In this document: piece after piece, positions 1 to 30,262 of the stretch
How the letters are laid out: every line of letters starts with the position of its first letter
How positions within the stretch are numbered: position 1 is the stretch's first letter
Source of the DNA: a virus
Reading direction: 5' to 3' (one strand)
DNA length: 30,262 bases
IMG/VR virus record: IMGVR_UViG_3300043331_001089
Span: 1-30,262 of that record
Program-made: the position numbers and the translations under genes
Notes under the pieces: generated by a model
What the model was told of the DNA's origin: nothing
Database searches by the model: none
What the model saw: the letters and a program-made list of their open reading frames with translations, nothing else

Positions 1-1
1 C

Positions 2-58
2 GGCGCGAGCACTATCTGGTATGTCAGAAATGGCCACCGCTACGGAGATGTGACATGA
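2..58 (+). CDS. C-terminal end of an unidentified phage protein (5' truncated)
   Basis: The frame beginning at base 2 is open and ends in TGA at 56-58, overlapping the ATG of the next gene as ATGA, which is the coupling seen throughout this genome. The visible end reads ASTIWYVRNGHRYGDVT. It is too short to assign. A head or portal-region protein would fit the position, but that is only a guess. The frame of the next gene is also open here, so this call rests on the overlap pattern. Confidence 0.4.
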   Translation, partial: GASTIWYVRNGHRYGDVT

Positions 59-555
59 AGCTCAGGGTCCGGCGCGATGCCCAGAAGGGCCACGTCGTCG
101 ACGGCAAGCTCTATGGCCCCGGCGAGGAGTTGCCCGGCGACTATGCGGAGGTGCCGGCCGGGCTCGGCTGGAAGCTGGAGCCTGGCGACGAGGTCAAGGC
201 GCCCGCGCGCGACCTTGAGGAGCCGTCGCCCGCCCACGCGCTCAACCCGCCGGGCTGGCCAAAGGAGCCGCTCGACGCCGCGACGCCGGTCCGTGAGGCG
301 CCGGCGGTCGAGGGCGCCCACGTGCCCGCCACCGGACCGACCGCGGGGCGCGCGCGCGAGGGGCAGCGCGCCGGCGCGGTCGCCACAACCGAGGACGACC
401 GGCCCGAGTGGTACAACGCGCTCCGCGATCGCCTGGGCACCGAGCCGACCCGGGATGACCTCGTGTCCTACGGCGACAGCCGCGGGATCGACGTCCGCGG
501 CCTTCGGAAGGACGAGATGATCTCGCGCATCGACGAGCATGAGGCCGGCGGCTGA
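55..555 (+). CDS. Phage protein with C-terminal SAP/Rho-N-like helical domain
   Basis: This is a 166-residue protein. Residues 1-55 form a compact segment rich in charged residues and glycine. Residues 56-115 are Pro/Ala-rich and look disordered. The C-terminus, about 130-163 (TRDDLVSYGDSRGIDVRGLR then KDEMISRID), has the pattern of SAP/HeH/Rho-N helix-extended-helix domains, which often bind nucleic acid or act as small docking modules in phage proteins. The start is set by the ATGA overlap with the upstream frame. Function is unknown. The domain call is pattern-based and moderate. Confidence 0.7.
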   Translation: MKLRVRRDAQKGHVVDGKLYGPGEELPGDYAEVPAGLGWKLEPGDEVKAPARDLEEPSPAHALNPPGWPKEPLDAATPVREAPAVEGAHVPATGPTAGRAREGQRAGAVATTEDDRPEWYNALRDRLGTEPTRDDLVSYGDSRGIDVRGLRKDEMISRIDEHEAGG

Positions 556-713
556 CCACGAGGGCGCCCGATCCCTGGCACTACTGGCTGGTCGCGATCG
601 GGCGAACGATCGAGTGGGTGCTGGCATACGTTCGCGCGCATGAGCCTGGCGACGCGCATTCTGCCAGCGTAGAGGTCGGCGCCCGGCCGGCTGAACCGAA
701 CAAGGAGAACTGA
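552..713 (+). CDS. Small protein, possible CTG start
   Basis: Between two clear genes the frame ending in TGA at 711-713 gives a natural-looking peptide, including PDPWHYWLVAIGRTIEWVLA and a tail ending PAEPNKEN. The stretch WHYWLVAIGRTIEWVLAYV is amphipathic or membrane-like. There is no ATG, GTG or TTG near its 5' end. The only plausible initiator is CTG at 552-554, which overlaps the upstream TGA (CTGA) and has GAGG at 541-544. The codons look coding, but the start is uncertain. It could instead be a frameshifted extension of the upstream protein. Confidence 0.4.
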   Translation: MTTRAPDPWHYWLVAIGRTIEWVLAYVRAHEPGDAHSASVEVGARPAEPNKEN

Positions 714-716
714 CCA

Positions 717-1049
717 ATGGATCTGCACATCGGTGAGGACGTCCACGTCCGGGTGACGATGCGGGATGCCGGCGGCAACGTCACCGACCGCTACGACGTC
801 GCCGGAGGCATCCAGTGGACCAGCACCGACGAGGCGATCGTGGCCGTTGAGGACGACGACGCTGATCCCAAGGACGCCCGGGTGACGGTGATGTCGCTGG
901 GCGGGCCGGTCCGCATCGGCGTGAGCTTCGACGGCGACTCCGGCGCCGGCGTCCGGCAGGTCTCGGGCGAGTCGGAGGATCTGAACGTCGTGCCCGGCGA
1001 CGCGGTTGCGGGAGAGGTCGTGGTCGAGATCCGGGCCGCGCCGGCATAG
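717..1049 (+). CDS. Ig-like domain phage protein
   Basis: This 110-residue protein consists of alternating short beta strands with the layout of bacterial Ig-like (Big_2-like) domains: MRDAGGNVTDRYDVAGGIQW, a TDEAIVAV strand and a final VVEIRAAPA strand. Such domains often decorate capsids or tails and give weak carbohydrate binding. A good ribosome site, AAGGAG at 702-707, precedes the ATG. It lies among small structural-region genes, so a decoration role is possible but not shown. There is no signal peptide. Confidence 0.65.
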   Translation: MDLHIGEDVHVRVTMRDAGGNVTDRYDVAGGIQWTSTDEAIVAVEDDDADPKDARVTVMSLGGPVRIGVSFDGDSGAGVRQVSGESEDLNVVPGDAVAGEVVVEIRAAPA

Positions 1050-1063
1050 GGGAGGGCTGACCC

Positions 1064-1285
1064 ATGACGCTGATCGGGCTGGTGTGGCTTCTCGTCTGGG
1101 TCCTGATCGTTGTCGCATGCGTCTACCTGATCTTCTGGCTGCTCGACTTCCTCGCGGCCGAGGCCGGCATGCCGGGGCGGGTGCTGCGGATCCTCAAGGT
1201 GGTCGTGGTGGTGATCGCGGTGCTGATCGTGATCACGTGGCTGGTCGGTGTGCTGCCCGCGCCGCCCCACCTCGCCATCGAATGA
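1064..1285 (+). CDS. Two-TM small membrane protein
   Basis: The 73-residue protein has two hydrophobic helices, residues about 3-30 and about 45-63, separated by a short loop with GMPGRVLRIL. The second helix preceded by a basic residue (RILKVVVVVIAVLIVITWLV) resembles the small Thivi_2564-type membrane proteins often encoded by phages and proteobacteria. A holin-like role is conceivable, but nothing lytic is adjacent. GGAGG at about 1051-1055 serves as ribosome site. The stop overlaps an ATG at 1282. Confidence 0.7.
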   Translation: MTLIGLVWLLVWVLIVVACVYLIFWLLDFLAAEAGMPGRVLRILKVVVVVIAVLIVITWLVGVLPAPPHLAIE

Positions 1286-1299
1286 CGGAGAATCCACCC

Positions 1300-1551
1300 A
1301 TGGCTGGCGAATGGAAGACCACCAGCGACACCCCCGTCCACCCGACGCTCGAAGCCTGGATCTGGGCCGAGGCGAAGGGCGGCCGCAAGCTCGAAGCCGT
1401 GATGTTCACCTGCGGCGCTACGATGCGCTGCACGATCCGGTGGACCGACGGCACGCGGCAGCAACTGATCGTGGGCGAGCGCGCGCCCTGGCAGGTCTGC
1501 GTGCTGGCGAAGCGTTCGCTCGACGACGGCGATCCGCCCGACGCTCCCTGA
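1300..1551 (+). CDS. Hypothetical small phage protein
   Basis: The frame encodes MAGEWKTTSDTPVHPTLEAW and onward, 83 residues, with an aromatic-rich N-terminus and a beta-like core (MRCTIRWTDGTRQQLIVGE). Two starts are possible: ATG 1282, which overlaps the upstream TGA as ATGA, and ATG 1300, which has GGAG at 1286-1289 with 10 nt spacing. I chose 1300 for the ribosome site. No family is recognised. It closes the first gene run; a promoter follows. Confidence 0.55.
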   Translation: MAGEWKTTSDTPVHPTLEAWIWAEAKGGRKLEAVMFTCGATMRCTIRWTDGTRQQLIVGERAPWQVCVLAKRSLDDGDPPDAP

Positions 1552-1562
1552 GTTAAAGCCGC

Positions 1563-1591
1563 TTTACTTTTTCGGGTCGCCCGCTTATATA
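1563..1591 (+). promoter_or_regulatory. Sigma-70-like promoter, probably leaderless
   Basis: TTTACT at 1563-1568 and TATATA at 1586-1591 are separated by exactly 17 nt. The expected transcription start falls at about 1597-1600, on the ATG (1599) of the next gene, so the mRNA would be leaderless; no ribosome site is present. A 6-bp inverted repeat, CGCCCG (1578-1583) and CGGGCG (1592-1597), brackets the -10. TAAAG/CTTTA (1554-1558/1562-1566) overlaps the -35. Both could be operators. Confidence 0.6.
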
Positions 1592-1598
1592 CGGGCGC

Positions 1599-1814
1599 AT
1601 GGACGACCAGACCCGACTGCTCACCGAACTCGGCAAGCTGACGGACCTCATGCGCCGCGCGACCAATGATCGCGAGCGGGTACTCAAGCTTTGCCTTGAT
1701 CATCCCACTATGCGCGGGGTCGACATCGCCAAGGCGGCCGGGATCACCGAGCAGGCCGTCACGGGTCGCCGGCGCAAGATCGAGCGGGAAAGCCCGGGTG
1801 GCGCGCGCCGGTAG
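1599..1814 (+). CDS. Small helix-turn-helix protein
   Basis: The 71-residue, largely helical protein has a recognisable HTH in its C-terminal half: MRGVDIAKAAGITEQAVTGR, followed by RRKIERE. The N-terminal half is a helical arm. It probably binds DNA, and its own promoter with inverted repeats lies directly upstream, which would suit autoregulation. Layout resembles the 73-residue HTH protein at 24741-24962 on the other strand. There is no ribosome site; initiation would be leaderless. Confidence 0.7.
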   Translation: MDDQTRLLTELGKLTDLMRRATNDRERVLKLCLDHPTMRGVDIAKAAGITEQAVTGRRRKIERESPGGARR

Positions 1815-1820
1815 CTTGGC

Positions 1821-2462
1821 ATGAACCCCTACGAGATCCTGGGCGTTCGGCGGAATGCCAGCCTCAAGACGATGAAGGCGGCCTACCGCTCAAGGGCCAA
1901 AGCCTGCCATCCCGACTCGCCCGGCGGGTCTGCCGAGGATTTCCACGCCCTGCACACGGCCTGGCAGATCCTGTCTGACCCGGCGCGCCGGCTTGCCTTC
2001 GACCGGACCGGCCGCGTCGAGAGCGCCGGCGGCGACAATGCGCGGAGCGAGATCCTTTCCGCGGCATTTCAGGCCATGGAGGCGGCTCTCAGCCGCATCC
2101 GGGACCACCAGCGAGATCCGCTGCGTTGCGATGTCGTGCGCGAGATGGCGATCCTTACCAGGGATCAGCTACGCCAACGACGTGTCGAGTACGATCAGGT
2201 CGTCAAGCTCGCCGCCTTCTATCGCAGCTTGCTCGGTCGCTTCCGCCGGCAGGACGGCGGACCGTCGGAGTTCGAGGGCATGATCGCCAGCAAGCTCGTC
2301 GATGTCGACCGGCAGTTGCACGCGTGTCTGCATCGCATCGAGGTGCTGAAAGCGACCCTGGCGTTGATCGAGGAGCACGCGTTCCGCGCCGATGCCGGGG
2401 ACATCGCGCTGACGATAGCGATCGCCCTCGATTCTCGTTACAGCGGGGCGACCACATTATGA
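1821..2462 (+). CDS. J-domain (DnaJ-like) protein
   Basis: The 213-residue protein opens with a complete J domain, residues about 1-65: NPYEILGVRRNASL, helix II with AYRSRA, the HPD signature at residues 30-32, and helix III (FHALHTAWQILSDPARRLAF). The HPD loop is what stimulates DnaK ATPase in this family. The rest, about 75-213, is helical and has no Gly/Phe or zinc domain, so this is a class III-type J protein. It could redirect host DnaK for virion assembly or replication; that role is inferred. Its stop overlaps the next start as ATGA. Confidence 0.85.
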   Translation: MNPYEILGVRRNASLKTMKAAYRSRAKACHPDSPGGSAEDFHALHTAWQILSDPARRLAFDRTGRVESAGGDNARSEILSAAFQAMEAALSRIRDHQRDPLRCDVVREMAILTRDQLRQRRVEYDQVVKLAAFYRSLLGRFRRQDGGPSEFEGMIASKLVDVDRQLHACLHRIEVLKATLALIEEHAFRADAGDIALTIAIALDSRYSGATTL

Positions 2463-3106
2463 CAGCTCCGTTCCACGTCTTCTGCGGCTGGGACCGACGG
2501 CAGGCCGAGGGCGCGGAGGTCTTCGCCTATTCGGTCCAGCGCAATTCGACCATCGACTTGACGATCAACTTCGTCTCGGCCTCAAAGCTAGGCTTGAACC
2601 GGGTTGGTGTCACGGAGTTCAGCTATGCGCGGTTCCTCGTACCGTGGTTCTGCGGCTACCATGGTATCGCTGCATTTTTCGACGGCTGCGACCAGTTGTG
2701 CCTGGGCGATATCGCCGAGCTCGCCGCGATGCCGATGGACGGCTACGCCGTCCGGGTGGTGAAGCATCCGCCGATCCGGCGGGTGCCTCGCTCGAACCGG
2801 GCCCGGTCCTGGTCCAGTGTGATGCTGATGGACTGCGCCAAGCTCGGGTGGCTGACCCCCGATTTCGTGCGCACCGCTTCCGATCCGGTTCTGATGGGGT
2901 TCTCGCACCTTGGCGACGACGAGATCGGTGACCTGTCGCCCGAGTGGAACGCGCTGGTCGAATCCCCGGCGACTGAGCCGCCTGCGGGCGCCAAGCTGGC
3001 GCACTGGAGCTACCTGTCGGACCCGAACGGCGACAGTTGGATCGATCGCAGCGGGTCGCAGAACTGGGCGTCGTGGCGCGCCCGGTGGCGGGAGCAATGC
3101 GCATGA
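2459..3106 (+). CDS. GT-A-like glycosyltransferase (GT8-type)
   Basis: The 215-residue protein starts VFCGWDRRQAEGAEVFAYSV, typical of a phage and bacterial glycosyltransferase group. FSYARFLVPWFCGYHG (54-69) is followed by FFDGCDQLCLGDI (73-85), where D75 and D78 sit at the place of the DxD metal and sugar-nucleotide site. SSVMLMDC downstream fits the GT8-like strand. The ATG overlaps the J-domain gene stop (ATGA). It opens the sugar/methyl cassette. Donor and acceptor are unknown. The DxD is stretched to DGCD, so activity is likely but not certain. Confidence 0.75.
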   Translation: MTAPFHVFCGWDRRQAEGAEVFAYSVQRNSTIDLTINFVSASKLGLNRVGVTEFSYARFLVPWFCGYHGIAAFFDGCDQLCLGDIAELAAMPMDGYAVRVVKHPPIRRVPRSNRARSWSSVMLMDCAKLGWLTPDFVRTASDPVLMGFSHLGDDEIGDLSPEWNALVESPATEPPAGAKLAHWSYLSDPNGDSWIDRSGSQNWASWRARWREQCA

Positions 3107-3453
3107 CGACCGGCACCGGCAGTCCGGTGATCGTCAAGATCCACGCCGTAGCGAGCGATGGCTTGCCCGACATGGATCGCTTGGTCGGTCGGGTGGCGTT
3201 TATCTTCGACGGTTGCGTGGTGAGCGGCTGGCCGCTGGATGAGGCGACCTGTCCGCGGGCCTATGAGCGCGCCCGCACCGGCGAGGGCTTGGGCGGTGCC
3301 GGGCGAACGCCCGAAGACATCGCCGAAGGCGTCAAGCAGCTATGGGAAGCGGATTCCGATGTTGGGCATGGCATCCCGTTCGCCCACGTTACCCACTGGA
3401 TCGAGTTCCCGGTTCCGGTCTGGGATCTTGCCAAGCCGCCGGCGGGCAAATGA
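3103..3453 (+). CDS. Hypothetical protein in the glycosyltransferase cassette
   Basis: The 116-residue protein begins MTTGTGSPVIVKIHAVASDG and has an FIFDGCVVSGWPL strand pair and a helical middle (TPEDIAEGVKQLWEAD). No family is recognised. ATG 3103 is chosen because it overlaps the upstream TGA as ATGA and has GGAG at 3091-3094, 8 nt away; ATG 3097 is an in-frame alternative. It sits between two glycosyltransferases and is coupled to both. Confidence 0.65.
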   Translation: MTTGTGSPVIVKIHAVASDGLPDMDRLVGRVAFIFDGCVVSGWPLDEATCPRAYERARTGEGLGGAGRTPEDIAEGVKQLWEADSDVGHGIPFAHVTHWIEFPVPVWDLAKPPAGK

Positions 3454-4115
3454 CCGTCGTCTGCTGCCTCTTCGGCTGCGGCGGCGAGTTCGACATACTG
3501 CATGTCGCCCGGCTCGCTGCGATGGTCCGCCGCTATTCTCCCTCGGGAACGCGGATCGAGTGCTTGACCGATCACCCTGGCCTCGACGCTGGATTGGTCG
3601 ATCAGGTGCACCGCTTGACCAGCGAGCAACTGAGCTGGGGCTGGAAAGGGTGCTGGCCGAAGCTCGCGTGGTTCCAGTTCCCGGGCCCTCGGCTATACCT
3701 GGACCTCGACGTCACCATCGTCGGCGATCTGTCGGATCTGCTTTCAGCGGCGGCGCGCCATGAGCTGGTCGCGTGCCGTTCGTTCTGGGGCGTGGCCGGC
3801 GCGATCAATGCCAGCGTGTTGGGCTGGAGCGGGGCTATGGGCCGGGTCTATGAGACGTTCGCGGCCGATCCGGACAGTGCGAAGGCACGCTTCAGCGATG
3901 ACCAGCCGTTCATCGCTGCTCAAGTCCCTGGCTTTAGGACCTGGCAGGATCTGCCTGAGACGCGCGGTCACCTGGCGAGTTACAAGCGCGACCTGCTGAC
4001 CGGCAAGGCATATCCTGATCTGCGGGTGTGCGTTTCGCATGGTCGTCCCCGGCCGTGGGATCCAGACGGGGCTGACGCTTGGCTGCGAGCAACCGGCCAT
4101 ATGGCACCGACATGA
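3450..4115 (+). CDS. DxD glycosyltransferase, paralogue A
   Basis: The 221-residue GT-A-like protein has the motif RLYLDLDVTIVGDL with DLD at 85-87, the usual metal and nucleotide-sugar site, and an SHGRPRPWDPDGADAWL block near the C-terminus. It is clearly paralogous to the protein at 7853-8554: both share LYLDLDVTI, SYKR and SHG-P-PWD-DG. ATG 3450 overlaps the upstream stop as ATGA, and its own TGA overlaps the next ATG. No signal peptide, so it acts in the cytoplasm. Acceptor is unknown. Confidence 0.78.
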   Translation: MTVVCCLFGCGGEFDILHVARLAAMVRRYSPSGTRIECLTDHPGLDAGLVDQVHRLTSEQLSWGWKGCWPKLAWFQFPGPRLYLDLDVTIVGDLSDLLSAAARHELVACRSFWGVAGAINASVLGWSGAMGRVYETFAADPDSAKARFSDDQPFIAAQVPGFRTWQDLPETRGHLASYKRDLLTGKAYPDLRVCVSHGRPRPWDPDGADAWLRATGHMAPT

Positions 4116-4693
4116 TCACGCCGGACATCGTTCCCGACCTGAAACGTCTGGCGCCTGGCTACGCCTCGCCCATGCTGATGCTGGGGGCGCAGGAGAGCAC
4201 GATCCCGGGTTTCCCGACGGCGCGAGCTTGGTTCCGGGCACAAGGCGCGGCGATCTACCACGAGCTCGATCTGGCCGACGGCGACCTGAAGGTCGACCTG
4301 AACGCCGACCTCGCTGACATCTCCGGGACCTACCAGTGCGTGTTCAACCTCGGGACGATCGAGCACTGCTGGGACATGCACCGGGCGTGGTCGAACGCGC
4401 TGCGGGCGGTGGCGGTAGGCGGATCGTTCCTGACCCATAGCCCGGTCGGCGGCTGGCTCGGCGCCGATGGCGCGCTGAACCACGGCGTCCACATGACGGC
4501 GCCGGACGCTATCTGCCGGTTCCTCGATCAGAACGGCTTCGTGGTCCTGGACAAGTGGCTGACCCGATGGCGGAACCGAGGCGCGCTGTTCTGGCTGAGG
4601 GCCGAGAAACAGCGGCACATCCCGTGGATCGAGAATTTCGTCCCGGTCTACCAGGTCCGGGGCTTCTCGCCGGAATACCGATCGGCACCATGA
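4112..4693 (+). CDS. Class I SAM-dependent methyltransferase
   Basis: The 193-residue protein has an N-terminal strand with MLMLGAQEST (20-30), a YHELDLADGD acidic region, and FNLGTIEHCWDMHRAW (78-93), the post-motif-II pattern of class I methyltransferases that act on sugars, lipids or small molecules. NHGVHMTAPDAICRFLDQNG follows. A DPPY or NPPY motif is absent, so it is not a DNA amino-methyltransferase. ATG 4112 is set by the ATGA overlap. Between two glycosyltransferase-type genes it may methylate a glycan, which is inference. Confidence 0.7.
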   Translation: MITPDIVPDLKRLAPGYASPMLMLGAQESTIPGFPTARAWFRAQGAAIYHELDLADGDLKVDLNADLADISGTYQCVFNLGTIEHCWDMHRAWSNALRAVAVGGSFLTHSPVGGWLGADGALNHGVHMTAPDAICRFLDQNGFVVLDKWLTRWRNRGALFWLRAEKQRHIPWIENFVPVYQVRGFSPEYRSAP

Positions 4694-5118
4694 AAGGGAT
4701 TTCGATGCGGATCACTTGGCTCGCCTGCGCTTTGGTGGCGCTGTCGACGGCACCGGCTGCGGCGGAATGCCTCCAGGACCAGCTGACCGGCGACTGGGCG
4801 CTGGTCGGCAGCAACAACGGGGTCTGGACCAGCTGCAACCTGTCGGTCGCGGCCAACGGCGAGTTCGAGGGCCGGTGCCGCGGCACCAACCGCCGGCCGC
4901 GCCGGACCGGCACGCCGGTCGACGGGCTGCTTGAGGTCAACCCGGCGTGCGACCTGACCGGGGCTTTCGCGTCCGGCCAGACCTCGCAGGAGATCCGGGG
5001 CGGGGTGCTCGACGAGGGCGGCACGTTCGGCCCCGGCGCGCTTGGGTTCGGGACGACCCGGCAGAACTTCGGCGTGGCGTTCACGCTAATCAGGCGGCCC
5101 GACGGCGGCGAGGAATGA
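4690..5118 (+). CDS. Exported small protein
   Basis: The 142-residue protein has an N-terminal signal peptide: MRITWLACALVALSTAPAAA, with cleavage likely after AAA and before EC. The mature part is Cys-containing (ECLQDQ, SCNLSV, RCRGT, ACDLTG) and beta-rich, and looks disulphide-stabilised and periplasmic. ATG 4690 overlaps the previous stop; ATG 4705 with AAAGGGA just upstream is equally plausible. No family is recognised. A role in altering the host envelope or excluding other phages is possible. Confidence 0.65.
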   Translation: MKGISMRITWLACALVALSTAPAAAECLQDQLTGDWALVGSNNGVWTSCNLSVAANGEFEGRCRGTNRRPRRTGTPVDGLLEVNPACDLTGAFASGQTSQEIRGGVLDEGGTFGPGALGFGTTRQNFGVAFTLIRRPDGGEE

Positions 5119-5609
5119 AGCAGCTGCTGCTTCGCTTAGACGAGCCGAGTGGATGGCGCCGCGTTCCGAAATCTCACCCGGCCGCTTGCGAACTTGCTGA
5201 CCGCCACTACAGTCGGCGCAAGCCAGGATCACCTCAGTTCATGCCTCCTGGCGAGACTCTCGTTCTGCTCTATACCGACGAACTGGCGCTGTTCGGGTGG
5301 TGGCGCCCGCACCCGTCATCCGGTATCCCGAGCATGAACGGGCTTGATGGCTGGACGTGCACCATTTTCCGCAATGAGGGCCCACAGCTGTCAAGCGACC
5401 TCATCCTCTTGGCCGAACGCGCCCTTGCGGAATCGGGCTGGGATTGCGGACCCGACGGCCTGATCACGTACGTCTGGGATGGACGGGTCAAGTCTATCAA
5501 TCCAGGCTATTGCTTTCAGGTAGCTGGTTGGTGCAAGGCAGGCAGGTCCGCCGACGGACGCAAGACGTTGCTCCGCAAACCGTGGTCTGCCGCCGGCCAG
5601 TGCAGATGA
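5115..5609 (+). CDS. Phage GNAT-fold-like protein, candidate Mom-type DNA modification
   Basis: The 164-residue protein contains ELADRHYSRRKPGSPQFMPP (26-45) then LVLLYTDELALFGWW, and near the end GLITYVWDGRVKSINPG then YCFQVAGWCKAGRSADGRK (131-149). This layout resembles GNAT-like proteins of the Mom group, in which a conserved C-terminal G-x-Y-x-x-A-G-W block precedes the last strand. Mom acylates adenine in phage Mu DNA; whether this relative does so is inference. The gene is coupled on both sides by ATGA overlaps. An alternative is a general phage GNAT of unknown substrate. Confidence 0.5.
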   Translation: MKQLLLRLDEPSGWRRVPKSHPAACELADRHYSRRKPGSPQFMPPGETLVLLYTDELALFGWWRPHPSSGIPSMNGLDGWTCTIFRNEGPQLSSDLILLAERALAESGWDCGPDGLITYVWDGRVKSINPGYCFQVAGWCKAGRSADGRKTLLRKPWSAAGQCR

Positions 5610-6451
5610 CCACCGATTTCTGGGCGCCGGCGCCGGACTGCTGGCGTGGCGACACCCTGGCGATCCTGTTCGGCGGCAAGAGCATCATTCCTCAACCGCT
5701 GCACCTGCTGCGCGGCCGGTGCCGGGTCGTCGCCATCAACAGGGCGTACCAGCTGGCGCCGTGGGCCGACATGCTCTACGGCGCCGACGCGGCCGAGTTC
5801 TGGGTCTGGTGCGGCGGCGAGAAACGGCTCTTGCCAGGCGAGCCCGACGCGCTCGACTTCGCCGGTGACAAGGTCACGCTCTGGTCGCCCGAGCTCGACG
5901 AGCGCCAGCGCGCGCACCTCGCGTGGTGCCGCGAGCAGGGCATCAAGGTAATGCGGCACCGCGGCGACGGCTGGCATACCGGGCTGGAGCTGGAGCAGGG
6001 CTGGGTCCGCGGCAACAACAGCGGGGCGCAGGTGCTTTCGAGCTGGGTGCCGCAGACTGGGATCGCGAAGGTGCTGCTGATCGGGCTGGACATGATCCGC
6101 AACGACACCCAGGACCAGCACTGGCATCGGGCTTGGCCGCGGCGCGAGCCGCACTACGAGAGCCGCGGCGGTGAGCGCCGGCACCCGGCGGTGATCCGGC
6201 TCAACGGCCGCGACGTCGAGATCGGCTGGTACGAGAAACCGGAGACAGCGCGAGCGGTCGCCGACTGGTATGCCGACCACATCGCGAACGGCTGCCGGCC
6301 GCAGCCGCAGCGCCGCCAGCAGGGCATGATTCCGCGCTACGCGACCTATGCCGCGATGCTTGAGCAGCGTGGGGTGGACGTGGTGAACTGCAATCCCGAG
6401 AGCGCCGTCCGGTGCTTCCGGTTCGGCCGGCTGGAGGACGAGCTGCCATGA
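5606..6451 (+). CDS. Rossmann-like GGxS phage protein (DUF115/glycosyltransferase-like)
   Basis: The 281-residue protein opens with LAILFGGKSI (18-27), a strand-Gly-Gly-loop, and VVAINRAYQLAPWADMLYGA (41-60), a combination known from phage-encoded and DUF115-like nucleotide-sugar-binding proteins. VLLIGLDMIRND and HWHRAWP follow in the second half. It could be a sugar transferase or a sugar-phosphate-binding protein; the sequence does not decide. ATG 5606 overlaps the previous stop. It has a long Arg/Gln-rich tail. No export signal is present. Confidence 0.6.
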   Translation: MTTDFWAPAPDCWRGDTLAILFGGKSIIPQPLHLLRGRCRVVAINRAYQLAPWADMLYGADAAEFWVWCGGEKRLLPGEPDALDFAGDKVTLWSPELDERQRAHLAWCREQGIKVMRHRGDGWHTGLELEQGWVRGNNSGAQVLSSWVPQTGIAKVLLIGLDMIRNDTQDQHWHRAWPRREPHYESRGGERRHPAVIRLNGRDVEIGWYEKPETARAVADWYADHIANGCRPQPQRRQQGMIPRYATYAAMLEQRGVDVVNCNPESAVRCFRFGRLEDELP

Positions 6452-6696
6452 GCATGATCTTGCAGTTCCGCACCGATACGTCCGCGTTCGAAGACAACCG
6501 GGTGCGCGAGGTCCAGCTGATCCTGGACCGGATCGGGCGGACCATCGACGAAGGTATCAGGCAAGGCAAGGTGCGGGACAGCAACGCGGTCGTGATCGGG
6601 CAGTGGTGTCTCGACGAACTGTCCGGGGTACCTGCTGGGCAGCAGCCGCCTTTCGCCGCTGGAGGATTCTGGAGCCCGGCGTCGAAGGATGGGTGA
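6448..6696 (+). CDS. Hypothetical small protein
   Basis: The 82-residue protein is mostly one helical segment (FEDNRVREVQLILDRIGRTI) and a Pro/Gly-rich end. No family is recognised. Its ATG overlaps the preceding TGA (ATGA), with GGAGG at 6432-6436. Its last 8 bases overlap the start of the DNA methyltransferase gene, so the two are probably co-translated. Confidence 0.6.
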   Translation: MSMILQFRTDTSAFEDNRVREVQLILDRIGRTIDEGIRQGKVRDSNAVVIGQWCLDELSGVPAGQQPPFAAGGFWSPASKDG

Positions 6697-7267
6697 GATC
6701 CGCGTGCTGGTGGGCGACTGTATCGCGCGGCGGCGTGTCGCTTATGCCGACCCACCTTACATTGGCTGCGCTCACTTGTATCCCGAGAAAACTGAAGTTG
6801 ACCATGCAGCACTGATAGAGCGGCTCGATAGAGATTTTGACGGGTGGGCTTTGTCGTGCTCCACACCTAGTTTGCGTCACCTGCTACCGCTCACGCCGCC
6901 AGACACTCGGATAATGGCTTGGGTCAAGCCGTTCTGCTCTTTCAAGCCTGGCAATCGGGTGGCCTATGCGTGGGAGCCGGTGCTTGTACGTGGCGCCCGC
7001 AAGGGCTCACGAGACGAGCCTACAGTGCGGGATTGGGTTTCAGCTAATATCACGCTAGAGCGCGGGTTGTGTGGTGCCAAGCCGGATGAATTTGCTTTCT
7101 GGCTATTCGACGTTCTACTTGATCCTGGTGACGATCTTGTCGATTTGTTTCCTGGAACAGGCGCAATCATGGAAGCCTGGCGGTTATGGCGTGCGCAGCG
7201 CCGGCCACTCGCGAATGTCGAGCCCGGCAAGCCGCGACCGATACAAATGGCGTTATTCGGTGGCTGA
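6689..7267 (+). CDS. DNA adenine-N6 methyltransferase, permuted order
   Basis: The 192-residue protein has DPPY at 21-24 (motif IV, typical of adenine-N6 transferases) and LVDLFPGTGAIMEAW (150-164; motif I, SAM binding) at the C-terminal side, so the motif order is circularly permuted (beta-type). KPDEFAFWLFDVLLDPG between them fits the family. Short size and no visible target-recognition domain suggest a small phage orphan enzyme. The DNA here is visibly less GC-rich than its neighbours, which suggests recent transfer. It probably methylates phage DNA against restriction. Confidence 0.8.
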   Translation: MGEIRVLVGDCIARRRVAYADPPYIGCAHLYPEKTEVDHAALIERLDRDFDGWALSCSTPSLRHLLPLTPPDTRIMAWVKPFCSFKPGNRVAYAWEPVLVRGARKGSRDEPTVRDWVSANITLERGLCGAKPDEFAFWLFDVLLDPGDDLVDLFPGTGAIMEAWRLWRAQRRPLANVEPGKPRPIQMALFGG

Positions 7268-7856
7268 GATCGTCCGCTCGGTCCCGGCGATGCTGGCGCG
7301 ATCGAACCCGATCCTGGCGCGGCTCAACGGCCTGCGGCGGCCGGTCATGGTAGAGATCGGCACCTCGGGCGGGCTGATGGCCGAGCACCTGCTTGCGAGC
7401 CGCGACGACCTGATCCTGCACTGCGTGGACAGCTGGGCGGACCGCAGCGCCCAGCCGGTCGCCTACATCGCGACCGGCGACATCCACGCCCGCTTGACAC
7501 AGGCCGATCAGGACTTTCTCGCGGCGACCGCGATGGGGCGCCTGAGGCGGTTCGGCGCGCGCGCGGTCGTCCACCGCATGACGTCCCTGATGGCTGCCGA
7601 GCAACTGATGGACGGCGTTGCAGACCTGATCTTCGACGACAGCGACCACAGCTACCTGGGGGTGAGGTCCTCGGTTCGGGCCTGGTGGAGGGTGCTGCGT
7701 TCGGGCGGCTACTTCGGCTGGCACGACTACGACAACGCGTCGAATCCTGCCTATGATTTTTCTGGTGTCCGGCGCGCGGTAGACGAGTTCGCTGCCGAAC
7801 ATGGACTGTCAGTCGGGCTCGATACGGGCTACACCGCGTTCGTGGTCAAACCATGA
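7260..7856 (+). CDS. SAM-dependent methyltransferase, Methyltransf_24-like
   Basis: The 198-residue protein has VEIGTSGGLMAEHLL (31-45, SAM loop), HCVDSWAD, and LIFDDSDHSYLGVRSSVRAW with RSGGYFGWHDYD downstream, the arrangement of the Methyltransf_24/CmcI-like group that O-methylates sugars and small molecules. GTG 7260 gives an 8-nt overlap with the previous gene; ATG 7215 or 7290 are in-frame alternatives. It is immediately upstream of, and coupled to, glycosyltransferase B, which hints at modification of the same glycan. Confidence 0.7.
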   Translation: MAEIVRSVPAMLARSNPILARLNGLRRPVMVEIGTSGGLMAEHLLASRDDLILHCVDSWADRSAQPVAYIATGDIHARLTQADQDFLAATAMGRLRRFGARAVVHRMTSLMAAEQLMDGVADLIFDDSDHSYLGVRSSVRAWWRVLRSGGYFGWHDYDNASNPAYDFSGVRRAVDEFAAEHGLSVGLDTGYTAFVVKP

Positions 7857-8554
7857 CCTCGGTCGCCTGCATTCTTCGCTCTGGAGGGATCTATGGCCCA
7901 GCGCACGTGGTTCGGCTGCGGGACATGCTCTCTCAGCACGCGCCGGCCGGAACGGAGCTCCTGTGCCTCACCGACATGCCCGACCTGCTGCGGGTCGCCG
8001 GCATCCGCGTTCGCGGCCTGCAGCACCGCTGGCCAGGCTGGTGGTCCAAGTTGGAAGCCCTCTCGCTGCCTGGCCCGCTGCTCTACCTGGACCTCGACGT
8101 GACGATCTGCCGGCCGCTCGCGCCGCTGCTGGCGCTCGCCACCACCCACCCGTTCCTGATCAGCCGCGACTTCTGGGACCTCAACCCGCATGTGGTGAAC
8201 TCGTCGGTGATGTCCTGGCGCGACGGTTCGATGCGGCACGTCTATGAGGCCTTCCTAGCCGATCCTGCCGGCAATATGGAGCGCTACTCTGATCCGGCTG
8301 CTTTCGGCGACCAGGCGTGGATCAGGGATCACTATCTCGGTCCGCTGGTCTTCTTGCAGAGCCTTCTGCCGGGCTCGGTGATGAGCTACAAGCGGGAGGC
8401 TCTAAAGGGCCACGATCTCTCCTCGTGTATAGTACTGGTAAGTCACGGATTGCCGAAGCCTTGGGATTCTGATGGCTCCGATAGATGGTTACATTCACGG
8501 GGCTTTTCTGATAGCATTACCGGCTCGTGGCTACCAGGAGCGGAACCCGAATGA
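7853..8554 (+). CDS. DxD glycosyltransferase, paralogue B
   Basis: The 233-residue GT-A-like protein has LLYLDLDVTICRPL with DLD at 80-82, NSSVMSWRDGS, SYKRE and a C-terminal SHGLPKPWDSDGSDRW block, and matches paralogue A at 3450-4115 along its length. The last ~45 codons (after about 8400) are lower in GC than the rest and run directly into the homing endonuclease. The ATG overlaps the preceding stop (ATGA). It is a likely sugar transferase with unknown acceptor. Confidence 0.78.
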   Translation: MTSVACILRSGGIYGPAHVVRLRDMLSQHAPAGTELLCLTDMPDLLRVAGIRVRGLQHRWPGWWSKLEALSLPGPLLYLDLDVTICRPLAPLLALATTHPFLISRDFWDLNPHVVNSSVMSWRDGSMRHVYEAFLADPAGNMERYSDPAAFGDQAWIRDHYLGPLVFLQSLLPGSVMSYKREALKGHDLSSCIVLVSHGLPKPWDSDGSDRWLHSRGFSDSITGSWLPGAEPE

Positions 8555-9108
8555 TCAGCGCAGAATACGCCGCGGGATTTTTTGACGGTGAAGGTAGCGT
8601 TTATGCCGGAATCCGAAAGGGGAAAAACCCGATTGTCCTTGTCTGCATCGCTAATACGCATCACGGCATATTGATGCGGCTAAAACACCAGTGGGGCGGA
8701 TCAGTCTGCGCACGAAAGGCCGTCGTCGATGAGCGCCATCGCCAACAATGGCAGTGGGTTCTTGCGCCTCGCAATGCTAAGGCGTTTCTGAATGACATTC
8801 TGCCATTTCTCGTGATTAAAGCCGAGGTCGCAGCGTTGGCGCTCGAATACCTGAATGAGGTCTCGCGGCCGTATAAGGAGCGCCGGGACCATTCCGCCTT
8901 GATCTATCGGGGCGGGCGATACTGGGCAGCAGCGACCTGCCGGCCTGAGTACGTCGATCGGCTTCGCCGGCTGCACGCAGATATTCGAGCACTCAATGCT
9001 CGCGGTTACAACGCTCGGCGCCTTGAGTCTGGTGAAATTGACCCATCATGTACGCACACATTAAAACGCCTTGACACTGATTATCAGTTGGTTTTCGACA
9101 GCCTCTAA
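8551..9108 (+). CDS. LAGLIDADG homing endonuclease, free-standing
   Basis: The 185-residue protein has one LAGLIDADG-type motif near its start, EYAAGFFDGEGSVYAG (5-20), with the acidic pair D12 and E14, followed by the typical mixed beta region (IVLVCIANTHHGILM, WQWVLAPRNAKAFL). One motif means it should act as a homodimer. Its ATG overlaps the previous stop, so it is not in an intron of visible boundaries. Base composition is AT-richer than the neighbours. It probably spread by cutting intron-less or HEG-less relatives. Confidence 0.9.
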   Translation: MISAEYAAGFFDGEGSVYAGIRKGKNPIVLVCIANTHHGILMRLKHQWGGSVCARKAVVDERHRQQWQWVLAPRNAKAFLNDILPFLVIKAEVAALALEYLNEVSRPYKERRDHSALIYRGGRYWAAATCRPEYVDRLRRLHADIRALNARGYNARRLESGEIDPSCTHTLKRLDTDYQLVFDSL

Positions 9109-9132
9109 GCTCAAGGAGGGAGGGCTGAACCG

Positions 9133-9501
9133 ATGACGGTGCGTGGCGACGTCCTGAACGTGATCGCCTACAGCGGTTCCAACGACAGCGAAGCGGCAGT
9201 GGTCTGGCTCGACGCCGCCAGCGCCGTCGTCGATGCTCGCCTCGGTTCGAGCGACCTCGGCAGCACGGTGCTCGCGAGGATCGAGGAGCACCTGGCAGCC
9301 CATTACGTCGAGGTAGGCGGCGGCCGGCAGGTCGCTTCCGAGCGCCTGCCGGACTACGCGGTCAGTTATGCTCAGGCCGGGCTCAACTCGCTGACCGCCA
9401 CCCGCAACGGCCGGATCGTGATGGACCTGGACACGACCGGTGCCTTCGCCGAACTGAACAAGCCCAAGCCCACCTTCGCCGTGGTCGAGGCAAGGCGATG
9501 A
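9133..9501 (+). CDS. Putative head-tail connector (adaptor)
   Basis: The 122-residue, mostly helical protein (VVWLDAASAVVDARLG, RIEEHLAAHYVE, VSYAQAGLNSLTATRNG) resembles the helical adaptors (gp6/gp15-type) that ring the portal. AAGGAGG just upstream is an excellent ribosome site. It precedes the head-closure and gp10-like genes by order, which fits. The family assignment is by shape and position, not by a recognised motif. Confidence 0.6.
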   Translation: MTVRGDVLNVIAYSGSNDSEAAVVWLDAASAVVDARLGSSDLGSTVLARIEEHLAAHYVEVGGGRQVASERLPDYAVSYAQAGLNSLTATRNGRIVMDLDTTGAFAELNKPKPTFAVVEARR

Positions 9502-9665
9502 CCGAGGAGCAGCGTGCTCTGCTGGAGAGCGCCATCGACCGGATGGGCTGGCCTGAAATCAACGCCTTTCACGCCGAGTTGAAGCGCGGGCAGGACGTGC
9601 GCGAGGACGCCGGCGGCTTCATCATCCGTTGCCTTGAAGCAGCTGTTCGGGGTCGGTCGACCTGA
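9498..9665 (+). CDS. Small phage protein, possible frameshifted gene
   Basis: The 55-residue ORF (MTEEQRALLESAIDRMGWPE and onward) starts at an ATGA overlap with the connector. Its frame ends at TGA 9663-9665 in an unnatural-looking tail (RCLEAAVRGRST). The +1 frame continues naturally (KQLFGVGRPEIEVETYQPAR) to TAG at 9730-9732. The intact form may be about 77 residues through a +1 event or an old indel. No function is recognised. Confidence 0.5.
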   Translation: MTEEQRALLESAIDRMGWPEINAFHAELKRGQDVREDAGGFIIRCLEAAVRGRST

Positions 9666-9732
9666 GATCGAGGTCGAGACCTACCAGCCGGCACGGCGGA
9701 TGGTGGACGAGGCGCGGCGCAACGGCCTATAG
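9634..9732 (+). other. +1-frame continuation of the small ORF at 9498
   Basis: TTG at 9634 opens a 32-residue peptide (KQLFGVGRPEIEVETYQPAR, then RMVDEARRNGL) in the +1 frame relative to 9498. No ribosome site is seen. It reads as the natural C-terminus of the same gene, either through frameshifting or after an indel; it could also be a separate tiny gene. Confidence 0.3.
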
Positions 9733-9744
9733 GTTGGCCCGGGG

Positions 9745-9781
9745 AAGGCGGGCGACCCATGCGGGGGGCGCTGCCCGCCTT
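9745..9781 (+). terminator. Hairpin terminator candidate
   Basis: AAGGCGGGC (9745-9753) pairs with GCCCGCCTT (9773-9781), a 9-bp GC-rich stem with a 19-nt loop, followed by TCCTGTTTC. The U-rich tail is weak, but the stem is strong and sits right after the last ORF of the run. Confidence 0.55.
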
Positions 9782-9848
9782 TCCTGTTTCAGTTCCGCTA
9801 TGAACGAATATCTTGACCAGCGCGGGCGGAAGACGCTAACGAAAGCGA

Positions 9849-10136
9849 ATGAACCTCTACGAGCTTTGCTGGCACGGCTTCTTGCCGCCGGCTGATCTGG
9901 GCGCATCCGCCCAGGCTTATCTTCTGAATCCTCCAAACCGCGGGTTTGCTCACGGTGCTTTCCGCCCGCGGCCGGACACGCCTCCAAAGCGTAGGCGTCG
10001 GAAGAAAACGCATCGTGCGCGTGAGGCGGGACGCCAACAAAGGCTCGCGCTGCATCCTGCAAATCCCGGCTCTGGTGTGCCCATTCCATCCGGGAGCCCG
10101 AACGATGCGGAGGATCACTCAGACCCTCCGTGGTAA
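9849..10136 (+). CDS. Doubtful small ORF in a gene-poor stretch
   Basis: A 95-residue frame (MNLYELCWHGFLPPADLGAS and onward) is open, with a basic middle (PKRRRRKKTHRAREAGR). There is no good ribosome site. The stretch 9733-10359 otherwise holds only the terminator and inverted repeats. The 3' part overlaps a possible XRE remnant on the other strand (about 10040-10090). It may be real, but support is weak. Confidence 0.25.
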   Translation: MNLYELCWHGFLPPADLGASAQAYLLNPPNRGFAHGAFRPRPDTPPKRRRRKKTHRAREAGRQQRLALHPANPGSGVPIPSGSPNDAEDHSDPPW

Positions 10137-10188
10137 CCCCATCGGGTCCGCCGATCCGTAACGGTGATGGTAGGAGCGGGCGGCGGAT

Positions 10189-10330
10189 TTGGCAGGGGGC
10201 AAGCTGCCAAGGACGGACGCCGGACACCACTCGGCGGCGCCACAGGCGCAAGGCGGCCTAGTACGCGTAGCTCCCATGCATGGGGCTATCCCTTCACTAA
10301 GGGACACCGGATTACCCTAGGTGGTAGTCA
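10189..10330. repeat. Cluster of inverted repeats
   Basis: Four inverted repeats lie within 140 bp: TTGGCAG/CTGCCAA (10189-10195/10204-10210), the 12-bp palindrome CCCATGCATGGG (10273-10284), TCCCTT/AAGGGA (10289-10294/10299-10304) and ACCCTAGGT (10314-10322). They follow the 3' end of the minus-strand XRE gene. They could be its terminators, operators for a DNA-binding protein, or a structured RNA. Confidence 0.5.
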
Positions 10331-10359
10331 TCGGTGGGCGGAAAGGGCGAGACCTGTCT

Positions 10360-10584
10360 TCAGCCGAACGGCCGGCGGCGCCGGGCCTCCTCCTGCCGCT
10401 GCTGGTGGATCTTGAAAATGGCGACTGCGACCGCGGCGAGCATGACCGTGCGCGGCACCTGCACTTTCCCGCTCTCGTATGCCCGTATCGTCGATTCACC
10501 GATCTCCAGCATATCGGCGAAGCGGCGCTGGCTCATGCCGAGCGTGGTTCTGATCGAACGCAAGGTCCCGTTGCCAACAGCCAT
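10360..10584 (-). CDS. XRE-type helix-turn-helix regulator
   Basis: The 74-residue protein has a clear Cro/CI-type domain: LRSIRTTLGMSQRRFADML, EIGESTIRAYESGKVQVPR (about 9-45), with the recognition helix around ESTIRAYE. The C-terminus is a basic helix (QQRQEEARRRRPFG). Length is typical for a single-domain Cro-like regulator. It is transcribed against all surrounding structural genes, from a 96-bp divergent region with inverted repeats, which suits autoregulation plus control of 10681 onward. Confidence 0.85.
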   Translation of the reverse strand: MAVGNGTLRSIRTTLGMSQRRFADMLEIGESTIRAYESGKVQVPRTVMLAAVAVAIFKIHQQRQEEARRRRPFG

Positions 10585-10680
10585 CTGAGGCGGTGTCCCG
10601 CTGGCATCTAGCGCGTTGATATTGCCACGCGCCGATTAGGCTGGACAAAGGCTACGCGCTGTTTCTAAAGCGCTGGTGCC
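10585..10680. promoter_or_regulatory. Divergent intergenic region with operators
   Basis: The region holds inverted repeats GCGCG(N12)CGCGC at 10611-10632 and GCGCT(N8)AGCGC at 10656-10673. A weak minus-strand promoter is TTGTCC (complement of 10643-10648), 18 nt, then CAATAT (complement of 10619-10624). The first inverted repeat overlaps this -10. No good plus-strand promoter is seen, although the head-closure gene starts at 10681 without a ribosome site. Confidence 0.4.
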
Positions 10681-11037
10681 ATGGACATCACGCGACATCT
10701 GACCCTGGTGGGCGTGCTCCAGCGGAACATGCCAACCGAAACGGCGAGCGGCGCCTGGGCCGACGCCTTCGTGCCGGTCAAGCAGCGGGTGCGGTGCCGG
10801 ATCAGCCAGCCTGCCAAGCAGCGGGCGGTGATCGGTGGTCAGGCGGTCGCTGATCTCAACCCGGTGGTACTCTTCGATCCAGGCCAAGACATTCGCGATG
10901 CCGACCGGATCACGATCACGGGCGGCACGCCCGAGCAGCTGGTCGGCAGCACCTGGGACCTCTACAGCCCGGTGACCCCGAGCGTCGCGGCGTATGTGAG
11001 CGCGACCGGGCGCCGGATCGCGACGGCCGCCGGCTGA
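10681..11037 (+). CDS. Putative head closure protein
   Basis: The 118-residue beta-rich protein (DITRHLTLVGVLQRNMPTE, RVRCRISQPAKQRAVIGGQ, DADRITITGG) has the layout of small head-closure or head-tail joining proteins (SPP1 gp16-like), which seal the portal after packaging. Position right before the gp10-like gene and the tail terminator supports it. No strong ribosome site. Its stop overlaps the next start (TGATG). Confidence 0.6.
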   Translation: MDITRHLTLVGVLQRNMPTETASGAWADAFVPVKQRVRCRISQPAKQRAVIGGQAVADLNPVVLFDPGQDIRDADRITITGGTPEQLVGSTWDLYSPVTPSVAAYVSATGRRIATAAG

Positions 11038-11405
11038 TGGCGCGCACCAACCTGATTTGGCGTTCTGACCGGATCATGGGGCGGGTGAACGCGACCATGA
11101 TCGCGCGCGGTCGTGTCGCGGCGGCAGCAGGCGAGCGGCAGGTCAAGGCTCGGATCGCCGACCCGTTCCCGCCGGCGAGCAGGCCGGGCCAGCCACCTAA
11201 GCGCCGCACCGGCGCCTTGCAGCGGAGCGTGCTCGGGACGGTCCGCCTGCTCACCCGTCGCATCCGGGTGACGCTGAGCGCGGCGGCGCCGCATGCCATC
11301 TACCTCCAGCGCGGGACCTCGCGCATGGCGCGGCGCCCGTTCCTGGGGCTGCCAGAGGACGCGCGGCTGATCGTCGACATCCTCTCCGGCCGGCGGCGCG
11401 GTTGA
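11037..11405 (+). CDS. HK97-gp10-like neck/tail completion protein
   Basis: The 122-residue protein has the family pattern PPKRRTGALQRSVLGTV (58-74), a central basic strand, then APHAIYLQRGTSRMARRPFL (87-106), which is the characteristic P-x-A-x-x-x-x-x-G-T-x-x-M-x-x-R-P-F core of HK97 gp10-type neck proteins. It joins the head connector to the tail. ATG 11037 overlaps the previous TGA. Confidence 0.8.
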   Translation: MARTNLIWRSDRIMGRVNATMIARGRVAAAAGERQVKARIADPFPPASRPGQPPKRRTGALQRSVLGTVRLLTRRIRVTLSAAAPHAIYLQRGTSRMARRPFLGLPEDARLIVDILSGRRRG

Positions 11406-11785
11406 TGCCTGGAGGGGCTGGGATTGGCAGCGCGGGGCCTTTGAGCGGCGAGGGCGAGTACCTGCTGTATCTGCTTCAGGTGCCGGAGGCTGGCGCGCTG
11501 CCGGCGTGGCGCACCATCGCGCTCGGCGACCTGACCTGGCTGGAGCGGCAGGAGCGCGGCGCGCTGTTCGCGCTGGGGCGGATGCGCGAGAGCCTCTGCC
11601 ACCGGATCAAGCGGCTGCGGGTCCAGGAGGACGCCGAGCAGCGCGCGTTTCTCACCTCGCTGCTGGCGTTGTGCCAGGACGACGACGGCGGGCGGGTGAT
11701 CGCGCCGCGCTGGCCGGCGAGCAACCTCGGCGCGGTGGTGGGGATGGTGCGGACCCGGCTGGCGACGACCCGGAGGGCGGCGTGA
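11405..11785 (+). CDS. Hypothetical protein between gp10-like and tail terminator
   Basis: The 126-residue protein starts MPGGAGIGSAGPLSGEGEYL and has helical segments (TWLERQERGALFALGRMRES, RVQEDAEQRAFLTSLLALC). The ATG overlaps the preceding stop (TGATG). Its place is unusual, as gp10-like and tail terminator genes are generally adjacent. No family is recognised. The Arg-rich C-terminus may bind nucleic acid or another protein. Confidence 0.6.
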   Translation: MPGGAGIGSAGPLSGEGEYLLYLLQVPEAGALPAWRTIALGDLTWLERQERGALFALGRMRESLCHRIKRLRVQEDAEQRAFLTSLLALCQDDDGGRVIAPRWPASNLGAVVGMVRTRLATTRRAA

Positions 11786-12219
11786 TCGACACCGCCGTCC
11801 GCGCCTACCTGCAAGCCGACCAGGCGCTTGCGCTGCTGCTCGCCACATACCTCGGCAAGCCGGCGATCTTCGTCCACAACCTGGTGCCGTCCTCATTCGA
11901 CCGGGACGCGCCTGAGAACGCCGGCAAGCCCTACGTGGCGCTGCGGGACGGCGAGCGGGGCCCGTACCTGGACGGCGAGCGCGACTTCTTCACCCAGCCG
12001 GTCGAGATCCTGGTGCAGGCGGCGGATGAGGGCGACGCGGGACCGGTCGAGGCCGTCGCCGACCGGATCAGGACGTTGCTGGATGGAGCGCCGATCGCGC
12101 CATTCGGCTACGAGGCCGCTGGAACTGTGATCGACGACGGGCCATCGCCCGACGATCCGGACGATCTCACCTTCGGCCGCCGGCTGACCGTGCTGGTCGG
12201 TTTGGTCGAAACCGCATGA
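11782..12219 (+). CDS. Tail terminator (gpU/DUF3168-like)
   Basis: The 145-residue protein opens AVRAYLQADQALALLL and continues IFVHNLVPSSFDRD, KPYVALRDGE, then FFTQPVEILVQAADEG, the arrangement of the DUF3168/gpU-like tail-terminator proteins that cap the tail tube. GTG 11782 overlaps the upstream stop (GTGA), with GGAGG at about 11772. Its position directly before the tail tube gene supports the call. Confidence 0.7.
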   Translation: MIDTAVRAYLQADQALALLLATYLGKPAIFVHNLVPSSFDRDAPENAGKPYVALRDGERGPYLDGERDFFTQPVEILVQAADEGDAGPVEAVADRIRTLLDGAPIAPFGYEAAGTVIDDGPSPDDPDDLTFGRRLTVLVGLVETA

Positions 12220-12242
12220 TCGGATAGAAGGGAGCCGTAACC

Positions 12243-12683
12243 ATGGCTGGTCAAAGCCTCACCAACGTCATCAAGCTGCTGAAGGCGACCGGCACCTCGC
12301 CGCAAGCATACGACAACGTCGGCAACGTGGTCGACGCCAACGGTCCACAGTTCACCAACGAGCGGATCGAGGTGACCGACGGCGACAGCCCGTCGAACAC
12401 CAAGGAGTACCTGGCGGCGCGGCAGGATCCGGGCCCGGTCCAGATGACGCTCAACTTCAACTTCGACAACGTCCGGCATGTCGCGCTCGTGACCGGGATG
12501 CAGGAATCGCCGCCTTCGGTCGACGCTTACCGGCTGCAGTACGGTTCGGATGCCGACAACTACATGGGCGGGTCGGCGTTCGTGGCGAACTTCAGCCTGA
12601 CCGGCAACACGCGGGGCGCGGCGTTGACCGCGCCGGTGTCGCTCCAGCCGACGGGTCTCTGGGAGATCAGCACCGCACCGTGA
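12243..12683 (+). CDS. Major tail tube protein
   Basis: The 146-residue beta-rich protein (MAGQSLTNVIKLLKATGTSP, VQMTLNFNFDNVRHVALVTG, FVANFSLTGNTRGA) matches the size and pattern of lambda gpV-like tail tube subunits. AAGGGAG precedes the ATG, the best ribosome site of the tail module, which fits high expression. It follows the tail terminator and precedes the tail chaperones and tape measure. Confidence 0.75.
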   Translation: MAGQSLTNVIKLLKATGTSPQAYDNVGNVVDANGPQFTNERIEVTDGDSPSNTKEYLAARQDPGPVQMTLNFNFDNVRHVALVTGMQESPPSVDAYRLQYGSDADNYMGGSAFVANFSLTGNTRGAALTAPVSLQPTGLWEISTAP

Positions 12684-13198
12684 TGACAGCGGTCCCGAAC
12701 CCGAGCCGGGGCGAGGTCGCGCTGCCGTTCGGCGGCGAGGTGCTGATCCTGCGGTGCTCCTACGGCGCGCTGGCCAAGCTCTGGCCGGTGCTGATGGACG
12801 CCGCGCCGGAGGTGGTCGAGAACCGGCGCCGCTGGTACGGCATCAGCCACGAGGTGCTGAAGGCGCCGGTGCCGGCGGCGGACCGGATGGAGTGGCACCA
12901 CCATCTGCTCGGCGCCTGCGCGGCGGCGGAGGTGGAGACGGTCGCCAAAGCGATCGCGGTGCTGGCCGAGGAGCACCGCCCGGGCATCGCGCCGGCGGAG
13001 GTGATGGCGGTATCGCCGAGCTGGGGCAGCGTGTGGCGGGCGATGTTCGAGGTGATCCAGCTGTTCCACTGGCGGCCGGGCGAGCAGCCGGAGGCCGGCC
13101 AGCGCGGCGCCGCCCCTTTCCGCCTCGCGATGCGCTTGGCCGAGCTATCGCAATCGCTCAAGCACATGGCGTCGATCCGGACCAATTCTGGGGGCTGA
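12680..13198 (+). CDS. Tail assembly chaperone, short form (gpG-like)
   Basis: The 172-residue, helical protein (GEVALPFGGEVLILRCSYGA, RRWYGISHEVLKAPVPAAD) lies between the tail tube and the tape measure, as do the gpG-type chaperones. GTG 12680 overlaps the tube stop. A CCT TTC slippery heptamer at 13114-13120 lets part of the ribosomes move to the -1 frame, which stays open to 13476. Such chaperones coat the tape measure during tail assembly. Confidence 0.75.
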   Translation: MMTAVPNPSRGEVALPFGGEVLILRCSYGALAKLWPVLMDAAPEVVENRRRWYGISHEVLKAPVPAADRMEWHHHLLGACAAAEVETVAKAIAVLAEEHRPGIAPAEVMAVSPSWGSVWRAMFEVIQLFHWRPGEQPEAGQRGAAPFRLAMRLAELSQSLKHMASIRTNSGG

Positions 13199-13476
13199 GC
13201 CTTGCGGACCTGGCGGGCATCGTGCGCGGCAAGACGGAGGAGCAGATCCGGCTCGCCTGGCGCACCGCCTACTACCACCGGGTGCGGGACATGCCGGCGC
13301 TCAGCGAGGAGCTGGCGGAGATCCGCGGGGGTACCGCCGGCGGCGATGAGGACGTCGACGAGGACGGTGGGATGAGCGCGGCGCGGGCCGACCGGGTCTG
13401 GTCGGAGCTCAGGAGCGGCGTGATGGCGTGGAACGTCAAGCTCGCCCGGGACGCGGAGCGGACGCGCCGTGGGTAG
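12680..13476 (+). CDS. Tail assembly chaperone, long -1 frameshift form (gpGT-like)
   Basis: After the slip at 13114-13120 the -1 frame encodes PPRDALGRAIAIAQAHGVDP, then DQFWGLSLADLAGIVRGKTE and an acidic tail (GGDEDVDEDGG), ending in TAG 13474-13476; total about 265 residues. That frame has no ATG, GTG or TTG start upstream of a meaningful domain, so it can only be made as a fusion. The FWxLSxxDL pattern recalls the second chaperone domain in alphaproteobacterial phages and gene transfer agents. Confidence 0.7.
13114..13120 (+). promoter_or_regulatory. -1 frameshift slippery heptamer C-CCT-TTC
   Basis: The zero frame reads GCC CCT TTC, so the heptamer is X XXY YYZ with X=C, Y=T and Z=C. 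Both P- and A-site tRNAs can re-pair after slipping back one base. It lies about 25 codons before the zero-frame stop. Confidence 0.6.
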
Positions 13477-15301
13477 GGGCGCATTCCGGACCGCGACCAG
13501 CGCTGCCGAGCTGGTCGCCGCGCTGTCGATCGAGGTCGACACCGCCGGGCTGGATCGGGGCCTCGCCGCGGCGCGGGCGCAGACCCAGCAGTCGCTCAAC
13601 GCGATGGGTGGGTTCGCCGACCGGTTCAGCCGGCAGAGCCGGTTCGCGTTCCAGAACGCATCGTTTCAGGTCGCCGACTTCGTGACCCAGGTGAGCGGCG
13701 GCACGAGCGCCTTGCGCGCCTTCGCGATTCAAGCGCCGCAGCTGGCCGGCGCGTTCGGGCCGATCGGAGCGGCGATCGGCTTGGTGGTGGGAGTGGTCGC
13801 CTCGCTTGGCGCAGCGTTCCTCCAGACCGGTAGCGACGCCGAAAGCGCCGCCGCGACGTTCGACTCGCTCGACGAGGCGATCAAGCGAATCACCAGCGAC
13901 AGCGAGGACGCAGCACGCCAGGCTGCCGAACTAGGCGAGGCGTATGCCGGCGCGACCGACCGCGCGCGGGAGTTCCTGCAAGCGCAGGCGAACGTCGATG
14001 TCCAGCGGGCGCAGTCGCAGCTCGAGGAACGGCGGGCGGCGGCAGCTGGCGTGTTCCGACCTGGCGCGCTGCCGGTGGAACAGCAGATCGGCAGCCTTCT
14101 CGGCGCGGAGCTGGGCGGGATCGCAGAGCCGATCGAGTCGCCGATCGTGCAGCAAGTCGGCGCGTTGTTCGAGCAGCTTCGCACCGGGGACGTGACCATC
14201 ACGAAATTCCTGGACAGCCTGCAGACGTTGGGTCAGCAGCTCGGTCCGGAAGCAGCCAAGGCGCTACAGCAGCTGGGCGATGAGGCAGTTACCGCCGCCG
14301 GCGGCATCCTGGAGAGCGAGGAGGCGCTACGGCGCGCGCAGGAGCGCCAGCAGCAGATCCAGGGGCTGGCCGAGAAAGGTGTGGGTCCGCTTGGCGAGGC
14401 CTTTGGGCCACCCGAACCCGGCGCGGCCGCAGGCACCACAGCCGCTGGCCGCGCCTCGGGCGCCAGTCCCAACGCCCGCCGTCAGGTCCAGGCCGCGATC
14501 GACGCGCTCGAACGCGCCGACCAGCAGCGCCAGCGTTCTGCCCAACAGCGGATCGAGGAGACCGCCCGGCTGGAAGAGCAACGCGGGGTCGAGGCGAAGC
14601 GCAAGCTCCTGGAAGCGATGCAGGAGGTCGAGCGGGCATCGAGGGAATTGCAGGCGGCAGAGCAGGAGCGGATCGACGCGGTGGCCGCGCGCGAGGAGGA
14701 AGCGATAGAGGCCCGTCGTGCTCGCGAGACTGAGGCCCGCGAAGAGGAGATCGCCGCGATGGAGCAGCGCGCGTCGCGGATCGAGGCGGGTGGCCGGCTG
14801 CCAGACGAGATCGACATCGCGAACGACGCGGCGGCCACCCTCTCGCAAACGCTGCTGGACCTCGAGAACCTGACTTTCGACAGCCTGCTCGCCTCGCTTG
14901 CCAGCCTCGGCCAGAGCCTCGCCCAGCAGGTGGTGCAGGCGCTGTTGTTCCGGGCGATCATGAGCGCGATCGGCGGCATCGGGGGCGGCGCCGGCGGCTT
15001 GGCGGCCGGCCAGGTCACCGCTATCCCGGGCCGTGCCGGCGGCGGCCCTGTGACTGCCGGCCGGCCCTATTGGGTCGGCGAGTTCGGCCGTGAGCTGATG
15101 GTGCCGTCGATGTCCGGCCGAGTGGTCCCCGAGGGCCAGGTCGGGCGGGGCGGCGGGGCGGCGCAGCAGATCAACATCGACGCGCGCCAGAGCCAGCCCG
15201 GGGTCGAGGCCAACATCATCAACATGATCCGGCGCTACGCGCCGACCGCTGTGGTCAATGCCGAAGCCCGCGGCCAGACCGGCCGCCGGACGCCCTTCTG
15301 A
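13469..15301 (+). CDS. Tape measure protein
   Basis: The 610-residue protein has a hydrophobic stretch (QAPQLAGAFGPIGAAIGLVV, about 89-108), long coiled-coil Glu/Gln/Arg-rich segments (about 330-450), a C-terminal Gly-rich transmembrane-like part (IMSAIGGIGGGAGGLAAG) and the block GGPVTAGRPYWVGEFGRELM typical of tape measure C-termini. GTG 13469 overlaps the chaperone end. At about 0.15 nm per residue it would set a tail of roughly 90 nm. Confidence 0.88.
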   Translation: MGRGAFRTATSAAELVAALSIEVDTAGLDRGLAAARAQTQQSLNAMGGFADRFSRQSRFAFQNASFQVADFVTQVSGGTSALRAFAIQAPQLAGAFGPIGAAIGLVVGVVASLGAAFLQTGSDAESAAATFDSLDEAIKRITSDSEDAARQAAELGEAYAGATDRAREFLQAQANVDVQRAQSQLEERRAAAAGVFRPGALPVEQQIGSLLGAELGGIAEPIESPIVQQVGALFEQLRTGDVTITKFLDSLQTLGQQLGPEAAKALQQLGDEAVTAAGGILESEEALRRAQERQQQIQGLAEKGVGPLGEAFGPPEPGAAAGTTAAGRASGASPNARRQVQAAIDALERADQQRQRSAQQRIEETARLEEQRGVEAKRKLLEAMQEVERASRELQAAEQERIDAVAAREEEAIEARRARETEAREEEIAAMEQRASRIEAGGRLPDEIDIANDAAATLSQTLLDLENLTFDSLLASLASLGQSLAQQVVQALLFRAIMSAIGGIGGGAGGLAAGQVTAIPGRAGGGPVTAGRPYWVGEFGRELMVPSMSGRVVPEGQVGRGGGAAQQINIDARQSQPGVEANIINMIRRYAPTAVVNAEARGQTGRRTPF

Positions 15302-15936
15302 TGGCCGCCGCCGACTGGCCAGGTTCTGCGCCGATGCCGGTTCGGCAGTCGGTCTCGCCGGCCTGGGATTCGATCCGGCCGCAGAGCCCGTTCACCGGCT
15401 CGGTCGAGCCCGCGATCCGCTTCCACCAGTGGCGCGCGCGGTGCTCCTGGAATGCGCTGCCGATCGACGGTGCGCAGTCGCTGTCATCTCACTTCGGCAA
15501 GAGCCGCGCCGGTGAGACGGTTTACAAGATCCCGATCATGCTCGGGCGCCGCAAGCGCGGGAGCAAGACCGGCAGCGTGACGCTCAGCGGCAGCCATGCG
15601 GCGGGCGTGCGCAACCTCACCATCACCGGGGGTGGCGGGACCTTCAACGGCGGCGACTGGATCTGGATCAACCAGACCACCAACGTGCCCTTCGCGTACC
15701 TGGTGACGACCGCCGAGAGCGGCGGTGTGATCGGGATCAATCCTGGCCTGCGGGGCCGGACCTCCTACGGCGGCGGCACGATCGTCCACCACATCGGCAA
15801 TGACAGCGAGATCTACGACACGATGGAGCTTGCCTCCGACGCGCCGGAGTTCATGACCGTCGAGGTCGGCCCGACGCCCTACTACACCCAGCCTTGGGAG
15901 GCCGAGTTCGTGACCGCTCTCCGGCGGAGCTACTGA
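15301..15936 (+). CDS. Minor tail protein (distal tail candidate)
   Basis: The 211-residue protein is beta-rich (GSVTLSGSHAAGVRNLTITG, WIWINQTTNVPFAYLVTTAE) after a Pro/Trp-rich N-terminus (SAPMPVRQSVSPAWDSIRPQ). It follows the tape measure with a TGATG overlap, the normal place for distal tail or gpM-like proteins. No precise family is recognised. It is probably part of the tail tip baseplate. Confidence 0.6.
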   Translation: MAAADWPGSAPMPVRQSVSPAWDSIRPQSPFTGSVEPAIRFHQWRARCSWNALPIDGAQSLSSHFGKSRAGETVYKIPIMLGRRKRGSKTGSVTLSGSHAAGVRNLTITGGGGTFNGGDWIWINQTTNVPFAYLVTTAESGGVIGINPGLRGRTSYGGGTIVHHIGNDSEIYDTMELASDAPEFMTVEVGPTPYYTQPWEAEFVTALRRSY

Positions 15937-15939
15937 TCA

Positions 15940-16527
15940 GTGGTGATCAGCGTCGGGGCGACGTTCAAGACCGAGCTCACCCGCGACAGCGGGGCGATCG
16001 GGGTGTTCCTGCTAGACCTCAATTTCACGAGCGGTCATCGGCGGTTCGCATTCTGGCCGCATGACGTCGTCTATGACGGCAACACCTACGAGGGCGCTGG
16101 CCCGGTCAGCAAGGCGGACGTCCAGGAGCAGGATGAGCGCGGATCGCTGACCGAGCTCGCGATCGAGTTCTATGTGCAGAACGACCCGAGCCTGCTTGAG
16201 GACATCTACCAGAACAGCCGCGAGCGGTTCGCCTCGTGCTACCTCGTGTTTCTCAACCCGACGACCCTCGCGGTCGCTGGCGGCGAGGCGATCTATCTCT
16301 GGCGCCGGAAGATGATCCCCGGGCCGGGGCTCAGCTCGCAGGGGGTCTACGTCGCCTCGGTCGCGACCGAGTCCGTGTTCCACACCCACCGCAACCGCGC
16401 GCCCAAGACCTACAGCCACGCCGAGCAGCAGAAGCAGGACCCGACCGACCACGCCTTTCGGGATGCCGGCAAGAATCTTGACCTGACGCGCTCGAAATAC
16501 GTGCGCAAGTCAGGTCTGGCAGACTGA
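15940..16527 (+). CDS. Minor tail protein (DUF2163/gpL-like)
   Basis: The 195-residue protein has an FAFWPHDVVYDGNTYEGAG segment (36-54), typical of DUF2163-type tail-tip proteins with a Y-DG-x-x-Y core, and a C-terminal RNRAPKTYSHAEQQKQDPTD block found in this group. Starts GTG 15940 or GTG 15943 are equivalent. Between the distal-tail-like protein and the hub, it likely builds the tail tip. Confidence 0.65.
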   Translation: MVISVGATFKTELTRDSGAIGVFLLDLNFTSGHRRFAFWPHDVVYDGNTYEGAGPVSKADVQEQDERGSLTELAIEFYVQNDPSLLEDIYQNSRERFASCYLVFLNPTTLAVAGGEAIYLWRRKMIPGPGLSSQGVYVASVATESVFHTHRNRAPKTYSHAEQQKQDPTDHAFRDAGKNLDLTRSKYVRKSGLAD

Positions 16528-16531
16528 ACCC

Positions 16532-19465
16532 ATGGCGAGCGGCCTGCTCGGGATCGGCCTGGTTGTCGCCGGCACCATAGCGATCGCCGCGGCTTCGTTC
16601 TTCACCGGCGGCCTGGCGCTGGGGCTGCTCGCCGGTGGCACGCTCGCGCTCGGCGCGGGCGCTGCGCTGTCGAGCGCGAGCCAGGTCCCGGACCCGGTCA
16701 CCCAGGTGCAGCGCCAGAGCGGCACAGCTGACGATCCGGAGACCCCCCGGGAACTAGTCTACGGCGAGGTGGTGAAGGGCGCGTTCCGGGCTTGGCAAGG
16801 GGTCGGCGGCAACAAGGACAAGTTCAGCGGGGTCGACGACGTAATCGCGCCGCACCCCTGCGAGGCGTTGCTCGGGCTGCAGGTCGGCGAGTGGTATCTC
16901 CCGATCGTAACCGACAACGCCGGCGACCCGAACGCCAACGGCCTCGGCCTGATCCTCAACGAGGACCGCACCCCGGCGCCCTACGACAACCTGCCGAACG
17001 ACTGGTACGTGCCGGTCTCCGAGAGCCCGTGGCACGCGAACGACCAGAGCACCAAGGACCTTGAGACCTGGCACATCGCGGTGAAGTGGAACAACGGCGA
17101 CCAGACCGCGACCGATTCCGAGATGGCCGAGATCTTCGGCGAGGAGTATTCGAGCGTCGCGCGCAAGTTCACCGGCCACTCGGTGGTGCACATCATCTTC
17201 ATCGCCCGCGACAACCTCGGCACCGCCGGGCAGCCACCGGGCGTGAAATACCTGGTGCAGGGAAAGAACGACATCCGCAGCAGCGCCGGCATCGGGTCGG
17301 AGGCGTACCGGACCAATGCGGCGGACGTCTTCGCCGACTTCACCAAGGAGCGGCTCGGGATCGGCCCCGGCGACTACGTGAACCTAGCCGACGCCGAGGA
17401 CGAGTGCGACGACGAGGACTGGGACCCGCAGGGCACCGCCAAACGCTACACCTTCAACGGGGTCATCCGTGACGACATGGAGATCCTGGAGGGGATGCGC
17501 CTGATCTCGGCGCATTTCGCCGGCGGCTGGTTCGAGCGCGGCGACAAGATCGGGCTCTGGACGGGCAGCATCAAGACGCCTTGGGCCGACGGCCCGCTCG
17601 ACGAGGACGACTACGCCGGACCGCTGCGCATCGCGCCACCGGACCAGGACAACTGGGTCAACACGCTGGTGGTGCACAGGGTGGTCAACACGATCCTCGA
17701 CGACGAGGACAAGGTGAACCTGCACGGGATGATGGAGCCGGCGCAGGTCGACGTGACCGACGCTGCCTACGTCACCGAGGACGGCGGCGAGACCCTGGTC
17801 CAGGACATCAAGTTCCAGGGCATCACGCTGGCGCGACGGGCGAAGTTCCTCGCCTGGACGTCGCTCAAGCAGACCCGGCTCGGGGCGAGCTACGTCCGGC
17901 GGTTCAAGAAGCGGACCTTGGTGCTCGAAGTCGGCGACGTGGTCGAGGTCGACGACGAGGAATGGGTGCCGAACGGCACGCTGTTCCGGGTGGTCGGCAA
18001 GAACGGCCCTGATCCGCGGGACCTCACCACCGAGCTCACGCTCGCCCGCTACGAGGACGCCATCTACGTCCCAGGAACCACGGTGACCGAGGATTCGATC
18101 GGCCGGCTACCGAAGCGTCGCCGTGCCGAGGTCCCGGTTCTGACCGGCCTAGCCGCGGTGATCCTCGACGACAGCGTGCAGATCCTGGCGAACGGGAACA
18201 TCACCATAGACGCCGAGGTCAGCTGGAACGAGGCGACCAGCCTGTACGTGTTCAACTCGGGCGACGTCCGGGTGGCGTGGAAGAAGCAGAGCCAGAACTG
18301 GCCGAAGAAAGCCCTGACGGTTCCAGGCGACCAGGTGCAGACCGTGCTTCCCGGGCTGGTGGTCGACACGCCCTACCACATCCGAGCGCGGTTCGAGGGC
18401 TCGACCACCGCCGGGCGGGCCGGCAAGCCGACCGGGGAGTGGGTGCAGATCAGCTTCACCCCGACCACCGACTTCAAGCCCCTCGGCAGCCCGCCCGGCA
18501 TCCTGAAAGACGGGATCAACCTGGTCGACAACCCCCGGTTCGAGCAGGGCCCGGTCGGGTGGGACCTGACCAACCTGACCGGCGGCAGCGTGGCCTGGCT
18601 GAGCACGGGCGGGTTCGCCGGCGGCGCCTGCGCCCGGATGATCGTCACCACCGGCGACCAGCAGGTCCGGCCGAACGCCGACGGCATGACCCCGGTCGAG
18701 ATCGGCCAGCGGCACCGGTTCCGGCTCTACAAGAAGGTCACCGCGAACTCTGGCACGGCGCGGGTGATCCTGCAGGTCCTCTACTACGACGAGGACAAGC
18801 AATTCATCACGAGCCACGGCTTCGACCTGAAGACCAACAACAACAATGGCGGCGCGCTCGACAGCGCCTACGCCCGCGTCCGGGGCCAGCACGCGGTGCC
18901 GAACACGTCGACCATCCGGTTCATGCGCATCCAGGCCCGCGGCGTGTTCGTGGATGCGGCCTTCACGGTCCTGGTCGACAGCTTCCTGATCGAGCGGGTG
19001 ATCGGGGGCGTCTCGACCATGCTTACGGCGGCCGTGTCGATCAACCTGGGCGGCACGGGCGTCGGCGACGTCTGGACCAACGTCCGCAGCATCACGGTGA
19101 GCACGCCCGGCGAGCCGGTGTATCTGGAGTGCGCGTTCGATTCCCGGCTCGGTGATCCGGACGACGCCGGCACCGGGCTCGGCAGTGACAACGAGCTCAA
19201 GGTGCGGTTCGTGCGCTACGACGAGGACGGGACCAGCAACGAGACCGTGATCGCGGTCGAGACCGCTCTGGGGGACATCTTCCCCATGACCCCGGGCGGC
19301 GGGTGGGGCGATTGGGGTGCCCGCCGGTTCGACGCCCTCGACGAGACCGAGGTCCGGGGCACCTACGTCTACCGATGCCAGTTCCGCTGCAACACGAACG
19401 GCAAGGCGGCGGTCCGGGAACGGGCGATGAAGTGGAGCATCGGCGCCGCCTCGACCAGCAGCTGA
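16532..19465 (+). CDS. Tail hub/tip host-specificity protein (J-like)
   Basis: The 977-residue protein begins with a Gly/Ala-rich hydrophobic segment (1-50) and the block ELVYGEVVKGAF (about 74-85), as seen in lambda J-type central tail fibre/hub proteins. Residues about 530-650 look like a fibronectin-type beta domain, and about 660-800 (LVDNPRFEQGPVGWDLT and onward) has the look of a carbohydrate-binding jelly-roll. It probably contacts the cell surface. The ATG has no clear ribosome site. Confidence 0.75.
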   Translation: MASGLLGIGLVVAGTIAIAAASFFTGGLALGLLAGGTLALGAGAALSSASQVPDPVTQVQRQSGTADDPETPRELVYGEVVKGAFRAWQGVGGNKDKFSGVDDVIAPHPCEALLGLQVGEWYLPIVTDNAGDPNANGLGLILNEDRTPAPYDNLPNDWYVPVSESPWHANDQSTKDLETWHIAVKWNNGDQTATDSEMAEIFGEEYSSVARKFTGHSVVHIIFIARDNLGTAGQPPGVKYLVQGKNDIRSSAGIGSEAYRTNAADVFADFTKERLGIGPGDYVNLADAEDECDDEDWDPQGTAKRYTFNGVIRDDMEILEGMRLISAHFAGGWFERGDKIGLWTGSIKTPWADGPLDEDDYAGPLRIAPPDQDNWVNTLVVHRVVNTILDDEDKVNLHGMMEPAQVDVTDAAYVTEDGGETLVQDIKFQGITLARRAKFLAWTSLKQTRLGASYVRRFKKRTLVLEVGDVVEVDDEEWVPNGTLFRVVGKNGPDPRDLTTELTLARYEDAIYVPGTTVTEDSIGRLPKRRRAEVPVLTGLAAVILDDSVQILANGNITIDAEVSWNEATSLYVFNSGDVRVAWKKQSQNWPKKALTVPGDQVQTVLPGLVVDTPYHIRARFEGSTTAGRAGKPTGEWVQISFTPTTDFKPLGSPPGILKDGINLVDNPRFEQGPVGWDLTNLTGGSVAWLSTGGFAGGACARMIVTTGDQQVRPNADGMTPVEIGQRHRFRLYKKVTANSGTARVILQVLYYDEDKQFITSHGFDLKTNNNNGGALDSAYARVRGQHAVPNTSTIRFMRIQARGVFVDAAFTVLVDSFLIERVIGGVSTMLTAAVSINLGGTGVGDVWTNVRSITVSTPGEPVYLECAFDSRLGDPDDAGTGLGSDNELKVRFVRYDEDGTSNETVIAVETALGDIFPMTPGGGWGDWGARRFDALDETEVRGTYVYRCQFRCNTNGKAAVRERAMKWSIGAASTSS

Positions 19466-19475
19466 GGATGGAGAG

Positions 19476-19835
19476 ATGAGCGACGCGAAGCTGCCGACCG
19501 AGACGACTATCCCGAGCCTCGACCCGTTCGTGCTCGATCCGGTCGACCCGCCCGATGGCGCAAGCGACGAGGAGCGCCGGCTCTGCGCCGGGCTGTGCCC
19601 GATCTGCGAGCAGCCGGCGGCGTTCGCTCCGGTGCCGGGCGACGACGATGATCTGGTGACCTGCAAGGCCTGCGGCGCGGAGTTCGCCGGGATCAAGGAT
19701 GACCGTCCTGGCGAGCCGCCGCGGCGCTCGCTGCGGGCGGTGTACTCGCTGGGCTACACCGCCGGCGGCAACAAGCGGCGGGAGAAAGCCGGGATCGTCC
19801 TAAGCGACAAGCCGAGCCCTACGATGTCAACGTAG
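19476..19835 (+). CDS. Zinc-ribbon-like protein
   Basis: The 119-residue protein has CPIC (41-44) and CKAC (63-66), a four-cysteine zinc ribbon, in an acidic and proline-rich context. The C-terminus is basic (AGGNKRREKAG). GGAG upstream gives a good ribosome site. It is the last gene of the rightward run. No function is recognised. Confidence 0.65.
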   Translation: MSDAKLPTETTIPSLDPFVLDPVDPPDGASDEERRLCAGLCPICEQPAAFAPVPGDDDDLVTCKACGAEFAGIKDDRPGEPPRRSLRAVYSLGYTAGGNKRREKAGIVLSDKPSPTMST

Positions 19836-19840
19836 GGGCT
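19817..19840. terminator. Bidirectional hairpin at convergent gene ends
   Basis: CCCTACG (19817-19823) pairs with CGTAGGG (19831-19837) with a 7-nt loop, extended by AGC/GCT. It spans the last codons of the plus gene (stop 19833-19835) and the minus gene (stop 19839-19841). No U-run follows on either side, so efficiency is uncertain. Confidence 0.5.
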
Positions 19841-20294
19841 AGTCATCGCACCCCACCTCTGAGGCCACAGAAACGCTAGGGTTTTCGGGCGGCAGCGTAG
19901 TGCCACGGGCTGGACGCCCCGCCTGGTGCCCAGGCGCTGGCTCAACCATAGGCAGGTCTGCCTGAAGTTCCTGCCGTGCCCTACCGACCACATCGTGCAG
20001 CCATTCGCCAGCATGGCGCGAGGAAGCTTCGGTGTTAAAGGTCGCGATCCATGCGAGTGCCGCAAGGTATCGGTCACGCTCAGCCTCCAGATGCTCGATG
20101 ATGTCGCAGATGGCGCCAGCCGCGTCCTTGCCGTTGTAGAAACTGGAGTATCGGGCACAGATCGCCCCTGTGCGCGTGGGCGCAGCGCGCTGCGGGTCGC
20201 CGTAGCCGCAGGCGCAGCAGAGCTGGGAATCGTACAGCCATCGCCTAACCTCATCGCAGACCGGGCAGGCTTCGAGCTTCTCCAGCATCATCAT
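19839..20294 (-). CDS. Zinc-ribbon protein with helical body
   Basis: The 151-residue protein has CPVC (10-13) and CCAC (26-29), a putative zinc ribbon, followed by a helical segment (ICDIIEHLEAERDRYLAALA) and a Pro-rich tail. Start ATG 20294 has GGGGAG 8 nt upstream; GTG 20324 is an alternative. It is the last gene of the leftward accessory operon. Function is unknown. Confidence 0.6.
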   Translation of the reverse strand: MMMLEKLEACPVCDEVRRWLYDSQLCCACGYGDPQRAAPTRTGAICARYSSFYNGKDAAGAICDIIEHLEAERDRYLAALAWIATFNTEASSRHAGEWLHDVVGRARQELQADLPMVEPAPGHQAGRPARGTTLPPENPSVSVASEVGCDD

Positions 20295-20327
20295 ACCAGC
20301 GGCTCCCCAGTGATCTCGCACCACACC

Positions 20328-20492
20328 CTACGCGCCCGCGCCCATCAGCCCACCAGCCTCGGAATGTCGCCGTCTCGCGTACCTTCCTCCAATCGCTCGC
20401 TCTAGCCGCTCGGCTTCCTCCCGCAACCGCTGCGCTACGTCCTCAACCGACCGATCGGCAAGCGCCCTCATGCGAGGGATAAGTTCTTGCAT
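20328..20492 (-). CDS. Small helical protein
   Basis: The 54-residue protein (MQELIPRMRALADRSVEDVA and onward) is nearly all amphipathic helix, Glu/Arg-rich, coiled-coil-like. ATG 20492 has GGAG 8 nt upstream. No family is recognised. Confidence 0.55.
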   Translation of the reverse strand: MQELIPRMRALADRSVEDVAQRLREEAERLERAIGGRYARRRHSEAGGLMGAGA

Positions 20493-20512
20493 CCCGCTCA
20501 CTCCGCGCCGCC

Positions 20513-20833
20513 CTATTTCACCCGCTCCCATCGCGTCGCGACGTAAGCCCATTTCAGCCCGGCGCGAAAGAATGCCTGATCGCTGTAGGGATTGGCTTCC
20601 TCGTCGGAGCATTCCTCGATCCGATCGAAAAGATCGCCCTTCCTGAGAACCGAGATTGCCCAGATGGCAAGGTTGCCTGGCTTGCCGTACTTCACCGTCA
20701 AAAGCGTGCCGTCCGAGAGCGCGACCAGCGCGCCCGGCGCGTTGTCGTCGGAGTCGTAGTGCCCGACCTCGCCGCCAACGTCGCCCTCGAACTCGATCAG
20801 GTCGTCACTACAGCCGTAGATTCTAGTCGTCAT
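20513..20833 (-). CDS. Hypothetical phage protein
   Basis: The 106-residue beta-rich protein (MTTRIYGCSDDLIEFEGDVG, ALVALSDGTLLTVKYGKPGN, WAISVLRKGDLFDRIEECSD) overlaps the upstream gene's stop as ATGA (20830-20833). Acidic and soluble. No family is recognised. A longer in-frame extension exists upstream but overlaps the coupled gene, so the start was set at 20833. Confidence 0.6.
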   Translation of the reverse strand: MTTRIYGCSDDLIEFEGDVGGEVGHYDSDDNAPGALVALSDGTLLTVKYGKPGNLAIWAISVLRKGDLFDRIEECSDEEANPYSDQAFFRAGLKWAYVATRWERVK

Positions 20834-21030
20834 GCATAACTCGGGCGTGGGTGCAGCGTGGGTAACATCGGGCGGTTCCGGCAGCGGCATCCAGTCGGCT
20901 CGCCTGCCGCGATAGAATGCCACTCGGGACACGCCCAGGCATACCACCAGTCCCGCGGCTCCGTCTCGTACCGGCCTGCTAACCAGACCCGGACGCCCTT
21001 CTTTGCCGTCTCGATCGGTTGCCACTCCAT
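20830..21030 (-). CDS. DUF551-like protein
   Basis: The 66-residue protein starts MEWQPIETAKKGVRVWLAGR and continues WWYAWACPEWHS, the WxPIETAP-x-DG-type motif of DUF551 phage proteins. Start ATG 21030 overlaps the previous gene's TGA (TGATG). Function of this family is unknown. Confidence 0.65.
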   Translation of the reverse strand: MEWQPIETAKKGVRVWLAGRYETEPRDWWYAWACPEWHSIAAGEPTGCRCRNRPMLPTLHPRPSYA

Positions 21031-21248
21031 CACCCCGCCCTCCCGTCCGGCTCCTGGTCTTCGAGCCGCCGCCAAGACATTATTGTGAGGTCTGCGGCCT
21101 TTGTGCCAAGCCGTTCGGCAGCCAGCACTCTCAACTCGGCGATGTGGAAAGCGTCAAAGACTGGCTCAGGGCGCTCGACCACGCACTCGCGGAACCACGT
21201 CTTGTAGGGGCTTTCCTGTGCCACGCTAACGTGAATTTGCGGGTTCAT
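21030..21248 (-). CDS. Hypothetical phage protein
   Basis: The 72-residue protein (MNPQIHVSVAQESPYKTWFR and onward) has an AELRVLAAERLGTKAADLTI helical middle. ATG 21248 is preceded by AGGAGG on the minus strand. It overlaps the next gene as TGATG. No family is recognised. Confidence 0.6.
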   Translation of the reverse strand: MNPQIHVSVAQESPYKTWFRECVVERPEPVFDAFHIAELRVLAAERLGTKAADLTIMSWRRLEDQEPDGRAG

Positions 21249-21249
21249 G

Positions 21250-21333
21250 TCACCCCGCCCTCCTATCCGTCCCGACCTTCGCCATATCGGCGCCCGCTTC
21301 AGATGGGCTAAGGGCAATCGGCCTCACGGCCAT
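21250..21333 (-). CDS. Very small ORF, possible coupled gene
   Basis: The 27-residue ORF (MAVRPIALSPSEAGADMAKV and onward) fills the 75-nt gap between two operon genes, overlapping the upstream gene end by 10 nt and ending 1 nt before the next start. The coding potential is weak, so it may be only a leader. Confidence 0.28.
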   Translation of the reverse strand: MAVRPIALSPSEAGADMAKVGTDRRAG

Positions 21334-21647
21334 TTCCCGGCCTCGATCTCCTGCTGCGCACAGCGGAGATAGACCCAATACGACCCCGGATCGTAGACGG
21401 TCGGCCGGGCGACCTGATCGCAGAACTGCTCGATCGTCGGGCCGAGATCCGGCATGGCGTCGATCATATCCAGCGCTTCCAGCTCCTGATACAAGCACTG
21501 CTTCTGCATCCAGGCGCTCCCACCGCTGATTTCCCCGACCTTCTCGCAGAAGGCGGGCGCGTCGTAGTCATAGGGATGCTCAGCCGCGGCAGGGCTTGCG
21601 ATCGCGCCGATCCAGGCCGTGGCCGCAAATCCTAGAACCGTTCGCAT
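21324..21647 (-). CDS. Exported small Cys-containing protein
   Basis: The 107-residue protein has a signal peptide (MRTVLGFAATAWIGAIASPA, cleavage near AAA-EH) and four Cys in the mature part (AFCEKVGE, KQCLYQEL, QFCDQVA, RCAQQE), suggesting disulphides in the periplasm. It lies 17 nt downstream of the DpdA-like gene with GAGG as ribosome site. Whether it belongs to the modification unit is unknown. Confidence 0.65.
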   Translation of the reverse strand: MRTVLGFAATAWIGAIASPAAAEHPYDYDAPAFCEKVGEISGGSAWMQKQCLYQELEALDMIDAMPDLGPTIEQFCDQVARPTVYDPGSYWVYLRCAQQEIEAGKWP

Positions 21648-21664
21648 GCTCTTTGAGCCTCGCT

Positions 21665-22309
21665 TCAATCGAACATCTTTCTCTGCTCGGGTCGAGCCGA
21701 CCATTCGATCGGGCACTGCACCGCGTCCCAACGGTCGGCCATCCGGCGCGCGCCGTTGTGCGGCCGGTTGTGGTTGCGCGCAATGTCCGTGCTGTCGACG
21801 CTGGAGAGCGGCCAGCGCTTGCCGGAACACGCCATCATCCGCAGGCCGTGAAGCCATACCGGCACCCGTCCAGATCCGCGGCAGAGCGTGTTGAAGGCCT
21901 CATCCATGCGGCGCTCCCATGCTTCTGTGCCGATCTCCGCATAGGCGCCAGCCGAACCAAGGCAGATGCGCGGCCAGCCGCTGGCGAGCATCAGGAGCCG
22001 GTGCAGAGGCTCGTCCAGGTGCCAGACCGGGGCGCCCCGGTAGCCGAGCGGCCACTGATCGAGCAGTCTGTCATTCCGCGCCGGCCCGCCGTCGATCACA
22101 TCGGGGATCACAGCGTAGTAGGCGCGCCAGTCGGGCACATGCCCGCGGCGCCAGGCCGAGAAAGCCCCGTTATCGAGCATCAGGCTTTGCCCGAGCTGCC
22201 GTGCGTGGCCGACCTGATCAGGTCGCGCGAACGACACGCAGAAGTGGCGTCCGGCAAGCTCGTAAAGCACGCAGAGCGGAGATATGGGCGTGCCATGGTA
22301 GTGGATCAC
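21665..22309 (-). CDS. dpdA: DpdA-like DNA guanine transglycosylase
   Basis: The 214-residue protein is related to tRNA-guanine transglycosylase and matches the phage DpdA group, which swaps guanine in DNA for a 7-deazaguanine base. It has FCVSFARPDQ (23-32), MLDNGAFSAWRRG (44-56; D46 matches the first TGT catalytic Asp), VWHLDEPLHRLL, the HGLRM loop (154-158) and SSVDSTDIARN (169-179), where D172 or D175 corresponds to the TGT nucleophile region. GTG 22309 overlaps the transporter stop (GTGA). It is short compared with tRNA enzymes, and no zinc site is seen, as in several phage forms. Confidence 0.75.
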   Translation of the reverse strand: MIHYHGTPISPLCVLYELAGRHFCVSFARPDQVGHARQLGQSLMLDNGAFSAWRRGHVPDWRAYYAVIPDVIDGGPARNDRLLDQWPLGYRGAPVWHLDEPLHRLLMLASGWPRICLGSAGAYAEIGTEAWERRMDEAFNTLCRGSGRVPVWLHGLRMMACSGKRWPLSSVDSTDIARNHNRPHNGARRMADRWDAVQCPIEWSARPEQRKMFD

Positions 22310-22782
22310 GCCGCGCACGCTCGCCTCTGGATCGACCAGGCCACCACTGCAGCCCCGAGCATCTTGCTCGCGGTCATCAAAGCGACCCCAGACCAGCTGA
22401 AATGCCCGATCAACAGAAGGAACACGGCGCTGTCGATCGGCGTGCCGAACGCAGAGCTCCACAGGATGCGCTCGTGCAGCGGACGGCGCGTCCAGGTGTA
22501 GACGCCCCAATCGGCGACCTCGCTGATCAGGAACGCCGTGGCGCTGGCGATAGCAACGTAGGGCGACGCCATCAACCAGCTCAACACTGCTCCGGCAAGC
22601 ACGGCGAGCAGCACGCCGTGTCCTACCTCACGCTGGGCAAAGTCGCGCAGCACGAACACAAAGCCGACCGCCAGCGACATCGGCGGCCACATATCGCCCC
22701 ACGGAGTCGGCAGCAGCGGGACCTGCTCGAAGCCATAGTTGACCGCGGCGATCGAGAGGATATAGGCGCCGGTCAGCATCAT
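22306..22782 (-). CDS. yhhQ: YhhQ/Vut_1-type 7-deazaguanine precursor transporter
   Basis: The 158-residue membrane protein has about six helices and the family blocks VNYGFEQVP, LRDFAQREVGH (45-55), SEVADWGVYTWT (87-98) and GTPIDSAVFL (113-122). YhhQ proteins import queuosine precursors (preQ0/preQ1). It is coupled to DpdA by GTGA and to the preceding exported gene by ATGA. It is shorter than the usual ~220-residue chromosomal version, which is common for phage copies. The transport role here is inferred from the family. Confidence 0.78.
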   Translation of the reverse strand: MMLTGAYILSIAAVNYGFEQVPLLPTPWGDMWPPMSLAVGFVFVLRDFAQREVGHGVLLAVLAGAVLSWLMASPYVAIASATAFLISEVADWGVYTWTRRPLHERILWSSAFGTPIDSAVFLLLIGHFSWSGVALMTASKMLGAAVVAWSIQRRACAA

Positions 22783-23279
22783 TGCCGGATCGCCACGAGG
22801 TCAGCGGTGCGGACCTGCTGCGCGCCGGTTTCGGTCGGCTGGCCGAGCCCGATCTGCCCGCCGCCGGTCGCCATGGTGCCGGCCCGATTGAAGTTGATCC
22901 TCGCCAGGGTGCCATTGCCTTCCACGAGCCACTGGCATTGGTCGCCACTCGCAGGATCGTCGGTGAGCGTGTAGCTGACCGACACCAGCGGCGAGCCGAC
23001 GAAGTCGCTCTCGCACCGCACGGTAGCGGTAACGTCGCGGCCGCGCGGCCGGAGCACCGCCCGGCAGGTCGAGACGCGGGTCTGCTGGTCGTATTCGCCG
23101 GCGCCGTTCTGCCCCTCGACCACGACGGTCGCGGTGATGTACCAGACGGCCTGGCTGGTGCCGGCGATCGCCTGGGCCGAGCATGGCGCCGCGGCCTTGG
23201 CTTTCTTGCGCTTGCCGGCTTCCGCCGCCGGGGCGGAGAGCAGGGCTAGGACGGATACGGCGGCTAGGAGTCGTTTCAC
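22779..23279 (-). CDS. Exported beta-rich protein
   Basis: The 166-residue protein has a signal peptide (MKRLLAAVSVLALLSAPAAE, GTG start) and a mature beta-rich part (VWYITATVVVEGQNGAGEYD, LVSVSYTLTDDPASGDQCQW) with three to four Cys. It is coupled on both sides by overlaps. No family is recognised; a surface or periplasmic role is likely. Confidence 0.6.
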   Translation of the reverse strand: MKRLLAAVSVLALLSAPAAEAGKRKKAKAAAPCSAQAIAGTSQAVWYITATVVVEGQNGAGEYDQQTRVSTCRAVLRPRGRDVTATVRCESDFVGSPLVSVSYTLTDDPASGDQCQWLVEGNGTLARINFNRAGTMATGGGQIGLGQPTETGAQQVRTADLVAIRQ

Positions 23280-23452
23280 TGCGGGTCTCCTGTTGCGGGT
23301 GTGGTCAGGTGGATGATACCGGCCGGGAGGTCCGGTCGGATCAGCGCGATTCCGATGAGGACGAGCGCCACCAGGACGGCGGCCAGGAGGTTCTCAAAGC
23401 GGCGGCGGTCGCGCTCGGCCGCCACTTCGGGATCAGGCAAAGGCTGGATCAT
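23276..23452 (-). CDS. Single-TM small protein
   Basis: The 58-residue protein (MIQPLPDPEVAAERDRRRFE then NLLAAVLVALVLIGIALI) has a charged N-terminus, one hydrophobic helix (21-38) and a Pro/Thr-rich tail. It overlaps both neighbours (ATGA at 23449-23452 and GTGA at 23276-23279). A spanin-like or membrane-anchoring role is possible, with no lysis gene nearby. Confidence 0.6.
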   Translation of the reverse strand: MIQPLPDPEVAAERDRRRFENLLAAVLVALVLIGIALIRPDLPAGIIHLTTPATGDPQ

Positions 23453-23994
23453 TTCGGGCGCTTTCGGTTGATGAAGCTGATCGCGTAGACTTCGGGGTTG
23501 TCAGCCCACCGGGTTCGCGGCTTATCGTGGAGGTGGTCCCACAGCTTGGCGAAGCACGCGATGGGACCCTCGTATGTTTCCGAGGCCGTGACCGAGTGCG
23601 GATGAACCCCCGGCACGTACCAGAACGGCGGGTCGGCCGATTCCCAGACTACCCCTTCGGCCTCGGCCTCATTGCGAGTGATCTCATGCAGAGGCTCCAG
23701 GCGAACCGTCTCGACGCGCAGGAATATCCGGGCGGCCCAGCGCGGCATGTAGCGGGCAGATCGCCAGATCAACGCGGGATCGTCGCCATGATCGGCGTGA
23801 TACGTCACGTCCCTGGCGTCCGGATCAGGGATCCAGCATCGCTCGCGGACCCACAGCCAGCACTCCTCGCCGGCGGCGTGGTGTTTGGCGACGTGCTGCC
23901 ACGCCCTGCTCTTTAGCCGACGGGTCATGGTCTTCCGGCCTTGGCGGATTGCCTGGATCATCGGCGCTGAGAAGATCACCGAGGTCTCGATCAT
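23449..23994 (-). CDS. ASCH-like phage protein
   Basis: The 181-residue protein has the ASCH-type pattern VIFSAPMIQAIRQGRKTMTR (6-25) and RR, then CWLWVRERCW and YMPRWAARIFLRVETVRLEP (beta-barrel strands), and HEITRNEAEAEG. ASCH/PUA-like folds bind modified bases or RNA. It sits in the same operon as the DpdA-like protein, so a role in reading or protecting the modified base is conceivable but unproven. Confidence 0.65.
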   Translation of the reverse strand: MIETSVIFSAPMIQAIRQGRKTMTRRLKSRAWQHVAKHHAAGEECWLWVRERCWIPDPDARDVTYHADHGDDPALIWRSARYMPRWAARIFLRVETVRLEPLHEITRNEAEAEGVVWESADPPFWYVPGVHPHSVTASETYEGPIACFAKLWDHLHDKPRTRWADNPEVYAISFINRKRPK

Positions 23995-24218
23995 GTGCCC
24001 GATCCGACCGCATTTGCCCGCTGACGCTCCAATTCCGTGAGTTGCTCTTTCAGGCGGGCGATCTTCCGACCCAGGACGTCGCCGCTCGCTTGGACGGGTC
24101 GGTTGCGGCGGGACAGCCTGGAGCGGCACGCGGAATCCTGGCAGCGATGCGCGTTGCGCTTCTGCCGGAAGCGCCGGCCGCATCCGCAGGCGCACGACAC
24201 CATATCGCCGATCGCCAT
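23991..24218 (-). CDS. Small Cys-rich DNA-binding-like protein
   Basis: The 75-residue protein has C9, C11 and C13 and a second cysteine pair (C26, C31) within CGCGRRFRQKRNAHRCQDSA, a zinc-binding pattern resembling phage Cys-rich domains, then a coiled-coil helix (RKIARLKEQLTELERQRA). ATG 24218 overlaps the upstream TGA. It might bind DNA or a partner. Confidence 0.6.
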   Translation of the reverse strand: MAIGDMVSCACGCGRRFRQKRNAHRCQDSACRSRLSRRNRPVQASGDVLGRKIARLKEQLTELERQRANAVGSGT

Positions 24219-24349
24219 CAGACCGCCCTCGGGGACCGTAGGCCGCGGACCCGCGCCGGGAGTATGACGATAGCCCGAAGCGTTGCATCGGCCGTTTGCG
24301 CGCTTTCTAGGAGCCCGCGCGAGGCCTTTCTGGTTCGGGCGCCTGTCAT
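24218..24349 (-). CDS. Small basic protein
   Basis: A 43-residue ORF (MTGARTRKASRGLLESAQTA and onward) is coupled on both sides: ATGA with the gene before it and TGATG with the gene after it. It is Arg-rich. The coupling supports it; the composition does not add much. Confidence 0.45.
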   Translation of the reverse strand: MTGARTRKASRGLLESAQTADATLRAIVILPARVRGLRSPRAV

Positions 24350-24744
24350 CCGTCGTTCCACGGGGTCAGCAGGTGACCGAACCGGCGGCGCGCCTCGTCG
24401 GTCTCAAACTGATGGATCGCTACCCGCTGCGCCTGGTGAGCACGGATGCGACGACTGTCCCGGTAGGCCCGCAGGAACCAGTCAGGGCAGTCCTTGCGGC
24501 CCCGAGGCGGCGCCGGCGACCACCGGCCCGAGCGGTAGCCGTGCCCGGCGCTGATCCGCTCATCCAGCCCCTTGCGGAACTCACCCAGGATTCTCGCGCC
24601 CGAGCCCGGCCCCCAGTGCTCAAGGGTGTGCCTGAACACGATGCTCTGGTTTGCTTTGGCGACCTTGACCGCAGCGACATACACGCCGATCGATACGCTG
24701 CGGCAGAGGGCTGGCAGAGCCACGGAACGACGGACTCGGGTCAA
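24346..24744 (-). CDS. Hypothetical protein
   Basis: The 132-residue protein (TLEHWGPGSGARILGEFRKG, RGRKDCPDWFLRAYRDSRRI) is basic, with a mixed helical profile. TTG 24744 overlaps the upstream TGA (TTGA). An ATG-start alternative is not evident in the N-terminal third. No family is recognised. Confidence 0.5.
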   Translation of the reverse strand: MTRVRRSVALPALCRSVSIGVYVAAVKVAKANQSIVFRHTLEHWGPGSGARILGEFRKGLDERISAGHGYRSGRWSPAPPRGRKDCPDWFLRAYRDSRRIRAHQAQRVAIHQFETDEARRRFGHLLTPWNDG

Positions 24745-24962
24745 TGGATGAGATCCTTCCGCGGCCTGCCCTGAGGCCGCTTGGGCAGCCCGGCGCGCGC
24801 GGCGATCGTCCGCAGGCTTTTTTGGCCAAGCCCGGTCAGTCGTGTCAGATCGGCGAACTTGGCCCCCCGTCGCATCAACTCGACGATCGCCTCGTCGCGC
24901 ATTTGCTCCGCCGCCTGCATCGCCTCTACGGCCTTAGAAAGCCGCGCCTCAGGCTTTTTCAT
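24741..24962 (-). CDS. Small helix-turn-helix protein
   Basis: The 73-residue protein has a long N-terminal helix (LSKAVEAMQAAEQMRDEAIV) and an HTH in the C-terminal half (FADLTRLTGLGQKSLRTIAA), ending in a basic KRPQGRPRKD tail that suits DNA contact. It resembles in layout the plus-strand protein at 1599-1814. It overlaps the DUF6283 gene (ATGA). Likely a regulator. Confidence 0.65.
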   Translation of the reverse strand: MKKPEARLSKAVEAMQAAEQMRDEAIVELMRRGAKFADLTRLTGLGQKSLRTIAARAGLPKRPQGRPRKDLIH

Positions 24963-25396
24963 ACCCCCATCTGCCCGTCATCCCGACATGGCGTCAGCAC
25001 GGGATCGTCCTCGTCGACCCCGTTTGCCTCCGCCATTTCACGGTAGGTGTCGAACGTCGGAACGGCCCGCCGAAGGCTCGCTGGATCGAAGTCGCCGGCG
25101 GCCATGGCGAGCCTGACCGCAAGGTTGTGCCGGCCCTGCGCGATCAGGAACCCGGCGCAGATCTGGGGCTTGTTGGTCCCGGCCATGTGGCAGGCGAAGG
25201 TATGGGTCGACATGTCGTAGGCGGTCCGGGCAGACAGGCGGTAGGCTTCGGCCGGGAATGCCCCGAGCGGGCTGTCCAGCCGCCACGGGCACTCGACGCA
25301 GACCTCGGTCCGGTAGATCCGGCACCCGTCGGTCTTGACCGTGGCTACGGCGTGGTCCGGGCCTGCGATGCGGCGGGCTATGAACTGCGCGCTCAT
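24959..25396 (-). CDS. DUF6283-like protein
   Basis: The 145-residue protein has CVECPWRLDSPLGAFP (33-48), FACH (67-70) and CAGF (80-83), the signature of the phage DUF6283 family; C33, C36, C69, H70 and C80 would form a metal site. Function of the family is unknown. It is coupled to both neighbours (ATGA). Confidence 0.8.
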   Translation of the reverse strand: MSAQFIARRIAGPDHAVATVKTDGCRIYRTEVCVECPWRLDSPLGAFPAEAYRLSARTAYDMSTHTFACHMAGTNKPQICAGFLIAQGRHNLAVRLAMAAGDFDPASLRRAVPTFDTYREMAEANGVDEDDPVLTPCRDDGQMGV

Positions 25397-25731
25397 GCCG
25401 GCTCTCCCTTCGCGCGGGCGAGGGCGGCGCGGGCCTTGTCGTAAGCCTGTTGGCCGGCTCCTCCATTGCGCATGCGCGTCTGATACTGCACGGCCAAGAC
25501 TTGCATGCAGGCATTCAGCGCCGCGACCAACTCCTCGTGGCAGTTGACGGCGCGCGCTACCAGCGCGGCGATGTCCTCGTCTTGGAACCCCGGCGCCGCC
25601 GTGCCGCTGTAGTTGCCGGCATATTCGACCGTCAGGATCGAATACCCGTTGGCGTCGAGAACATCGAAGCGGCCTCTATCCTCGTGGGATGTCCACGTGG
25701 TCGGCGTCGCGCTGATAGTTTTCTGCCTCAT
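25393..25731 (-). CDS. Hypothetical phage protein
   Basis: The 112-residue protein (MRQKTISATPTTWTSHEDRG, RFDVLDANGYSILTVEYAGN, VARAVNCHEELVAALNACMQ) has an early beta part and a C-terminal helix with the AxNxHEELVxAL pattern common in small phage proteins. ATG 25731 overlaps the previous gene's TGA. Confidence 0.65.
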   Translation of the reverse strand: MRQKTISATPTTWTSHEDRGRFDVLDANGYSILTVEYAGNYSGTAAPGFQDEDIAALVARAVNCHEELVAALNACMQVLAVQYQTRMRNGGAGQQAYDKARAALARAKGEPA

Positions 25732-26057
25732 CCGCCCCACTCGTCGGGCTCGGGCTTGTACCCGAACAGCGCGAACTCGGCGTATTCCATCGGGTCGCCA
25801 AGCGGGTTCAGGTCGAAGTCGTAGCCCTGGTGATCCTCGAGCCTGGCCATCGCCTCGATCTCGGTCGGCGCCTGACGGATGACCGCCGGCTGGCCGGTGA
25901 CCGCGTCGGTCTGCTCGGCATCGGCGACGAACCACTCGACCGCATCGAAGCGGGTGTGGACCGCGTAGACCGCATAGCGGTGCCAGGGACCGAACAGCCG
26001 CTTGGAGGAAGCGAGCGAACCGGCGAGGCGGGGGTTGTTGGCGGCGACTGTGGACAT
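25728..26057 (-). CDS. Hypothetical phage protein
   Basis: The 109-residue protein (KRLFGPWHRYAVYAVHTRFD, AVEWFVADAEQTDAVTGQPA, VIRQAPTEIEAMARLEDHQG) looks like a small mixed alpha/beta protein with a final negatively charged tail. GGAG upstream on the minus strand. No family is recognised. Confidence 0.65.
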   Translation of the reverse strand: MSTVAANNPRLAGSLASSKRLFGPWHRYAVYAVHTRFDAVEWFVADAEQTDAVTGQPAVIRQAPTEIEAMARLEDHQGYDFDLNPLGDPMEYAEFALFGYKPEPDEWGG

Positions 26058-26075
26058 CGAGGCAAAATCTCCGGG

Positions 26076-26273
26076 TTAGCTGGCGATTGCGGCGGCGACG
26101 CCCCGCAAGTCGGCCGGGTTCGTGTCGACGATCACCTGCCCGCGGCAAGCCAGCTCGAACCAGCGCTGGCGCTTGCCGTCGGTCCGGGTGATCCGAACCT
26201 CGCTGATCACCCCGCCGGTGGCCGGTTGGACCGGCAGAACCATCCGGGTCATCGAAGCGATCTCGGGGAACAT
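26076..26273 (-). CDS. Hypothetical small protein
   Basis: The 65-residue protein (MFPEIASMTRMVLPVQPATG, ISEVRITRTDGKRQRWFELA) is beta-rich with a VIVDTNPADLRGVAAAIA helical end. Start overlaps the previous stop (TGATG). No family is recognised. Confidence 0.6.
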   Translation of the reverse strand: MFPEIASMTRMVLPVQPATGGVISEVRITRTDGKRQRWFELACRGQVIVDTNPADLRGVAAAIAS

Positions 26274-26560
26274 CAGAAACCAGCCGGTCTAGAGATGCCG
26301 CGCGCGTCGAGAACCTCCAGCCACGTCAGGCCAGGATACTCCGCCTGTTCGGCGCTCAGGCTCTCGGCTGCCAGGATCAGCTTGCCTCCGTCAGGGAACC
26401 GAACCTTGTAGGCGGGCTGGTCGCGATAGGGACTCGACTTCGGGTCGTAGCGGTGAAGGATCTGGACCGGTTCGTCGAACCGCCAGAAGGCGTCGGCGCC
26501 CATGCCGATCCGGCTGGCGAAGACGCAATCGCCGCGTTTGAAGGTAGGGTAGCTCGTCAT
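26273..26560 (-). CDS. Hypothetical protein, first gene of the minus-strand operon
   Basis: The 95-residue protein (MTSYPTFKRGDCVFASRIGM, ADAFWRFDEPVQILHRYDPK, SPYRDQPAYKVRFPDGGKLI) is a beta-barrel-like small protein. It lies 34-63 nt downstream of the best minus-strand promoter, so it is probably the first gene of the operon. No family is recognised. Confidence 0.65.
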   Translation of the reverse strand: MTSYPTFKRGDCVFASRIGMGADAFWRFDEPVQILHRYDPKSSPYRDQPAYKVRFPDGGKLILAAESLSAEQAEYPGLTWLEVLDARGISRPAGF

Positions 26561-26594
26561 TGTCGGTTCTCGCTCGTGGCTGTATCGTGACTTG

Positions 26595-26623
26595 AATATA
26601 GGCCCATCGGCCGGTTTTTGCAA
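26595..26623 (-). promoter_or_regulatory. Sigma-70-like promoter for the minus-strand operon
   Basis: On the minus strand TTGCAA (26623-26618) and TATATT (26600-26595) are spaced 17 nt apart, about 35 nt upstream of the first ATG. It is the only clear promoter reading left over this ~6.7-kb block. Confidence 0.6.
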
Positions 26624-26734
26624 CGACAAAATGCGCCTTCCGTCCGCTTTTTTCGCGGGCTTCCGAACCGGCGGCTTTCCGGGGTATGTTCGGCGCCGGT
26701 TGCACCGCGCGCGCGGCGGGAAAGGGCGGCCCCG

Positions 26735-27622
26735 ATGGCTGACGATTGGCAATCGCTCCCTGAGCTTTCTGCGACGCCCGCCGACGACGACGAGGTGCTG
26801 GTCAAGGACACCTCGGACACGACCGACGATGCCGCCGGCACCGTCAAGCGCAACAGCTATCTGAACCTGCTCGGGACCGCCCTCGCCGCGATCCGATCCG
26901 CGTTCACGCCGGCGAGCGGCTCCGGGCCGGCCTCCCTGGCGTTGGCCGAGGACACCGACAACGGCAGCAACACCGTCAGCATCGCGGCCCCGGCCGCGGT
27001 CGCCAGCAACAAGACCGCCAGCCTGCAGGACGTGACCGGCACGCTCTACGTCAGCGGCGGCAGCGACGTCGCGGTTGCCGACGGCGGCACCGGCGTCTCC
27101 ACCCTCGGCTCCGGCAATGTCCTGGTCGGCGCGGGCACGAGCCCCGTCACCAGCACCAAGGCTGCGCCGTCGGGCGACTTCGTGGGCACCACCGACACCC
27201 AGACCTTGACCGGCAAGACCCTGGGCGCCGCAACCCTGTCCGGGACCATCACCGGCGCCGCCCAGGTCGTAGCCGACGTCGAGTTGCGCGACTACGCCGA
27301 GACGCTCGCGACCCCGCAGACCAACGTCACCGGGTCGCTGACTCTCGACTACGCCGACGGTCAATGGCACCACGTGACCCATGGCGCCGGCAACATCACC
27401 TCCACGACCGTGAACAACTGGCCCGCTTCCGGCAAGCCCGGATCGTTGCTCCTGGAGCTCAAGCAGGACGGGGGCGGCGCCCGAACCTGGGCTTTCAGCG
27501 GGCTGGTGTGGATCGGCGGCGCGCCGACCTTGGACACCGCCGGCGACAAGACCAACCGCCTGATCCTGACCACCCGCGACGGCGGCAGCACCGTCTACGG
27601 CCAATATCTCGGGGCATACTGA
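26735..27622 (+). CDS. Tail fibre-like protein
   Basis: The 295-residue protein has the TGTTDTQTLTGKTL-like block (about 148-164) used in many phage tail fibre and adhesin proteins (TxTLTxKTLxxA), preceded by SVADGGTGVSTLGSGNVLVG-type repeats, and a C-terminal beta domain (TVNNWPASGKPGSLLLELKQ). ATG 26735 has AAAGGG. It is separated from the tail module by the minus operon. A receptor-binding role is likely. Confidence 0.65.
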   Translation: MADDWQSLPELSATPADDDEVLVKDTSDTTDDAAGTVKRNSYLNLLGTALAAIRSAFTPASGSGPASLALAEDTDNGSNTVSIAAPAAVASNKTASLQDVTGTLYVSGGSDVAVADGGTGVSTLGSGNVLVGAGTSPVTSTKAAPSGDFVGTTDTQTLTGKTLGAATLSGTITGAAQVVADVELRDYAETLATPQTNVTGSLTLDYADGQWHHVTHGAGNITSTTVNNWPASGKPGSLLLELKQDGGGARTWAFSGLVWIGGAPTLDTAGDKTNRLILTTRDGGSTVYGQYLGAY

Positions 27623-27625
27623 GCC

Positions 27626-28795
27626 GTGGCAGCGCTGCGCGACACCGCCGGGCTGTTCCTGCGGGATACCGCCGGCGAGGTTCTGTTCGACACCGCCGGC
27701 CATGAAGACGCGACCGTAATCCTCGACACCGGGGCGCTCGCGCTCGCGGGCAGCGATCTGGTCGGCGCAGCGCTCGCGCCTGTCCTCGACACCGGCGCCG
27801 GCTCGGTCGCCGGCTCTGACCTCGATGCCGCCCACGTGGCGCCCGAGCTTGACGCCGGGGCGCTGGCGCTCGCCGGCGCGGGCCTCGACCTGGCAGACGC
27901 GCCGCTGCTGGACAGCGGTGCGCTCGCCGCCGCCGGCGACGACGCTTCGGCAGCCGTCGCCGTTCTCGCGGACACCGGCGCGATCGAAGCTCCGGCCAGC
28001 GAGGATCTGACCCCGCTCGAAGCGCAGGCGCTCGACGTCGGCGCGATCATCGTGGCCGGCGAGGACCTCACCATTCTCGCGCCGAGCCAGATAGACCTGG
28101 ATGCAGGCACGCTCGCCGCTGCCGGCACTGATCTGTCGCCGGATGACCTGAGAGAACTCGACACCGGCGCCGCGTCGCTGGCGGGTGAGGACATCTCGTC
28201 GGCCGACGTTCTCGCCCCGCTCGACGTCGCCACCCCCGAGCTCGATGGCGTCGACCTCGCCGTCGACCACGCCATCGCCGGCGACACCGCCGGCATCACG
28301 GTCGCGGGCAACGACGTCACGCCGCTGACCTCAGGCGAGATCATGCTCGACGAGGGCGCGCTGGCCGCAGCCGGCGACGACCTGCTCGTGCTGCCTCCGG
28401 CGGTCGAGACGCTCGACACCGGCAACCTGGCCTTGGCGGGCGCCGACGCGGCGGCCAGCCGGTCGATGCCGCTCGACACCGGCGTGACGCCGGCGCTCGC
28501 CGGCGCCGACCTGCAAGCGCTGGAGGCGTCCGCAGTCACGTTCGACAGCGGCGCCCTGGCTGTCGCCGGCTCGGATCTGGAGGAGGCCGAAGGCATCGGG
28601 GTCGTGCTCGACACCGGCCAGGCGCTCGTCGCCGGCTACTCGCTCCAGACCACCCTGTTCACGCCGCACTTGACCCGGATCGCCGATGCGGCCGCCGCGC
28701 GCCGGACCATCCCGGCCACCGGGGGCGCGCGCACGGTCGCGGCCGGGGGCGCCGCCCGCCGCGTCGCCGCAGCACGCACCAGGAGGACCGCATGA
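27626..28795 (+). CDS. Tandem-repeat phage protein (LDTGxLxxAGxDL repeats)
   Basis: The 389-residue protein consists of about 15 repeats of 19-23 residues with consensus L-D-T-G-A-L-A-L-A-G-x-D-L, preceded by a short leader of R-D-T-A-G units and followed by an Arg-rich tail (ARRTIPATGG and onward). The regular D-x-G and G-x-D-L spacing suggests a solenoid or fibrous fold, resembling the DxGxxxLTG repeats of other phage tail-associated proteins. It is acidic over the repeats. It starts with GTG 27626 just behind the fibre gene and may extend or modify it; function is unknown. Confidence 0.7.
   Translation: MAALRDTAGLFLRDTAGEVLFDTAGHEDATVILDTGALALAGSDLVGAALAPVLDTGAGSVAGSDLDAAHVAPELDAGALALAGAGLDLADAPLLDSGALAAAGDDASAAVAVLADTGAIEAPASEDLTPLEAQALDVGAIIVAGEDLTILAPSQIDLDAGTLAAAGTDLSPDDLRELDTGAASLAGEDISSADVLAPLDVATPELDGVDLAVDHAIAGDTAGITVAGNDVTPLTSGEIMLDEGALAAAGDDLLVLPPAVETLDTGNLALAGADAAASRSMPLDTGVTPALAGADLQALEASAVTFDSGALAVAGSDLEEAEGIGVVLDTGQALVAGYSLQTTLFTPHLTRIADAAAARRTIPATGGARTVAAGGAARRVAAARTRRTA
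27722..28645 (+). repeat. Tandem repeat array within the 389-residue protein
   Basis: DNA segments beginning CTCGACACCGGCG or close variants recur every 57-72 bp. The protein period is about 21 residues; the DNA copies are diverged, so they are old or under purifying selection rather than a fresh microsatellite. Confidence 0.6.
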
Positions 28796-29322
28796 TCTTC
28801 GGCTGGCTCGAGGACGGCACCACCGACCGCTGGGTGATGGTGGATGCGATCATGCCGTGGCCCGCCCTCCACAACGGCCGCAACGCCATGCGCGCCTGGG
28901 CGGAAGCGCAGAATGCGCAGCGCGCGCTCGACCACACCGCCGGCCCCCGCCGCTGCCCGTGGCCGTGCAAGGTCCCGGTCAAGGAGGACGGATCGGTCGA
29001 ACTCCGGATCTGGCCCTGCGAGCCCTACGGCATCCCGCGCCGTTGGACCGAGCAGGACAACGTCTGGCGCGACGCGATCGCCGGCCTCGCCGAAACGGTA
29101 GCCTCCGGCATCAAGGCGCCGGTCGACATCCTCTGGATGGGCGGCGAGACGATCGAGCGCGCCACGCAGGCGCCCGGGCTGCGCGGCATGGGCTTCCTCT
29201 GCTGGGGCAAGGGCGAGCGCGAACCGACTGCGGCCAGGATCCGCGCGCTGAAAGACCTGCGCGCGTCGGCCGCCGGCGCGGACATGGGCATCCGGGTCAC
29301 CACCGAGCGCGACTGGCACTGA
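28792..29322 (+). CDS. Hypothetical phage protein
   Basis: The 176-residue protein (FGWLEDGTTDRWVMVDAIMP, RRWTEQDNVWRDAIAGLAET) is Trp-rich, with a Cys-containing segment (RCPWPCKVP, IWPCEPYG). It overlaps the repeat protein (ATGA). No family is recognised. Confidence 0.6.
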   Translation: MIFGWLEDGTTDRWVMVDAIMPWPALHNGRNAMRAWAEAQNAQRALDHTAGPRRCPWPCKVPVKEDGSVELRIWPCEPYGIPRRWTEQDNVWRDAIAGLAETVASGIKAPVDILWMGGETIERATQAPGLRGMGFLCWGKGEREPTAARIRALKDLRASAAGADMGIRVTTERDWH

Positions 29323-29525
29323 GAACCGCGATGGGACGAGCCATCTGCACGGTCTATTTCGCCGGCGAGGAATGGTCGCCCGGGGAACGAATCGCGTTCG
29401 ACGCTGAAGATGAGGAGCAGGCGGAGGAAGAAGCGCGGGAGTGGGCTCACAGCCACTGGCCGGATCAGACGATCGAAAGCGTCCGGGTAGAATGGATCGA
29501 GGACACCGAGCGCGACTGGCGCTGA
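29301..29525 (+). repeat. Direct repeat at two consecutive gene ends
   Basis: A 22-nt direct repeat, CACCGAGCGCGACTGGCACT plus GA (29301-29322) and the copy with G for A (29504-29525), ends two successive genes with TERDWH and TERDWR. It could reflect tandem duplication or recombination. Confidence 0.6.
29331..29525 (+). CDS. Small acidic protein
   Basis: The 64-residue protein (MGRAICTVYFAGEEWSPGER, FDAEDEEQAEEEAREWAHSH) is strongly acidic and helical. It lies 8 nt after the previous gene. An acidic DNA-mimic-like role is possible, but only because of charge. No family is recognised. Confidence 0.6.
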   Translation: MGRAICTVYFAGEEWSPGERIAFDAEDEEQAEEEAREWAHSHWPDQTIESVRVEWIEDTERDWR

Positions 29526-29578
29526 CCACCCGCCGCCGGCCGGCTCGATAAAAGGGGAGCATTCCGCTAACTTTCCTA

Positions 29579-29607
29579 TTGACACGGTGGGCGCCTTTTG
29601 CTAACCT
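29579..29607 (+). promoter_or_regulatory. Promoter ahead of the Cys-rich gene
   Basis: TTGACA (29579-29584), 17 nt, TAACCT (29602-29607). The -10 overlaps GCTAACC, close to the GCTA-type -10 of alphaproteobacteria. The ATG of the gene follows at 29636 with GGAG in between. Confidence 0.5.
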
Positions 29608-29635
29608 CCGACTCGTCAATCAGCGGAGATGAGCG

Positions 29636-30130
29636 ATGCCCGACCTAATCCACCCTTTCGAGCGCGCCGGCTTGGGCAAGGCCCCCTTCCGCTTCATCGG
29701 CAGCGAGCGCAAGACCTTCCAGGCACATCCCGGCGCGCCGATCCAGGTTGGCGGGTCCTGCGACTACTGCGGCACCGGCATCATCGAGCACTGCTACATC
29801 CGCAGCGCCGACGGCAAGACGTTCAAGGTCGGCTGCGACTGCGTGATGAAGACGCACCACAAGGGCACGCCGCTCTACACCGCCGCCGAGAAGGCGTTGA
29901 AGGCTGCGCGCAAGGCGACCAAGGAGACCAATGAGCGCGCTCGGATCAAGGCGGCCAAGGCCGCGCTCGAGGAGAACCCTGAGCTTCTGGCCGATCGGCC
30001 GCATAGCCGGAAGTGGGCCGCAGACAAAGGCATGACGGCTCGCGACGAGGTGCTGTGGTACTTGGCCCACGCAGGTCGCCAAGGCCAGATGATGGCCACC
30101 AAAGCGATCGAGGCGGCAGTCCATGCCTGA
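29636..30130 (+). CDS. Conserved Cys-rich phage protein
   Basis: The 164-residue protein opens HPFERAGLGKAPFRFIGSER and has cysteines at 42, 45, 53, 67 and 69 (CDYCGTGIIEHC, then VGCDCV), a metal-binding layout common in phage proteins of this type. The C-terminal half is helical and Lys/Ala-rich (TAAEKALKAARKATKETNER). It has its own promoter, so it may be an early gene. Function is unknown. Confidence 0.7.
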   Translation: MPDLIHPFERAGLGKAPFRFIGSERKTFQAHPGAPIQVGGSCDYCGTGIIEHCYIRSADGKTFKVGCDCVMKTHHKGTPLYTAAEKALKAARKATKETNERARIKAAKAALEENPELLADRPHSRKWAADKGMTARDEVLWYLAHAGRQGQMMATKAIEAAVHA

Positions 30131-30262
30131 CTTCGCCACCCGCCTCGCCGCGCTGGGCGTGTCCAAGGTCCAGCTGCGGCGCTGGGTCGAGGCTGTCACC
30201 GGCGAGACCGTCGCCAAGTCGACCACCACCCGCGCCGGCCGCAACCCCTGGCGCGACGCCCT
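30123..30262 (+). CDS. Truncated gene at window end, HTH-like start
   Basis: The frame from ATG 30123 is open to the window end. It starts MPDFATRLAALGVSKVQLRR, which could be an HTH, overlapping the previous stop by 8 nt. Too short to name. Confidence 0.55.
   Translation, partial: MPDFATRLAALGVSKVQLRRWVEAVTGETVAKSTTTRAGRNPWRDA

Follow-up and report, generated by a model that had tools for sequence, protein, structure and literature searches.

Overlapping genes for a YhhQ/Vut_1-type transporter and a DpdA-family transglycosylase lie on a 30-kb virus contig (a 30,262-base IMG/VR record, referred to below as the window), and the pair probably constitutes a salvage cassette that imports a 7-deazaguanine base and inserts it into phage DNA. 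As the DpdA of the window lacks one barrel helix, the working cassette is best regarded as a property of the family. A general role of the pair in salvage, as read from the genomes compared here, is supported by two patterns: yhhQ adjoins dpdA in 51 of 80 related loci, and genes of a partial precursor pathway occur only in family records that lack yhhQ.

The gene pair and its genomic setting

The TGA stop codon of yhhQ and the GTG start codon of dpdA share the tetranucleotide GTGA (GCGGCGTGATCCAC), which bears out the overlap described in a first-pass annotation of this DNA (Table 1). Both genes belong to a run of overlapping minus-strand open reading frames (23449-23994, 23276-23452, 22779-23279, yhhQ, and dpdA) that starts near 23994 and is headed by a phrog_874 protein whose ASCH likeness is sub-threshold; the product of the 22779-23279 frame gave no PHROG or Pfam match in profile searches. 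The codon-position GC of yhhQ and dpdA falls within the range of their neighbours, and neither a preQ1 riboswitch nor any other Rfam family was found in the window.

Table 1. Features of the yhhQ-dpdA region (window coordinates).
Feature	Position	Strand	Observations
DpdA-family transglycosylase	21665..22309	-	214 aa, GTG start; phrog_887; 40% identity to MED16 DpdA; family profile matches CAjan DpdA
Codon of D172 (VDSTD), putative nucleophile	21794..21796	-	invariant (n=87); aligned to CAjan DSS
Junction codons 65/66, where 12-14 residues are missing relative to all other relatives	22112..22117	-	alignments; blastn break at 22114
Codon of D46 (DNGAFS), motif equivalent of the TGT general acid/base Asp	22172..22174	-	invariant (n=87); aligned to CAjan DSGAF
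YhhQ/Vut_1-type 7-deazaguanine-precursor transporter	22306..22782	-	158 aa; PF02592 above gathering score; phrog_4899, E 5e-33; 42% identity to CAjan preQ0 transporter
Upstream ORF, no family	22779..23279	-	166 aa; N-terminal signal-like stretch; ATGA overlap with yhhQ
Upstream ORF of the same run, phrog_874	23449..23994	-	weak ASCH resemblance, below cut-off

The window record looks like a fragment; it has tail genes, but the proteins scanned included no recognisable terminase, portal, or capsid family. In an attempt at host assignment, its 977-aa tail protein found no match in the phage collection. Elsewhere in the window, a DUF6283 protein is encoded at 24959-25396 on the minus strand (PF19800, E 1.1e-36), and among unidentified plus-strand genes there are PHROG matches named alpha-2,3-sialyltransferase (5606-6451, E 3.7e-19) and DNA methyltransferase (7260-7856, E 1.7e-17); the product of 1821-2462, also on the plus strand, carries an N-terminal J-domain-like stretch, NPYEILGVRRNAS...HPDSPGG.

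Family assignment of the two proteins

Members of the YhhQ family (QPTR; COG1738) import preQ0 or preQ1 for queuosine. The window transporter passes the Pfam Vut_1 profile (PF02592; 30 bits, cut-off 27.2) and scores below the NCBIfam equivalog TIGR00697 (26.9 bits, cut-off 50.95); the protein annotated as a preQ0 transporter in phage CAjan itself falls under the Pfam Vut_1 cut-off. Six transmembrane segments are expected of the family, of which a crude hydropathy scan resolved three clear ones in the 158 residues of the window protein and more in its relatives. When the transporter and DpdA were compared with PDB sequences by phmmer, no matches were returned.

The window DpdA matches PHROG 887, named queuine tRNA-ribosyltransferase, with an E-value of 3.4e-46, contains the motifs DNGAFS and DSTDIARN, and is 40% identical to the DpdA of Pantoea phage MED16. 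The profile of its family reaches CAjan DpdA at E 5e-9, with DNGAF and DST aligned to the DSGAF and DSS of that enzyme, deletion of which abolishes dPreQ0 in CAjan virion DNA (PMC6884629). D46 and D172, which by analogy with TGT are the putative catalytic residues, are kept in the window protein and are invariant across 87 aligned sequences. Neither the window DpdA nor any of 46 relatives matched the TGT family PF01702, and hhalign failed to match the DpdA family to a host tRNA TGT; kinship with TGT is therefore drawn from CAjan, MED16, and a comparison of folds. In the last of these, the model of an intact relative (locus L008; pLDDT 90.6) found Cap10, a TGT-family enzyme of CBASS, as its best PDB match (E 1.7e-4), with archaeosine TGT also among the structures matched. 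The sole matches of a family profile among PDB sequences were to polynucleotide kinase and were judged to be chance. A 1.7-kb phage record named Staphylococcus phage (OR850331.1) holds a DpdA gene whose match has an identity equal to that of Salmonella phages; the record is possibly mislabelled.

The two family assignments of the first-pass annotation, a YhhQ/Vut_1-type transporter and a DpdA-like transglycosylase, hold on these scores and motifs, and the loss of both catalytic Asp residues, which it had raised as grounds for doubting the latter, is not seen in the alignment. The window gene is a DpdA family member by descent; that it is in working state does not follow.

A missing barrel helix in the window's DpdA

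Between Y65 and P69, the window DpdA lacks 12-14 residues that are present in all 86 of the other aligned sequences, including two near-invariant Trp residues; the first-pass annotation had missed this gap. In the L008 model, the absent segment forms a helix (residues 61-71) and the lead into a strand (77-80), and the DpdA proteins of CAjan and a Vibrio phage align along this helix. Nucleotide matches (blastn) of the window to many relatives break at 22114. The predicted structure of the window protein has a pLDDT of 79, lowest around residues 41-70, and a structure search with it returned no PDB match below E 0.1, the TGT-family match being lost; the intact TGT-type barrel seen in L008 is thus not retained in the window protein, in which one helix is gone. 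On these models, the function of this particular copy is doubtful.

Either this phage has truly lost the segment or the assembly is in error. That the window pair is decaying, dpdA having lost a core helix in frame and become inactive, with the transporter left as a remnant or in another role, is a serious if tentative possibility: the loss is unique (one of 87 aligned relatives) and spares even the CAjan and Vibrio phage proteins, the predicted fold is degraded, and the window DpdA sits on a long branch of the tree (0.54; median 0.12). Against decay, the frame, both catalytic Asp residues, and the codon-position GC bias of the gene (0.68/0.52/0.80) are intact, there are no stops, and the remainder aligns end to end. 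An error of assembly or sequencing in a metagenomic contig, with an ordinary dpdA in the true phage, is somewhat unlikely; it would agree with the restriction of the gap to one metagenomic record and the presence of the segment in all other relatives, but the gap preserves the reading frame, and another contig of the same phage was not found for comparison (a search with one 26-base motif yielded none, and a search with another motif yielded only relatives with approximately 43-50% protein identity).

Recurrence of the pair and possible alternative precursor supplies

Recurrence was assessed in the 80 IMG/VR loci that best match the window DpdA, with adjacency defined as a yhhQ within 600 bases of dpdA on the same strand; because the loci were selected in this way, the counts describe the subfamily of the window protein. 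Under this definition, yhhQ adjoins dpdA in 51 of the 80 loci (downstream in 37 and upstream in 14), and in none of the 80 does it lie elsewhere, away from dpdA. Given this recurrence, chance adjacency of the two genes was rejected. On one 12.7-kb viral contig (L052), dpdA occurs twice, once on each strand, and both copies have a yhhQ of their own beside them. In a tree of 135 DpdA proteins, which divides into two clades, yhhQ accompanies 55 of the 85 rows of one clade and one of the 50 rows of the other; as the partner state must change 24 times or more on this tree, the pair has formed or been lost repeatedly.

Profiles for QueC, PTPS/QueD, GTP cyclohydrolase I (FolE), and radical SAM proteins found zero matches in the window, confirming the first-pass annotation, which had reported no queC, queD, queE, or folE there; since the record is a fragment, this absence is weak evidence. 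It is firmer in two complete phage genomes, those of Pseudanabaena phage Pam5 (39.5 kb) and Rhizobium phage RHph_N3_2 (43 kb), which carry both dpdA and yhhQ, side by side in RHph_N3_2 and with a single open reading frame between them in Pam5, and in which QueC, QueD, FolE, and radical SAM profiles likewise found nothing.

Among 49 subfamily records searched whole, with CAjan set aside, Vut_1 was found in 32 and a PTPS/QueD match in five (three of them under the Pfam cut-off), with no overlap between the two sets (hypergeometric p approximately 0.003, calculated by hand and ignoring the relatedness of the records); profile searches found no QueC, QueD, or FolE in any subfamily record having yhhQ. 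Five loci (L004, L015, L018, L039, and L075) have a short PTPS/QueD-like gene at or near dpdA and no yhhQ, and L039 and L075 add a QueE-like radical SAM gene; in two QueD-bearing records, a radical SAM match exceeds the cut-off. YhhQ on the one hand and QueD, alone or with QueE, on the other look like alternative supplies of the same precursor. A bolder reading, which we hold to be unlikely, is that a modular precursor-supply unit has been assembled repeatedly around one DpdA subfamily, with one of YhhQ and a shortened pathway (QueD, alone or with QueE) but never the two together, according to whether preQ0 is made by the host or imported; the outcome would perhaps not be bulk DNA replacement but a mark that is sparse or confined to particular sites, or even a conjugate with a protein.

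With regard to the host, all 18 bacterial genomes that hold DpdA relatives encode a TGT, and QueC is matched strongly in 16 of them, so that preQ0 could be made in the latter without import; in most such bacteria, import would add to the host's precursor supply and not replace it. A strong QueC match is absent from two of the six genomes with an adjacent pair and from none of the 12 in which dpdA has no adjacent yhhQ, a difference that is suggestive of dependence on import and not significant (Fisher p approximately 0.10, by hand). The two genomes, a Devosia ginsengisoli MAG and Rhizobium subbaraonis (which hold loci L093 and L094), encode, besides a TGT, another Vut_1 protein of greater length, and these bacteria may depend on salvage.

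Proposed mechanism and competing explanations

In the proposed mechanism, YhhQ would bring a 7-deazaguanine base (preQ0 or preQ1) into the cell during infection, in addition to or in place of what the host provides, and DpdA, as a TGT-fold enzyme, would use two Asp residues to exchange guanine in phage DNA for the imported base; DNA so modified should be protected from restriction. We infer the transport substrate, the DNA target, and the protection from characterised relatives. Bulk base replacement is not to be assumed, because characterised DpdA-only phages contain dADG in traces (approximately 0.13% of G in the virion DNA of MED16, which has dpdA only, and 0.02% in 7-11) or not at all (Orion) (PMC8306585 for MED16). 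Where the first-pass annotation had proposed salvage, precursor import has gained from comparison (the 51 adjacent loci and the lack of QueC, QueD, and FolE beside yhhQ); its assumption of a working DpdA does not carry over to the window copy, with its lost helix and degraded fold.

The pair could instead serve tRNA queuosine or the nucleobase supply of the host, as might be expected from the import of preQ0/preQ1 for queuosine by the YhhQ family and from the tiny modification levels in DpdA-only phages. We consider this improbable: the DpdA family is far from tRNA TGT (the PF01702 and hhalign comparisons both fail) and closer to the DNA-acting DpdA of CAjan, the DpdA of phage 9g failed to complement an E. 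coli tgt mutant (PMC6884629), and the bacterial genomes already encode TGT in every case. Still less credible is a protein target, to which a deazaguanine would be added or from which it would be removed, as by Cap9/Cap10 of type IV CBASS. This idea draws on Cap10 with its deazaguanylated CD-NTase, the solved structure that the intact relative matches best, and on the trace levels at which DNA modification in DpdA-only phages is known; yet the TM-score to Cap10 is only 0.54 at 12% identity, archaeosine TGT scores about the same (0.53), records with the pair have no QueC-like Cap9 gene, and the CAjan homologue acts on DNA. Salvage for DNA modification remains the preferred reading of the pair.

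Relation to known systems and significance

That such phages salvage the base is not a new idea: in Hutinet 2019 (PMC6884629), where DpdA-only phages were described, uptake of the precursor was put forward and YhhQ was recorded in phages, with no pattern to its occurrence; its Group 3, exemplified by Salmonella phage 7-11, resembles the present case in having DpdA without preQ0 biosynthesis genes, with a host-made or imported precursor proposed and YhhQ present in some phages. Whereas YhhQ was reported there to correlate with none of the phage groups, yhhQ adjoins dpdA in most loci of the subfamily surveyed here (51 of 80). MED16 shares the DpdA family of the window protein and the lack of biosynthesis genes, and its virion DNA contains dADG (PMC8306585), but it has no adjacent transporter and its DpdA retains the helix that is missing from the window protein. 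Seuratvirus/Queuovirinae phages such as CAjan encode a YhhQ-type transporter and DpdA in one region, and differ in also encoding FolE, QueD, QueE, and QueC; CAjan DpdA is, moreover, a distant homologue. In Pam5 and RHph_N3_2, the two genes likewise lie beside or near each other and biosynthesis genes are absent, although dpdA precedes yhhQ (the reverse of the window order) and DpdA is full length; no study of its function was found in the literature.

The first-pass annotation had considered the compact two-gene form to be of interest. The salvage cassette is real, and it is new in extent, not in kind, uptake and phage YhhQ having been raised in 2019; the novelty of the cassette survey is itself not certain. 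The present comparison adds the consistent adjacency of yhhQ within one DpdA subfamily, together with an apparent exclusion of QueD. The missing helix of the window DpdA serves as a warning that motif matches alone do not prove a working enzyme. The source of the modified base in DpdA-only phages has been a standing question since 2019, and the occurrence of a compact transporter and enzyme pair in complete isolate genomes devoid of biosynthesis genes makes the salvage idea directly testable.
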